DNA of 64,000 bases, taken from an uncultured Caulobacterales bacterium (GTDB lineage: Bacteria > Pseudomonadota > Alphaproteobacteria > Caulobacterales > Caulobacteraceae). The position numbers were made by a program, and so were the translations under genes. This document shows, in pieces, positions 1 to 64,000 of this stretch; the stretch's first letter is position 1; each line of letters starts with the position of its first letter. The notes under the pieces were generated by a model. That model saw only the letters and a list, made by a program, of their open reading frames with translations. It had not been told where the DNA came from and did no database searches. The stretch is taken from NCBI GenBank assembly GCA_903900155.1, contig CAIUMD010000015.1:1-64000 (forward strand), given 5' to 3'.

Positions 1-76
1 CCGCCACCGGCACGCCCGCTTCCTGCTCGCGCAGGATCCCAATAATCTGCTCTTCCGTGAACCGTGACCGCTTCAT
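1..76 (-). CDS. IS3-family transposase OrfA, N-terminal fragment running off the window edge
   Basis: Reverse strand from 76 reads MKRSRFTEEQIIGILREQEAGVPVA, the typical IS3/IS407-type OrfA start; absent from the ORF track because truncated. Confidence 0.85.
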   Translation of the reverse strand, partial: MKRSRFTEEQIIGILREQEAGVPVA

Positions 77-139
77 TCGTCCGTCCTTTTGGTGCGCGGA
101 CTCTAATTATTCCTGGAGGAGTTTCAGGGGGTCACGTCA
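1..139 (-). mobile_element. IS3-family (IS407-group-like) insertion sequence, one end only
   Basis: OrfA fragment at 1-76, then a terminal-repeat-like sequence; the reverse strand from 139 reads TGACGTGACCCCCTGAAACTCCTCCAGGAATAATTAGAGTCC, resembling IS407-group ends. Exact end 134 or 139 uncertain. Confidence 0.65.
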
Positions 140-317
140 CGGCTCAGCGGTTGAACGAAAAGGCGGGGGCTGTACTGGACGACATGGGCATCCAAGTCTT
201 CCACGCTCCCGCGTTGCACGGCGAGATCAGAAGACGCCCCCTCCGCCTAGTTCATTCGGCTTCGTAGGTCGTGATGCGCGCCGGCTTCCTGAGGTAATTT
301 ACGACGGGGCGCCGGCC

Positions 318-1457
318 TCACGCGGTCTCAACAGCGATCGCACGAGACGAGGACTTCGACGAAATCGTTTTCGAAAGTGCAAACGTATAGTCATGCTCAA
401 CACCAGCTTTTGTGCCGGGACGGAAAGCATTAGTTTGACGTTTGCGCAATGACGTCGTCTGAACATCACCTAGAAGGCTTACCGTGTACTTCTTGAAGCC
501 GACCTCCAAAGACTTCGTAAGGTTCTCGGTGATCACGTCGCGCTCCAGCGCGCCTCCGATACGTATTACGATCGTCGCGTTTTCGGCCGCAAGCGGAGCA
601 ATGCCTGCCCAAACCTCGGCGAGGAAACGCCAGTAGAGATCCTGACCCGTGTGCCGATCATCTGCGTAAAGCTTCGCCTGCGGGGCGCTACCGCCGCCCA
701 GGAACCACAATCGTAGCCACTGATCTTCGCCGTAGTCCGTCACGTCCAGATACGGCGGTGAAGTGACAATCAGCTTCACCGAACGACGAAGACCTTTGTG
801 AACGTCAGCTCCGTCTCTCGCGTCCGCAAGGACGACTTTGCCGGTTAAGTCGGGCTTGCCAATTTTAAGGCGAAACTTAGCGAGCTCCCGCAACACTTCG
901 AAAGCGTTTCGCTCGGGCGGCTCTAGTCCACGCTCGGTCCACCAGCGAATGGAATACTCCGGCTTAGTCGAAATCGTTCGCGGCATTCTGTTCGACAGGC
1001 ACAGCTTTGAGCGATGGCTCTCCCCGTGCAAGGCGCCTAGCATCATAGCGGCAATGAAGCGATCGATGCGGTTGGCGCGCCAATCGAGCGCTTCGCGCAA
1101 ATAGAGAATCTGACCGAGCGTCTTCTCATGAAAACAATGGTCGAAGAACGGCGTGGGCGATGGCGGGCGATTTTCGGGAATCTGCCCTTCGAGTTCGGTG
1201 ATGCGGCGCAGTACCTGGAGCAACGATGGAGCATCGGCCTTTGCGCCGGAAATGCACGCGGCCACCGGATTGATGTCGGTGCCAGCGGCTTTGCGGCCCA
1301 TCAGCAGGCTTTGAAACACGGTGGTGCCGCGGCCGGAAAATGGATCGTAGACGACATCGCCCACCGATGAATAGGCAAGGATGTTACGCTCCGCGAATTC
1401 CTCGGGGAACATCGCGAAGTAGGGGCAGATCGAATGAAGAGGATGACGTTGCGCCAT
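318..1457 (-). CDS. DNA methyltransferase (N4-cytosine/N6-adenine type)
   Basis: Motif I DPFSGRGTT near the N-terminus and motif IV TSPPY in the C-terminal half; N-terminus HPLHSICPYFAMFPEEFAERNI. Confidence 0.85.
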   Translation of the reverse strand: MAQRHPLHSICPYFAMFPEEFAERNILAYSSVGDVVYDPFSGRGTTVFQSLLMGRKAAGTDINPVAACISGAKADAPSLLQVLRRITELEGQIPENRPPSPTPFFDHCFHEKTLGQILYLREALDWRANRIDRFIAAMMLGALHGESHRSKLCLSNRMPRTISTKPEYSIRWWTERGLEPPERNAFEVLRELAKFRLKIGKPDLTGKVVLADARDGADVHKGLRRSVKLIVTSPPYLDVTDYGEDQWLRLWFLGGGSAPQAKLYADDRHTGQDLYWRFLAEVWAGIAPLAAENATIVIRIGGALERDVITENLTKSLEVGFKKYTVSLLGDVQTTSLRKRQTNAFRPGTKAGVEHDYTFALSKTISSKSSSRAIAVETA

Positions 1458-2497
1458 TAAGCAGTCGCGAGAATCATGGGCCTGAAAGTCTGCACCCAGG
1501 CATGTAGATTGCCGACATCAGCGTGACCGGCAACCCGCCCTGCCGCGCCCGCGTCCTCCATCAACGCCGGAATGGATTCGGTTATCCTGAGACGATCGAG
1601 GATAACGCCATGGCGCCCATGAAGGCGGCGTAGGGCGTTGAAGGTCGCAGTTTCAAACGGCGCATCGCTGCCGGGTTCGGTGACCTCATGATGTCCGAGG
1701 AACGGAACCGCTAGAGACGGCATAGCGACCCGATAGGGAGCGCGTTCGAACCAGTCCAGGAAAGCGTCCAGATGGTTCAAGACGGACTTGGAGTCCCAGT
1801 CCGCACCCGTAGCCGCCTGGCAGACAACAAACATGGTGCCGATCCGCCGGTCGCCAAATTCACGCCAGCCGAGGACGTCTACTTGGTCGTCCTTGGCTTT
1901 TTCCGGAAGGCCGGCCGGCGCGGGCACGTGCGCGGCCGCATAGCCAATCTCCTTGGCCAGGGCGTCGAGAGCGGCGGCGAAATTGGACTTGTCAGGCCGT
2001 GGAAAGCCGAACCAATGCGTACGTCCATGGCGCAGTAACCCCGCGACGCCGAAGCTGGCGCACAGGTGAAACAGGCGCCGGCCTGCGTCGATCGCCGCAT
2101 TTACGGTGCCGTTCTTGTTGAAGAGGCCAAAGGTGTAGCCGCTCATCAAGAGCATGAAGACGTATGCCGACCGCGCAGGTGTGCTGACGTCGGATTTGGT
2201 GCTGATCTGGAAGGGAGCCGCCCGAACTTCAAACGGGTAGCCCTCTCCCAGCGCCTTAGCCCGGAAGGCGATTTCCTCCGCGACGCGCCCAGAGAGATCT
2301 TCCCGCTCGGTTTCGATAATCTCTTCTTCCGCCAAGCCATCACCCAAAACGCGACGCTGGCGATCTCCGTCAGAATTCAACCGGTACAGGCTATCGAGAT
2401 CGCCCACGCCCGCTGGCCGCTCCCGAAGCAAAGCTAGTAGCTCGATCCAATCGGCAAGCAACGAGCGACTGGCATGTAAATCTGGACTATTGATCAC
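1457..2497 (-). CDS. Uncharacterised protein, possible PD-(D/E)XK-like nuclease fold
   Basis: 346 aa ORF; start overlaps the upstream gene stop, stop overlaps the downstream start (TAATG). Segment DDQVDVLGWREFGDRRIGTMFVVCQAATGADWDSK resembles the D...(E/Q)x core of Mrr-like nucleases, but the catalytic Lys is not in canonical position. Confidence 0.6.
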   Translation of the reverse strand: MINSPDLHASRSLLADWIELLALLRERPAGVGDLDSLYRLNSDGDRQRRVLGDGLAEEEIIETEREDLSGRVAEEIAFRAKALGEGYPFEVRAAPFQISTKSDVSTPARSAYVFMLLMSGYTFGLFNKNGTVNAAIDAGRRLFHLCASFGVAGLLRHGRTHWFGFPRPDKSNFAAALDALAKEIGYAAAHVPAPAGLPEKAKDDQVDVLGWREFGDRRIGTMFVVCQAATGADWDSKSVLNHLDAFLDWFERAPYRVAMPSLAVPFLGHHEVTEPGSDAPFETATFNALRRLHGRHGVILDRLRITESIPALMEDAGAAGRVAGHADVGNLHAWVQTFRPMILATA

Positions 2498-3570
2498 AGA
2501 TCGTCGTCCGGCTGCATCTTAGACCGCATTTCATCGCGTAGAATCCGCACCGATGTCGCGAGTTTCTGGACCGTTTCAAGCAAGAGACCTTGGGTCCCGG
2601 CATCGAAATGGGACATGAGACCCAAGGTCCGCTCGGCGGAAAGTGCAGTGTCCTTCAAAGCCTCTTCAAATCTGAATGACGGCGGCTCGACCTCCTCAAA
2701 GGCCAAGCGGAGCGTCTTGGTCTTTTCCAAGACCGCGATGGCGCGCGGCTCCGTCAGCACTTTTACAAACTGGTTTAGGTCGGGATTCTGACTCCGAATT
2801 ACATGTTCCCGACCCTGCCTGGATTGGCCATACAGCCACCCCATCACGGTTTGAAGTTCACCGATTTGCGCTTTCGGAACTGGGTCCTTCGGCAGGATTG
2901 CGCTCACCTCGTCAGTGAGACCGACGTACTTCCGGACGCTAGGACGGGTAAGCGCAGTATAAAGGTGCGAGAAGTTGAACTTCGCCGCCGTGATATCTGA
3001 CTTGTCGAAGCCTTCCGCGACGGCTTGATCCAGCACGATAAGGCCATTCACGAGGCGCAGGACCGTATTGTGGTTGTCGCCAACCGCCTTGGACACATCC
3101 GCGATCGACGCGCCTTCATCCAGCCAATCCTTCGCATATCGCGCCTTGGCGAAAGCGTCCCATTTCGCGGGGCCATTGATGTGCTTGAAGGCGATGAAGG
3201 AGCGGGCTTCCTGGCGGTTGCTGACCCAGCGGACGCGCACCTTTTCCGGCAGCGGCTTTGGATCGCTCACCGCAGGCAGTCTATACTCTGCCTTCTGGCG
3301 GGCAGCCGTGTTGCCGATCATTCTAAGGGCCGCCAGGCGCCGGTTACCCTCGAGCACGGTGTTGCTGCCCCGCTCAACAATGAGCGGTTCATAGTCAATC
3401 CAGCCGGCAGATAGTACCGAGCTGACAATCTCGTCGATATCCGCCGATGCTATCAGATGACTAATCGCTTCGCCTTCATCGGCGAACGTGTCACTCCCGG
3501 CGCGCGGGTTCTGAAGGTCGAACTGGAGCAGCGCGGGATCGACGTAATCCTCGTCTTTGAATTCGGTCAC
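2494..3570 (-). CDS. ParB/sulfiredoxin-like N-terminal domain protein
   Basis: Contains LEGNRRLAALRMIGN (ParB-like E-G-x-R-R motif) and a downstream HTH-like ADVSKAVGDNHNTVLRLVNGL. Confidence 0.75.
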   Translation of the reverse strand: MTEFKDEDYVDPALLQFDLQNPRAGSDTFADEGEAISHLIASADIDEIVSSVLSAGWIDYEPLIVERGSNTVLEGNRRLAALRMIGNTAARQKAEYRLPAVSDPKPLPEKVRVRWVSNRQEARSFIAFKHINGPAKWDAFAKARYAKDWLDEGASIADVSKAVGDNHNTVLRLVNGLIVLDQAVAEGFDKSDITAAKFNFSHLYTALTRPSVRKYVGLTDEVSAILPKDPVPKAQIGELQTVMGWLYGQSRQGREHVIRSQNPDLNQFVKVLTEPRAIAVLEKTKTLRLAFEEVEPPSFRFEEALKDTALSAERTLGLMSHFDAGTQGLLLETVQKLATSVRILRDEMRSKMQPDDDL

Positions 3571-3967
3571 GCCGACTCCCCTTAAAAGCGTGGCTGATAG
3601 CGCACACTTTCAGACGCCCACAACCGCAATTGTGCCAGAGCAGTTCAACGCTAGCGAAGCATCTCGGCTCCGTCGAGGAAGAACGCTGCAATTTCCCAGG
3701 TGTATGGCCGATCCGCACCGCGGATCACGCATCGCGCTTCTAAAGCATCATCCAAATTTTGGCATCGGGTGCCAATCTGCCGGCGCGCCACGCCTATTGG
3801 CAACTGACGTAGCCCGTTACACGCGGGCAAGAAGTGAGCAAGACGCATCGCGCTGCCTCGCCCACTTCCCGTCTAAATACCCGGGGGCAAAAAGCCTTCG
3901 GACGACTTAAGCTACCCAATACCAAACCCTGCGCAAGGAGCAGACGACGCGGCCATCACGCGCCCGC

Positions 3968-5089
3968 TCACCGCTCCAAATCGTACCCGCGTTGCCGCTC
4001 CAAGATCTCAGCCCCGGCCCGCGACACCCTCACCAGGTCACCGGGCCGAACCTCTGCCCTATCCAGCGCGATCGCCGCCTTGTCGGACTGGAACGTCACG
4101 ATCTTGCCCGAGCCGCGCTCTTCCAGGGTTATTTTCCACTCCCCGTCGGATCGGCTCTGCGCCAGCCCCTTGAACCAGCCCACCACCTCACGAGCCGTTT
4201 CCCTCATGCGCCCAGCGGCACGCTGTAGGGCCTGGAACAGCTCCTTGATCTGACTAGAGCTTAGCCCATCGAACACACGTTCGAAGACGTCCAGGCGTTC
4301 ATGCGCGTCATCCAGCTCCTTGGTTAGGCGCCCGACCTCCCGCGCTTGATCGCGCTCGCGGCGGGCCAAGTGCATCGTCTCGACGCCCTTTTGAACTGCC
4401 GGTTTCAGTTGCTCAACGACAGCGCCAGCCACTCGGCCCGCAAAGGCCTCATCATTCTCCCAGATCGTCGTCAGGATGCCCCTTTCCAGCGCCTGGCGCT
4501 CTTTGGGGTAGGTGACGTCGCGACCTAGGTCCGCAGCCCGCGAGATCGTCGAGTAGTACTCCTTGACGGTCTGGTGCCTGGCGACGCTGCCCTCTATGCC
4601 GCGCTCCAGGCCATGTTCGCGGCCGACCCGTTGCCAGAAGTCGGTCTGCATTTCCGAGAGGGTCTTCTTTCCCCCCAGCCACTTCTTGGCGTTCAACTTG
4701 TCGCCATCCCGGGGCACGACGTAGGCGACCAGGTGCGGCGTCTTCTCGTCGCGGTGAACATGGGCGCTTATGACGTTCTCCGCGCCGTGCCGGTCGCATA
4801 GCCAGTGCAGCGATCCTCGGAAATATGCGGCGTCGTCGCCTCGCCATTCCGGGCTGTGGCCGACGAAGTACTCGATGCACAGCACAGCGTCGGAGCGGTA
4901 CTTGGCCGGAAGCGCCGCCCGGATTGCCGCCAGCGCGCCGGCTCCGGTCTCGGCACCCCAATGCTCGTTCGCCAGCTTGAGCGCCGGGTCGGCGTTGTGA
5001 GTCTCACGCTCCCTGAACGTGTGGGCCAGCGAGCCGCCGATTTCACCGAAGCTCTTGAGCTTGGCCGTGCGGAGGATTGCGTAGGCCAT
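3968..5089 (-). CDS. MobV (Mob/Pre) family relaxase
   Basis: N-terminus MAYAILRTAKLKSFGEIGGSLAHTFRERETHNADP and motif HVHRDEKTPHLVAYVVP are characteristic of Mob/Pre relaxases. Confidence 0.85.
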   Translation of the reverse strand: MAYAILRTAKLKSFGEIGGSLAHTFRERETHNADPALKLANEHWGAETGAGALAAIRAALPAKYRSDAVLCIEYFVGHSPEWRGDDAAYFRGSLHWLCDRHGAENVISAHVHRDEKTPHLVAYVVPRDGDKLNAKKWLGGKKTLSEMQTDFWQRVGREHGLERGIEGSVARHQTVKEYYSTISRAADLGRDVTYPKERQALERGILTTIWENDEAFAGRVAGAVVEQLKPAVQKGVETMHLARRERDQAREVGRLTKELDDAHERLDVFERVFDGLSSSQIKELFQALQRAAGRMRETAREVVGWFKGLAQSRSDGEWKITLEERGSGKIVTFQSDKAAIALDRAEVRPGDLVRVSRAGAEILERQRGYDLER

Positions 5090-5111
5090 GGGGTCACCAC
5101 CAGCCTGAGCG

Positions 5112-5152
5112 CAGCAAAGGTGTACTCACTACACCTTTGCTGTCGCAAAGGT
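5112..5152. other. Putative oriT: 13-bp perfect inverted repeat plus a third partial copy
   Basis: CAGCAAAGGTGTA (5112-5124) / CTCAC / TACACCTTTGCTG (5130-5142), then GCAAAGGT direct repeat (5145-5152), immediately upstream of the relaxase gene. Confidence 0.55.
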
Positions 5153-5221
5153 CGCTCGCCGGGGCATAGCCCCTGGTCCCCGGCCGCTTCGCGGCTAGGG
5201 GCTCCTCGCCCCTAACCCTCG

Positions 5222-5241
5222 GCAGGAGGATACCCTCCTGC
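5222..5241. repeat. 8-bp perfect inverted repeat
   Basis: GCAGGAGG-ATAC-CCTCCTGC. Confidence 0.6.
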
Positions 5242-5328
5242 ACCACCCCACCACTTTTTGTCGTCCGATTCCGCATGAGCAGCCCAGCCAGTTTCGCCAT
5301 TTGTATTTATCACAGATGGGCTTGAGGC

Positions 5329-5355
5329 CGTCATCTGCGAATGTTACAGATGACG
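5329..5355. promoter_or_regulatory. Operator-like inverted repeat directly before a start codon
   Basis: CGTCATCTG (5329-5337) and CAGATGACG (5347-5355), with an extra half-site ACAGATG at 5312-5318; the ATG of the next ORF is at 5357. Confidence 0.5.
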
Positions 5356-5356
5356 T

Positions 5357-6097
5357 ATGGCAATGCTCTCAGATCTCGTCCGCGTTACCGCTGAGACGAC
5401 TGGCGATCCAGAATCGACCGTCACCGTGATAGCTCGCGCGCTGCGTGAAGCTGGTTTCATCGCTACGGGCGGCCGAGGACGTAGTGGTGCCAAGATGTCT
5501 GCCAGCGATGCGGCGAGCCTTTTGCTCGGCGTTTGCACCCCGGGCGAAAGCACCAAAGCCGCCGAAACCGTCCGCATCGCCAGTCCTCTGAGGCTTGAGC
5601 GAGGTGCCGAGCTGCCGAATGGCGTAGGCATCTTCCTGGAGGACTACGAGAATGAGCTCGGACTGAGGCCGGGCGAGACCCTGCATAATTGCCTAACCTT
5701 GCTCCTTGAACGCCTTATCGATCCTCCAGAGGCAGCCGCACCGCGAATTGAACCGTCGAAAACCGCTCCGTCCGGAAGACGCTCATTCGACATGACGCCG
5801 TTCAAGTTCAGAGGCGACACGTGGCCAAGCTCCGTCGAGCTTGAGATCGCACGAAACACCTATGGGCTGCGCGCCCATCTAAAACTTCGGGTCCGCGGGG
5901 GCGAACTGCTGAAGCTAACTTTCAGCCCAAACGGCGAGCATTGGATCGTAGATCTGGAAAAAGGCGCACTAGCGAGAGAGAGCCGTGGGAAGCACTCTTC
6001 GATAACGCTCCTGCCCGAGGTGGCACATGGCGTCGTCTCCTGTTTGCGTGGCGGTCAAGCCGAACTATCGCGCGATAACGGCGGCATCGACGCATGA
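5357..6097 (+). CDS. Hypothetical protein of the integrated element
   Basis: 246 aa ORF with island-like context; 4-nt overlap with the next ORF (ATGA at 6094-6097). Confidence 0.65.
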   Translation: MAMLSDLVRVTAETTGDPESTVTVIARALREAGFIATGGRGRSGAKMSASDAASLLLGVCTPGESTKAAETVRIASPLRLERGAELPNGVGIFLEDYENELGLRPGETLHNCLTLLLERLIDPPEAAAPRIEPSKTAPSGRRSFDMTPFKFRGDTWPSSVELEIARNTYGLRAHLKLRVRGGELLKLTFSPNGEHWIVDLEKGALARESRGKHSSITLLPEVAHGVVSCLRGGQAELSRDNGGIDA

Positions 6098-6363
6098 GGA
6101 AGGCCCGAGCCGATCTGCCACCGTCCCTAGCACCCCGGGGCCTCACGATCGCCCAAGCGGCCGCACTTGCCGGCCTCGGAGAAGCCAGTTTCGCTGCCGC
6201 ACGCGCGCGCGGTGAGTATCCGAACCCAACACTCCCGGGCGGCCGTGTGGATCGCGTGCTGCTGGAACAAGCTATGGACCGTCTCAGCGGGATCCTCACT
6301 GAGCGAGAGGTGACCGACCCGCTCGCAGCCTGGGAGAGCCGCCGCAATGCGCGTAGCACTTAG
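6094..6363 (+). CDS. Small HTH/excisionase-like DNA-binding protein
   Basis: LTIAQAAALAGLGEASFAAARARGEYPNPTLPGGRVDRVLLEQAMDRL resembles AlpA/Xis-type helix-turn-helix proteins; located directly before the integrase. Confidence 0.55.
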   Translation: MRKARADLPPSLAPRGLTIAQAAALAGLGEASFAAARARGEYPNPTLPGGRVDRVLLEQAMDRLSGILTEREVTDPLAAWESRRNARST

Positions 6364-7465
6364 AGGCATCAACACCGTTCGCAAGCGCCTCAGCAGCGGA
6401 CGCGTCGTGCGGTACTACTATCACCGCGAGACCGGTGTCCGGCTCGAAGGGGAGCCAAACTCTCCGGAGTTCATCGCCTCCTACTCCAGAGCCGAGCAGC
6501 TTGTACGAAATCGCCACGCGACAGGCGTGTTCGCGTCTCTGTCTCGCGACTACATGCGGTCACCTGAGTTCCGCACCCAGCTCGCCGATAGCACCAGGCG
6601 CGAATACGCGCGAAAGCTCGCCTTCGCTGAAGCCGAGTTCGCGGATCTTCCCATCGCGGCACTGAACAATCCCCGCGTGAAAGCGCCCTTGATGGCCTGG
6701 CGCGCCAAGGTCGCCGAAACCTCCGGCGCGCGTGAGGCTGATTACCGGCTCTCGGTCATATCCGCGATGCTGCGCTGGGCCGTCGACAACGGCGTGATCG
6801 AGACAAATCACCTCAAGGGCTTCAAGCGGCTCTATCGCTCGAACCGCGCGGAGGTCATCTGGCTTCCCGAGAATATCGAAGCCTTCATGTCCGCCGCGCC
6901 CGTGGAAATGCAGCAGGCCCTTATCCTAGCTCTGCATACCGGCCTCCGACAGGGTGACCTCCGAAAGCTGTGTTGGAACAACTACGACGGAACGCACCTG
7001 ACGCTGAGGATCGGCAAGAACCAGCGCGGAGGCGTCCAAGGCCCCCTGGTTCACATCCCCTGCACACGGGCGCTCAGAAGCATGCTGGACGGCATGGAGC
7101 GACGCGCGGCGGTGATCCTGACGACAAAGGAAGGTCGCCCCTTCACGGCTCGATATTTCGGCCATCAGTGGGAGAAGGCGATGGTCGCGGCCGGTATGGA
7201 GACATCACCGCTCCACTTCCACGACCTACGCGGCACGGCCGTGACCATGTTGGCGGAAGCCGGCTGCAGCGTCGCGCAGATCGTCGCCATCACCCAGCAC
7301 TCGCTGGCGACCGCGACTCGAATTTTGGAAGTCTATCTCTCGCCGACCAAGCACCTCGCCAACCAGGCGATTGCGCAGTTCGAGAACGCCAAGGAAACGG
7401 AATTTGCAAACCGGCTGCAAACCAGCGCCACCGCGCCGATCTCCAACACCAATCGGAAAGGCTGA
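6347..7465 (+). CDS. Tyrosine recombinase/phage-type integrase
   Basis: C-terminal catalytic motifs ALHTGLRQGDLRKL, HDLRGTAVTML, TQHSLAT and EVYL; ends 28 bp before the tRNA 3' end. Confidence 0.92.
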   Translation: MRVALRGINTVRKRLSSGRVVRYYYHRETGVRLEGEPNSPEFIASYSRAEQLVRNRHATGVFASLSRDYMRSPEFRTQLADSTRREYARKLAFAEAEFADLPIAALNNPRVKAPLMAWRAKVAETSGAREADYRLSVISAMLRWAVDNGVIETNHLKGFKRLYRSNRAEVIWLPENIEAFMSAAPVEMQQALILALHTGLRQGDLRKLCWNNYDGTHLTLRIGKNQRGGVQGPLVHIPCTRALRSMLDGMERRAAVILTTKEGRPFTARYFGHQWEKAMVAAGMETSPLHFHDLRGTAVTMLAEAGCSVAQIVAITQHSLATATRILEVYLSPTKHLANQAIAQFENAKETEFANRLQTSATAPISNTNRKG

Positions 7466-7493
7466 AACCCCAATGATTACAAGGGGAGAAGAA

Positions 7494-7570
7494 TGGCGCG
7501 CCCGGAACGATTCGAACGTCCGACCCTCAGATTCGTAGTCTGATGCTCTATCCAGCTGAGCTACGGGCGC
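7494..7570 (-). tRNA. tRNA-Arg (anticodon ACG)
   Basis: Reverse strand GCGCCCGTAGCTCAGCTGGATAGAGCATCAGACTACGAATCTGAGGGTCGGACGTTCGAATCGTTCCGGGCGCGCCA folds as a cloverleaf with encoded CCA. Confidence 0.95.
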
Positions 7571-7825
7571 GCACTGCCTTGCGGCGAGGCGGGGGAGATA
7601 GCCCAGGCTTTCCGGGGACGCAAGCCCGGTTTGACGGATAATGTCGAAAAGTTTGGCGCACCAGCGTTCGGCCAGCGGTGAAGCCTTGTGCGGCTTGGGT
7701 TTTCGCGCGGCGATTAAGACCGGCGCCAGATGATCTGGCGTGACAGCGCCGCTCTATTGGTGTCCATGGACGCTTCCGAGGGCGACGGGCAGGCCGGCCC
7801 TTTCTTAAGTCGCCTGAGGATTCGT

Positions 7826-9565
7826 ATGCGTCGTCTCGCAACCCTGCTCGCCCTTTCCTCGGCCATTTCGCTGAGCCTGGCTCCGATCGCCGCTTGCGCC
7901 GAGTCGATCCCGCTGGGCATGCCCGCGCCCAAGCCGGTCACGACCTCGACCACCGCCAAGGGCATGGTCGCCGCCGCCAATCCGCTGGCGGTCGAGGCGG
8001 GCCTGCGGGTGCTGCGCGACGGCGGCTCGGCCGTGGACGCCGCTGTGGCCATCCAGGCGGTGCTGGGCCTCGTGGAGCCGCAGAGCTCGGGCCTGGGCGG
8101 CGGCGCGTTCCTGGTGTTCTACGACGCCAAGACCGGCAAGGTGACGGCCTATGACGGCCGCGAGAAGGCCCCGGCCGGCGCGACGCCGGACATGTTCTTG
8201 GGCCCGGACGGCAAGCCCCTGCCCTTCGTCAAGGCGCTGCTGTCGGGCCGTTCGTCCGGCGTGCCGGGCGCGATCGCGATGCTGTCCCTGGCCCAGAAGG
8301 AGCACGGCAAGGCCGCCTGGAACACCCTGTTCAAGGACGCCGAGACACTGGCCGACGACGGCTTCGTGGTCAGCCCGCGCCTGGCCGGCATGATCGTCAG
8401 CCGCGCTCCGCAGGCCAGCCAGCCGGACCCGGTGAAGTATTTCACCAAGCCCGACGGGACCCGCTACCAGGCCGGCGACATCCTGAAGAACCCGGCCTAT
8501 GCGCAGACGGTGCGCAAGATCGCCGCCGAAGGCCCGGCCGCCCTGCTGGACGGCCCACTGGCCCAGGCCATCGTCGATCGCCTGCACGAGGGTGACCTGT
8601 CCAGCAGCATCACCCTGGAAGACCTCAAGACCTACCAGCCGCGCTCGGCCCCGGCCCTGTGCCGCCCGTGGAAGGTCTACAGCGTCTGCGCGCCCAATCC
8701 ACAGTCCTCGGGCCTGGCGGTGATCCAGGCGCTGCAGATGCTGGAGCACACCGACATCGGCAAGCGCGGTCCGACCGATCCGGTCGCCTGGACCCTGCTG
8801 GCCCAGGCCGAGCGGGTCATGTACGCCGACCGCGACCGTTATGTCGGCGACCCCGCGTTCGTGACCGTGCCGGTCGACGGCCTGCTGGATCCGAAATATG
8901 TCGCGCAGCGCGCCAAGCTGGTGACGCCCACGGCCGGCGAGGCCCCGCCCTTCGGCCACCCCAAGGGTGCGCCCAAGGTCGGGATCGACATGACCAAGGA
9001 GCCGGGCGGCACCACCCACCTGGTCGTCGTCGACACCGCCGGCAACGTCGTCTCGATGACCACCACGGTCGAGAGCATCTTCGGCAACGGCCGCATGGTC
9101 GGCGGCTTCTTCCTGAACAACCAGCTGACCGACTTCTCGTTCTCGCCCAAGGAGAAGGACGGCGCGCCGGCCGCCAACGCCATCGCGCCGGGCAAGCGTC
9201 CGCGTTCGTCGATGGCGCCGCTGATCGTGCTGGACAAGAAGGGCAAGCTGGTCGCGGCCCTGGGCTCGCCGGGCGGCAACGCCATCCTGTCCTATAATCT
9301 GAAGGCCATGGTCGGGCTGTTCTACTGGGGCCTGAACATGCAGCAGGCCGTGTCGCTGCCGAACGTGGTGGCGCGCGGTGACAGCTTCTCGGGCGACGCT
9401 GATTTGTTCGGGCCGGAGATGCTGGCGGCGCTGAATGCGCGCGGCGTCAACGTCAAGGTCGGCCAGCTGGAGACCTCGGGCCTGCACGGCGTGATCGTGC
9501 GTCCGAATGGCGTCCTGGAAGGCGGCGCGGATCCCCGCCGCGAAGGCGTCGCCAAGGGCCTGTAA
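7826..9565 (+). CDS. ggt: Gamma-glutamyltransferase
   Basis: GGT family sequence: signal-like N-terminus, GMVAAANPLAVEAGLRVLRDGGSAVDAA, GTTHLVVVDTAGNVVSMTTTVES. In-frame upstream start at 7730 also possible. Confidence 0.92.
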   Translation: MRRLATLLALSSAISLSLAPIAACAESIPLGMPAPKPVTTSTTAKGMVAAANPLAVEAGLRVLRDGGSAVDAAVAIQAVLGLVEPQSSGLGGGAFLVFYDAKTGKVTAYDGREKAPAGATPDMFLGPDGKPLPFVKALLSGRSSGVPGAIAMLSLAQKEHGKAAWNTLFKDAETLADDGFVVSPRLAGMIVSRAPQASQPDPVKYFTKPDGTRYQAGDILKNPAYAQTVRKIAAEGPAALLDGPLAQAIVDRLHEGDLSSSITLEDLKTYQPRSAPALCRPWKVYSVCAPNPQSSGLAVIQALQMLEHTDIGKRGPTDPVAWTLLAQAERVMYADRDRYVGDPAFVTVPVDGLLDPKYVAQRAKLVTPTAGEAPPFGHPKGAPKVGIDMTKEPGGTTHLVVVDTAGNVVSMTTTVESIFGNGRMVGGFFLNNQLTDFSFSPKEKDGAPAANAIAPGKRPRSSMAPLIVLDKKGKLVAALGSPGGNAILSYNLKAMVGLFYWGLNMQQAVSLPNVVARGDSFSGDADLFGPEMLAALNARGVNVKVGQLETSGLHGVIVRPNGVLEGGADPRREGVAKGL

Positions 9566-9572
9566 GCCAGCC

Positions 9573-9800
9573 TCAGGTTTGTGCCTGGTGCTCTTCCAGG
9601 CCCGCCTCGACCTCGGCGCGGGAGAAGACCTCTTCCTGGCCGTCCAGCAGCAGCTGGGCGTCGGAGGCCTCCTGCACGGCGACCATCGCGGCGACACGAC
9701 GGAGCGCGGTCGGGGCGTCGGGAGCCTCGACGGTGATCTCGTGGATCGGCGCCAGCCCCGGAGACGCGCCCAGCTTCACCGCGATGGTCCAGGTGGTCAT
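9573..9800 (-). CDS. Conserved hypothetical protein (75 aa)
   Basis: Compact ORF between neighbouring genes; no recognised domain. Confidence 0.55.
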   Translation of the reverse strand: MTTWTIAVKLGASPGLAPIHEITVEAPDAPTALRRVAAMVAVQEASDAQLLLDGQEEVFSRAEVEAGLEEHQAQT

Positions 9801-9824
9801 CTGACGTCCTCCTAGGTCGCCCCG

Positions 9825-11318
9825 CTAAGTCGCCGAAGCGTCGGCGGCCTTGTCATCAGGCTCGGGCAGCGGGTCGGGGACACCGGCCAGGGTCAGGTCG
9901 AACACCGAACCGCCGGGCCCCGTCTCGACCAGGGCCAGGTCGCCATGATGACCCTGGGCCAGTTCGCGGGCGATGGCCAGGCCAAGGCCCGTGCCGCCGC
10001 GCCGCACCGAGCCGACGAAGGGCTGGAACAGGTTGGCGCGGGCCCGCTCGGGCACGCCGGGGCCGTCGTCCGACAGGCGCAGGATGCTCGCGCCCTCGGC
10101 GCGGCGCAGCTCGACGAAGACCTTGCCCTTGCCGCCCCGGTCCGGCGCGCCCTCGATGGCCTCGCGGGCGTTGCGGAAAAGGTTGGTCAGGATGCGGTGC
10201 AGCTGGTCGGGGTCGGCCAGCACCTGTTCGCGCGGGCCGATCACGGTCTCCAGGCCCACGCCCTGGGCGGTGAGACCGGCGTCCTCGGCCGCCATCTCAA
10301 GGGCCGGGCGCAGCGGGATGATCCGGGTGACCGGTTCCGGCTCCTTGGACTTGCCATAGGCCATGACGTCGGAAGCCAGGGTGATGGCGCGATCCAGGGC
10401 TCTCTCAAGGCGAGGAAGCGCCTGCGCGACCTTCGGGTCTCCCAGGGCGGCCAGGCGGTCGGAAGCCATCTGGGCGCTGGTCAGCATGTTGCGCAGGTCG
10501 TGATTGATCTTGGCCACCGCCTCGCCCAGGGCCGCCAGGCGGGCCTTGGAGGCCAGGGCGGCCAGCAGGTCGGCCTGCATGCGGTCGAGTTCCGCCTCGG
10601 CGCGGCCGATCTCGTCGCGACGCTTGGAAACGGCGATACGGGCGGCCGGATCGTCGGGATCGCCGCGGAAGGCTTCCATGGCGCGGGTGATGCGCTGCAT
10701 GGGGCGGACCAGGAAGATGTTCAGGAAGGCGTAGACGAACAAGCCCGCCAGGGCGGCGATGAAGATCGTCACCCCGGCCAGGCGCCAGAAATACTCGACC
10801 AGCGCGGCCTTCAGCGGCGCGTCGGGCACCACCACCTCGACGAACTCGGCCTTGCGGAAGCGCGGCTCGGCCATCACCCGGACCATGCTGCCCTTGGGGC
10901 TGGTCAGGGTGAAGAACGGCGCAGCCAGCCACGAGCCGGGGTTCTGGCGACGCAGGTCCACGAGGTAGGGCGTCTTGAACGGCTCCTTGGGCGGCAGGAC
11001 GAGACGCCGCGCGCCTTCGGCTTGGACGGCGACAGTGACGGCTCCGGCCTGGTCGAACATCTGGTTGGCGACCGCGTCGCTGACCCGCAGCTCGGGATCG
11101 GACTCGGCGATGGTCGAGGCCAGTTCGCCGGCCCGCACGCGATCCAGCAGCCACTGCTCCTCATAGGCCGCCAGGGTCGGCGGCACGATCAAGAGGCCGC
11201 CCAAGGCCACCACGATGGCGGTGAACAGCAGCAGGCGCGCCGACAGGCCGCCGGGCCACGGAAAACGCTTCCGGGGCGGGGCGGTCTCAGTTTCCGAAGG
11301 CGAAACCGTTTCGACCAT
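9825..11318 (-). CDS. Membrane sensor histidine kinase
   Basis: TM segments, HAMP-like region, AVAKINHDLRNMLTSAQ (H box) and HATPase motifs LRLSDDGPGVPE, GGTGLGLAIARELAQGHHG. Confidence 0.9.
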   Translation of the reverse strand: MVETVSPSETETAPPRKRFPWPGGLSARLLLFTAIVVALGGLLIVPPTLAAYEEQWLLDRVRAGELASTIAESDPELRVSDAVANQMFDQAGAVTVAVQAEGARRLVLPPKEPFKTPYLVDLRRQNPGSWLAAPFFTLTSPKGSMVRVMAEPRFRKAEFVEVVVPDAPLKAALVEYFWRLAGVTIFIAALAGLFVYAFLNIFLVRPMQRITRAMEAFRGDPDDPAARIAVSKRRDEIGRAEAELDRMQADLLAALASKARLAALGEAVAKINHDLRNMLTSAQMASDRLAALGDPKVAQALPRLERALDRAITLASDVMAYGKSKEPEPVTRIIPLRPALEMAAEDAGLTAQGVGLETVIGPREQVLADPDQLHRILTNLFRNAREAIEGAPDRGGKGKVFVELRRAEGASILRLSDDGPGVPERARANLFQPFVGSVRRGGTGLGLAIARELAQGHHGDLALVETGPGGSVFDLTLAGVPDPLPEPDDKAADASAT

Positions 11319-11327
11319 CCGGGGCGG

Positions 11328-12074
11328 CTACTTCTCGTCCAAAGGTTCTGGCAGCGGCGCGGCTCCGCGCCCCTTGCGCCAATGGCGCCACAACGGCGGA
11401 AGAAAGGCCAGAACACCCATGCCGATGATTGGAAGATAGATCCGTGGCGACAAGAGGGTTTCGATCGTCACAGCCCCCCCGCGCGCGAAGAGATGGCCAA
11501 GTCCCGCGCCAATGCCGGCATAGACAAACGAGCTTGGGATCATGCCCAGGATAGAGGCCAGGACGAAGGTGCGGACCGGAATGTTGGCCACGCCCGCCGC
11601 GACATTGACCGCCAGCAGCGGAAACGCCGGAATCAGCCGCAGGGTCAGCAGATAGTTGAAGGCGTCGCGGCGCAGCCCCTCGGCCATGCGCGCCAGGAAG
11701 GCGTCGGGCTTGCCCCGCAGCATGTCGCCAAAGGCGGTGCGGAAGACCAGATAGGTGACCGTCGAACCACCGGTGGCGCCGCTGACCGCCAGGGCCCCGC
11801 CCAGCGGGCCGAACAGGAAGCCGCTGGTCAGCGACAGGATCAGCGCCCCGGGCAGCGAAACGGCCACCGAGCAGACATAGATCGCCAGATAGATCGCCGC
11901 GCACAGCACCGGCCGCTCGCTGGCGAAGGTCTGCAGTTCGGTCCCGCGCAGACGCAGCTCCTCCAGCGAAAGGTGTCCGGCCAGGCCGCTGACAAAGGCG
12001 GCCACGGACAGGATCACGATGGCCGCGAGCGGCCCGAAACGGCGCAGTAAAGTCAGCGCCCGTTCCCCCGTCAT
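11328..12074 (-). CDS. TVP38/TMEM64 family membrane protein
   Basis: Multi-TM protein with PGALILSLTSGFLFGPLGGALAVSGATGGSTVTYLVFR. Confidence 0.85.
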   Translation of the reverse strand: MTGERALTLLRRFGPLAAIVILSVAAFVSGLAGHLSLEELRLRGTELQTFASERPVLCAAIYLAIYVCSVAVSLPGALILSLTSGFLFGPLGGALAVSGATGGSTVTYLVFRTAFGDMLRGKPDAFLARMAEGLRRDAFNYLLTLRLIPAFPLLAVNVAAGVANIPVRTFVLASILGMIPSSFVYAGIGAGLGHLFARGGAVTIETLLSPRIYLPIIGMGVLAFLPPLWRHWRKGRGAAPLPEPLDEK

Positions 12075-13129
12075 GCGGCGCCGACCGCGTCCTCGACCGC
12101 CGTGAAGCCGTCGGCGCGCAGGCGGGCGGCCAGGTCGCGCTTGATGCGGGTGACGAGACCCGGCCCGCCATAGACCAGGGCCGAATAGAGCTGTACGGCC
12201 CGCGCCCCGGCCCGGATCTTGGCATAGGCGTCCGCGCCGCTGGCGATGCCGCCCGCGCCGATCAGGGCCACGCGACCAGCCGCAGCGGCATGGAAGCGCT
12301 TGACCACCTGCGTCGAGGCCGCCAACAGCGGCGCGCCCGACAGGCCGCCGCTCTCGCCCGCGAAGGTCGACTTCAGGGTGTCGGGGCGGGCGATGGTGGT
12401 GTTGCTGACGATGATGGCGTCCAGGGCCGCGCCGACCACGGTCTCGACAATGGCCTCGACCTCGCCGTCCTCGAGATCGGGCGCGACCTTCAGGAAGATC
12501 GGATAGTCGGCGCCGGAGGCGACCTTCAGCGCCTCGCGGGTCTCCGACAGGCGGCCCAGCAGCTCCTCAAGCGCCGCCTTGGTCTGCAGGGCGCGCAGGC
12601 CCGGCGTGTTGGGCGAGGAGATATTGGCGGTGAAGTAGTCCGACAGGCCCCACAGGCGGGTCAGGCCGGTGACGTAGTCCTGGATGCGATCAGCGGCGTC
12701 CTTGTTGGCCCCGATGTTCGCGCCGACCACACCGCCCTTGCTCTTGCGCGCCTTGAGGCGCTGGACGAAGGGCTCGAGGCCGCCATTGTTGAAGCCCATG
12801 CGGTTGATCACCGCCTGGTCCTCGGTCAGGCGAAACAGGCGCGGGCGCGGATTGCCCGCCTGGGCCAGCGGCGTGACGGTGCCCGCCTCCACGAAGCCGA
12901 AGCCGGCGGCCAGCATGGCGTCCGGGACCTCGGCGTTCTTGTCGAAGCCGGCGGCCAGGCCCACGCAGTTGGGCAGGTCCAGGCCCGCCAGGGTGACGGA
13001 CAGGATCGGATCGTCAGGCCCGCCCTCGCGCGGCCCCAGGCCCCACTTCAGGCCCCGGATGGCCCAGCCATGCGCGTCCTCGGGATCAAAGACGTGCAGC
13101 GCGCGGGCGACGATGTCGTGAAAGCTCAT
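12071..13129 (-). CDS. pyrD: Dihydroorotate dehydrogenase (quinone)
   Basis: NCVGLAAGFDKNAEVPDAMLAAGFGFVEAGTVTPLAQAGNPRPRLFRL and NISSPNTPGLRALQ. Confidence 0.95.
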   Translation of the reverse strand: MSFHDIVARALHVFDPEDAHGWAIRGLKWGLGPREGGPDDPILSVTLAGLDLPNCVGLAAGFDKNAEVPDAMLAAGFGFVEAGTVTPLAQAGNPRPRLFRLTEDQAVINRMGFNNGGLEPFVQRLKARKSKGGVVGANIGANKDAADRIQDYVTGLTRLWGLSDYFTANISSPNTPGLRALQTKAALEELLGRLSETREALKVASGADYPIFLKVAPDLEDGEVEAIVETVVGAALDAIIVSNTTIARPDTLKSTFAGESGGLSGAPLLAASTQVVKRFHAAAAGRVALIGAGGIASGADAYAKIRAGARAVQLYSALVYGGPGLVTRIKRDLAARLRADGFTAVEDAVGAA

Positions 13130-13470
13130 GCGAGATGATCGCCCAATTGCGGCACGCCGTCGGCGTCGAGTTGCAGGTCAGCCTCGGTCACCACTTCGCT
13201 GATCAGCAGCGGGCGGAAGAGGTGCGGAAACAGGGCCCCGCCGCGCGAGGCTTCCCACTTCAGCGCGTCACCCAGCGCCTCGGCCTCGACGCCCAGCAGC
13301 ACCAGATCGGGCTGGCCCTTGAAATAGAGCGCGGCGGTCGTCTGGGCCTGGTCGGCGCCGGACAGATGGATAAAGCCGTCCTGGTGGTCGACGGCCGAGC
13401 CCTCGAACCGGCCGACGGCCTTGGCGGCGTCCCACTCGGCGCGGGACAGGATCTTGTAGATCAGGGTCAT
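13126..13470 (-). CDS. DUF952 family protein
   Basis: MTLIYKILSRAEWDAAKAVGRFEGSAVDHQDGFIHLSGADQ; start trimmed from the long ORF to the ATG at 13470. Confidence 0.8.
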   Translation of the reverse strand: MTLIYKILSRAEWDAAKAVGRFEGSAVDHQDGFIHLSGADQAQTTAALYFKGQPDLVLLGVEAEALGDALKWEASRGGALFPHLFRPLLISEVVTEADLQLDADGVPQLGDHLA

Positions 13471-13979
13471 TCGCCGCCGGCCCCGCCGTTCTCGCTCGCG
13501 AAGAGCACGTGTTCCAGGACCGGCGGACCACCGCCGCCCCAGTTGAAAACCACGACCGTCGAGGTCGGGAAGCGGCTGCGCAGCTTGTTGGTCTGGATCG
13601 GCGAGGCCCCGCCTGTCAGGGCCAGGCGCAGGGCCAGCTCGTGCATGCCGGGATTGTGGCCGACGACCATCACCGTGCCGACCGCGTCGCCGTGATCCTC
13701 CAGCGCCTGGACGATCTCTTCGGGGTCGGCGTGATAGAGGTCGCGCAGGTGTTCGACCTTCGCCGACGGGAAACTCGCGGCGACCTGCTGGGCGGTCTCG
13801 CGCGTGCGGCGGGCCGACGAGACCAACAGCAGCTGCGGCGCATAGGCCAGCCCGGCCAGCACGTGGCCCATGCGCGCGGCGTCCTCGCGCCCGCTGGGCG
13901 CCAGGGCGCGCTCGAAGTCGCCGCCGCTCTGGGCGTGCCGCTCGGCCTTGCCGTGGCGCATCAGGATCAGTCGCTCCAT
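13467..13979 (-). CDS. Histidine phosphatase family protein (SixA-like)
   Basis: MERLILMRHGKAERHAQ (RHG motif) and MVVGHNPGMHEL. Confidence 0.88.
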   Translation of the reverse strand: MERLILMRHGKAERHAQSGGDFERALAPSGREDAARMGHVLAGLAYAPQLLLVSSARRTRETAQQVAASFPSAKVEHLRDLYHADPEEIVQALEDHGDAVGTVMVVGHNPGMHELALRLALTGGASPIQTNKLRSRFPTSTVVVFNWGGGGPPVLEHVLFASENGGAGGE

Positions 13980-14056
13980 GGGTCCTCCATAGCCGTCCGT
14001 CGCCTCGGCAGGAAGCGCGCGGTTGACACCTTCTTCGTCTAGCGGTCCAAGGCGAC

Positions 14057-15217
14057 ATGACTGCGCTGGATCTGGTCACGCCCGCCGCCCCGCCCAATGG
14101 GGGAGGAACCTGGCGGTTTCCCGCCGACGAACCGCTGCGGCTCGATTCGGGCGCGGTGCTGGAAGGCCTGGAGATCGGCTACCAGACCTACGGCCAGCTC
14201 AATGCCGACAAGTCCAACGCCGTCCTGATCTGCCACGCCCTGACCGGCGACCAGCACGTGGCCTCGCCCCATCCGGTGACCGGCAAGCCCGGCTGGTGGA
14301 CCCGGCTGATCGGTCCCGGCAAGCCGCTGGATCCGGCGCGCCATTTCGTCATCTGCTCCAACGTGATCGGCGGCTGCATGGGCTCGACGGGCCCGGCCTC
14401 GACCAACCCCGCCACCGGCAAGCCCTACGGCCTGACCTTCCCGGTCATCACCATCGGCGACATGGTCCGCGCCCAGGCCATGCTGGTGAAGGCCTTAGGG
14501 GTCGAGACCTTGTTCTCCGTCATCGGCGGCTCGATGGGCGGCATGCAGGCCCAGCAGTGGGCGGTGGACTATCCCGAGCGGGTGTTCAGCGTCCTGGTGC
14601 TGGCTTCCGCTTCCAGGCACTCGGCCCAGAACATCGCCTTCCACGAGGTGGGCCGCCAGGCGATCATGGCCGATCCCGACTGGCGCGGCGGGGCGTATGC
14701 CGACCAGGGCGTACGGCCGGAGAAGGGTCTGGCCGTCGCCCGGATGGCCGCCCACATCACCTATCTCTCCGAACCCGCCCTGCAGCGGAAGTTCGGCCGC
14801 GAACTGAAGCGCGACGGCCTGTCCTGGGGCTTCGACGCCGACTTCCAGGTCGAGAGCTATCTGCGCCACCAGGGAGCCAGCTTCGTCGACCGGTTCGACG
14901 CCAACAGCTACCTCTACATCACCCGGGCCACCGACTATTTCGACATCGCCGCCGGCCATGGCGGCGTGCTGGCCAAGGCGTTCACCGCCGCCCGCGACGT
15001 GCGATTCTGCGTGCTCAGCTTCACCAGCGACTGGCTGTACCCCACCGCCGAAAGCCGCCACCTGGTGCGCGCCCTGACCGCTGCGGGGGCGCGCGCCGCC
15101 TTCGCGGAGATTGAAAGCGACAAGGGCCACGACGCCTTCCTGCTGGACGAACCGGTGATGGACGCGGCCCTGGCCGGTTTCCTAAGCTCGGCCGAACGCG
15201 ACCGGGGGCTGACTTGA
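14057..15217 (+). CDS. metX: Homoserine O-acetyltransferase (MetX type)
   Basis: [32 protein letters not shown]; followed by metW. Confidence 0.93.
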
Positions 15218-15891
15218 CCACTATCCGAGAGGACTTCCGCGAAATCCTGCGCCTGGTGCGACCCGGCTCGCGCGTGCTGGACGTCGGCTGCGGCGAGGGC
15301 GCGCTGCTGGACCTGTTGACTCAGGAGAAGCAGGTCGACGGCCGGGGGCTGGAGATCAGCGCCAGCGGCGTGGCGGCCTGCATGGCGCGCGGCCTGTCGG
15401 TGGTGCAGGGCGACGCCGACCAGGACCTGGACCACTTCCCCGACCGCTCGTTCGACTACGCCGTGCTGTCCCAGACCCTGCAGGCCACCCGCAATCCGCG
15501 CCACGTGCTGGACGAGCTGCTGCGCATCGCCGACCGGGCCATCGTCTCGTTCCCGAACTTCGGCCACTGGCGGGTGCGCTGGTCGCTCTTGAGCCGCGGC
15601 CGCATGCCCGAGACCAAGGCCCTGCCGATGCCGTGGTGGTCGACGCCCAATATCCACCTGTGCACCCTGGCCGACTTCATGGCCCTGACCGAGGACCTCA
15701 ACCTGCGGATCGACGCCAGCGCCGCCTTTGCCGGCCAGGGCGCGGCCCGGCCGATGAACCCGGTCAGCGCCGTCGAGAACTGGCGGACCGAAACCTGCCT
15801 CTTCATGCTCAGCCGCAACGGCGCAGCCCCAACCCAAAAACTTGCGAGTGGGGAACCTCCGCCCGCTTCGGGCGATCTCTTCGACGGATGA
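15214..15891 (+). CDS. metW: Methionine biosynthesis protein MetW
   Basis: [29 protein letters not shown]; 4-nt overlap with metX. Confidence 0.93.
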
Positions 15892-16667
15892 AGACGCTTC
15901 GTCTCATGACCTACAATGTCCACCGTTGCGTGGGCACGGACCGCAAGCTCGACGTCGAGCGTGTGGCGGAGGTGATCGCGGCTGAAAAGCCCGACGTCGT
16001 CGCCCTGCAGGAGCTGGACGTCCTGCGCGCCCGCACCAAGGGCGTCGACCAGGCCCACCGTTTGGCCGAACTGCTGAAGATGAGCTTCCACTTCCATCCG
16101 GCCATGACCGTGGAAGAGGAGCTCTACGGCGACGCCATCCTGACCGCCCTGCCCGAGCGCCGGATCAAGGCCAAGGGCCTGCCGCTCTATCGCCGGGTGC
16201 CGGGTTTGGAGCCGCGCGGCGCCCTGTGGGTCGAGGTCGAGGTCGGCGGGACCAAGGTCCAGATCATCAACACCCACCTGGGCCTGGTCCCCCAGGAGCA
16301 GAAGCGCCAGGCGGCCGCCCTGCTGGGTCCCGACTGGATGGGCGATGACAAGTGGCTGGCCCCCGGCGTGGTGCTGGGCGACTTCAACGCCACGCCCTAT
16401 TCGGCCACCTACCGGATGCTGCGGACGGCCCTGCGCGACGCCCAGGCGCCGACGCCGACCTGGCCGCGCCCGGCCACGGCGACCTTCCCGTCCAGCTTTC
16501 CGTTCATGCGCATCGACCACGTGTTCCTCACCAAGGGCCTGGAGACGCGCGGCGTCAGCTCGCCGTTCAGCCCGATGGCCCGCGTGGCCTCCGACCACCT
16601 GCCGCTGGTGGTCGAGCTGGAGATCACGGCTGAAGATGGCCCGGAGGCAGCGGCGGCGGCTCGGTAA
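15888..16667 (+). CDS. Endonuclease/exonuclease/phosphatase family protein
   Basis: [43 protein letters not shown]; start trimmed to the ATG overlapping metW. Confidence 0.9.
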   Translation: MKTLRLMTYNVHRCVGTDRKLDVERVAEVIAAEKPDVVALQELDVLRARTKGVDQAHRLAELLKMSFHFHPAMTVEEELYGDAILTALPERRIKAKGLPLYRRVPGLEPRGALWVEVEVGGTKVQIINTHLGLVPQEQKRQAAALLGPDWMGDDKWLAPGVVLGDFNATPYSATYRMLRTALRDAQAPTPTWPRPATATFPSSFPFMRIDHVFLTKGLETRGVSSPFSPMARVASDHLPLVVELEITAEDGPEAAAAAR

Positions 16668-18135
16668 GCCGGGCGATGTCGCGTTTCAGCCGCTTGCGCC
16701 GGCCCCAGGGCCGCCAGGCGTCGTCGGGCGCGATGGCGTCGCCCAGGCTCCAGTCGGCGATGAACTTCTGGACCCCGGTCAGCTTCCGCGTCGGCACGGG
16801 CTGCAGTCGGCGCGGCGGGCCGCCCTTCACGTCCAGCGCATTGATCGCCGCGCCCAGGCCGCCTTCCCGCTCCATCGTCTCCAGCACGGTCTCGGTGTCG
16901 CGGTCGATGAAGTGGCCGACCAGCCGGCCCAGGAAGGCCCGGACCGTCTCGCGCTCGATGTCGCTCTTGGCCTCGAAGGCCAGGTCGCATTCGCTGTCGA
17001 GGCCGATCGAGCGGTTGTTGAGGTTGGCGCTGCCGATCCGCAGCATCCAGTCGTCCATGATCGCCACCTTGGAGTGGACGATAATCGGGCCGCCCTTGGG
17101 CGTATGGGCCGAGAAGGCCGAGAAGCGCTTGTGGACGTCGACCTCGCGCAGGCGGTTGATCGCCGCCGTGCGGGCGCTGTCCATGGTCATCTGGTCGAAA
17201 TAGCTGGGACTGCGGGCCGGGCCGATCGTCACCACCTCGGGGCCGTCCGGCTCTGCCAGGCGCTCGGCCAGGGCTTCGACGATGATCGGCGAGGTCAGGT
17301 ACTGGTTCTCCAGGTAGATCAACCGCCGCGCCCGCCGGATCGCCGACAGGTGCAGCAACAGACTTTCGATCACCTCGGGCCGGCCTTGCCAGGCGGCCGA
17401 GGTGCGGGCCACGGCGATCGGCAGGCGGCGTAGATCGGGAAGCAGGTTCTCGGGCCAAGGCGTCTCGTCCGGACGTTCGGGACGCTCGACATGGTCGCCG
17501 CCGGAGGCCTTCCAGCGGTCCATGAAGAGATCGGCCATCGCCTCGCCCGCCCGGCCGTCGACCAGCATCGAGACCTCATGGCGGGCCGGATAGTGGCGCC
17601 CCGTGGGCAGGCGGCGCAGCGGGTTGTTGTCCAGGTGCCGGCCGTCGTCCCAGCGGTCAACGCTGATGTCGCCGCCGCTGATCAGAGCCGTGACGCCGTC
17701 GACGATCACCGCCTTCTGGTGATGGCAGGCGCTGGCCGGCAGGGTGGCGTCCAGGCGGTACTTCACCCGCGAGCCGGCGAAGAAGGCCGCGCCGCGGTGG
17801 GGCCCGAAAAGCTGCGAAGCCGCAATGGGAAAGGGCATGTCCCAGGTCAGCACCCGCACATCCAGCGCCGGGTTCAGCGCCGCCTGCCGCCGCAGGATCA
17901 GGCCGATGCGGTCGGCATGGGTGGGATCGCGGCTCTTACGGACGCGGTCGGGATCCAGGCGCGTCAGCGGGTCGAACACCCAGGCCAGGATCCAGATCGA
18001 CTTGCGCGCGGACAGGATCAACGGCTTCAGAGCGTCGAACGCCTCGTCGTTGTCTATGAACAGGGCCACGCGATCGGCGGGCTCTACCCGCCAGCAGTTG
18101 TATCCCGGTTGGAAGACGGAAGAACCCGGATCCAT
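16624..18135 (-). CDS. Phospholipase D-like/cardiolipin synthase-like protein
   Basis: Two HKD motifs: CHHQKAVIVDG and VHSKVAIMDDWMLRIGSANLNNRS. Confidence 0.9.
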   Translation of the reverse strand: MDPGSSVFQPGYNCWRVEPADRVALFIDNDEAFDALKPLILSARKSIWILAWVFDPLTRLDPDRVRKSRDPTHADRIGLILRRQAALNPALDVRVLTWDMPFPIAASQLFGPHRGAAFFAGSRVKYRLDATLPASACHHQKAVIVDGVTALISGGDISVDRWDDGRHLDNNPLRRLPTGRHYPARHEVSMLVDGRAGEAMADLFMDRWKASGGDHVERPERPDETPWPENLLPDLRRLPIAVARTSAAWQGRPEVIESLLLHLSAIRRARRLIYLENQYLTSPIIVEALAERLAEPDGPEVVTIGPARSPSYFDQMTMDSARTAAINRLREVDVHKRFSAFSAHTPKGGPIIVHSKVAIMDDWMLRIGSANLNNRSIGLDSECDLAFEAKSDIERETVRAFLGRLVGHFIDRDTETVLETMEREGGLGAAINALDVKGGPPRRLQPVPTRKLTGVQKFIADWSLGDAIAPDDAWRPWGRRKRLKRDIARLTEPPPLPPGHLQP

Positions 18136-18222
18136 GTCGCCCCAAACGCCGTGAGCTACGAGAACGCGCAGGCGTCTTTATGGCTCCGCTTGGACGTCGC
18201 GTCTTGTGAACTCTCCGTAGGA

Positions 18223-18567
18223 TCAGCCGGCGATGGCGGCCGCGTCGCGTTCGCCGGTGCGGATGCGCAGGGCCTGTTCCAGGTCCATGACGAAGACCTT
18301 GCCGTCGCCGATCTTGCCGGTGTTGGCCGTGCGCTGCAGGGCCTCGATGACGGGCTCGAGCACGTCGGTCGGCACGGCGATCTCCAGCTTCACCTTGGGC
18401 AGCAGCTTCACCTCGTACTCGGCGCCGCGATAGACCTCGGTCTTGCCCTTCTGCCGGCCATAGCCACGCACCTCGGTGACCGTCAGCCCCGACGCCCCCG
18501 CCTCGGTGACCGCTTCGAGCACCGCGTCCAGGCGGCTCGGCTTAATCACGGCGACGATCATCTTCAT
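18223..18567 (-). CDS. P-II family nitrogen regulatory protein (GlnB/GlnK-like)
   Basis: MKMIVAVIKPSRLDAVLEAVTEAG, T-loop GAEYEVKLLPKVKLE, GDGKVFVMDLEQALRIRTGERD. Confidence 0.95.
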   Translation of the reverse strand: MKMIVAVIKPSRLDAVLEAVTEAGASGLTVTEVRGYGRQKGKTEVYRGAEYEVKLLPKVKLEIAVPTDVLEPVIEALQRTANTGKIGDGKVFVMDLEQALRIRTGERDAAAIAG

Positions 18568-18639
18568 GGCGCGGCTCCCGGGAGCGAACGGTTGTTACGA
18601 CTCCAAGCTAGGCGTCCGAACGCTTCGCTCCAAGTAAGA

Positions 18640-19446
18640 TCAGACTTCACTGGAACTCGATGCCTGATGAACAGGCGCCTTTGCCGCAGAAACAGGGCGC
18701 CCTTCGGTGTGGCGCGCGGGCGTCGGTCCGGCCGGACTGGGCAGCAGGACGCCGGGCGCGAAAACCCTCGCTCTGGCTCGATGCCCCCTCGGCTTGACCG
18801 CAAAGGTCTGCTTGATCGCCTCCATCAGGATCACCCCGGCGAACCGCGGCCACAGGCGCGCGCCCACCTGTTCGAACCCCTCGGCCCAGCCGGACATGGC
18901 CCCGAACGGCGGGACATAGAGGGCGCGGGTCCAGCCGGCCGGCTCCAGGCCCGCCTCGCGGATCAGGCTCTCCAGCTGGCTGCGGCTGTAGGGACGGCCA
19001 TGGCCGAAGGGCGTGGTCTCGGCCCCCGTCCAGACGCCGTCGCGCGACGATGCCGCCACGATCAGCCGCCCCGTGGGGGCCATGACCCGGCCGATCTCGG
19101 CCAGCAGGGCGGCCGGATCGTCGGCCTCCTCCAGGGCGTGGACGGCCAGGACGCGGTCGAACATGGCGTTGGGCAGCGGCAGGGCGGTCTCTTCGACTAG
19201 GCAAGCCTGGTTGCGGCCGCCGCTGGGCCAGACCTCGACGCCCTGCTGGGCGGGCATGGCGGCGACCACACGGCGCGCCCGAGCGCGGGCGGCGTCCAGG
19301 AACGGGGTGGCGTAGCCCACGCCCAGAATGTCGAGATCGCGCGTGTCGCCCCAGGCCTCCTCGACCTTGCGGGTGAGCATGGTCCGCGCCGCGCGCCCCA
19401 GGGGGGCGGCGTAGAAAGCGCGCAGGTCCAGCACGTCGCGGCGCAT
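18640..19446 (-). CDS. Class I SAM-dependent methyltransferase
   Basis: DILGVGYATPFLDAAR, FDRVLAVHALEEADDPAALLAEIGRVMAPTGRLIVAA. Confidence 0.85.
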   Translation of the reverse strand: MRRDVLDLRAFYAAPLGRAARTMLTRKVEEAWGDTRDLDILGVGYATPFLDAARARARRVVAAMPAQQGVEVWPSGGRNQACLVEETALPLPNAMFDRVLAVHALEEADDPAALLAEIGRVMAPTGRLIVAASSRDGVWTGAETTPFGHGRPYSRSQLESLIREAGLEPAGWTRALYVPPFGAMSGWAEGFEQVGARLWPRFAGVILMEAIKQTFAVKPRGHRARARVFAPGVLLPSPAGPTPARHTEGRPVSAAKAPVHQASSSSEV

Positions 19447-19514
19447 TGAGTCTCCCAGGATCCGAGGCCATCCTTGTATTCGCGCCGGCTTCGGCGCGAT
19501 AGAGCAAGCGCGCC

Positions 19515-20264
19515 ATGCCCCTGAACGTTCATCAGTTCCCCTGCCTGTCCGACAACTACGGCTTCCTGATCCGCGACGAGGCGACCGGGAAGGTCGCGAC
19601 GATCGACACGCCGGACGCCGACGCTATCCAGGCCGAGCTCGACAAGCTGGGCTGGACCCTGGACCTGATCCTCAACACCCACTGGCACCCCGACCACGCC
19701 GGCGGCAACGAAGCGCTGAAGAAGGCCACCGGCGCGACCATCGCCGGCCCGGCCGAAGTGACTCGCATCGCGCCGCTGGATCGCGTGCTGCGCGGCGGCG
19801 ATTCGATCCTGCTCGGCGAGACCCGACTCGACGTGATCGACAGCGGCGGCCACACCCTGGGCCACATCGCCTATCACGATGCGAAAGGCGGCGTCGCCTT
19901 CGTGGGCGACACGCTGTTCGCCCTGGGCTGCGGCCGGCTGTTCGAGGGCACGGCCGAGCAGATGTGGGACTCGCTCTCGCGCGTCGCCAGCCTGCCCGAC
20001 GCGACCACCGTCTATTGCGCCCATGAATACACCGCCTCGAACGCACGCTTCGCCCTGTCGGTCGACGACGATCCGGCCCTGAAAGCGCGGGCCGACCAGA
20101 TCTTCGCCGCCCGCGAACGCGGCGAGCCGACGGTGCCGACCACCATCGCGGCCGAGAAGGCCACCAATCCGTTCCTGCGCGCCCCGCTGCTGCGGCCGAA
20201 CGCCGCCTCACCGGCGGAGGCCTTCGCCGAAATCCGCGCCGCCAAGGACAGCTTCAAGGGATGA
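19515..20264 (+). CDS. gloB: Hydroxyacylglutathione hydrolase (glyoxalase II)
   Basis: NTHWHPDHAGGN, SGGHTLGHIAYH, GDTLFALGCGRLFEGTAEQMWDSL, YCAHEYTASNARFA. Confidence 0.95.
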   Translation: MPLNVHQFPCLSDNYGFLIRDEATGKVATIDTPDADAIQAELDKLGWTLDLILNTHWHPDHAGGNEALKKATGATIAGPAEVTRIAPLDRVLRGGDSILLGETRLDVIDSGGHTLGHIAYHDAKGGVAFVGDTLFALGCGRLFEGTAEQMWDSLSRVASLPDATTVYCAHEYTASNARFALSVDDDPALKARADQIFAARERGEPTVPTTIAAEKATNPFLRAPLLRPNAASPAEAFAEIRAAKDSFKG

Positions 20265-20728
20265 GTAACAGCGTGACCGAGAAGGCCATATCCGGCGACC
20301 TGGGCGCCAAGGAAATCATCCGGATGCTGGACCTGGCGCCGCACCCCGAAGGCGGCTGGTACAAGCGGACCTTCGAAGACGAGGCCGGTCCCGACGGCCG
20401 CGCCAAGTCGACCTGCATCTATTTTCTGCTGGAGGCCGAGCAGGTGTCGGTCTGGCATCGGGTCGACGCGGTCGAAACCTGGCACTGGTACGCCGGCGCG
20501 CCGATCTCGATCAGCCTGTCGCCGCCCAATGCCAAGGGCGTCACGGCCTATGTGCTGGGCCCCGACCTGCGGGCGGGCTGCCGCCCCCAGGTGATCGTGC
20601 CCAAGGACTGGTGGCAGACCGCCGTCAGCCTGGGCGCCTGGACCCTGGTCGGCTGCACCGTCGCGCCCGGATTCCGCTTCGAGGGCTTCGAGATGGCCGC
20701 CCCCGACTGGAGCCCGTCGAAGGGGTGA
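20261..20728 (+). CDS. Cupin, DUF985 family
   Basis: LDLAPHPEGGWYKRTFEDE ... WHRVDAVETWHWYAGAPISIS ... VAPGFRFEGFEMA. Confidence 0.88.
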   Translation: MSNSVTEKAISGDLGAKEIIRMLDLAPHPEGGWYKRTFEDEAGPDGRAKSTCIYFLLEAEQVSVWHRVDAVETWHWYAGAPISISLSPPNAKGVTAYVLGPDLRAGCRPQVIVPKDWWQTAVSLGAWTLVGCTVAPGFRFEGFEMAAPDWSPSKG

Positions 20729-20887
20729 GTCCCCCAAAAACGTTCCCCCCAGGCCCGCGTCAACCTGTCGCGGGTCCCCAAACAGGGTCCCCATAGTGGG
20801 TAACTTGGTCGCATGGCGTCGATATCTGAGCCATGCAATCCTTTTCTGGTCGCGTTAATACGTTGGCCTAGGGGAACCAAGTAACAG

Positions 20888-21328
20888 ATGTCCGAAGAGT
20901 ACATGAACGCTCGCGCGGCCACCCGCTACGCGACGGATTACATCCTGCGCTGGGTCGAAATCGCCAATGAGGTGCACGGGTCCGACCTGCTGTACGCCCT
21001 CGTCTTCACCACCCTGTGGGCGGGCAATTGCTCGCACATCCGGGGCGGGGTCTATGCCGAGGTCGACGACATTCCGCCCGATCACGAGCGCCGTCCGCTG
21101 ACCGTGCGCCAGGTCGCCGACTCGCTGGGCCTGCCCTACGAGACCGTGCGTCGCCGCTTCGTCGAGATGCTGGAAAAGGGCATGGCGCAACGCGTCGGCC
21201 GCGAGGGTTTCATCGTCCCGTCCTCGGCCCTCGCCCGTCCCGAAGTCGTGCAGGGCCTGAAGCGTTCGCACGTCAGCCTGACCCGCTTCCTCAAGGAACT
21301 GAAGACGATCGGCGTCGAGGCGGCTTAA
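20888..21328 (+). CDS. HTH domain protein
   Basis: LTVRQVADSLGLPYETVRRRFVEMLEKGMAQRVGREGFIVP helix-turn-helix-like segment. Confidence 0.75.
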   Translation: MSEEYMNARAATRYATDYILRWVEIANEVHGSDLLYALVFTTLWAGNCSHIRGGVYAEVDDIPPDHERRPLTVRQVADSLGLPYETVRRRFVEMLEKGMAQRVGREGFIVPSSALARPEVVQGLKRSHVSLTRFLKELKTIGVEAA

Positions 21329-21337
21329 GGCTCCCTC

Positions 21338-22504
21338 ATGCCGGCCGCCGACCGCGCCCTGCGGGGCCTTGCCTGGCTGATGTTCCTGGTCACGGCCATG
21401 ACGACCAACGTCGTGGGCGTGCTGATCCCGGAAGTCGCCAGGGCCTACGGCCTGAACCTGACAGAGGCCGGCGGCCTGCAGTACGCCACCATGGCCGGCA
21501 TCGCCCTGGCCGGCCTGTTTCTGGGGGGCATGGCCGACCGGCGCGGGCGCCGGGCGACGGTAATCCTGGGCTTGGCTCTCTTCGCCCTGGCCAGCATCCT
21601 GATCGCCTTCAACCGCGCCCTGTCGCCGTTGCTGGTCCTGCTGTTCGCCAGCGGCCTGGCCATCGGCGTGTTCAAGACCGGGGCGATCGCCCTGATCGGC
21701 GACCTGGCCCACACGCCGGCTGAGCACACGCGCGAGATGAACATCGTCGAGGGTTTCTTCGCCCTCGGCGCCGTTGCCGGCCCGCCGATCGTGGCGCGAC
21801 TGCTGGCCGCAGGCCTGCCCTGGACGGCGCTCTACGGCCTGGCCGGCGCCCTGACCCTGGGCCTGCTGCTGCTGGCCCTGGTCGTGCGCTTCCCGCCTGC
21901 CCGACCGACGGCCGAGCAGGCCGGCATGATCGCCACCCTGGCCATCGCTCGTGACCGTCGCGCTGTGGGCTATGGCGCCTGCATTTTCCTCTATGTCGGC
22001 GTCGAGACGGCCGTCTATGTCTGGATGCCCGCCTTGCTGGCGTCCGAGGGCGCCAAGGCCCTGCTGCCGGGCGCCTGGGCGCTGTCGACCTTCTTCGTGC
22101 TGCGCGCCGCGGGGCGCTTTGTCGGCGCCTGGACGCTGGAGCGCTTGGGCTGGGCCCGGACCCTGGCAGCCTGCGGCGTCGCGGTGCTGGCCTGCTTCGC
22201 CAGCGCCCTGGCCGGCGGACGTGAGGCGGCGGCGATGCTGCTGCCGCTTTCGGGCCTCTTCATGTCGGTGCTCTATCCGACCCTGAACTCGCGGGCGATC
22301 AGCGGCTTTCCGGCCGAGCGCCACGGAGCGGCGGCGGGCTTCATCCTGTTCGTGACGTGCCTGTCGGCCGTTCTGTCGCCGCTGGCGATCGGCGCGGTCA
22401 GCGACGCCTTCGGCGGTCCGCGCGCGGGGTTCGGGCTGGCGACCGGCATGGCGCTGGCCCTGGCCGGCGCGCTGGTCTGCAACGCCGCGAAAGACCGCGC
22501 CTAG
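21338..22504 (+). CDS. MFS transporter
   Basis: About 12 hydrophobic segments; GGMADRRGRRATVILGLALFA motif. Confidence 0.88.
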   Translation: MPAADRALRGLAWLMFLVTAMTTNVVGVLIPEVARAYGLNLTEAGGLQYATMAGIALAGLFLGGMADRRGRRATVILGLALFALASILIAFNRALSPLLVLLFASGLAIGVFKTGAIALIGDLAHTPAEHTREMNIVEGFFALGAVAGPPIVARLLAAGLPWTALYGLAGALTLGLLLLALVVRFPPARPTAEQAGMIATLAIARDRRAVGYGACIFLYVGVETAVYVWMPALLASEGAKALLPGAWALSTFFVLRAAGRFVGAWTLERLGWARTLAACGVAVLACFASALAGGREAAAMLLPLSGLFMSVLYPTLNSRAISGFPAERHGAAAGFILFVTCLSAVLSPLAIGAVSDAFGGPRAGFGLATGMALALAGALVCNAAKDRA

Positions 22505-23538
22505 ACGCTGCTGCCGCGCACCACCAACTCGACCGGCGCCAGGGTGGAGCGGGCGTCCTCACCCGCCATGCGGCGGAACAGCAGGTCGACCATCGCCCGC
22601 GCCCCGAACGCCAGGTCCTGGCGCACGGTGGTCAGGGGCGGGTTGCTGTGGCGCGCCAGGACGATGTCGTCGAAGCCGACCACGCCGACATCGCCCGGCA
22701 CGGTCTTGCCGGCCGCGTGCAGCGCGCCGACGGCGGCCAGGGCGATGACGTCCGAGAAGGCGAAGATCCCGTCGAACGGCACGCCCGTCGCCAGGAAGGC
22801 GCTCGCGGCCTCCTGCGCCTCTTCCAAAGTGTAGGGCGTCGAGACCACCAGGGCCGGATCGAACGGCAGGCCGGCCTCGGCCAGGCCCTTCTTGTAACCT
22901 TTGAACCGCTGGGCGGCCTCGGGCGCGTCCACGGCGCCGAAGAAGGCGATGCGCTTGCGGCCATTGGCGGCGAGGTGAGCGACGGCCAGACGACCGCCCT
23001 CGACATTGTCGCTGCCCACTGCGCAGTAGCGCTGGCCCGGCAGTTGGGCGCCCCACACCACCATCGGCTTGTAGTTGTCGGCGACGGCGTTCAGGGCATC
23101 GTGCTGGGTGCTCTGGCCGATCAAAACGAGGCCGTCGGCGCGATGCGACTGGATGATGCGGTCCAGCCAGCCCGTCTCGGTGACGATGACCTTGTTCAGC
23201 AGGACGGAATAGTTGCGGCGGGTGATCTCGTCGGCCAGCCGGCCCAGCATCTCCAGGAAGAACGGGTCTGAGATCAGTTGCCCGGTCTCGTGGGCCAGGG
23301 GGATGACGACGCCGATCGTGTCGGTCTTGCGCAGGCGCAAGCTGCGCGCCGACTGGTTGACGACATAGCCGTGGGTCTGGGCGATCTCGACGATCTGGTC
23401 GCGCAGAGTCTTGGGGATCAGCGGATTGCCGGCCAGGGCGCGGGACACCGTCGAGATCGACACGCCGGCCATGCGAGCGATGTCGGCCATCTTCAGGCGG
23501 CCACGTTCGGGCGCCTCGGCGATATCGGGGCTATCCAT
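22501..23538 (-). CDS. LacI family transcriptional regulator
   Basis: LKMADIARMAGVSISTVSRALAGNPLIPKTLRDQI HTH and periplasmic-binding-like domain. Confidence 0.95.
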   Translation of the reverse strand: MDSPDIAEAPERGRLKMADIARMAGVSISTVSRALAGNPLIPKTLRDQIVEIAQTHGYVVNQSARSLRLRKTDTIGVVIPLAHETGQLISDPFFLEMLGRLADEITRRNYSVLLNKVIVTETGWLDRIIQSHRADGLVLIGQSTQHDALNAVADNYKPMVVWGAQLPGQRYCAVGSDNVEGGRLAVAHLAANGRKRIAFFGAVDAPEAAQRFKGYKKGLAEAGLPFDPALVVSTPYTLEEAQEAASAFLATGVPFDGIFAFSDVIALAAVGALHAAGKTVPGDVGVVGFDDIVLARHSNPPLTTVRQDLAFGARAMVDLLFRRMAGEDARSTLAPVELVVRGSSV

Positions 23539-23771
23539 GGAGAGACAATAGAACCTTGCGTACGCGCGAAAAGCCTCGCTGGCGTCGCATTACGCGCGGT
23601 TGTGCGCGCGCAGCGGCGCCAGGAGGCCGTGAACAGCGAACACTGCTATCCGAGGCCGGTAAACGACGACTGAGCGCTTATGGTTACGCTTGCAAGATTT
23701 GCAAAGCGATACGCTTCTCGCGGGAGTGCGTCCGGACGGCGAACCGCTCACACTTCGCCTGACGCGCTCTG

Positions 23772-24554
23772 TCAACGGTTGAGTACCTTGATGATCCGTT
23801 TGGAGGACGGGCGACCAGCCACACCCTGGTCGGGCGAATAGGTGATGGTCAGCGAACCGTCCTTCAGGCTGGCGGCCGGCTTGTGGCCCTCGGCCAGCAG
23901 GACGCGGGCGATGCGCGAGATCAGCGAGCGGTCGCCCTTGCGCGCCATGCGCTCGAAGGCCTCGGCCACCACGGTGGCGGAATCGGCGGCCAGGACGGAG
24001 GTCTCGGGCCGCACATCCTCGACGGTCGAAAACTCGATGTCGCGCTGGGCCGCGCGGCTGGCGCGGGCGGTGGCGATACGAACGCGCTGGATGAAGACGC
24101 TGAACGACAGGATCGACGGCGGCTGGATCGAGGTGGCCCGGCCCGACAAGGCGGCCGCCGCGCCCATCGGGGCGTCGTCGGTGAACAGGATCATCCCGCC
24201 CAGCTTGGTCACCCGCAGTACGGGCTCGCCCAGGTCGTTGCGATAGATGACGTCGCCGCGCGAGGCGGCTTGCGGCGACAGCACCCAGACCTCGGCGCTG
24301 TTGTCGAACTTCATCAAGGGACGGGGCGCGGCCTGGTCGAAGATGAAGCCGCCGCCGGCTTCCGAGACATAGCGGGCCACGGGCGGAGCTGCGACTCGGC
24401 GGGTCTCGGCCGGACCCTTGTGGCCGAGCAGAGCGTCCCGCAGCGAGTGCGGCAGCTGCTGGGCGTTCGCGGACGCCGCCATGACCATCAGAGCCGCGAT
24501 GGTCAGGGATGCGCGCGCACCCCAATCGCCAAGCTCCGCCTTACGAAATTTCAT
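23772..24554 (-). CDS. Exported conserved hypothetical protein (DUF4908-like)
   Basis: Signal-like N-terminus ending ANAQ; overall sequence consistent with caulobacterial DUF4908 proteins. Confidence 0.65.
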   Translation of the reverse strand: MKFRKAELGDWGARASLTIAALMVMAASANAQQLPHSLRDALLGHKGPAETRRVAAPPVARYVSEAGGGFIFDQAAPRPLMKFDNSAEVWVLSPQAASRGDVIYRNDLGEPVLRVTKLGGMILFTDDAPMGAAAALSGRATSIQPPSILSFSVFIQRVRIATARASRAAQRDIEFSTVEDVRPETSVLAADSATVVAEAFERMARKGDRSLISRIARVLLAEGHKPAASLKDGSLTITYSPDQGVAGRPSSKRIIKVLNR

Positions 24555-24686
24555 GCGATCCGTACTGCCCGCCGACTGGGGCGAATCTTGGACGCGTTAA
24601 CGTCCAAACCCCGAAGCCACGCGCATGAGGCCAAACTGCAACAGCAGGCGTCAAGTCCAGGCTCCGGGGCAGGTCGCCAGGATCTA

Positions 24687-25409
24687 CTAGGCCATGTATT
24701 GGCCGCCGTTCAGGCTCAGCGTCGCGCCGGTCACGAAACCGGCCCGCTCGCCCGCCAGGAACGAGACCATGTCGGCGATCTCCTCGCCCTTGCCCAGGCG
24801 GCCGACCGGGATGCCGGCGACGATCTGGGCCAGCACGTTTTCCGGCACCGCCGCCACCATCTCGGTGTCGATATAGCCGGGGCAGATCACATTGACCGTC
24901 ACGCCCTTCTTGGCGTTCTCCAGGGCCAGGGCCTTGGTGAAGCCGATCAGGCCGGCCTTGGCGGCCGAATAGTTGGTCTGGCCCATCTGGCCCTTCTGGC
25001 CGTTGATCGAACTGATATTGACGATCCGGCCCCAGCCACGATCGCGCATCCCCTCGATCACCGGGCGGGTCATGTTGAAGGCCGAGTCCATGTTGACCCG
25101 GATCACTTCGGACCACTGCTCATAGCTCATCTTGTGCAGCATGCCGTCACGGGTGATGCCGGCGTTGTTGACCAGGATGTCGATCGGACCAAGCTCCGCC
25201 TCGACCTTCTTCACGGCCGCCTGGCAGTCGTCGAAGTGACCGACATTGCCCTTCACGACCATCACGCCCAGCTCCTTGGCGCAGGCGGCGGCCGCTTCTT
25301 CGTTCCCGGAATAGCCCGCCGCCACCTTGTGGCCGTCGGCGATCAGTCGCTCGCAGATCGCCCGACCGATGCCGCGGGTGCCCCCGGTCACGAACGCAAC
25401 TCTCGTCAT
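24687..25409 (-). CDS. phaB: Acetoacetyl-CoA reductase
   Basis: MTRVAFVTGGTRGIGRAIC, GMRDRGWGRIVNISSINGQKGQMGQTNYSAAKAG, C-terminal LSLNGGQYMA. Confidence 0.93.
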   Translation of the reverse strand: MTRVAFVTGGTRGIGRAICERLIADGHKVAAGYSGNEEAAAACAKELGVMVVKGNVGHFDDCQAAVKKVEAELGPIDILVNNAGITRDGMLHKMSYEQWSEVIRVNMDSAFNMTRPVIEGMRDRGWGRIVNISSINGQKGQMGQTNYSAAKAGLIGFTKALALENAKKGVTVNVICPGYIDTEMVAAVPENVLAQIVAGIPVGRLGKGEEIADMVSFLAGERAGFVTGATLSLNGGQYMA

Positions 25410-25507
25410 ATTTGTCTCCCGGATATTTTTATGGTTGCGCCGGTTCGCGCGCTCCCACCCTCGGACGAGAGCGCGCGGCCACGGCTAAGGTTGCGTGACG
25501 GAGTATG

Positions 25508-26794
<1,287 letters not shown>

Positions 26795-26900
26795 TCATGC
26801 CTTCGCGACAGCTCCAAGTCATCAGACCACTGGCGCCATGCCTTTGCATTAGCGATAGTGCGATGCGAAAGAGGATGTAACCTCTGGACTAGGGAACGAA

Positions 26901-27551
26901 ATGTCCGAGAACCCCGAAAAAGGCGAAGCGGCTTCTGGCAGCGAAAAGTCCGCCGCCCAGCGCGTGATCATCAAGAAATACGCCAACCGTCGCCTCTACA
27001 ACACGGCGTCCTCGTCCTACGTGACCCTCGAACACCTGTCCGACATGGTGAAGGAAGGCGTGGACTTCGTCGTCTATGACGCCAAGACCAATGACGACAT
27101 CACCCGTTCGGTCCTGACCCAGATCATCTTTGAAGAGGAAAACCGCGGCGGCGGCCAGAACCTGCTGCCGATCCAGTTCCTCCGCCAGCTGATCGGTTTC
27201 TACGGCAACTCCATGCAGGCCTTCCTGCCGTCGTACCTGGAGATGTCGCTCGAAAGCTTCGCCAAGCAACAGGAGCGCATGCGCGGCCAGTTCGCAGGGC
27301 TGGCGCCCGGCAAGATCCCCGGCATGGGCGTCTATGAGGAACAGATCCGCCAGAACATGGCCCTGTTCGACCGGGCCATGAAGATGTTCTCGCCGTTCGC
27401 CTATGTTCGGCCCGAGGACGCGGGCGCCGCCCCGGCCGAAGCTGCTCCGGCGCCCGCCGCCGCGCCGGCCGGCGATGATTCCCTGGCCGAGCTGAAACGC
27501 CAGATGGAAGCGATGCAGGAGCAGCTCGCCAAGCTGGCCAACAAGTCTTAA
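26901..27551 (+). CDS. phaR: Polyhydroxyalkanoate synthesis repressor
   Basis: VIIKKYANRRLYNTASSSYVTLEHLSDMVKEGVDFVVYDAKTNDDITRSVLTQIIFEEE. Confidence 0.95.
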   Translation: MSENPEKGEAASGSEKSAAQRVIIKKYANRRLYNTASSSYVTLEHLSDMVKEGVDFVVYDAKTNDDITRSVLTQIIFEEENRGGGQNLLPIQFLRQLIGFYGNSMQAFLPSYLEMSLESFAKQQERMRGQFAGLAPGKIPGMGVYEEQIRQNMALFDRAMKMFSPFAYVRPEDAGAAPAEAAPAPAAAPAGDDSLAELKRQMEAMQEQLAKLANKS

Positions 27552-27617
27552 CCTCACACCTTTCTTAACCAAGTCGGTCCAGCCGATCTTAACCGTCTCG
27601 GCTCTACGAATTCGGGT

Positions 27618-27944
27618 ATGAGCGGCCCGATCGATCCCCTTCGACGTCCTGGTCCCGCGCGCCGCGCCCTGCCGGCGCCGCGCGACGACCGACGTCATGA
27701 GGACGAGCAAGAGGCCGTCTTCGTCGTGGAGGAAGACGCCCCCCCACCGCGCCAGGACCCACCGCGTCGCGAAGGCTTCGCCGCCTTTGCCGCCCATGTC
27801 ATGGGCCAATCGGGTCAGAAGCGCGGCCTGCGCGGTGGGCAGGAAGTGCTCGATACGGCCAGATCGACCTATCTCGGGACGGAATATTCCGGCCCGGCCG
27901 ATCGCCGCCCCCAGGCAGGGCTGCTGAAGAAGACCAACATCTAG
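27618..27944 (+). CDS. Hypothetical protein (108 aa)
   Basis: ORF in co-directional context after phaR; compositionally biased, no recognised domain. Confidence 0.5.
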   Translation: MSGPIDPLRRPGPARRALPAPRDDRRHEDEQEAVFVVEEDAPPPRQDPPRREGFAAFAAHVMGQSGQKRGLRGGQEVLDTARSTYLGTEYSGPADRRPQAGLLKKTNI

Positions 27945-27979
27945 CGCCCATACCGGTCCCGAAACAGGAACCGCCGGGC

Positions 27980-27995
27980 TGGCGCGGAACTTGCT
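27980..27995 (+). promoter_or_regulatory. Sigma-54-like promoter
   Basis: TGGCGCGGAACTTGCT matches TGGCnC-N5-TTGCW with exact GG-N10-GC spacing. Confidence 0.4.
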
Positions 27996-28029
27996 TGGAC
28001 GTTGACGATATCAACGCCGCGAGCCCGCC

Positions 28030-28098
28030 ATGCTGTCCGTCGCCATCCGCATCTTCGACGTCGCCGTCGTGGCCCTGATCTTCACGGCCCTGACCTGA
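28030..28098 (+). CDS. Possible hydrophobic microprotein (22 aa)
   Basis: ATG to TGA reading MLSVAIRIFDVAVVALIFTALT, about 25 nt after the expected start point of the sigma-54-like promoter. Confidence 0.3.
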   Translation: MLSVAIRIFDVAVVALIFTALT

Positions 28099-28104
28099 GG
28101 GGCC

Positions 28105-28195
28105 GCCCTCGTCCTTCGACAAGCTCAGGATGAGGGCTACTTTTGACGCCGCTTCAGTAGAAACCTCACCCTGAGCCTGTCGAAGGACGAGGTTT
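28105..28195. repeat. Pair of REP-like palindromic repeats, inverted orientation
   Basis: CCTCGTCCTTCGACAAGCTCAGGATGAGG and CCTCACCCTGAGCCTGTCGAAGGACGAGG; reverse complements apart from 2 positions. Confidence 0.85.
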
Positions 28196-28210
28196 CGGTC
28201 CATCGGCGCT

Positions 28211-29491
28211 TCAGGCCGACTCCAGCAGCATCATCGTCCCTTGCCCGCCGTCGGCGCAGATGCTGACGACGGCCCGCTCGCCCTTGGGACGGGCGGCCAG
28301 CGCCTTCACCGCCTGGCTCAGGATCCGCGCCCCGGTGGCCCCGAACGGGTGACCCAGCGCCAGCGACCCGCCGTACGGGTTCATCCGTTCGCGTGGGAAC
28401 GCGCCCATCGGCGCGGTGACGCCCGCCTTCTCCGACAGGAACTTGGCGCTCTCCCAGGCGGCGATGTGCGACAGCACCTGGGCGGCGAAGGCCTCGTGGA
28501 TCTCCCACAGACCGACATCGGCATAGGTCATGCCGTTGCGGGCCAGCATGCGCGGCACGCCATAGGCCGGCGCCATCAACAGGCCCTCGTGGCGCAGGTC
28601 GATCGAGGTGACCTCGTAATCGACGAGCTTCACCTTGGCCGTCTCGCCCGGCAGGCGGGCCATGCCGGCCTCCGAGCCCACCCAGATCGCCGCCGCGCCA
28701 TCCGTGAGGGGCGAGGAATTGCCGGCCGTCAGCGTGCCCTTGCCGCTGGTCTTGTCGAAGGCGGGCCCCAGCTTGGCCAGCTTCTCCAGAGTCGAATCCT
28801 TGCGCGGGATGGTGTCGCGCTTGCCGCCGCCGATCTCGATGACCAGGTCGTCGAAGAAGCCCTCCTCCCAGCCCTTCACCGCGCCCTGGTGACTGGCGAA
28901 GGCGATGGCGTCCTGGTCCGCGCGGGCCAGACCCCACTCCTTGGCGGTGATCTCGGTGTGCTCGCCCATCGACAGGCCGGTGACCCGGTTGGCGACCTTG
29001 GGGATGAAGAGCTTGACGTCCTTGAGGTTCAGCGCGCCCAGGGCGGCCAGGCGCTGCTGGCTAGTCTTGGCGCCCTGGAACTTGCGGATCCAGTCCGACA
29101 GGGCGACCGACAGGCCGATCTGCACCCGGCTCATGCTCTCGACGCCGCCGACCAAAGCCAGGTCCCGGCCGCGTCCGTCGACCATGCCCGCGGCCTCGAT
29201 CGCGCCGATCATGCTGGTCGAGCAGGCCATGATCGTCGAGAAGGCCGGAATGGTCGGATCCCCGCCGGCGTCCAGCAGCACTTCGCGCGCCAGGTTGCTC
29301 CAGGTCAGGTTCGGAATGACCGTGCCCCAGACCGCGAAGTCGGGCCTAGCGCCCTTGGCTAGCATCGCCTTCACGACCGGCACGGACAGCTCGATCGCGT
29401 CGTACGAGGACAACGCCCCGTCGACCTTGGCGAAGGGCGTGCGGACGCCCTGGGCGATCCAGACATTCGAGGCGGACTTGGCGGCGGGCAT
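28211..29491 (-). CDS. Thiolase family protein/acetyl-CoA acetyltransferase
   Basis: VWIAQGVRTPFAKVDGALSSYDAIELSVPVVKAML, IMACSTSMIGAIEAAG, LALGHPFGATGARILSQAVKAL. Confidence 0.92.
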   Translation of the reverse strand: MPAAKSASNVWIAQGVRTPFAKVDGALSSYDAIELSVPVVKAMLAKGARPDFAVWGTVIPNLTWSNLAREVLLDAGGDPTIPAFSTIMACSTSMIGAIEAAGMVDGRGRDLALVGGVESMSRVQIGLSVALSDWIRKFQGAKTSQQRLAALGALNLKDVKLFIPKVANRVTGLSMGEHTEITAKEWGLARADQDAIAFASHQGAVKGWEEGFFDDLVIEIGGGKRDTIPRKDSTLEKLAKLGPAFDKTSGKGTLTAGNSSPLTDGAAAIWVGSEAGMARLPGETAKVKLVDYEVTSIDLRHEGLLMAPAYGVPRMLARNGMTYADVGLWEIHEAFAAQVLSHIAAWESAKFLSEKAGVTAPMGAFPRERMNPYGGSLALGHPFGATGARILSQAVKALAARPKGERAVVSICADGGQGTMMLLESA

Positions 29492-29650
29492 GGCGAACTC
29501 CGAAGGCGGCGGAAACCTTGGCCCTATATGGGATCGCGTTCGGCTTCTTGTCGAATTTCGCCATGACTTGCCGCAAGTTTCGGCTCCGGACCGCCCCTTA
29601 GGCGCGGCGCCCTATTTGCGCGGCGACGCCGGGCGGCTTAATCCGACGGC

Positions 29651-30538
29651 ATGAGCACCGATCAAGACCTCGACGCCCTGGATCTCGACGCCAAGAAGGC
29701 CCGCGCCAAGGCGTGGTTCGAAAGCCTGCGCGACCAGATCTGCGCGGCCTTCGAACAGCTGGAGGACGAGGCCCCCGCCGACCTCTATCCCGACGCGCCG
29801 GGGCGCTTTACGAAGAAGCCCTGGGATCGTCCGGCCGGCGGCGGCGGCGTCATGGGCATGATGCACGGGCGCCTGTTCGAGAAGGTCGGCGTCCACGTCT
29901 CGACCGTGCACGGGACCTTCACCCCCGAGATGGCCAAGACCATCCCCGGCGCGGCCGAGGATCCCCGCTTCCACGCCACCGGCATCAGCCTGATCGCGCA
30001 CATGACCAATCCGCGCGTGCCGGCCGTGCACATGAACACCCGCTTCATCGCCACGACCAAAAGCTGGTTCGGCGGCGGCGGCGACCTGACGCCCCTGCTG
30101 GGCTACCAGCGCCAGCAGGATTTCCCGGACGCCATCGACTTCCACGCCGCCTATCAGCGGGCCTGCGACAAGTACGATCCGGACTGGTACGCCAAGTACA
30201 AGGCCTGGTGCGACGCGTACTTCTTCCTGCCCCACCGCAACGAACCGCGCGGCATCGGCGGCATCTTCTACGACCACCACGACAGCGGCGACTGGGCGCG
30301 CGACTTCGCCTTCACGCAGGATGTCGGCCGGGCCTTCCTCGAGATCTATCCCGAACTGGTCCGTCGCCGCATGGGCGAGGCCTGGACGGCGGACGAGCGC
30401 GAGCAGCAGCTCGTCCAGCGCGGTCGTTATGTCGAGTTCAACCTGCTCTACGACCGCGGCACCATGTTCGGGCTGAAGACCGGCGGCAATGTCGAGTCGA
30501 TCCTCAGCTCGATGCCGCCGACGGTGAAGTGGCCTTAG
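29651..30538 (+). CDS. hemF: Oxygen-dependent coproporphyrinogen-III oxidase
   Basis: [91 protein letters not shown]. Confidence 0.97.
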
Positions 30539-30589
30539 ACGGGGACGCGCTTCGACATCCTCGCGCCCTGTGGCTGCGAGGGGATGGAA

Positions 30590-30955
30590 AGGGAAGCGGA
30601 GCGCCCGGGCGACGCCCGGAGGGTTGGATAGTGAATACCGTTTCGACGAAGCCAGAGCGCTCCGCGTAGCCGTTATGCGAAAGCCTCCGGGGCGGCGGGG
30701 TGTTAATCCGCTCCCGAACGCGCCTTCGACGGGCGGAAGGATTGGCCATCCTTCCGGACCGCCCGGGCGATTTCAGCCCGGGCCTGTTGCCCCTGCCAGC
30801 CCGCGCCCGACGTCGTTTCTGTGTTCCAGGGTCGACTACCTCGGGGAAGGACGCGGTTGCGGAGCTTCCCCCGCACTGACGAGCGCTACCCGCTCGACCA
30901 CCCCTGACAGCCGTCACGATCGCCGGCCGGACGTCCCTTTCGCGCTGTCAGGTGA
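30590..30955. other. Inverted-repeat-dense region without convincing ORF; possible structured RNA, strand unresolved
   Basis: Long-range GCGGAGCGC/GCGCTCCGC enclosing CCGGGC-GAC-GCCCGG; CGGGCGG-AAGGAT-TGGCC-ATCCTT-CCGGA-CCGCCCG; CCCGGGC-GATTTCA-GCCCGGG; CCTGACAGC/GCTGTCAGG. Confidence 0.4.
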
Positions 30956-31112
30956 GGAAGAGTATGGGGGTGGTTTTGAGCGCGGATCATTCAGGTCTGC
31001 GTAAAATCGACAAGGCGTTGATTTTGCTGGGTTCGATCTCGCGAACGCCGAGCACGGAGTCCGCCCAATCCCCATAAAGCCCCCTCTCTCTTAGAGAGAG
31101 GGGTTTGGAGCT

Positions 31113-31760
31113 TCAACCCCCCTTCGGGCACTTCGCGCCCGTGTCGATCCACGCCTTGATCAGCTCGCCGAACTGAGCCTGCGTGCCGGGGGCCGGGACG
31201 CGGCCCGCGCCGGGGTTCCAGGCCCAGCCGACCAGGTGATCCCGGGCCATGTGGTCGTGCAGTTGCGCCATCGTCTTGCCGCCGTTGCGGGCGGGGTCCT
31301 TGATCTGGGCGCAGATGGCCGCCAGCGACTTGCCCTGCCAGGCCATCTCGGCCGGGGCCAGGGCCCATTTGGGATCGCCGGGTATGCTCTTGATGTCCTG
31401 GCCCCAGGTCGGGACATTGGCCTGCGTATGGCACGAGAAGCACGGCATGCCGGCCGGACCGCGACCGCTGTCGCCGGCGACCATCGGCGGATTGTGCGGA
31501 TGCAGATCATCGCCCTGGGTCGGGGCGCGCTCGACCGGATGGCAGTTCAGGCAACGCGGGCTCTGGATCACCTTGCCGGCTTCCTGGAACAGGGCGAGCG
31601 AACGCGCACCCGGATCCTTGATCGACTGGAAGCTGGCGACGGTCTTCAGCGCGACCGGCGCGGGTTTGGCGGCTGTCTCGGGCGCGGCCTGGACACTGGC
31701 GACGACGGCGCCGGCGAGCGCCACGGCCCCGGCAAGCATCACGACGGTAGCAGCGCGCAT
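31113..31760 (-). CDS. Exported c-type cytochrome-like protein
   Basis: Signal peptide-like N-terminus and two CxxCH sites (CLNCH, CFSCH). Confidence 0.75.
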   Translation of the reverse strand: MRAATVVMLAGAVALAGAVVASVQAAPETAAKPAPVALKTVASFQSIKDPGARSLALFQEAGKVIQSPRCLNCHPVERAPTQGDDLHPHNPPMVAGDSGRGPAGMPCFSCHTQANVPTWGQDIKSIPGDPKWALAPAEMAWQGKSLAAICAQIKDPARNGGKTMAQLHDHMARDHLVGWAWNPGAGRVPAPGTQAQFGELIKAWIDTGAKCPKGG

Positions 31761-31799
31761 GAGCGTTCCTCCGGAAGGTCCGGACTCGAACGCTCCAGC

Positions 31800-32504
31800 T
31801 TAGCCTCGGGTTTCCCGGGCCAGGAACCCGCCGATCCACGCGGCCATCCGCGCGCCGTCGTTATCCGCGCCCAGGCTGGCGATCGCCGCGTCGGCCTGCT
31901 CGTCGGTGAAGCGGGTCCCGCGTCGGGCCTCGATCAGCGCCTTGGCATAGGCCGGCGTGAACTCCGGGTGGAACTGCATCGAGATCGCCTTGGCGTCGTC
32001 ATAGGCCAGGATGCCGTAGGGCGTGAAGGCGCTGCCGCCCAGCACCCGCGCGCCGGGCGGCAGGGCGGTCACCTGGTCCTGGTGCGAGCCGGGCACGGCG
32101 ACATGGGCCGCGTCGTCCATCCACGGTTCGTGCGCCGAGACCTCATAGGCCTGCAGGCCCACGCCCCAGCCCTTGTCGGACTTCTCGGCCTTGCCGCCGA
32201 ACGCCTCGGCCATGATCTGGTGGCCAAAACACACCCCGACCAGCGGCTGCTCGCCCTTGGCCCGGCGCAGGAAGGCCTTCAGGGGCTCGATCCACGGCAG
32301 CGGGTCGTAGACGCCCGCCGCCGAGCCGGTGATGACATAGGCGTCGTTCTCGGCCGGATCGGCGGGCAGCTCACCCGCCTCGACGTCGTAGACCCGGTAG
32401 ATATGCCCATCGCCCAGCAGCGCCTCGAACATCGCCGAATAGCTGCCGTAGGTCTCCGCCAGGTCGCCGGGCGGATGGCCGGTCTGAAGCAGGCCGATCT
32501 TCAT
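31800..32504 (-). CDS. Type 1 glutamine amidotransferase
   Basis: AYVITGSAAGVYDPLPWIEPLKAFLRRA, GVCFGHQIMAEAFGG (nucleophile Cys), QFHPEF. Confidence 0.92.
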   Translation of the reverse strand: MKIGLLQTGHPPGDLAETYGSYSAMFEALLGDGHIYRVYDVEAGELPADPAENDAYVITGSAAGVYDPLPWIEPLKAFLRRAKGEQPLVGVCFGHQIMAEAFGGKAEKSDKGWGVGLQAYEVSAHEPWMDDAAHVAVPGSHQDQVTALPPGARVLGGSAFTPYGILAYDDAKAISMQFHPEFTPAYAKALIEARRGTRFTDEQADAAIASLGADNDGARMAAWIGGFLARETRG

Positions 32505-32520
32505 GTCAGTAGACCATCCC

Positions 32521-33786
32521 CTAGTACACCATACCCTGAGCCACGGCCTTCAGCCGCTCGATGGCGCTGAACTTGTCTTCGATGAAGTCCTGGTCGATCC
32601 ACCAGATCTCGATCTCGCGCATCACCTCGCCGACCATCGGACCCTTGGGCACGCCGGCCATCATGATCTCGTCGCCCGACAGCGGGAAGGCCGGCGGGGC
32701 CCAGGTCTCGGCCAGGGCCAGCAGGGCCCGCCACTGCGGCGCGGTGGAGTCGCGGCCCGAGCCGGCCCAGGCCAGCTTGATCCGGTCGCAGAAGGCGCGC
32801 GCGCCCAGGCCATAGACGGCGCGCCGGGCCTCTCGCGGGCTCATCCACGAGACGACGCGCGGGCTCTTGCCCACGGCGTCGACGATGCGGTCGCGGACAT
32901 TGTTGGGCAGGCGCAGGCGCTCGGCCAGCTGCTCGGCGACCTTGGCGTCGTCGGGGATCAGGGCGGCCAGGCGCAAATCGGGATCGTTCTCGAACAGCTG
33001 CTCGGTCTCGATGGCGACCAGGGCCTCGAAGCGGGCCAACGACTTCACCGACGGCAGGATCGAGCCCAGCACCGCCGTGGCGGCCATCAGGCGGAAGGAC
33101 GGACGCGGGTCCTCCGCGGCCAGCATCTTCATCAGCTCCTTCTGGGTGCGCTCGGCCGCGCGGCCCGAGACCATGCCCTTCAGCGCCTTGCAGGCGGCCA
33201 GGGCTTTCTGGTCGGCCTCACCCTTGCCGTACCAGGCCTGGAACCGGAAGAAGCGCAGGATGCGCAGATAGTCCTCGCGGATGCGGGTCATCGGGTCGCC
33301 GACGAACACCACCCGCCCCTCGCGCGCGTCGGCGATGCCGTGGCCGGTCGGGTCGTACAGATGCCCCTCGACGTCGGCATAGATGGCGTTGAAGCGGAAG
33401 TCGCGGCGCTCGGCGTCCTGGCTCCAGTCCTGGGTGAAGGCCACCACCGCCCGGCGGCCGTCGGTCGAGACGTCCTTGCGCAGGGTGGTGATCTCATAGG
33501 GCTGGCCGCCCGACAGCGCCGTGATCGTGCCGTGGTCGACGCCGGTCGGGATGGCGCGCAGACCGGCCTGCTCCAGGGCGTCGATGACGAGATCGGGCGT
33601 CAGGGTGGTGGCGATATCGATATCGTCGACCGGCTTGCCCATGATCGTGTTGCGCACGCAGCCGCCGACGAACCGCGCGCAGCCCAGATAGCCGCGCGCC
33701 TCCAGAGCGGCGATCACCGCCTTCGTCTCCGGCGACGTCATCCACGGCGCCGGGCCGATCATCTCAATGCTCACGCCTGTTCCCAC
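32521..33786 (-). CDS. cca: CCA tRNA nucleotidyltransferase/poly(A) polymerase family
   Basis: RFVGGCVRNTIMGKPVDDIDIATTLTPD and ERRDFRFNAIYADVEG, DYLRILRFFRF. Confidence 0.93.
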   Translation of the reverse strand: MGTGVSIEMIGPAPWMTSPETKAVIAALEARGYLGCARFVGGCVRNTIMGKPVDDIDIATTLTPDLVIDALEQAGLRAIPTGVDHGTITALSGGQPYEITTLRKDVSTDGRRAVVAFTQDWSQDAERRDFRFNAIYADVEGHLYDPTGHGIADAREGRVVFVGDPMTRIREDYLRILRFFRFQAWYGKGEADQKALAACKALKGMVSGRAAERTQKELMKMLAAEDPRPSFRLMAATAVLGSILPSVKSLARFEALVAIETEQLFENDPDLRLAALIPDDAKVAEQLAERLRLPNNVRDRIVDAVGKSPRVVSWMSPREARRAVYGLGARAFCDRIKLAWAGSGRDSTAPQWRALLALAETWAPPAFPLSGDEIMMAGVPKGPMVGEVMREIEIWWIDQDFIEDKFSAIERLKAVAQGMVY

Positions 33787-33863
33787 TCATGCGTTGCGCC
33801 CTCTTGAGGGGCGACATTGTTAGGCCAGCAGGCCCTATGTTCACCAGCCGTCAAACACCCTGT

Positions 33864-34511
33864 TCAAAGAGGGTGACAACCGCTTTCGTCGTAAAGCGCC
33901 TCGTACAGCGACCGAAGCATGCCCGCTGTCGCGCCCCAGATGAACCGATCATTCCAAGGCATGGCGTAAAAGTGGCGGCGCGCGCCGTCCGGCGCCTCCC
34001 GCGACTGGCGCTGGTGGTTGACGGGATCCATCAGGAACGCGAACGGCGTCTCGAAGACGTCGGCCACTTCTTCCGGACTGGCCGTGAACGTCGCCTGCGG
34101 ATCGACGAAACCCACCACCGGCGTGACATAGAAGCCGGTCACCGTCTGGTAGCCGTGCAGCAGGCCGGCCAGGGTCACGCGCGCCGGGTCCAGCGCCACC
34201 TCTTCCTGGGCCTCGCGCAGGGCCGTCTCCCAAGGCAGCTCGCCCGGATCGCAACGGCCGCCGGGGAAGGCGATCTGGCCGGTATGGCTGCGCAGGGTGT
34301 CGGCGCGGCGGGTCAAGAGGACGGTCAGGCCGTCCTCGTGCTCGACCAGGCCCACCAGCACGGCGGCGGGGCGCAGGGCGTGCGGATTGTCGACCTTCAG
34401 GCCCGGATTGAGATCGTCGTCGGACCGCTGGGGATTGGCCAGGCTGGGGTCATAGTCCGCGATCGGATGCAGGCGGCTCGTGATCCAGGCGCGGCGCTCT
34501 TCTCGAGTCAT
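33864..34511 (-). CDS. CoA pyrophosphatase, Nudix family
   Basis: Nudix box GGRCDPGELPWETALREAQEEVAL; context next to cca. Confidence 0.9.
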   Translation of the reverse strand: MTREERRAWITSRLHPIADYDPSLANPQRSDDDLNPGLKVDNPHALRPAAVLVGLVEHEDGLTVLLTRRADTLRSHTGQIAFPGGRCDPGELPWETALREAQEEVALDPARVTLAGLLHGYQTVTGFYVTPVVGFVDPQATFTASPEEVADVFETPFAFLMDPVNHQRQSREAPDGARRHFYAMPWNDRFIWGATAGMLRSLYEALYDESGCHPL

Positions 34512-35068
34512 GCCGGCGCGGCTCCGGGCGGGGCGATCGGGAAGACGGCGCCGTTCGAGGTGACGCTCCAGGTGTCGCCCTCAAGGACCGCCATCTCGGC
34601 CAGCTCGTAGAATACGGGGCGAGCAATCAGGGCTTCCAGGCCCCGCCGGACGTGGACGTAGGGACGCGGCTCGCCGGTCGCGGGGTCGATCTCGACACGG
34701 ATGACGTTCTCCGGGCCCGCCTCGACCTCGTCGCCGACATTGGTCTGGAAGACCAGGGCCTCGCCGACTCGGTCGACGCGCGTGGCGATGAACGGCGCGT
34801 CCTCGACCGTGATCTTCATCTTCTCGACCGGCGTGACCAGGTGATAGCCGTCCGGGTCCAGGCGCAGCACGGTCGAGAACAGCCGCACCAGGGCCTCGCG
34901 GCCGATCGGCGCGCCCTCGTGGAACCAGACCCCGTCCTTGCGGATGCGGATGTCGATCTCGCCGCAGTGGGGCGGGTTCCACAGATGCACCGGCGGCAGG
35001 CCGCGCGCGCCCGCAGCCTTGGCGGCCTGGGCGACGCCTTCCAAGCCAGGCTTCGATGTGTCGGTCAT
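34508..35068 (-). CDS. DUF1285 family protein
   Basis: VHLWNPPHCGEIDIRIRKDGVWFHEGAPIGREALVRLFSTVLR. Confidence 0.88.
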   Translation of the reverse strand: MTDTSKPGLEGVAQAAKAAGARGLPPVHLWNPPHCGEIDIRIRKDGVWFHEGAPIGREALVRLFSTVLRLDPDGYHLVTPVEKMKITVEDAPFIATRVDRVGEALVFQTNVGDEVEAGPENVIRVEIDPATGEPRPYVHVRRGLEALIARPVFYELAEMAVLEGDTWSVTSNGAVFPIAPPGAAPA

Positions 35069-35100
35069 CGCTGATCAGTTAGGCCGTACCGGCCCGCTAC

Positions 35101-35631
35101 TCAAGCGCGAGGATCGATCGAAACGAGACCCGACAGACCCTCGTCGCCGCCTTGCCGCAGCGGCAACAGCAGCACGCGGCGCTGGTCCACGGGACCGGGC
35201 ATGACGACGCCGGCGGCGTGGGCGTTGGTGAAGCCGACCCGGCCGAAATAGGGACCATCGCCGACCAGCAGCACGGCGCGCCAGCCGGCGGCGCGCGCGG
35301 CCTCGACGGCGCTCTCGACCAGGGCCTGGCCCAGGCCGGCGCTGCGCTCGTCGGGATCGACGGCTAGCGGTCCCAGGAAGGCGACCGGCGCGCCGCCGAT
35401 CGTCACCGGCCACATGCGGCAGCAGCCGACGGGCTGACCGTCGCGGAAGGCCACGAACGAGCAGTCGGAGAGCAGCATGTTGCCCTCGCGCAGGCGCTCG
35501 GACGACTTGGCGAAACGGCCGGGGCCGAACACCCGGTCGATCAGGTGGGTGACGGCGGCTTCCATCTCCGGGGTCTCATGGACCAGCGGCGGATACGGAG
35601 CAGGGACAAGAGTCTTTTGAACGGAGGTCAT
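35101..35631 (-). CDS. GNAT family N-acetyltransferase
   Basis: FLGPLAVDPDERSAGLGQALVESAVEAARAAGWRAVLLVGD. Confidence 0.88.
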   Translation of the reverse strand: MTSVQKTLVPAPYPPLVHETPEMEAAVTHLIDRVFGPGRFAKSSERLREGNMLLSDCSFVAFRDGQPVGCCRMWPVTIGGAPVAFLGPLAVDPDERSAGLGQALVESAVEAARAAGWRAVLLVGDGPYFGRVGFTNAHAAGVVMPGPVDQRRVLLLPLRQGGDEGLSGLVSIDPRA

Positions 35632-35876
35632 CGGCCTTCGGAAAATGCGAAAGGGCGTCGGGGGCTCCCGACGCGAAGGCGCGACCGGGGGGGCGTCAGA
35701 TCGTGGCGCGTTCGCGCTGAATTCGTCGCAGGCGTCGCATGCCCGGCATTCCTCAATGCTGCGGATCGTGACTTCGCCACGCTCCGAGGCTCCAAATAAT
35801 GCGCGCGCTGTAGGGCCAAGGCTTTCTCAGGTCAATAACGTTGCGGTGCGAGAGCTTCGCCCTATGGTGCGGGCCG

Positions 35877-37133
35877 ATGTCCGACCCAGCCGAACCCGCC
35901 GCCGACACGTCTACCCGCGCCCTGTTGCGGGAGCGTGACTTCCTCCTGTTCTGGGTGGCGCGTTTCGTCTCCACCCTGGGCGTGCAGATCCAGTCGGTGG
36001 CCCTGGGCTGGCAGGTCTACGCCATCGCCCGCCTGACCCACTCGGTCGGCGAGTCGGCCTTCATGGTCTCGATGATCGGCCTGGCGCAGTTCGCGCCGCT
36101 GTTCCTGCTGACCCTGATCGCCGGCGAGACCGCCGACCGCCGAACCCGCAAGCTGATCGTGGCGACGACCCTGTGCCTGGACGCCATCAGCGCCGCCGTG
36201 CTGATGATCCTGGCCCTGACAGGCTCGCACCAGTTGTGGCCGATCTTCGCCATCTCGGTGCTGTTCGGGGCCAGCCGCGCCTTCCTGTCGCCGGCCAGCA
36301 GCGCCATGGGACCGATGCTGGCGCCGCGCCCGCTGCTGCCGCGCGCCATCGCCTGGAACTCGCTGTCCTGGCAGAGCGGCTCGATCATCGGCCCGGCTCT
36401 GGGCGGCCTGCTGCTGGCCCACTCGCCGGCCCTGGCCTTCGGCGTCTCGCTGGCGCTCTACCTGACCGCCGCCCTGCTCGCCCTGTCGATCGCCAAGAAC
36501 ACCAAGCCCGAGGCCCAACCCGGCTCGCGCGTCGAGCTGATCAAGGAGGGTCTGGCTTATGTGTGGAACAACAAGATCGTCTTCGGCTCGATCTCGCTCG
36601 ATTTGTTCGCGGTGATCCTGGGCGGGGCCACGGCCCTCTTGCCCGTGTTCGCCAAAGACGTGCTGCATATCGGCCCGGGCGGCTTTGGCCTGCTGCGCGC
36701 CGCGCCCGCGATCGGCGCCTCGCTGGTCGGGGTCTATCTGGCCAGTCAGCCGATCCGTCGCCATGCCGGCCGGATCATGTTCGCGGGCGTCGCGGTCTTC
36801 GGCCTGGCGACGGTGGTGTTTGGCCTGTCCAAGCTGGTGTGGCTGTCGGTGGCCGCCCTGGCCGTGCTGGGCGGGGCCGACATGCTCAGCGTCTATGTCC
36901 GCCAGACCCTGGTCCAGATCGTCACCCCCGACGCCATGCGCGGCCGCGTCGCCGCCGTCTCGGGCGTGTTCATCAGCGCCTCCAACGAGCTGGGCGAGGT
37001 CGAGAGCGGCGCGGCGGCCTGGCTGCTCGGGCCCATCGGCGCCGCGGTGTTCGGCGGGGTCGGGGCCATGGCGGTCACGGCCGCCTGGGCGTGGCTGTTC
37101 CCCGACCTGCGCAAGGCTGACCGGCTGGAGTAG
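35877..37133 (+). CDS. MFS transporter
   Basis: Multiple TM segments, LLRERDFLLFWVARFVSTLGVQIQSVALGWQVY; start trimmed to MSDPAEP. Confidence 0.9.
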   Translation: MSDPAEPAADTSTRALLRERDFLLFWVARFVSTLGVQIQSVALGWQVYAIARLTHSVGESAFMVSMIGLAQFAPLFLLTLIAGETADRRTRKLIVATTLCLDAISAAVLMILALTGSHQLWPIFAISVLFGASRAFLSPASSAMGPMLAPRPLLPRAIAWNSLSWQSGSIIGPALGGLLLAHSPALAFGVSLALYLTAALLALSIAKNTKPEAQPGSRVELIKEGLAYVWNNKIVFGSISLDLFAVILGGATALLPVFAKDVLHIGPGGFGLLRAAPAIGASLVGVYLASQPIRRHAGRIMFAGVAVFGLATVVFGLSKLVWLSVAALAVLGGADMLSVYVRQTLVQIVTPDAMRGRVAAVSGVFISASNELGEVESGAAAWLLGPIGAAVFGGVGAMAVTAAWAWLFPDLRKADRLE

Positions 37134-37136
37134 CGG

Positions 37137-37616
37137 CTAGCCGCCCGCCAGCTTGCGGATCCCGTCGCCCGTCAGGCGGCGGATCAGCCACTCGTCCATC
37201 GTGGCCGCCCCCAGGCTGTCATAGAAGGCGATCGACGGCGCGTTCCAGTCCAGCACCGACCACTCGAAGCGCCCCAGCCCCTCGTCGACGCAGCGCCGCG
37301 CCAGGTTGACCAGCAGCGCCTTGCCCGCCCCGGAGCCGCGCGCCGAAGGCCGCACGAACAGGTCCTCCAGCCAGATCCCGTGCCGGCCGACGAAGGTCGA
37401 GTAGTTGTAGAACCACAACGAGAACCCGACCGGCTGCCCGTTCAGCTCGGCGATGTCGGCGAAGGCGCGGGGGTTTTCGCCGAACAGGGCCGCGGCGGTG
37501 TCGCCTTCCGTCGCCGTCACCGTATCGAGCAGCTTTTCATAGTCCGCCAGATCGAGGATGAACTGGTGGATGAGCGCCGCATCGGCGGGCGCAGCGGTAC
37601 GGACAGTGACGGGCAT
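37137..37616 (-). CDS. GNAT family N-acetyltransferase
   Basis: VTVRTAAPADAALIHQFILDLADYEKLLDTVTATE and LEDLFVRPSARGSGAGKALLVNLA. Confidence 0.9.
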   Translation of the reverse strand: MPVTVRTAAPADAALIHQFILDLADYEKLLDTVTATEGDTAAALFGENPRAFADIAELNGQPVGFSLWFYNYSTFVGRHGIWLEDLFVRPSARGSGAGKALLVNLARRCVDEGLGRFEWSVLDWNAPSIAFYDSLGAATMDEWLIRRLTGDGIRKLAGG

Positions 37617-37950
37617 GGCGGTCTCTTCGGACTATCGGGACTTCGTTCTCGAGCAGCTGGCCCCGCTGGGCCACGTCACCTCGCGCCGCATGTTCGGCGG
37701 AGTCGGCGTCTATGCGAACGGCCTGTTCTTCGCCCTGATCGACGACGACGTCCTCTACCTCAAGGGCGACGAAGACCTGAGGCCTGAATTCGAGGCGGCC
37801 GGCTCGCAGATCTTCGACCCATTCGGCGATGGCAGGACCCTGAACTACTGGACCGCCCCGGCCGAGGCCCTGGACGACCCGGAGGTCCTGCTGGAATGGT
37901 CGCGGAAATCGCTGGAAGTGGCGGCGAAGAAGGCCAGCAAGAAGCGCTAG
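37615..37950 (+). CDS. TfoX/Sxy family protein
   Basis: HVTSRRMFGGVGVYANGLFFALIDDDVLYLK typical TfoX N-terminal domain. Confidence 0.9.
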   Translation: MAVSSDYRDFVLEQLAPLGHVTSRRMFGGVGVYANGLFFALIDDDVLYLKGDEDLRPEFEAAGSQIFDPFGDGRTLNYWTAPAEALDDPEVLLEWSRKSLEVAAKKASKKR

Positions 37951-38816
37951 CCGATCTTCACCCCCGGCGGCGGCTCACTGCTCTCCGGCACGAAGAAGTC
38001 CGGCATCAACGTCGCGGCCGGGTCGACCTTGTACTGATCGAAATCCCGCACGCCCTCGCCGTACAGGAACGTGTCGTCGATCAGGAACTGGCCGGTCAGC
38101 TCGCGCGAGGGCTTGTTGAAGATCGCATAGGCGGCGTCGGCCATGATCTCGACCGTGCGGCAGTGCTTGAGACCCTCCTCGCCGGTCAGGGCGAACTGGA
38201 TGGCGGCGGTGGCGATGCCGGTGCGCGGCCACAGGGCGTTGAAAGCGATCCCGTCGCTCTTGAACTCCTCGGCCATGCCCAGCACGCACATCGACATGCC
38301 GAACTTGGCCATGGTGTAGGCCACGTGCGGGCCGAACCAGCGCGGCGACATGTCCAGCGGCGGCGACAGCATCAGCACGTGCGGATTGGCTGATTTCTTC
38401 AGGTAGGGGATGCAGGTCTTGGTCGTCAGGAACGTGCCGCGCGTATTGATCTGGTGCATCAGGTCATAGCGCTTCATGTCCGTCGACAGCGTGCCGGTCA
38501 GCGAGATGGCCGAGGCGTTGTTGACACAGATGTCGATGCCGCCGAACTGAGCGGCGGCTTTGTCGACGGCCTCCTGGACGTTGGCCTCGTCACGGACGTC
38601 GACCACCAGCGGCAGGGCCTGGCCGCCGGCCGCCTCGATCTCCTTGGCGGCGGTGTAGATGGTGCCCGGCAGCTTGGGGTGCGCCTCGGCCGTCTTGGCG
38701 GCGATGACGATATTGGCCCCGTCCCGCGCCGCGCGCAGGGCGATGGCCAGGCCGATGCCGCGCGAGGCGCCGGTGATGAAGAGGGTCTTGTCTCGCAAGG
38801 TATTTGGCAGGCTCAT
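37947..38816 (-). CDS. SDR family oxidoreductase
   Basis: LFITGASRGIGLAIALRAARDGANIVIAAKTAEAHPKLPGTIYTAAKEIEAAGG; start trimmed to MSLPNTLRDK. Confidence 0.92.
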   Translation of the reverse strand: MSLPNTLRDKTLFITGASRGIGLAIALRAARDGANIVIAAKTAEAHPKLPGTIYTAAKEIEAAGGQALPLVVDVRDEANVQEAVDKAAAQFGGIDICVNNASAISLTGTLSTDMKRYDLMHQINTRGTFLTTKTCIPYLKKSANPHVLMLSPPLDMSPRWFGPHVAYTMAKFGMSMCVLGMAEEFKSDGIAFNALWPRTGIATAAIQFALTGEEGLKHCRTVEIMADAAYAIFNKPSRELTGQFLIDDTFLYGEGVRDFDQYKVDPAATLMPDFFVPESSEPPPGVKIG

Positions 38817-39328
38817 GAGCGTGCTTCCCGAGTTCGGACGAGGTCGATGCCAGCGACGATGAAGCCGACGATGAAGCTCATCTTGGCCACGTACGCGACG
38901 GGACCGTGATCCTTCAGGGCCAGGCCCGCAAGGCCGATGACGAGGGCGGCGATCCAAAGCGCGGCGGGCGCCCGAAACACCTTGGCCCGCAACAGGTCGA
39001 CGGCCCACAGCACCATGCCGATCGACCAGACGCTGGAGGCGATCCTGTACGACGCCTCGCCGAAGATCTTGGCCGACGAGGTCCGCACCAGCATCACGCC
39101 CAGCAGGCCCAGCACGAAGCCGACCAAAGCGAGGACGCCGGCCGAGCGCCGGCTGGCCGACCACACGCCCAGCATGCCGATCATCAGCAACAGGTCGATG
39201 GTGACGTAGACGAGATGCGGTTGCGGCTCGACCAGGCGCGGATAGATCAGGAACGGCGCGACGACATCGATGGCCGCGCCGACGATCGTGGCGACGCCGG
39301 CCAGGCGCAGGACGGTACGCTGCTGCAT
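38813..39328 (-). CDS. Membrane protein of unknown function
   Basis: Several TM segments, MQQRTVLRLAGVATIVGAAIDVVAPF; overlaps both neighbouring genes by 1-4 nt. Confidence 0.75.
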   Translation of the reverse strand: MQQRTVLRLAGVATIVGAAIDVVAPFLIYPRLVEPQPHLVYVTIDLLLMIGMLGVWSASRRSAGVLALVGFVLGLLGVMLVRTSSAKIFGEASYRIASSVWSIGMVLWAVDLLRAKVFRAPAALWIAALVIGLAGLALKDHGPVAYVAKMSFIVGFIVAGIDLVRTREARS

Positions 39329-40299
39329 CAGGCCCCGGCTCCGACGGTCTTTACGGAGAGGTCCCACAGCCGATCGGCCGCCTCGGGATCCAGGGCATGG
39401 GGCATGACGCCGTTCCAGGGACGCTCCTGGCTCCACGGGACGGCCTGGCTGCAGTCCTCGAGATAGAGGCCGCCGACGCCGTCCAGTTCGTCGCCCACGG
39501 CGGCCCAGACGCTGGTCGCCGCGCCCTGCTCGGTGGTCTTGAAGCCCTCGCGCGGCTGGTCGTTGTCGTCCAGCCAGCCCATGGCCCGCTGCTCCTCGAT
39601 CGACATGTGCCGCTGCAGCGGGGTCATGATGCCGCCCGGCATGACGGCGTTGGCGTTGACGCCCTGGTCCTTGAACCGCTTGTCGAAACCGACCGCGAAC
39701 AGGCTGTTGGCGGTCTTGGCCTGGCCGTAGGCCCCCCACTTGTCGTAGTCGCGATGCTGGTAGTTCGGGTCCTCGAAATTCATCCCCGCCCGGCGGTGGC
39801 CGATCGACGACAGCGACACCAGCCGCGAGCGCTTTCCGGACGCCTCGGCCGCCGCGACCAGGTTCGGGGCCAGCAGCACCGACAGCAGGAAGTGGCCCAG
39901 GTGATTGGTCCCGAACTGCATCTCGAACCCGTCGGCCGTGCGCATCAGCGGACTGGCCATGACGCCGGCGTTGTTGATCAAGAGGTCGATGGGCCGGTCG
40001 CCCCAGACATGGGCGAAGTGGCGGATCGACTCCAGGCTGGCCAGGTCGACCATGCCGAAGCTGGCGCGCTTGAGGCCAGCCTCTTCGTTGATGGCGTTGG
40101 CGACCTCTTCGGCCAGATCCGGCTTGCGGGCGGCGATGATCACCTCCGCGCCGGCCAGGGCCAGGGCTCGCGCCGTCTCGACCCCGATGCCGGTGGCCGC
40201 GCCGGTGACGATGGCCGTCCGCCCCGACAGGTCATGACCCGCGACCACCTCGCGCGCCGTCGATTTCGCCCCGAAGGGCGAGGTGATCCGCTCCGCCAT
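39328..40299 (-). CDS. SDR family oxidoreductase
   Basis: GRTAIVTGAATGIGVETARALALAGAEVIIAARK, LLINNAGVMASP. Confidence 0.92.
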   Translation of the reverse strand: MAERITSPFGAKSTAREVVAGHDLSGRTAIVTGAATGIGVETARALALAGAEVIIAARKPDLAEEVANAINEEAGLKRASFGMVDLASLESIRHFAHVWGDRPIDLLINNAGVMASPLMRTADGFEMQFGTNHLGHFLLSVLLAPNLVAAAEASGKRSRLVSLSSIGHRRAGMNFEDPNYQHRDYDKWGAYGQAKTANSLFAVGFDKRFKDQGVNANAVMPGGIMTPLQRHMSIEEQRAMGWLDDNDQPREGFKTTEQGAATSVWAAVGDELDGVGGLYLEDCSQAVPWSQERPWNGVMPHALDPEAADRLWDLSVKTVGAGA

Positions 40300-40326
40300 G
40301 TCGATCCTCCCAGATCGTTTTCGTTG

Positions 40327-41097
40327 TTAGCTGACCTTACTGAAATCCGGCGGCCGGCGCTCCATGAAGGCCATGAAGGCCTCGCGGGCTTCGGCGGTCT
40401 TGAGGCGTTCGCCAAACAGCGCGCCCTCGGTGTCCATCAGTTCGGCGATCTTCTCGGCGTCGCGCATCAGGCGCTTGGTCGTGGTCAGGGCGCCCAGCGG
40501 CCGCGTCGCCAGCTGGTCGGCGGCGGCGCGGGCGCGAGCCCGCAGGTCGGAGAGCTCGGCCGCGCCGTTGGCGATGCCCCAGGCCACGGCGGTGCCGCCG
40601 TCGATCGCCTCGCCCAGGGCGAACATGGCGTAGGCGCGAGCATGGCCGATGCGGGCCGGCAGCAGCCAGCTGGACGCCGCCTCGGGCACCAACGCCAGGT
40701 TGACGAACGGCACGGTCAGGCGCGCGTCGGGCGTGACATAGACGAGGTCACAGTGCAGCAGCATGGTCGTGCCCACGCCCACCGCCTGGCCGTGGACGGC
40801 GGCGACCAGCGGCCGGGTGGCGTTGGCCAGCGCTTTGAGGAAGCGGATCACATGCCGCTCGCCCGTAGCCGCGCCCGTGGCCTGGGCGGCGAAATCCTGC
40901 AGGTCGTTGCCGGCGGTGAAGCTGTCGCCGTCGGCCTGGAAGACCACGACGCGCACGGCCGGGTCCTTCTCAGCGGCCTCCAGGCTGTCGGCCAGCACGC
41001 CGTACATGGCGTTGGAGAGCGCGTTCTTCTTTTCCGGACGCGCCAGGGTCAGCGTCATCACGCCGGCGTCGATCTCGACCTTCACATGATCGGTCAT
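40327..41097 (-). CDS. Enoyl-CoA hydratase/isomerase family protein
   Basis: MTLTLARPEKKNALSNAMYGVLADSLE, FTAGNDLQDF, RPLVAAVHGQAVGVGTTMLLHCDLVY. Confidence 0.92.
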   Translation of the reverse strand: MTDHVKVEIDAGVMTLTLARPEKKNALSNAMYGVLADSLEAAEKDPAVRVVVFQADGDSFTAGNDLQDFAAQATGAATGERHVIRFLKALANATRPLVAAVHGQAVGVGTTMLLHCDLVYVTPDARLTVPFVNLALVPEAASSWLLPARIGHARAYAMFALGEAIDGGTAVAWGIANGAAELSDLRARARAAADQLATRPLGALTTTKRLMRDAEKIAELMDTEGALFGERLKTAEAREAFMAFMERRPPDFSKVS

Positions 41098-41537
41098 TGG
41101 GAGTCTCCCTTGGGGAACTTGGTCTGGAGACTGGAGAGCCAGCGCGCGACGACGCCGATCTCCTCGTCCGTGAAGCCTTCGGTCAGGTGGGCGTTGATGC
41201 CGTCGAGCCCGGCCTTGGCGCGCTCCCGGGCCTCGCGCCCGGTCGGGGTCAGGTACAAGCGCATGGCGCGGCCGTCCTTGGGGTCGGCGCGGCGCTCGAC
41301 CAGATCGGCCTTGGTCATGCGGTCGATCAGGCCAGTCATGGCCGAGGGGGCCAGGTCCAGGGCGTCGGCGGCCTCGCCGATCAGCGCCCCATCCTGCTCG
41401 CCGAGGAAGAACAACACCCCCGACTGGGCCGCCGTCAGGCCGCCCTTGGCCGCCATCTTGCCCTCGATCCAGCGCTGCACGCGCCGATGGCCGGCGTTGA
41501 GCAGGAAGATCAGGCGGCGGTCGGCGGGCACGGGCAT
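41094..41537 (-). CDS. MarR family transcriptional regulator
   Basis: GLTAAQSGVLFFLGEQDGALIGEAADALDLAPSAMTGLIDRMTKADLVERRADPKDGRAMRLYLTPTG. Confidence 0.92.
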   Translation of the reverse strand: MPVPADRRLIFLLNAGHRRVQRWIEGKMAAKGGLTAAQSGVLFFLGEQDGALIGEAADALDLAPSAMTGLIDRMTKADLVERRADPKDGRAMRLYLTPTGREARERAKAGLDGINAHLTEGFTDEEIGVVARWLSSLQTKFPKGDSQ

Positions 41538-41582
41538 GACGGCCAGTTTATATTTCGCACGCGAAGTGTCAAACGGTCGTTT

Positions 41583-42731
41583 TTAGGCAGCGTTAGAAAT
41601 CGCCGAGTACCAAGCGACCCCATCCGCATCGACGGTGCGCTGGATGCGCCCCCGGCCGACCAGGCAGTTCAGGTGCGCCAGCGCCTCGCCCGTCGCCATG
41701 CCCAAGAGGTCCGGCCCGATCGGCCGCGCGAACAGGGCGCCGAAGGTGTCGACCACCCGCTTGGGCTCGGCCAGCTTCTTCTCCAGGCGGGCCAGGCCCC
41801 GCTCGTGGCCCGAGATCAGCCCGTCGATGCGGGTGTGCAGCCCCTCGAACGGATCGTTGTGGGCCGGCAGCACGATCACCTCGTCGGGCACGGCGGCCTT
41901 GACCTTGGCCAGCGAGCGCAGCCAGTCGCTCAAGGGATCGGCGTCGGGCTCGGTCGGAAACACCGAGACGTTGGACGAGATGCGCGGCAGCACCTGGTCG
42001 CCTGAAATGAAGACATTCAGGTCCGGCTGCCACAGGCAGGCGTGGTCGGGTGAATGCCCCTGCCCCGTCACCACCCGCCAGGTCTTGCCGCCGATGTCGA
42101 AATCCTCGCCATCCGACAGCCGGCGATAGCTGTCGGGCAGGGCGTAGATCGCCTTGCCGAAGCCGCCGAAGCGGGCCTTGTAGTTCTCGATGGCGTCCTC
42201 GTCCCAGCCGGCGGCGTGGAAGAACTTCACCCCGTCCTCGGGCGCTTCGCGGCCAGTGTCGGCCACCAGCATCCGGCACTGGAAATACTCCAGGCGGGTC
42301 ATCCACAGCCGGCAGTCGAACTTGCGGGTCATCCAGCCGGCCAGGCCGATATGGTCGGGGTGCAGGTGGGTGACGATCACCCGGGTGACCGGCTTGCCGC
42401 CCAGGGCGCCCGCGAAGGCGCTGCGCCAGGCCTGGCTGGTCTCCTTGGTCTGGACGCCGGTGTCGACCACCGCCCAGCCGTCTCCGTCGGCGATGGCCCA
42501 GACATTGATGAACTGCAGCGAGCCGCCCAGCGGCATGCGCAGCCACAGAACGCCCGGCGCGACCTCGACCGCCTGGCCCGAGCCCTGCTCCGGCGCGGTT
42601 TCGAACGGATAGACCAGGCGGCCGGTTTTCTTCGGCTCCTGAGTCTCTTCTGCTGCTTCGTCTTCGAATCCGTCGCGCATTCCGTTCTCCCGCGCGCCGT
42701 TCAACCGGCGCTTGTCCTTGATCCAACCCAT
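41583..42731 (-). CDS. MBL fold metallo-hydrolase
   Basis: VTHLHPDHIGLAGWMTRKF and GQGHSPDHACLWQPDLNVFISGDQVLP; C-terminal winged-helix-like segment. Confidence 0.9.
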   Translation of the reverse strand: MGWIKDKRRLNGARENGMRDGFEDEAAEETQEPKKTGRLVYPFETAPEQGSGQAVEVAPGVLWLRMPLGGSLQFINVWAIADGDGWAVVDTGVQTKETSQAWRSAFAGALGGKPVTRVIVTHLHPDHIGLAGWMTRKFDCRLWMTRLEYFQCRMLVADTGREAPEDGVKFFHAAGWDEDAIENYKARFGGFGKAIYALPDSYRRLSDGEDFDIGGKTWRVVTGQGHSPDHACLWQPDLNVFISGDQVLPRISSNVSVFPTEPDADPLSDWLRSLAKVKAAVPDEVIVLPAHNDPFEGLHTRIDGLISGHERGLARLEKKLAEPKRVVDTFGALFARPIGPDLLGMATGEALAHLNCLVGRGRIQRTVDADGVAWYSAISNAA

Positions 42732-42842
42732 TTTTTGCCCGTCAGGGCAGTCATGATCACGCCCATGTCGGACGGTATCTTGACCCCTGATACAAGCACG
42801 CGCTTATGTCCGCGCGAGGAATCCACCCAGGAGACATTTCCC

Positions 42843-44195
42843 ATGAAGCGTTTCGCGATCGGCCTGGCGGCCGCCCTCGCGGTCGCCGTTCTGACCCCCG
42901 CTGTCGTCATTTCGGCGCAGAAGGAAGAGAAGGGCAAGCCCGCCGCTGTCGACGCCAAGGCGCGCGAAGCGGGTATGAAGGACGCCCCGGCCTTGATCCA
43001 GGCCAGCGGCGCGGGCTGCACGGTTTCGGACGCCCGCTTCATCGGCGAGGACAAGAAGGCCGGCTCCAAATACTACGAAGTCGCCTGTAACGAAGGCATG
43101 GGCTTCGCGCTGATCGCCAAGAAGGACGTCGCGCCTCAGGTCTACACCTGCCTGGAATCGAGCCAACCGGCGGCGGACGGCAAGAAGGGCGGCCTGGCCT
43201 GCATCCTGCCGGGCAACGCCAACCCCGGCGCGGGCCTGTCGGCCTACGTCAAGAAGGGCGGCGCGACCTGCGATATCGAAAACACCCGCGCCATCGGCTC
43301 GGGCGCCAAGAACGCGTATTTCGAAGTCGCCTGTAAGGGCGGCGCCGGCTACATCGTCCAGACGACCGCCCCGATGAACATCAACGGCGACGTCGTGGTC
43401 AACAGCTGCCTGCTGTACGAAGAAGGCGGCAATGTCAGCTGCAAGCTGACCAACCGTCAGACCCAGCTGGGCGTCGTCGACACCCTGAACACCGGCGCGG
43501 CGGCCGCGGGCACCGCCTGCGCCATCAAGGACAAGCGCTACGTCCTCAGCACCAAGACCGACAACTATTTCGAAGTCTCGTGCCAGGACGGCAAGGGCTA
43601 CATGTACCAGCAGACGGCGGCCAACGGCGCCTTCGCCCGGGCCATCCCCTGCGCCCAGGCCGGCTTCGTCGGCGGCGGCTGCACCATGACCGACGCGGTC
43701 GCAGCGCAGACCGAACAGGCCGGCTTCTACAGCAAGCTGGCGACCAAGGCCGGTTTCCCCTGCGACGTCGAGAAGTACGGCATGCTGCCGAGCGCCGACC
43801 CGAAGAAGGAAGTCGTCGAGCTGAAGTGCAAGGGCAACGACGTCGGCGGCATCGCCGTGTTCACCGCCACCGGCGGCACGGTGTTCGACTGCCTCACGGC
43901 CGAGTTCAACGGCTATCGCTGCAGCTTCACCAAGAAGGACAACCAGTATGCTCGCCTGAGCCAGGACCTGGTCGGCTTCAACAAGGCCTCGTGCAAGGTC
44001 TCGGACGCCCGCGTGATCGGCTCGACCGACACGGAAGGCTTCGTCGAGGTCGCCTGCTCGGACGGCCTGCCGGGCTGGGTGCTGGGCTATCCGACCGGCG
44101 TCGCCAAGCCGGCCGCCAAGGAGTTCCTCTCCTGCGTCCAGGCCAAGGGCATCGGCGGCGGCTGCAAGCTGCCGACCAACAAGGTCAAGGGCTGA
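42843..44195 (+). CDS. Secreted protein with five tandem 4-Cys modules, unknown function
   Basis: Signal peptide MKRFAIGLAAALAVAVLTPAVVISAQ, then five ~80-aa repeats carrying YYEVAC/YFEVAC/YFEVSC/VVELKC/FVEVAC. Confidence 0.85.
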   Translation: MKRFAIGLAAALAVAVLTPAVVISAQKEEKGKPAAVDAKAREAGMKDAPALIQASGAGCTVSDARFIGEDKKAGSKYYEVACNEGMGFALIAKKDVAPQVYTCLESSQPAADGKKGGLACILPGNANPGAGLSAYVKKGGATCDIENTRAIGSGAKNAYFEVACKGGAGYIVQTTAPMNINGDVVVNSCLLYEEGGNVSCKLTNRQTQLGVVDTLNTGAAAAGTACAIKDKRYVLSTKTDNYFEVSCQDGKGYMYQQTAANGAFARAIPCAQAGFVGGGCTMTDAVAAQTEQAGFYSKLATKAGFPCDVEKYGMLPSADPKKEVVELKCKGNDVGGIAVFTATGGTVFDCLTAEFNGYRCSFTKKDNQYARLSQDLVGFNKASCKVSDARVIGSTDTEGFVEVACSDGLPGWVLGYPTGVAKPAAKEFLSCVQAKGIGGGCKLPTNKVKG

Positions 44196-44220
44196 TCCCA
44201 GCCTAGAGCTTGAACAAGTC

Positions 44221-44255
44221 AGCCCGCCCGGAACGATCCGGGCGGGCTTTCTTTT
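44221..44255 (+). terminator. Rho-independent terminator
   Basis: 12-bp stem AGCCCGCCCGGA-ACGA-TCCGGGCGGGCT followed by TTTCTTTT. Confidence 0.85.
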
Positions 44256-44301
44256 GGGTGGAAGGCCTGGTCAGGCCTCGGGCTATCGGACGCCGTCCCG
44301 T

Positions 44302-45840
44302 TTAGAGCGCGGCTTCGATCAGGCGCGGCCCCGGCGTGGCCATGGCGCGGGCGAAGGCGTCGTCGAAGGCTTCGGCGGTCGAGGCCCGCTCGGCGGCCAT
44401 GCCCATGCCCTGGGCCATCTGCACCCAGTCGATGCGGGGATCGCCCAGGTCCAGCAGCCTGGACGCCGCCGGGCCCGGATTGCCGGCGCCCGTGCGACCC
44501 AGCTCGATCCCCAGGATCCGATAGGCGTGGTTGGCGAAGACCACGACCGTGACGTCCAGCTGCTCGCGGACGATCGTCCAGAGGCCCTGCACCGTGTACA
44601 TGCCCGCCCCGTCGCCGGTCAGGGCCAGGACCTTGCGGTCGGGACAGGCGACGGCCGCGCCGATGGCCAGCGGGACGCCCTGGCCGATCGCGCCGCCCGT
44701 CAGCGACAGCCAGTCGTGGGCGCGCGCGGCCTTGGTCTGGGTGAAGATCGGCAGGCCGGCGGTCACCGCATCGTCCGAGATCACCGTATCCGTCGGCATG
44801 TGCTTGGCGATCGAAGCGCCGATGGCCCAGGCGTCGAAGCGCCCGGCCGGCGCCTCGGGCGCGGCATAGGTCTCGACCGGCCCCGAGGCCGGCGCGCCGA
44901 CGGCGTCGGCCAGGGCGTTCAGCGCCGCCGCCGCGTCGACCTCGCGCCCGCACAGGGCCTCGACCGAGCAGCCCTCAGGCACAAGCACGCTGGGCCGGTC
45001 GGGATAGGCGAAGAAGGCCACCGGGCGAGCGGTCGAGACCAGGATCATCAGGTCGACGCCGTCCAGGTCCTTCAGGGCCTGCTCGGCGAAATAGGGCAGC
45101 TTGTCGGGACGGAACCGGCCCTCGCCCCGCGTCTGGCGGGCCGTGAAGGTGTCGGTCAGCACGCGCACGCCATGCGCCGCCAACCGGCCGGCGGCGGCCA
45201 GGGCTGTCTCCCCGCAGGCGCCCGAGCCCAGCAGCAGCACCGGCTTCTTGGCGAAGCCCAGCGCCTTGGCCACGCCGTCGACGGCGGCCGTGTCGGGCTT
45301 GGCGAAGCTTGGCGGGGTCACCACCGGTCCCTTCACGGTCGCCGGGTTCCAGGCGGCGTCGGCGGGCAGGACGAGGCAGGCGTTGCCGCCGGGCGTCCCG
45401 TAGCTGGCGACGATGGCCTCGGCGGTCAGCGGCCCGACGCTGTCGGCGCTCTCGGCCGACTTGACCCACAGCGAATTGGGCGCGGCCAGGGCGGCGATGT
45501 CGCTGTCCAGCGGCGCGTCGAAGCCGCGATGATAGGTGGCGTGGTCGCCGATGACATTGACGATGGGGGTGTGCGCCCTCCGGGCGTTGTGCAGGTTGGC
45601 CGCGCCGTTGGCGTAGCCGGGACCCAGGTGCAACAGGGTGCAGGCGGGCTTGCCGGCCATGCGGCCATAACCATCGGCCGCGCCGGTCGCCACGCCCTCG
45701 AACAGGCACAGCACCGAGCGCATGCGCGGCTCGCGGTCCAGGGCCGAGACGAACTGCATCTCGCTGGTGCCCGGATTGGCGAAGCAGGCGACGACCCCGT
45801 TGTCGGCCAGGGTGGTGATCAGGGCGTCCGCGCCGTTCAT
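44302..45840 (-). CDS. Acetolactate synthase large-subunit-like ThDP enzyme
   Basis: FANPGTSEMQFVSAL, FEGVATGAADGYGRMAGKPACTLLHLGPG, LTGDGAGMYTVQGLWTIVREQLDVTVVVFANHAY. Confidence 0.9.
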   Translation of the reverse strand: MNGADALITTLADNGVVACFANPGTSEMQFVSALDREPRMRSVLCLFEGVATGAADGYGRMAGKPACTLLHLGPGYANGAANLHNARRAHTPIVNVIGDHATYHRGFDAPLDSDIAALAAPNSLWVKSAESADSVGPLTAEAIVASYGTPGGNACLVLPADAAWNPATVKGPVVTPPSFAKPDTAAVDGVAKALGFAKKPVLLLGSGACGETALAAAGRLAAHGVRVLTDTFTARQTRGEGRFRPDKLPYFAEQALKDLDGVDLMILVSTARPVAFFAYPDRPSVLVPEGCSVEALCGREVDAAAALNALADAVGAPASGPVETYAAPEAPAGRFDAWAIGASIAKHMPTDTVISDDAVTAGLPIFTQTKAARAHDWLSLTGGAIGQGVPLAIGAAVACPDRKVLALTGDGAGMYTVQGLWTIVREQLDVTVVVFANHAYRILGIELGRTGAGNPGPAASRLLDLGDPRIDWVQMAQGMGMAAERASTAEAFDDAFARAMATPGPRLIEAAL

Positions 45841-45955
45841 GCTGTCCTCCGCTTTATGCCCCCTGTCTCCGACATTTCGGCAAGCCCGCCAACCCGGTTG
45901 CGCTCCCGATGGCAACCATTGCAGTGTGGCCGACAAAATAGGGGGAAAACTTGCC

Positions 45956-46597
45956 ATGAAGGCCATGAGCCCGGCCCCGCGCTGGACGCTGGTCGCGTCC
46001 GTCATCGCCGGCGTCAGCTATGTCGCGACCTGGGTCGTCGAGCTGCCGCCGCTGGTCGAGACCGCCTGGAAGGGGGCCGGCGTCGCCTTGCTGGCGCTGC
46101 ATGCGGCGGTCAGGGCCAGAAGCCTGGACGGCTGGCTGCTGGTCGCGGTCATGGCCCTGGGCGCGGCGGGCGACGTGCTGTTGGAGACCCACGGCCTGAC
46201 GGTCGGCGCCATCGCCTTCCTGCTGGGCCACGTCGTCGCCGGCGGCCTCTATCTGCGCCACCGGCGCAGCGCCTCGCTGGCGCCGCTGGTGCTGATCCCG
46301 GCGGTCACGGCCATCGCCTGGATGCTGCCCGCCGATCGCGCCGCAGCCCCAGGCGTCGCCCTGTACAGCGTCTTCCTGTCGACCATGGCCGCCACCGCCC
46401 TGGGCAGCCATTTCCCGTACAAGACCGTCGGGCGCGGGGCGCTGATGTTCGTGCTGTCGGACCTGTTGATCTTCGCGCGCCTGGGACCGTTGCCGGACAA
46501 TCTGGCGACCGGGCTGGCGGTGTGGGGTCTGTACTATTTCGGCCAGATGCTGATCTGCGTCGGCGTCGCCAACACCCTGCGCCCTAGAACCGCATGA
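45956..46597 (+). CDS. Lysoplasmalogenase family (YhhN-like) membrane protein
   Basis: Multi-TM protein; LGAAGDVLLE, FLLGHVVAGGLYLRH, SDLLIFAR, YYFGQMLICVG. Confidence 0.82.
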   Translation: MKAMSPAPRWTLVASVIAGVSYVATWVVELPPLVETAWKGAGVALLALHAAVRARSLDGWLLVAVMALGAAGDVLLETHGLTVGAIAFLLGHVVAGGLYLRHRRSASLAPLVLIPAVTAIAWMLPADRAAAPGVALYSVFLSTMAATALGSHFPYKTVGRGALMFVLSDLLIFARLGPLPDNLATGLAVWGLYYFGQMLICVGVANTLRPRTA

Positions 46598-48386
46598 CCC
46601 CGGCGTCGGGGGCCTCGGCAAAGAGGCGTTCGAGCTCCTTCGGGCGCCGATCGCGCGCCAGGGCCTGGTTGATATAGCCCTTGTCGGTCAGCTCGCCGCT
46701 GGCCGCGTCGGGCGCGCCGTCCAGGATCAGGGCGCGGGCGATCTTGCCGCCGCCGCCCTTGGCCGCCGCGTTCATGCGCGAGAGGCCCTCGACGATCTGG
46801 GCGCGGACGGCCTCCGCATCACCCAACCGGTCACAGGCCTTGGCGTCCAGGAACAGCATCAGGCCCACGCCCTCCCGCCCCTCGCCGCAGACCACCGCGT
46901 CCGAGACCACGCCGCCGATCGCCGACACCGCCGCCACCCGCAGCGCCCCGGCCGCCACGAAGGTCCCGCTGGCCAGCTTGAAGTTCTCGACCAGCCGCCC
47001 GTCGAACACGAGGCCGGCGGCCGGATCCTCCGGGTCGGCCAGGCGCGCGGCGTCGCCCAGGCGGTAGAAACCGTCCTCGTCGAAGGCCTGGGCGGTGGCT
47101 TCCGGCTGGTCCAGATAGCCCGGCGAGACCTGCGGCCCCTTCACCCGGATCTCGAACTTGCCGCCGTCGCCGGCCGGCACGAGTTTCACCGAAGTCCCGG
47201 GCGTCGGCAGGCCGACCATGCCCGAGCGGGCGTTCAGCCAGTGGATGTTGCAGGCCGTCGGGCCGGTCTCGGTGGCGCCATAGCCGGCCGCGAAGGTGAT
47301 CCGCTCGCCGACCGTACGCACCGCCACGGCCTGGACCCGGTCGAGGATCGACTGGGCCATCGAGGCCCCGCCGTACTGGATCACCCGCACGGTCTCGAAG
47401 AACTTCGCCGCCAGGGCCTGGTTGCGCTCCAGCTCGCCGACGAACATCGCCCAGCCGGCCGGGACCATGTTGTGATAGGTCGTCGCCACCTCGGAGAGGT
47501 TGCGCACCGTCTCGCCGAACCTGCCAGCCAGCGGCTGGCCGGCGTCGATGTACAATGTCCCGCCCCGGTGCAGCACCATGTGCAGGATGGCGTTGGCCCC
47601 CAGGCTGTGGCTCCAGGGCGCGGAATTGACCAGCACTGGCGGCTCGGGATCGGCATAGCAGGCTTGGATCTGCGCCGCGTTCAGCGCGATGTTGGCGTGG
47701 GTGCAGACCACCGCCTTGGGACGGCCCGTCGAGCCCGAGGTCAGCAGCAGCTTGGCGACATCGTCCGGACGAGCGACCGGTTCGACCGGCTCGCTCTTCA
47801 GCAGGTCGTCGAAGGCGGCGTCGCCCGGCCGCGCGTTGCGACTCACAACGACCGGCAGGCCGGCCAGGAACGGCGCGGCCAGGGCGTCGCCAAAGGCCTC
47901 GGCGTCGTCGGCATAGACGGCGGCCGGCTTCAGCCGTTCGACGGCGTGCTGCAGGCGCGTCAGGTCAGCCCCCTTCAGCCCGTACTGCGGCGAGACCGGC
48001 GCGGCCGGCGCGCCCAGGCTCATGGCGGCGTAGGCGATCAGGGCGTGGTCGACGCCGTTGCGGGCCAGGATCAGCAGCGGCCGGCCGCGCGACAGGCCCA
48101 GCGCCGCGAGCCCGCCCGCCAGGGCCTCGACCTGCTGCTTGGCCTCAGCGTAGGTCACCGTCCGCCAGCCGTCGCCGTCCCGCTCGGCCAGCCAGACCCG
48201 ATCCGCCGCCTCGACGGCCCAGCGCGCCAGGGGCTGCGTCGTGGTCCGCACCGCGTCCGAATAGGGCATGGGATTGCGCAGGATCAGCGTCTCGCCCCCA
48301 TGGCCCTGAACCCGCTCGACCTCCAGCGCGCGGGGCGCGTAGCGGGCGTCGCGGAAGGGGGCGCTGGTGAAGGTCGATCCGTCCAT
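46584..48386 (-). CDS. AMP-dependent ligase, feruloyl-CoA synthase-like
   Basis: LLTSGSTGRPKAVVCTHANI, YGATETGP, YRLGDAARLADP; start trimmed to MDGSTFTSAPFRDARYAPRALEVER. Confidence 0.87.
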   Translation of the reverse strand: MDGSTFTSAPFRDARYAPRALEVERVQGHGGETLILRNPMPYSDAVRTTTQPLARWAVEAADRVWLAERDGDGWRTVTYAEAKQQVEALAGGLAALGLSRGRPLLILARNGVDHALIAYAAMSLGAPAAPVSPQYGLKGADLTRLQHAVERLKPAAVYADDAEAFGDALAAPFLAGLPVVVSRNARPGDAAFDDLLKSEPVEPVARPDDVAKLLLTSGSTGRPKAVVCTHANIALNAAQIQACYADPEPPVLVNSAPWSHSLGANAILHMVLHRGGTLYIDAGQPLAGRFGETVRNLSEVATTYHNMVPAGWAMFVGELERNQALAAKFFETVRVIQYGGASMAQSILDRVQAVAVRTVGERITFAAGYGATETGPTACNIHWLNARSGMVGLPTPGTSVKLVPAGDGGKFEIRVKGPQVSPGYLDQPEATAQAFDEDGFYRLGDAARLADPEDPAAGLVFDGRLVENFKLASGTFVAAGALRVAAVSAIGGVVSDAVVCGEGREGVGLMLFLDAKACDRLGDAEAVRAQIVEGLSRMNAAAKGGGGKIARALILDGAPDAASGELTDKGYINQALARDRRPKELERLFAEAPDAGVMRF

Positions 48387-48504
48387 GACCTCCGTTATGC
48401 GCCCCCCTCGACATTTTTTCCAAGACCTGTCGAATCCGCCTGCGCCGGCGCGTCTCTCAGGTCGAAGCGTCGCGATGGCCGCGCGCTCATTGGGAGACAA
48501 GACG

Positions 48505-48855
48505 ATGCAATACGCCCTGCTGATCTATGAGAACGAGGACCTCTATCGCACCGACGCCGGCCGCTCGATGGACGAGATCATCACCGCCCATCGCGCCCTG
48601 GCCGGCGAGCTGGCGCAGCAAGGCATCCTGCTCGGCGGCCAAGGTCTGAAGACCGCCGACACCGCCACCACGGTGCGCAAGTCGGACGGCCAGCACGCCC
48701 TGCACGACGGTCCCTATGCCGAGGCCCGCGAGCAGTTGGGCGGCTTCTACCTGATCGAGGTCTCGGACCTGGACGCCGCCCTGGCCATCGCCAAGCGCAT
48801 CCCGCTGGCGGGCGACGGCGCCGTCGAGGTCCGTCCGATGATCGAGGAAGGGTGA
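48505..48855 (+). CDS. YCII/DGPF domain protein
   Basis: MQYALLIYENEDLY ... HALHDGPYAEAREQLGGFYLIEVSDLDAALAIAKRIP. Confidence 0.93.
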   Translation: MQYALLIYENEDLYRTDAGRSMDEIITAHRALAGELAQQGILLGGQGLKTADTATTVRKSDGQHALHDGPYAEAREQLGGFYLIEVSDLDAALAIAKRIPLAGDGAVEVRPMIEEG

Positions 48856-50063
48856 TCACCCTCGACCAGACTGCGCGGGAGGCCGGAGGGCGGATCGTCG
48901 CCGCCCTGGCGACGGCCTTCCGCGACCTCGACTTGGCCGAGGAGGCCTATGCCGAGGCCTGCGCGCGGGCCGCCGCCGTCTGGCCCGCGGCGCCGCCCCT
49001 GGATCCGGCGGCCTGGCTCTACGCCACGGCGCGGCGGTGCGTTCTCGACATGATCCGCAAACGGAAAGTCCGCAGCCGCCTGACGCCCGACACGCCGGAA
49101 CCACAGGCTTCCGCCGAGGAGATCATGGCCTCCGACGCCCGCCTGATCCCCGACGAGCGGCTGCGGCTGATCTTCGTCTGCTGCCACCCGGCCGTCGCGC
49201 CCGAGGCTCGCGCGGCCCTGACTCTGCGGCTGGTCTGCGGCCTGACCGTGCAGGAGATCGCCCGCGCCTTCCTGGTCGCCGAGCCCGCCATGTTCCAGCG
49301 CCTGACCCGCGCCAAGAAGAAGATCGCCCAGGCCGGGGTGTCCTTCGAGGTCCCCGGCCCGCAGGCCTGGCCCGAGCGCTTGGCGGCGGTGTTCTCGACC
49401 CTGGAAGTGGCCTATGCCCGCGCCCATGAGGACGCCGCCGGGGCCGGGCAGCATGCCGGTTATGCCCGCGAGATGCTGGGCCTGACCGCCGTCCTGGCCG
49501 AGCTGCTGCCGGACGAGCCCGAGTGCCTGGCCTTCGCCGCCACGGTGCGGTTCGCCGAGGCCCGGCGACCGGCGCGGCTGGACGCCCACGGGGCGATGAT
49601 CCCGCTGTCGGAGCAGGATCCGGCGCTGTGGAACCGGTCGCTGATCCACGAGGCCGACGCCCTGCTACGCCGCGCCGCCCGGCTGAACCGGCCCGGACCG
49701 CGCCAACTGCGGGCGGCCCTGCATGGCGTGTGGTGCGTGCGCCGCTCGCTGGCGGAGCCGCCGCCGTGGTCGGCGGTGCTGGCGCTCTATGACCTGGCCG
49801 AGCGGGACGATCCGTTCGTGCGGATCAACCGCGCCGTGGCCCTGGCGCAGGTCGCCGGACCGGCCGTGGCGCTGGTCGAGATCGAGGCGCTGGACGCCGA
49901 CCGGCTGGCGGACTTCCAGCCGTTCCACGCGGTGCGGGCCGATCTTCTGGCGCGACTGGGCCGGCGCGACGAGGCGCTGGCCGTTTATCAGCGGGCGATC
50001 GATCTGGCGCCGGGGCCGGCGGAGCGGCTGTGGTTAGTCAGAAGGCGGAACGAGGTCACTTAA
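48852..50063 (+). CDS. ECF-type RNA polymerase sigma factor with C-terminal extension (ECF42-like)
   Basis: DERLRLIFVCCHPAVAPEARAALTLRLVCGLTVQEIARAFLVAEPAMFQRLTRAKKKI; 4-nt overlap with the upstream YCII/DGPF gene. Confidence 0.9.
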   Translation: MITLDQTAREAGGRIVAALATAFRDLDLAEEAYAEACARAAAVWPAAPPLDPAAWLYATARRCVLDMIRKRKVRSRLTPDTPEPQASAEEIMASDARLIPDERLRLIFVCCHPAVAPEARAALTLRLVCGLTVQEIARAFLVAEPAMFQRLTRAKKKIAQAGVSFEVPGPQAWPERLAAVFSTLEVAYARAHEDAAGAGQHAGYAREMLGLTAVLAELLPDEPECLAFAATVRFAEARRPARLDAHGAMIPLSEQDPALWNRSLIHEADALLRRAARLNRPGPRQLRAALHGVWCVRRSLAEPPPWSAVLALYDLAERDDPFVRINRAVALAQVAGPAVALVEIEALDADRLADFQPFHAVRADLLARLGRRDEALAVYQRAIDLAPGPAERLWLVRRRNEVT

Positions 50064-50066
50064 ACT

Positions 50067-50166
50067 TGTCATCCCGGGCGTAGCGAAGCGAAGACCCGGG
50101 ACCGCCAGAAACGCAAAGCTTCCGGCGGTCCCGGCTCGGCGCGCTACGCGCTTGGCCGGGATGACA
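50067..50166. repeat. REP-like palindromic intergenic repeat
   Basis: TGTCATCCCGGGCGTAGCGAAGCGAAGACCCGGGACC ... GGTCCCGGCTCGGCGCGCTACGCGCTTGGCCGGGATGACA. Confidence 0.85.
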
Positions 50167-50170
50167 GTTT

Positions 50171-51505
50171 TTATCGAGCCAACGTCTCCAGGAACCGGAC
50201 AGGCTCGCCGCGGCCTTCGGCGACGATCTCGTCGTCACGCATGACCACGACGCCGCGCACGATGGTCGCCACCGGCCAGGCCTTGGCCTCGAAGCCGTCG
50301 AACGGGGTCCAGCCGGCGCGGTTGGCCATCTGCGCGTGGGTGATGACCTTGCGGGCCTTCATGTCGACGATGGTGAAGTCGGCGTCGAAGCCTTCGGCCA
50401 GTCGGCCCTTGTCGGCCAGGCCGAACACGCGGTTGACGCCGTGGCTGGTCAGGTCGACGAAGCGCTCGAGGCTCAGCTTGCCGTCGACCACGTGGGTCAG
50501 CATCACCGGCACCAGGGTCTGGACGCCCGGCATGCCCGAGGGCGAGGCGGGATAGGGACGGGCCTTCTCCTCGCGGGTGTGGGGCGCGTGATCGCTGCCC
50601 AGCACGTCGGCGATGCCGGCCTCAATGCCGCGCCAGACGCCGGCCACGTGGTCGGCGGTGCGGATCGGCGGGTTCATCTGAGCAAAGCCCTTCAGGCGCT
50701 CATAGGCCTCGGGCGCGACCAGGGTCAGGTGCTGGGGCGTGACCTCGACGCTGGCGACGTCCTTGTTCTGGGCCAGGAAGTCGATCTCTTCCTTGGTCGT
50801 GACGTGCAGCACGTGGATGCGCTTGCCCAGGCCCTTGGCGATGCGGACCAGGCGGTGGGTCGACTGCAGGGCGGCCTGGGCGTCGCGCACCTCGGGGTGG
50901 CTGGTCCAGTCGCCGGGACGGGCCAGGCTGCGGCGGTCGGCCAGGCGGTATTCGTCCTCGGAGTGGAAAGCGGCGCGGCGGTTCACATGCCGCAGCACGT
51001 TCTCGACGCCCTCGTCGTCCTGCACCAGCAAGCTGCCGGTCGAGGCGCCCATGAACACCTTGACGCCGCAGCAGCCCGGGAGGCGCTCCAGCTCGCCCAG
51101 GAACGGGGCGTTCTCATGCGTGCCGCCGACATAGAAGGCGTGGTCGGTGTGCATGCGGTTCTTGGCGCGCGACAGCTTGTCGGCCAGGGCGTCCGGGTCG
51201 GTGGTGGTCGGCTCGGTGTTGGGCATCTCGAAGACGGCGACCACGCCGCCCAGGGCCGCGCCGCGCGAGCCGCTCTCGAGATCTTCCTTCCACTCCAGGC
51301 CCGGCTCGCGGAAGTGCACCTGGCTGTCGATCACGCCGGGCAACACGGTCAGGCCCGCGGCGTCGAACACTTCACCGGCCGAGGCCTGGGAGAGGTCGCC
51401 GATGGCGACGATCTTGCCGTTCCGCACGCCGATGTCGGTGATCCCGCGCCCCGCGTGATTCACCACCTCGCCCCCCCGCACGATCAGGTCGAAGGTCTGG
51501 GTCAT
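50171..51505 (-). CDS. pyrC: Dihydroorotase
   Basis: TVLPGVIDSQVHFREPGLEWKEDLESGSRGAALGGVVAVFEMPNTEPTT and VLGSDHAPHTREEK. Confidence 0.9.
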   Translation of the reverse strand: MTQTFDLIVRGGEVVNHAGRGITDIGVRNGKIVAIGDLSQASAGEVFDAAGLTVLPGVIDSQVHFREPGLEWKEDLESGSRGAALGGVVAVFEMPNTEPTTTDPDALADKLSRAKNRMHTDHAFYVGGTHENAPFLGELERLPGCCGVKVFMGASTGSLLVQDDEGVENVLRHVNRRAAFHSEDEYRLADRRSLARPGDWTSHPEVRDAQAALQSTHRLVRIAKGLGKRIHVLHVTTKEEIDFLAQNKDVASVEVTPQHLTLVAPEAYERLKGFAQMNPPIRTADHVAGVWRGIEAGIADVLGSDHAPHTREEKARPYPASPSGMPGVQTLVPVMLTHVVDGKLSLERFVDLTSHGVNRVFGLADKGRLAEGFDADFTIVDMKARKVITHAQMANRAGWTPFDGFEAKAWPVATIVRGVVVMRDDEIVAEGRGEPVRFLETLAR

Positions 51506-51576
51506 GGGGACGGCTCCTGCGAATGGATTTCAGCGGGTCTAGGTCCGCCTCTGTTCCCAAGCAACAAATATCCGCT

Positions 51577-51668
51577 CATCCCCGCGAAAGCGGGGACCCC
51601 TGCGGAATGGGCGACCTAGCCGCGCCCTCCCGTCTTGCTCAGCTTGGGTCCCCGCTTTCGCGGGGATG
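51577..51668. repeat. REP-like repeat pair, 23-bp perfect inverted copies
   Basis: CATCCCCGCGAAAGCGGGGACCC (51577-51599) and its exact reverse complement (51646-51668). Confidence 0.9.
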
Positions 51669-52793
51669 GTCGGCAGAGGCGGCGACGGCCTCGAGTTCGC
51701 GATCGTCAGCCGTTTCTTCGACGACCGGCTCCGACACGGCTTCAGCCTCGGCAACCTCTTCCGCGATCGCCTCTTCGATCACCGCTTCCTGCGGCGAGAG
51801 CTCGGCCTCGGGTTCCGTGCGGGCCAGCAAGGCCTTGGCCTCGCGGACCACGGTGGCCACCGGCAGGTCGCTCATGTGCCGGATAGCCTGGGAGAGGTCC
51901 GGGTCGACGGCCAGGAACTGCTCGAAGCTGCGCGGGCCGCGCACCGCCACGGCCTTGTCGCCCCACGGGCCGTAGCGACGCTCGTCAGAGGGGCCGAACA
52001 GGCCGATAGTCGGCGCGCCGGCGGCGGCGGCGATGTGCATCAGGCCCGAGTCGTTGCCGATGAACAGCCGCGCGCGCTTGAGACAGGCATAGGCGGTCAG
52101 CAAGTCCACCTTGCCGGTCAGGTCGATGGTGCGGCCGCGGGCCGAGGCCATGCGCAGTTCCTCGACCATGCGGGTGTCTTCCGGCCCGCCCAGGATCAAG
52201 AGGCGCCCGCCGGCCATCGGGCCGTCCTTGTCCAAGAGCTGGGCCGCCGTCTGGGTGAAGCGCTCGATCGGCCAGACCTTGCCGATCCAGTTCGAGGCCG
52301 GGCCCATGGCCAGGATCGGGCCGTCCCCCTTGCCTCCTTCCAAGCCCAGCAGTTCGTCGGCCAGGGCCTGGACCTCGGGCGAGATGTAGAGATGGGGCGC
52401 GGGCGGATCGCCCTCCAGCTTCAGGGTGCGGGCGGCGTCGACCACCTTGTGCTCGATATCGCCGGGCAGCTTCTTCCAGATCGCCCGCTTGTCGCGGCGC
52501 AGGAACAGGGCCGTGGCCGAGCCACGCAGGTCGACGACCAGGCTCCACTTCCTGTGGCGCACCTGGTTCCAGAGCTTGAACCAGTGACCCTTGCCCTTGC
52601 CCTTCTCCATCACGATCACGCGGTCCAGGCCCGGCACATGGGCGAACAGCGGCGCGGCCAACGGGCCGGCGACGATGGTGAAGCGGGCGTTGGGAATTTG
52701 ATCAGAGAGAAGTTTGATCAGGCCGGACGAAAGCACCGCATCGCCGATGCGTGTGGCCGTGATGAAAAGAATCGGGAAGGCCCGCTGTGTCAT
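51639..52793 (-). CDS. Glycosyltransferase family 9 (heptosyltransferase-like)
   Basis: PILFITATRIGDAVLSSGLIKLL, FIGNDSGLMHIAAAAGAPTIGLFGPSDERRYGPWG; start trimmed to MTQRAF. Confidence 0.9.
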   Translation of the reverse strand: MTQRAFPILFITATRIGDAVLSSGLIKLLSDQIPNARFTIVAGPLAAPLFAHVPGLDRVIVMEKGKGKGHWFKLWNQVRHRKWSLVVDLRGSATALFLRRDKRAIWKKLPGDIEHKVVDAARTLKLEGDPPAPHLYISPEVQALADELLGLEGGKGDGPILAMGPASNWIGKVWPIERFTQTAAQLLDKDGPMAGGRLLILGGPEDTRMVEELRMASARGRTIDLTGKVDLLTAYACLKRARLFIGNDSGLMHIAAAAGAPTIGLFGPSDERRYGPWGDKAVAVRGPRSFEQFLAVDPDLSQAIRHMSDLPVATVVREAKALLARTEPEAELSPQEAVIEEAIAEEVAEAEAVSEPVVEETADDRELEAVAASADHPRESGDPS

Positions 52794-52920
52794 CCGCCTA
52801 TCTATAGATCGCTCGGTGAGTCGGCGCATCCCGCTATAGCGGTTAAGCTTTTGACTTCCTGCGACCGAACGTCGCGCGACACGATTGGCGGTCTGGCGAG
52901 CGCAGGCCTATATCGCGGAT

Positions 52921-53721
52921 ATGAGCTCGCTTCGCACCGCCCATCTGGCGTCCCGCGCCGTCATCGCCGTGTCCGGCCCGGACTGGAAGAGCTTCCTGCA
53001 GGGCCTGCTGACCCAGGACGTCGAGACCATCCAGCCGGGCGAGCTGCGCTTCGCGGCCCTGCTGACCCCGCAAGGCAAGCTGCTGTACGACCTGTTCGTG
53101 GCGGCCAACCCCGAAGAGATGGGCGACGGCGCCCTGCTGGACGTGGCGGCCGAGCACCGCGACGCGATCCTGACGCGCCTCTCCATGTACCGCCTGCGGG
53201 CCAAGGTGACGCTGGAGCCCAGCGACTACAAAGTCATCGCCGCGTTCGGCGAGCCGATGGACGGCGGTTTCGCCGACCCGCGCCTGCCGGCCTTGGGCGC
53301 GCGCGCCTACGGCCATTGCGAGGCTGAAAGCGCCGAGGCCGACTACGAGGCCTGGCGCCTGTCGCTGGGCGTGCCGGGCCCCGCCGACTGGGGCAGCGAG
53401 GCGAACTATCCGATCGAGGCGGACTTCGACCTCTTGGCCGGCATCGACTTCAAGAAGGGTTGCTTCGTCGGCCAGGAGACGACCAGCCGCATGAAGCGGC
53501 GCGGTGTGATCAAGAACCGCATGCTGCCGATCACCTTCGACGGCCCCGCCCCCGCCTTCGGGACCGAGGTGCTGGCGAACGGCAGTCTGCGGGCCGGCGA
53601 GGTGCTGAGCGGCGCCGATGGCCGGGCCATGGCCATCCTGCGTTTGGACCGCATCGAGGACGCGGACCTGACCGCGGAGGGCCGGCCGTTGAAGGTCGAC
53701 CGGCCCTCCTGGCTAACCTGA
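52921..53721 (+). CDS. ygfZ: Folate-binding protein YgfZ
   Basis: DWKSFLQGLLTQDVETIQPGELRFAALLTPQGKLLYDLFV and KGCFVGQETTSRMKRRG. Confidence 0.92.
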   Translation: MSSLRTAHLASRAVIAVSGPDWKSFLQGLLTQDVETIQPGELRFAALLTPQGKLLYDLFVAANPEEMGDGALLDVAAEHRDAILTRLSMYRLRAKVTLEPSDYKVIAAFGEPMDGGFADPRLPALGARAYGHCEAESAEADYEAWRLSLGVPGPADWGSEANYPIEADFDLLAGIDFKKGCFVGQETTSRMKRRGVIKNRMLPITFDGPAPAFGTEVLANGSLRAGEVLSGADGRAMAILRLDRIEDADLTAEGRPLKVDRPSWLT

Positions 53722-53722
53722 C

Positions 53723-54145
53723 CTACCGGCAGCTGCCGTAGCGATCGGGCGAAGCGCCCGGACCCCCGCGCCAGCCGGGCGGATTCTCCCAGTTGGTGCC
53801 GGGGCCGCCACGCGGACCGGGCGGGTTGTTGTCGTTGTCGAACCAGCATTTGGCGCGCGGATTCCACCAGCCGTAACGCGGATGATAATAGCCGTAGGCG
53901 CGGTTGTAGTAGTAGCCGTCGCGATAGCGGAACTCGACCCGCTGGCCTTTCCAGCGATAGAAGCGGCGGTCGGGCGAGGCGCCGGGACCGCCGCGCCAGC
54001 CGGGCGGATTCTCCCAGTTGGTTCCGGGGCCGCCGCGCGGGCCGGGCGGATTGTTGTCGCGGTCGCGGTGCTGGGCCAGGACGGGCGTCGCCGTCATGGC
54101 CGTCGTCGCCAGGGCCAGCATGGCCAAGGTCTTGAGGCGCTTCAT
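53723..54145 (-). CDS. Exported repeat protein (YXWGXW-like)
   Basis: Signal-like N-terminus; two identical NNPPGPRGGPGTNWENPPGWRGGPGASPDR segments flanking a Tyr/Arg-rich centre. Confidence 0.75.
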   Translation of the reverse strand: MKRLKTLAMLALATTAMTATPVLAQHRDRDNNPPGPRGGPGTNWENPPGWRGGPGASPDRRFYRWKGQRVEFRYRDGYYYNRAYGYYHPRYGWWNPRAKCWFDNDNNPPGPRGGPGTNWENPPGWRGGPGASPDRYGSCR

Positions 54146-54274
54146 CAGCGTCTTTCCTCCGTTGGTTCGATCCCTCTGACCCTTCCAACGCGCGAGACGG
54201 ACAATTCAGTCGCTCGTGAAACGATGTTCCCGAAAAGTTCTGGCCAGCCGATGATCTTCTGCTAGCTTCGCCGC

Positions 54275-54865
54275 ATGACCCAGCCCACGCGCTGCACCTG
54301 GAAGGGCATGAACGGCGATCCGTTCTACGAGGCCTATCACGACCACGAATGGGGCGTGCCCGAGCGGGACAGCCGCGCGCTGTGGGAGAAGCTCGTCCTG
54401 GACGGCTTCCAGGCCGGGCTGTCGTGGATCACCATCCTGCGCAAGCGCGAGGCCTTCCGCGCCGCCTTCGCCGGCTTCGATCCGGAAAAGGTCGCCCGCT
54501 TCGACGAGACCGACCGCGCCCGGCTGATGGCCGACGCCGGCATCATCCGCTCAAACGGCAAGATCGACGCGGCCATCTCGGGCGCGCGGATCTATCTGGA
54601 CATGCGCGAGCGCGGCGAGGACTTCGGCCAGTTCCTGTGGGACATGGTCGGCGGCGCGCCGATCCAGAACCAGTGGCAAGTGGGCCAGGTCCCGACCCAG
54701 ACGCCGCTGGCCGTCGAGATGTCCAAGGCCCTGAAGGCCAAGGGCTTCAAGTTCTGCGGCCCGGTGATCGTCTACGCCTTCATGGAGGCCACCGGCCTGG
54801 TCAACGACCACCTGGTGACGTGCTTCCGCCATGACGAGTGCAGGGCGATGGGTCATCGTCATTGA
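54275..54865 (+). CDS. tag: DNA-3-methyladenine glycosylase I
   Basis: YEAYHDHEWGVPERDSRALWEKLVLDGFQAGLSWITILRKREAFR and FKFCGPVIVYAFMEATGLVNDH. Confidence 0.95.
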   Translation: MTQPTRCTWKGMNGDPFYEAYHDHEWGVPERDSRALWEKLVLDGFQAGLSWITILRKREAFRAAFAGFDPEKVARFDETDRARLMADAGIIRSNGKIDAAISGARIYLDMRERGEDFGQFLWDMVGGAPIQNQWQVGQVPTQTPLAVEMSKALKAKGFKFCGPVIVYAFMEATGLVNDHLVTCFRHDECRAMGHRH

Positions 54866-54879
54866 GGAGCTCCAGCCCC

Positions 54880-55488
54880 CTACTTCCCCGCGTTCTGGAT
54901 CGCCGCGTCGATCTCGGCCAGGGTGTGGTAGCCCGGCTCCATCTTGCGGCCGTTGATCTCGAAGGTCGGGGTGGCGTTGATGTCGTGGGCCTTGGCGTTG
55001 TTCTGCACGCGGGTGTTCAGGGCCGTCATCTGGGCTTCGTCGCTGACGCACTTCTCGAACTGGTCCTGGCTCATGCCCACCGACTTGGCGATGTCCGACA
55101 GGGTCTCGCGCGGCGAGTAGAAGATCCCTGGCTGGGCGGCGAAGATCGCGTCGTTGACGGCGAAGTACTTGTCCTTGCCGGCGCAGCGCGCCAGCAGGAA
55201 GCCGCCGGCGGCCACGGTCACCTCCTCGGTCCCACCAACCAGCATCTCGCGGAACACGTAGTGCGCCTTGCCGGTGTCGACATACTTGGCCTTGAAGGCC
55301 GGCCAGACCTCGGCCTGCCATTTCGCGCAGACCGGGCAGCCGACCGAGGCGTATTCGACGACCGTGATCTTGGCGTCCTTGGCGCCCATCTCCATGTCGT
55401 CCGGCAGCGCCTGATAGGCTTTCGGCTGGCCGCAGGCCGCCAGGGCCAGAGCCATCAACGCGGCGACCGCGATCTTCACACTACGCAT
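54880..55488 (-). CDS. DsbA family thiol:disulfide protein (lipoprotein-like signal)
   Basis: LALAACGQ lipobox, YASVGCPVCAKWQAEVWPAFKAKYVDTGK, TPTFEINGRKMEPGYHTLAEI. Confidence 0.9.
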   Translation of the reverse strand: MRSVKIAVAALMALALAACGQPKAYQALPDDMEMGAKDAKITVVEYASVGCPVCAKWQAEVWPAFKAKYVDTGKAHYVFREMLVGGTEEVTVAAGGFLLARCAGKDKYFAVNDAIFAAQPGIFYSPRETLSDIAKSVGMSQDQFEKCVSDEAQMTALNTRVQNNAKAHDINATPTFEINGRKMEPGYHTLAEIDAAIQNAGK

Positions 55489-55556
55489 CGGCTGCTCCCA
55501 AGACCGGAAGCGACACCATACTGGCGGTTGTGGCCATCGCAAGGCGCTCGCCGCGC

Positions 55557-56099
55557 CTAACCGACGACCCGCGCCTTGGTGACGTCGCAGTCCCAGCGAT
55601 CCCAGGGACCGTCGACCCGCCCCATGTCGACCGCCGCGAAAATCAGGCTGCCGCCGGCCGGCACGGCCTGGCGGATCGTGGCCGAAACCGTGCCCGCCGC
55701 GACGTCGCCGCTCCGCATCCGGCAGCTGACCGTGGGATCCGTCAACAGCAGGCCCGAGACGTTGTCGGCCCGTCCGGTCGCCAGCAGCGATCCCGTCTTG
55801 CCACGGATGAACGTCACCTTGCCCAGGGTCAGATAGGCCTCGGGATGGGCGCGAACCAGGGCCGGTTCGGGCAAACCCGCCGGCCGCGCCGGGATCACGA
55901 GCTTGGGAGCCGGCGTGTCGTCGGGCCGGGTCACGGCGGTCAGGGCGCCGCCGGCCAGGAACACCCCGATGAAGGCGACCAGAGCGCGCGCCGGCGTGCC
56001 GACCACCGGCCAGCGCGGCTGCGGCTTGAACACCAGGAAGAACGCCCCCGCCGAAGCGATCAGCCACAGCAGCGGCGCGGCGTAGGTCAGCAGCGTCAT
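55557..56099 (-). CDS. Membrane-anchored hypothetical protein
   Basis: Two or three N-terminal TM segments; conserved-looking soluble domain. Confidence 0.7.
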   Translation of the reverse strand: MTLLTYAAPLLWLIASAGAFFLVFKPQPRWPVVGTPARALVAFIGVFLAGGALTAVTRPDDTPAPKLVIPARPAGLPEPALVRAHPEAYLTLGKVTFIRGKTGSLLATGRADNVSGLLLTDPTVSCRMRSGDVAAGTVSATIRQAVPAGGSLIFAAVDMGRVDGPWDRWDCDVTKARVVG

Positions 56100-56136
56100 G
56101 AAAGATCCCCGGCTCCGTTCCTAGAGCGAAAATGCT

Positions 56137-57045
56137 CTAGGGCCGCTGGCTGACCCGCACCCAGTCGACCTCCATGGTCGCCGGCAGGGCCGCCTCGTCG
56201 ACGCCCTTGGCGTTGGCGCCCTCGGGCCAGCGACCGCCGAAAGCCAGGTTCAGGATCAGGTGGAAGGGCTGGTCGAACGGCGCGGCGCTGACCGCCTGGT
56301 CATCACGCTTCCACTGCTCCGCCGGGGCGCGAGCATATTGTTGTCCGTCCACGAACCAGGTGATCGCCTCCGGCGTCCACTCCACCGCATAGACATGGAA
56401 GCCATCCGGGGACGCCGGCATCGGCGTGCTGGTGCTGACCTGCTTGTGCGCCCCCGATGCATCGCCGGCGAAGTGGATCGTGCCGAAGATCCGGTTCTCG
56501 CGCCCCCCCTCGCAGCCGACGCCCATCTGCGGACAGGACGCGCCCAGGTTGACGGTCTCCAGGATGTCGATCTCGCCGGACTTGGGCCAGCCGCCATAGG
56601 TCGAAAGCTCCGGCATCATCCAGATGGCCGGCCATACGCCCTGGCCGCCCGGGACCCGCGCCCGCGCCTCGAACCGGCCGTAGCGCCAGCTGGCCAGGCC
56701 CTGGGTCAGGATCTTGCCCGAGGCATAGTCGCCGGTCTTCATCGGCCCGGTCGGACCGGCCCACGGATTGGCCAGGCCCCGGGTCTTGCGCTTGACCGTG
56801 GTCAACCGCAGCAGGCCGTCCTTGACCGACACGGTGTCGGGACTGACGTCGTAGCACTGGCGCTCGTCGTTGCCGCCGCCGCCGCAATCGGCGGCCCGGG
56901 TCCACTTGGCCGGATCCAGGCGGTCGCCGTCGAACTCGTCGGACCAGACCAGTTTCCACCCCGCATCTTGAGCGTAAACGGGGGCGGGGGCCGGCGTGGC
57001 GGCGGACAACAGGGCCAGGGCGGCGACGATCGACTTGAAGCTCAT
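56137..57045 (-). CDS. Glycoside hydrolase family 16 protein, secreted
   Basis: Signal peptide; WSDEFDGDRLDPAKWTR, WPAIWMMPELSTYGGWPKSGEIDILETVN (GEIDILE catalytic motif). Confidence 0.95.
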   Translation of the reverse strand: MSFKSIVAALALLSAATPAPAPVYAQDAGWKLVWSDEFDGDRLDPAKWTRAADCGGGGNDERQCYDVSPDTVSVKDGLLRLTTVKRKTRGLANPWAGPTGPMKTGDYASGKILTQGLASWRYGRFEARARVPGGQGVWPAIWMMPELSTYGGWPKSGEIDILETVNLGASCPQMGVGCEGGRENRIFGTIHFAGDASGAHKQVSTSTPMPASPDGFHVYAVEWTPEAITWFVDGQQYARAPAEQWKRDDQAVSAAPFDQPFHLILNLAFGGRWPEGANAKGVDEAALPATMEVDWVRVSQRP

Positions 57046-59027
57046 GACACCGGATGCTCAAGCGCCGACCAGCCCGCGTCAAGCCATGTCGGGACCAGCC
57101 GCCGCGCGCCCGAGGCGCTGAGGTGGTCGTCGTCGAAATAGATCGGCTCGCCGTCCATCATCGCCAGGCAGCGACCGTTGACGCACAGGGTCTGCGACGG
57201 GAACACCGCCGTCGTCCCGCGTCGGTCCTGGATGGCCGCGCGAATGGCGTCCTCGGCCGGGCCGGCGCGCGAGAGGGGCAGTTCGGCGTCGACGCTGGCG
57301 CAACGTCCCGGCTTCAATCCCAGCTGGGCGGACTGCCCCAGGCATTCGGGCGCGCCCAGGGTCAGCTCCGGGACCGGACCGATGATCAGCACCCGCAGGT
57401 CGGGACGGCGCCGGACGAGGGCCCGCAGCGTGCGGCCCAGCGGTCCCGCCAGGCCCGTCCGCTTGCCGCCCGCCAACATCGTCACGCGCGGCGAGTTGAC
57501 GTCGTAGAACGGCGGCGCGTCGCGATAGAGCGGCCAGCGGGCCGCCAGCACCACCAGCTTCAGCCGCTTGTCCGCCGCGATCCGCTCCAGGACCTGGTCG
57601 GCGCCCGCCTCGCACTCCAGCTTGAAGCGGTACATCGTCCGGACACTGACGCCGACCAGCGGCGGGCAGCCGCCGCGGGCGACTTCGCGCACGCTCCAGC
57701 CGCGCGCCATGGCCCAGTCCACGACGCCGGGGATCACGGCGTCGGCATGGGAGTCGCCCCAGACCAGGACGTCGTCGCCCTCCAAGCCGGGCGCCGCGCC
57801 GAAGCGGCAGTCCGCGGGCTTGGCCTTGCGGGCGTTGTCGAAACAGGCCTTGCGGGCCGGATTGACGTCGGTCTCCTCCAGGTCGGCCAGGGCCTTGGCG
57901 GTGGGCGACAGACGGCCTGGCAAGCCGTGGGTGAAGAACAGCAGCGCACCGACGGCGATCGGGACCAGCAGCGGCAGCAGCATCAGGCCCAGGCGCCGCC
58001 AGTGGCAGTCGGTCGGACCACGCCGGAAGGGCTGCTCAACGAAGCGCCAGCTCAATATCGCCAGAACGAGCGCCAGCCCGACCAGGCCCAGACGCTGGCC
58101 CACGCTGAGCGGCTGCTGAGCGACGTCGGCGGCCAGGACCAGCAGCGGCCAGTGCCACAGATAGAGCGAATACGAGATCTTCCCCAACCCGACCACCGGC
58201 GGTAGGCGTAACACGAAGAGACCCGGCGCCGCGCCCGACCCGCTCCAGACCAGCAGCGCCGTCCCAAGGCAGACCGGAACCGCCGAAAGCCCCGGAAAGG
58301 CGCTGGCCTCGTTCAGCCAGATGAGGCTGCCGGCGATCGCCAGCCCGCCCAGTATCCCCGCCAGCTTGGCCGTGGTCCGATCCTGCGGCGGCTTGACCAG
58401 GCCCAGGGCTGGCGCCCCGCCGGCCAGGAACTCCCAGGCCCGCATCGGCAGGCCGAAGAACGCCCAGTTGCTGGCGACCATCGCCTGGGCCAGGACCAGC
58501 GAACCGATCAGCAGCGCCAGCGCCAGGCTGGCGCGCATGCCCCGCAACGGCTTGAGCGACAGCAGCGCGATCAGGGCCGGCCAGAGCAGGTAGAATTGCT
58601 CCTCCACGCCCAGCGACCACAGGTGCAGCAGCGGGTTCTGCTGGACGCCCGGCGCGAAATAGCCGGCGGTCTGGGCGAACAGGATGTTGGCGGCGAACAG
58701 GCCCGAGGCCGCCGTCGCCGCGCCGGTCATGGCCAGCAGGCGCGGCATCTCGACCCACGCCGCCAGCGCCGCCGTGACCAGCACCACCAGCAGATAGGCC
58801 GGCGCGATCCGCCGCGCCCGCCGCAGGTAGAAGCCGCCCCACGAGAAGCTGTCGCCATCCCGCGCCTCGACGATCAGCCGGGTGATCAGATAGCCCGAGA
58901 TGACGAAAAACACGTCCACCCCGACAAAGCCGCCCGGCAGCAGGTTGGGAAAGGCGTGATGGATGACGATGGCCCCCACCGCCACGGCCCGCAGCCCGTC
59001 GATGTCACGCCGATACTCCAGACCCAT
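57042..59027 (-). CDS. Acyltransferase (OafA/YrhL type) with C-terminal SGNH domain
   Basis: [70 protein letters not shown]; start trimmed to MGLEYRRD. Confidence 0.95.
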
Positions 59028-59147
59028 GCTCGCCCCCGAAACTACAGTCGTAATCACGGTGAGCAGCGCCACGCCTCGTCGTCAAGAGAAGTTATTACGC
59101 CCGTAAACTTCTTTCCCGCCCTCCCGAACCGGCCTAAACACCAGCCC

Positions 59148-59777
59148 ATGCGCACCGGACCCGACATGATGCTGGAACTGGCCTGCGGACAGGGCCCTGT
59201 CTGCGGGGTGGACGAGGCCGGGCGCGGTCCCTGGGCCGGGCCGGTCAGCGCCGGCGCGGTGATCCTGGATCCCGACCGCATCCCCAAGGGCCTGAACGAC
59301 TCCAAGAAACTCTCGGCCAAGGCCCGCGCGGCCCTGGAGGCGGAGATCAAAGAAGTCGCCATCGCCTGGTGCGTGGGCATGGCCTCGATCGAGGAGATCG
59401 CGCAGCTCAACATCCTGCACGCCGCGGGCCTGGCCATGCGCCGGGCGGTCGAGGGCCTGCACGTGACCCCGGTCTTCGCCCTGGTCGACGGCAACTACCG
59501 CTTCCCCCTGCCCTGCGAGGTCAAGACCGTGGTCAAGGGCGACAGCCTGTCGTGCTCGATCGCGGCGGCCTCGATCCTGGCCAAGGAAGCCCGCGACCGG
59601 ATCATGGTCGAGATGGACGCCGTCTATCCCGGCTACGGTTTCGCTGGCCACAAGGGCTATCACGCCCCAGTTCATGTTGAAGCGCTGCGAAAGCTGGGCC
59701 CTTCTCCTATCCATCGTCTCGGGTGGGCTCCGCTGCGCAATCTCGAATTTGATTTCAACTCGATTGAGTCTGAATAG
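59148..59777 (+). CDS. rnhB: Ribonuclease HII
   Basis: [70 protein letters not shown]. Confidence 0.96.
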
Positions 59778-59884
59778 ACTCAAGAATCGGGTCGATATAA
59801 CCTCAAAATCTGCACTTCACTTACTTGAATGCTGAAATGCAGGCGCCATTTCCCCATTATCGCCAACTTGATGGGGAGGCAGAG

Positions 59885-60172
59885 ATGAGTGATATCGGTT
59901 CGGCTCGCAGCCGACTGCTGCACGTGGCCGAGGAAATCGAGAGCAAAGGGCTCGTCGCCGAAGCAACGGATATCCGTGCGGTGGTTGAGGAGTGCATGTA
60001 TCGGCGAGCGCCTGCCCGTCGAATGCCCAGAAAGTCAGCTGCAGTGACGCCTCGGTTGAAGAAGCGGGTGCTCAAACTCGCTGATACCACCTCCCTCCAT
60101 AATGCAGAGATCGCCGTCAAATTGAACCTCAACCCTGGACGCGTCTCGGAAATCCTTCAGGGCGATCGTTAA
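59885..60172 (+). CDS. Small HTH DNA-binding protein (homeodomain-like)
   Basis: MSDIGSARSRLLHVAEEIESKG ... VTPRLKKRVLKLADTTSLHNAEIAVKLNLNPGRVSEILQGDR; an upstream in-frame start at 59825 is also possible. Confidence 0.75.
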   Translation: MSDIGSARSRLLHVAEEIESKGLVAEATDIRAVVEECMYRRAPARRMPRKSAAVTPRLKKRVLKLADTTSLHNAEIAVKLNLNPGRVSEILQGDR

Positions 60173-60193
60173 AAAAATTAACTATAAGTATAA

Positions 60194-61534
<1,341 letters not shown>

Positions 61535-61560
<26 letters not shown>

Positions 61561-61606
61561 GGACCTGCAGGGCGCCTACTTTGCGTTCTCGGGCATGCGC
61601 GGCTAG
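61535..61606 (+). pseudogene. C-terminal fragment of a second gene, truncated at its 5' side
   Basis: GGAFAVNAKDLQGAYFAFSGMRG* has protein-like composition ending in a stop, fused to the antisense of the MarR remnant. Confidence 0.4.
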
Positions 61607-62148
61607 CGGCGGCGGGCTCGCCACTGGGCGGCCGTCTGCCCCCACAGCTCGACCTTGCTGGCTTCGTGCGGCGGCGGCAGTTGGCCCGGCCCGCGATTGG
61701 TCGCGCCCAGGCGGATGGCGACCTGCTGCGACGGGACGTTTTCCGGGTCGATGCAGTGGATGATATCGGTCCAGCCTAAGTGGTCGAACGCCCAGTCCAT
61801 CGTCGCCGTGGCGGCCTCGACCGCATAGCCCTTGCCCTGCGCCGACGGCAGCAGGCCCCAGCCAACCTCGTCGCCGGGCCAGCCGTCCGGCCGCCAGGGC
61901 CCGATCCGGCCGATCCAGGCGCCGCTGGCCTTCTCGATCACCGAGAACATGCCAAAGCCGTGCAGGGCCCACGATCCGGCCATCGCGGCCATGCCGCGCC
62001 AGACCAGGGCGCGCGGCTGGACGCCGCCGATGAAGCGCGCCGCCACGGGATCGGCCATCAGCGCGGCCCAGGCGTCCAGGTCGACATCGGCCGGCGGCCG
62101 CAGGATCAGCCGTTCGGTCTCGAGCGTGGGTCCGGGCGCGACCGCCAT
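61603..62148 (-). CDS. GNAT family N-acetyltransferase (RimJ/RimL-like)
   Basis: LETERLILRPPADVDLDAWAALMADP, VGWGLLPSAQGKGYAVEAATATMDWAFDHLGW. Confidence 0.92.
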   Translation of the reverse strand: MAVAPGPTLETERLILRPPADVDLDAWAALMADPVAARFIGGVQPRALVWRGMAAMAGSWALHGFGMFSVIEKASGAWIGRIGPWRPDGWPGDEVGWGLLPSAQGKGYAVEAATATMDWAFDHLGWTDIIHCIDPENVPSQQVAIRLGATNRGPGQLPPPHEASKVELWGQTAAQWRARRR

Positions 62149-62152
62149 GCGC

Positions 62153-62830
62153 CTAGCCCACGCACTCGGCTAGGCCGGTGCGGCGCACCGCGCCCGAGGC
62201 CTTGCCGATCTTCTGGGTGCGCCGAGCGACGTACTTGCCCGGCTTGATCACCTTCCACTTCAGCGGGCTGGGCAGGATGGCCGCCAGGCGCGAGGCCTGG
62301 GCCTGGGTCAGCTGGTCGGCGTCGACGCCGAAATAGCGCTGGGCGGCGGCCTGGGCGCCATAGATGCCCGAGCCGAACTCGATCGAGTTCAGATAGACCT
62401 CCATGATCCGCTGCTTGCCCCACAGCACCTCGATCAGCACCGTGAACCAGGCCTCCAGGCCCTTGCGGATGTAGCTGCGACCCGGCCACAGGAAGACGTT
62501 CTTGGCCGTCTGCTGGCTGATGGTCGAGCCGCCGCGAATCTTCTTGCCGGCCTCGTTGTTGGCGTAGGCCTTCTGCAGGGCGTTGAAGTCGAAGCCGTGG
62601 TGCTCGCAGAACCGGGCGTCCTCGGCCGCGATCAGGGCGCGCGGCAGGGCCGGAGCGACCTTGTCGATCCCGCGCCAGCGATGGTCCAGTCCGCGCCCCT
62701 CGACCGCGCGGATCACCATCAGCGGCGTCACCGGCGGCGGGATGAAGCGATACAGGATGACCGTCACCACCGGCCCGGCCACCAGCACGATGAACAGAGC
62801 CAGCGCGATATTCCGCAAAAGCCGCCGCAC
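62153..62830 (-). CDS. mtgA: Monofunctional biosynthetic peptidoglycan transglycosylase
   Basis: [80 protein letters not shown]. Confidence 0.96.
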
Positions 62831-62935
62831 GAGAAGTCCCCGAAGTCCTACTTGTCTTTACCCGACGGACGGATGCTAGCCAGTGGAACCGTCGCTGTCG
62901 CGATAGATAGATACACGGGATTAAGGGAGCCTTCG

Positions 62936-63598
62936 ATGGACGTGATCGACGCCGTCAACCGCCGCATGTCGGTGCGCGCCTTCAAGCCCGATCCGGTCGA
63001 CGGCGCGCTGGTCCGCGAACTCTTGGAAGCGGCCGCCCGCGCCCCGTCCGGCGGCAATCTCCAGCCCTGGCGGGTGCAGGTCGTCGCGGGCGACCCGCTG
63101 GAAAAGCTGAAGGCGACCATGCTGGCCCGCGTCGCCGCGCCCGATCCCACCGAATACGACGTCTATCCGGCCAACCTGTGGGAGCCGCTGCGCAGCCGCC
63201 GCTTCCAGGTCGGCGAGGACATGTACGGGGCGCTGGGCATCCCGCGCGAGGACAAGCTGCAGCGCCTGCAGTGGTTCTCGACCAACGGCCAGGGCTTCGG
63301 GGCGCCCGTGCAGCTGTTCTTCTCGATCGACCGCCGCTGCGGCCCGCCGCAGTGGAGCGATGTCGGCATGCTGATGCAGACCTTCATGCTGCTGGCCGTC
63401 GAGCGCGGCCTGGACACCTGCCCGCAGGAGTTCTGGTCGCACTACAACAAGATCGTCGACGACCATGTCGGCCTGCCCGAGGGCCACATGCTGTTCTCCG
63501 GCATGGCCCTGGGCTATCGCGACGAGGCCGCGCCGGTGAACAACTTCCGCTCCCAGCGCGCCCCGTTCGAGGAGTGGGGCGAGCTGAAGGGCTTCTAG
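62936..63598 (+). CDS. Nitroreductase family protein
   Basis: RRMSVRAFKPDPVDGALVRELLEAAARAPSGGNLQPWRVQVV. Confidence 0.94.
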   Translation: MDVIDAVNRRMSVRAFKPDPVDGALVRELLEAAARAPSGGNLQPWRVQVVAGDPLEKLKATMLARVAAPDPTEYDVYPANLWEPLRSRRFQVGEDMYGALGIPREDKLQRLQWFSTNGQGFGAPVQLFFSIDRRCGPPQWSDVGMLMQTFMLLAVERGLDTCPQEFWSHYNKIVDDHVGLPEGHMLFSGMALGYRDEAAPVNNFRSQRAPFEEWGELKGF

Positions 63599-64000
63599 CC
63601 CGCGAACTCGCGCGGGCCGCTGATGTCGGGGATCGCGACGACGCCGGCCTCGCCGCTTTCGTCGCCCCAGGCCAGCCACTTGCCGTCGGCGCTGGTCGAG
63701 AGCGCGCTGATCGACGCGCCCTTCTCGGCCTTCACCGTCTCGATGCGGCCGTTGCGCATGTGGGCGATCCAGATCTTGCCGTTGTCCTGGGCGGCGACGC
63801 AGACCGGCTGAACGTCGACGCCGGCCACCCGGACGACCATCGAATCACGCGAGAAGCCGATCTCGGCGGCTTCCTTGCCCATCGGGCCGTTGGCGCCGGC
63901 GAACGGCCAGATGACCGCGCCCGAGGCGCCGGCCGTGGTCAAGAGGTTGCCCTTGTCGAAGAAGGCCACGCTCTTGATCTTGGACGGGTAGCCGCCCATC
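63595..64000 (-). CDS. WD40-repeat protein, C-terminal part (continues beyond the window)
   Basis: Repeat-like blades such as IKSVAFFDKGNLLTTAGASGAVIWPF and ISALSTSADGKWLAWGDESGEAGVVAIPD; ORF open at the window end. Confidence 0.75.
   Translation of the reverse strand, partial: MGGYPSKIKSVAFFDKGNLLTTAGASGAVIWPFAGANGPMGKEAAEIGFSRDSMVVRVAGVDVQPVCVAAQDNGKIWIAHMRNGRIETVKAEKGASISALSTSADGKWLAWGDESGEAGVVAIPDISGPREFAG

Follow-up and report, generated by a model that had tools for sequence, protein, structure and literature searches.

A ParB-fold protein and a predicted nuclease that pair with exchangeable DNA methyltransferases: a candidate restriction-modification-type system sharing one component with PD-lambda-5

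The window analyzed here is a stretch of 64,000 nucleotides from an uncultured Caulobacterales bacterium (assembly GCA_903900155.1, contig CAIUMD010000015.1), close to whose left end three genes (A, B, and C) occupy a gap-free block from position 318 to 3570 (Table 1). All three are intact, overlap, and lie on the minus strand, and they are the open reading frames that a sequence-only reading of this DNA had placed here. That reading also gave the junction of B and C correctly (TAATG at 1455-1459), whereas the overlap of A and B, which it took to be ATGA, is in fact GTGA (tcac at 2494-2497 of the plus strand). To the left of C, the contig (C15) ends inside a multicopy insertion sequence: the first ~139 bases of the window turn up at 13 other places in the genome, mostly at contig ends. 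On the other side lie a relaxase gene and an integrase gene, the latter ending 29 bp from a tRNA-Arg gene. In the description of the genes as a cassette between an insertion sequence edge and a relaxase, the relaxase is of the MobV type, and the insertion sequence edge coincides with the end of the contig. The carrying element is likely integrated at the tRNA; a copy of the tRNA 3' end that would mark the second att site was sought with up to two mismatches and not found. Promoter and terminator scans stayed at chance level.

Table 1. Features of the three-gene locus and of its carrying element, in window coordinates.
Feature	Residues	Position	Strand	Basis or remark
Gene A, ParB/KorB-fold protein		2494..3570	-	ORF, 358 aa, GTG start
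EGNRR, equivalent of Box II / P-motif	A 74-78	3337..3351	-	conserved in 107/107 homologues
Helix-turn-helix region of A	A 147-174	3049..3132	-	weak HTH_38 match; model helices 156-163 and 167-185
Gene B, predicted PD-(D/E)XK-like nuclease, putative restriction effector		1457..2497	-	ORF, 346 aa, GTG start
KD-xxx-D, predicted active site, first half	B 202-207	1877..1894	-	D203 and D207 in 104/104
Q-x-A-x-G-x2-W-x2-K, predicted active site, second half	B 227-237	1787..1819	-	Q227 99%, K237 98%
Gene C, DNA amino-methyltransferase, SPPY type		318..1457	-	ORF, 379 aa, ATG start
Motif I DPFSGRGTT, SAM binding	C 38-46	1320..1346	-	core residues invariant in 35 homologues
Motif IV TSPPY, catalysis	C 232-236	750..764	-	invariant in 35 homologues
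MobV relaxase of the carrying mobile element		3968..5089	-	profile matches
Tyrosine integrase of the carrying element		6347..7465	+	profile matches; adjoins tRNA-Arg
tRNA-Arg gene		7494-7570		next to integrase
Edge of multicopy insertion sequence at contig end		1..139	-	IS3-like by eye, first residues

Protein A is constructed from an N domain, a helix-turn-helix domain, and an all-helical C-terminal region. It matches PHROG 3694 at 1e-61, and 14 of 35 relatives match the NCBI ParB partition family. Its AlphaFold model (pLDDT 93) retrieves KorB, ParB, and Noc in Foldseek with a probability of 1.00, which agrees with the earlier suggestion that the ParB-like protein is a DNA-binding component. 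The EGNRR motif that the same reading named is located in A, just as the DPFSGRGTT and TSPPY motifs are located in C, and the NPR and GNRR motifs of A are 100% conserved across 107 homologues. In place of ParB Box III (E-x-x-Q-R), A carries a conserved F-K-H-I-N-G; in the same genome's own ParB (L176), Box III reads E-T-V-Q-R. The model thus assigns A to the ParB/KorB/Noc fold with what appears to be a diverged nucleotide pocket, and because Box III is replaced, nucleotide use by A, including the CTP binding that the sequence-only reading had allowed for, is only putative. According to a survey of the ParB fold, its members include CTP, ATP, and GTP binders, sequence is no reliable predictor of which nucleotide is used, and mutation of the Box II arginine leads to a loss of NTP binding (PMC12704722). 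Compared with the ParB/KorB/Noc CTPase clamps, A thus has the fold, the two motifs, and the helix-turn-helix in common, but Box III sets it apart, as do the lack of a ParA and the nuclease-like protein and methyltransferase to which it is linked.

The only family matches of B are PHROG 14650 (2e-28) and PHROG 3984, both of unknown function; B alone gave no match in Pfam, NCBIfam, PADLOC, or the PDB sequences, and neither did 15 of its relatives in Pfam, NCBIfam, or the PDB. Across 104 relatives, D203, D207, and R302 never vary, and conservation reaches 98-99% at Q227, G231, and K237; the resulting signature is D-x3-D...Q-x-A-x-G-x5-K. In the AlphaFold model, built from 15 sequences (pLDDT 85, pTM 0.88), a helix (173-184) is followed by a strand directly after D207 (208-212), a strand that holds Q227 (222-228), a further helix (243-247), and a last strand (258-263). 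This modeled order fits the PD-(D/E)XK core, which runs alpha-beta-beta-beta-alpha-beta with D...(D/E/Q)-x-K and in which D207 and Q227 would be placed as expected. The position of the usual (D/E)XK lysine is taken by the alanine of Q-x-A, and the nearly invariant K237 (98%), eight residues later, may substitute for the displaced residue. The top PDB fold matches, two chains of MspJI, are weak, one with a probability of 0.77 (E 0.055) and the other with 0.69 (E 0.16), and BsoBI, Bse634I, Card1, and MUS81 rank below them; no PDB fold match reaches E 0.001, the TM score is about 0.28, and nothing in the viral fold library matched B clearly. B also departs from MspJI, its best match, in the moved lysine, in the methyltransferase beside it, and in that no modification-reading domain was identified in it. 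B is predicted to be a PD-(D/E)XK-like nuclease on its signature and topology, the fold matches being below significance. Owing to this signature B is likely a restriction subunit, in support of the proposal that the effector is the middle protein and contrary to the earlier statement that no canonical restriction subunit lies beside the trio.

C matches Pfam PF01555 at 1e-17 and PADLOC MTase_II at 4e-30, and homologues that are 50-59% identical occupy the same place in other loci. Judged by its motifs, C is a DNA amino-methyltransferase of either the N6-adenine or the N4-cytosine type. In the PDB matches, the N-terminal motif region of C (residues 13-68) aligns with residues 218-273, the C-terminal part of known enzymes, so that the motif order of C is permuted relative to these.

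Finding relatives required profiles, as neither A nor B, used as a single sequence against viral and genome contigs, yielded anything. Of 399 Pseudomonadota genomes examined with a profile of B, 5 contained relatives, one of them being the genome of the window, and a profile of A alone delivered 129 loci from GTDB genome contigs and viral contigs. Wherever the match to A is strong and enough sequence is available, B follows directly downstream, mostly overlapping or a few bases away; one locus is broken (L055, with A split over two frames and B and C behind it), and another is incomplete (L056, where the contig stops after a further 1.7 kb in which B was not detected). The removal of near-copies left 107 non-redundant pairs, a set chosen as A-B pairs and for the most part fetched with A alone, which spans 13 named phyla in addition to unassigned and viral contigs. 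A methyltransferase gene adjoins A-B in 100 of these 107; six of the other seven run into a contig edge, and L054 is truly without one. For the pairs fetched with A only, a methyltransferase lies within 2.5 kb in 98 of 108, as against a single match in the rest of the loci (629 kb). The arrangement is far beyond chance and the trio is co-conserved, which decisively sets aside the objection that the three genes do not belong together; the earlier reading as an R-M-like system is supported. Phage records searched for B contained none, and plasmid records very few. In close pairs the dN/dS ratios of A, B, and the methyltransferase are 0.02-0.23 wherever computable, the window copy being too diverged, and all three proteins of close relatives are thus under purifying selection.

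Three classes of methyltransferase, unrelated to one another, are found next to A-B: the SPPY type of C (PF01555, 39 loci), the D12/Dam type (PF02086, 58 loci), and the C5 type (PF00145, 3 loci). Genes of the C type always stand after B on the same strand, and those of the D12 type are usually convergent. A tree of 91 A proteins demands at least 7 class changes, 6 of which are forced by well-supported branches. This count excludes L033, L064, and L083, where the D12 gene is divergent and may be part of another restriction-modification system, as well as the long-branched or broken L024, L067, L079, and L137; an earlier count of 11 was lowered to 7 on the careful tree after these exclusions. 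In L033 and L064, the D12 gene adjoins a gene that by eye looks like the NotI family. L084 and L092, well-placed neighbours in the tree, differ in the class of their methyltransferase but share 65% identity in A and 61% in B. Such similarity through class changes would be odd if A or B read the exact methylated site. Distant C-type methyltransferases (E about 1e-50) also occur without A-B, adjoining HerA- and NurA-looking genes in two of three cases, and their presence away from A-B is another sign of module exchange. The conserved unit is A plus B, and the methyltransferase is exchangeable.

The closest described relative is PD-lambda-5, an anti-phage system of E. coli prophages that consists of PD-Lambda-5_A and PD-Lambda-5_B, for which protection was shown experimentally and which has been proposed to be a compacted RM+Abi system (PMC9519451). 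The host used in these experiments lacked the mrr region (PMC9519451), which fits an active methyltransferase. The first ~225 residues of A are homologous to PD-Lambda-5_A (hhalign 99.8%, E 2e-29), and residues 11-148 match the first 154 positions of the PADLOC model at 8e-16. Like PD-lambda-5, the A-B loci are carried on mobile elements, and about half of them hold a D12 methyltransferase; the one that was scanned matched PD-Lambda-5_B at 1e-89. On the other hand, PD-Lambda-5_A measures 450-510 aa, has an unrelated C-terminal half, and has no partner B, whereas the A-B loci encode a separate nuclease-like protein. The characteristic C-terminal half is absent from the A of the window, where homology stops at ~225 residues, and the possibility that B is this missing half was tested and rejected, the two being unrelated. 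The methyltransferase of the window likewise belongs to the SPPY class, and PD-Lambda-5_B is not among the best 25 of the 57 PADLOC matches of C.

Both layouts are represented in the collection. The loci with weak matches to A (L138-L153) have the layout of PD-lambda-5, with a ParB-like protein of 450-510 aa and a D12 methyltransferase, and one scanned locus of this type matched both PADLOC models. In six loci (L009, L040, L061, L051, L084, and L096), a single D12 methyltransferase has both A-B and a gene resembling PD-Lambda-5_A around it; in L084, the D12 gene stands behind the PD-Lambda-5_A gene, with which A-B may share the methylation mark. This suggests a common mark, read by the two ParB-like proteins, with the ParB part as the sensor and the effector as the part that varies. 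The literature search, which reached few subscription papers, found no account of the mechanism of PD-lambda-5 or of the role of its ParB part.

Several A-B loci occur in the company of defence genes. In L122 and L111, a P2-like replication gene lies on one side of A-B-D12 and a portal gene on the other, an interval that in P2 prophages is a hotspot for defence genes (PMC9519451); the flanking genes include matches to the gpA and portal families of Pfam, which were assigned to these two loci by position and length. L008 adjoins TIR and pAgo genes of the short-Argonaute type. Next to L009 are genes that by eye resemble Tn7-type transposition genes. The raw PADLOC matches of the 134 nearest flanking ORFs include several defence models, such as those for pAgo, PD-T4-4_A, PDC-M03A, and a nicking enzyme of type II.

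With type II restriction-modification systems, the trio shares a methyltransferase and a predicted PD-(D/E)XK nuclease in a compact, mobile locus that has no helicase gene, but it differs by the obligate ParB-fold third protein and by the pairing of one A+B restriction module with three unrelated methyltransferase classes. In PADLOC (2023 version), the candidate PDC-M38A resembles A over profile positions 59-344 of 715 (A residues 43-326, 5e-11); it is, however, twice as long as A, and the match covers only part of A. Within the few subscription papers and the other literature reached, neither a paper on PDC-M38 nor a description of the A-B-methyltransferase trio was found; the main text of Rousset et al. 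2022 (PMC9122126) mentions neither ParB nor methyltransferase, and the accessible part of the survey of ParB-fold fusions and nucleotide use (PMC12704722) describes no such operon. The sequence-only reading did not recognize the trio as a named system, which stands insofar as the literature searched is concerned, whereas the homology of the first part of A to PD-Lambda-5_A and the use of PD-Lambda-5_B as methyltransferase in sister loci tie it to a system that has a name. A-B-C is probably of the restriction-modification kind and, in one component, a sister to PD-lambda-5.

We consider that A-B-C is probably a restriction-modification-type defence system, with self marked by C and unmarked DNA cut by A and B, and we are less confident about the role of A. 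This reading is supported by the co-conservation, the swapping, the selection, the ParB fold, the nuclease-like signature, and the defence contexts. Against it stand the gene order of the SPPY branch, where the methyltransferase comes last, behind the putative nuclease, as well as the weak fold matches of B, its displaced lysine, and the similarity that A-B pairs retain across changes of methyltransferase class. Going by its motifs, C would methylate a DNA site, so that the host and the element carrying the genes are both marked as self; A, a protein of the ParB/KorB fold, would load on unmarked DNA and recruit or license B, which, as predicted from its signature and fold, would cut this DNA. 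Phage protection, cleavage, the order of recognition, and nucleotide gating are steps that we infer. It is a tentative idea that the trio is a new type of restriction-modification system. Loading on unmarked DNA and delivery of a PD-(D/E)XK nuclease would in this case be the task of an NTP-gated ParB-fold clamp, which would take the place of a target-recognition domain or helicase-translocase, and one such module could thereby couple to adenine, N4-cytosine, or C5-cytosine methylation.

Four other explanations have to be weighed. KorB is a transcriptional repressor, and restriction-modification systems often have small helix-turn-helix regulators. Given its KorB-like fold with a helix-turn-helix, A could accordingly be no more than a C-protein-like regulator of a two-protein type II system in which B alone recognizes and cuts the site of C. 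We regard this as rather unlikely because A is well conserved and never missing from loci found with B, has a C-terminal region of ~170 aa past the helix-turn-helix domain of ParB, and contains the ParB module that PD-lambda-5 combines with another C-terminal half. Abortive infection, in which A would sense methylation and a triggered B, instead of restricting the invader directly, would kill or arrest the cell through cleavage of nucleic acid of the host, draws on the compacted RM+Abi description of PD-lambda-5 (PMC9519451), on the ParB region common to A and PD-Lambda-5_A, and on the six loci in which both are grouped around one methyltransferase. It is unlikely, as B is unrelated to PD-Lambda-5_A and resembles a PD-(D/E)XK-type DNase, not an RNase. 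Modification-dependent restriction of the type IV kind, in which A and B would attack foreign-modified DNA while the methyltransferase is separate or competing, would fit the modification-dependent MspJI as top fold match of B and the ParB/Srx-fold proteins included in GmrSD-type systems (PMC10952713, PMC12839542). We find it quite improbable, as type IV systems need no methyltransferase and one of three classes adjoins A-B almost always. Restriction-modification systems can serve as addiction modules, and a ParB fold on a mobilizable island recalls a partition or maintenance module with A acting as ParB, but with no ParA gene beside the locus within the window, with chromosomal and prophage copies, and with the constant link to B and a methyltransferase, this is hardly credible.

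If A-B-C is a restriction-modification-type system as preferred here, a widespread group of orphan ParB-fold proteins gains a likely job, and PD-lambda-5 is tied to a counterpart whose nuclease-like protein is encoded separately. Should A and B indeed serve three methylation chemistries, the way in which the module adapts to a new methyltransferase would become testable, since natural swaps between closely related loci such as L084 and L092 are available.

The genes for the ParB/KorB-fold protein A and the predicted PD-(D/E)XK-like nuclease B are accompanied by varied neighbours (table). At two loci (L003 and L009), A-B is adjoined by a helix-turn-helix (HTH) protein of 717-731 aa, which carries a P-loop-like motif (GxxGxGKTT/S) and matched none of the PADLOC models. 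The L009 stretch, found in a genome from the same genus as the window source, is possibly Tn7-like defence cargo. At L008, the short pAgo and TIR-APAZ genes directly adjoining A-B and its C5 methyltransferase form a SPARTA-like pair.

Three loci contain a divergent D12-type methyltransferase gene next to A-B, and in L033 and L064 this gene is itself adjacent to a NotI-family restriction enzyme-like gene. In these two loci, the SPPY methyltransferase is absent or fragmentary (95 aa in L064).

Some copies of A or B are split into two frames and may represent inactivated systems or sequencing errors, and the L034 version of A (719 aa) has about 370 additional N-terminal residues, which matched no Pfam family and possibly reflect a start called too far upstream. 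The insertion sequence edge in the window is repeated at many contig ends of the same genome, and this multicopy element probably caused the assembly break at the window's left end.

Distant relatives of the SPPY-type methyltransferase C (E about 1e-50) lie in operons with two further genes, NurA-like (AIDGS motif) and HerA-like by eye, which may constitute a HerA-NurA-methyltransferase defence system.

Coordinates of the features (locus-internal, except for the window)
Locus	Position	Strand	Feature
Window	1-139		insertion sequence edge
L003	2091-4286		HTH protein
L009	9942-12095		HTH protein
L009	186-12095		single stretch: TnsA/TnsB-like genes (by eye), PD-Lambda-5_A (ParB-like component of PD-lambda-5), GIY-YIG-like gene, A-B, D12 methyltransferase, 717-aa HTH protein
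L008	4208-7187		short pAgo and TIR-APAZ genes, next to C5-methyltransferase-A-B
L033	9886-11603		divergent D12-type methyltransferase
L064	10385-12102		divergent D12-type methyltransferase
L083	10154-11026		divergent D12-type methyltransferase
L016	3836-4986		two-frame A or B
L055	7944-9073		two-frame A or B
L094	9049-10028		two-frame A or B
L034	6783-8942		extended A
L173	278-4907	minus	operon with C relative
L175	2816-7378		operon with C relative
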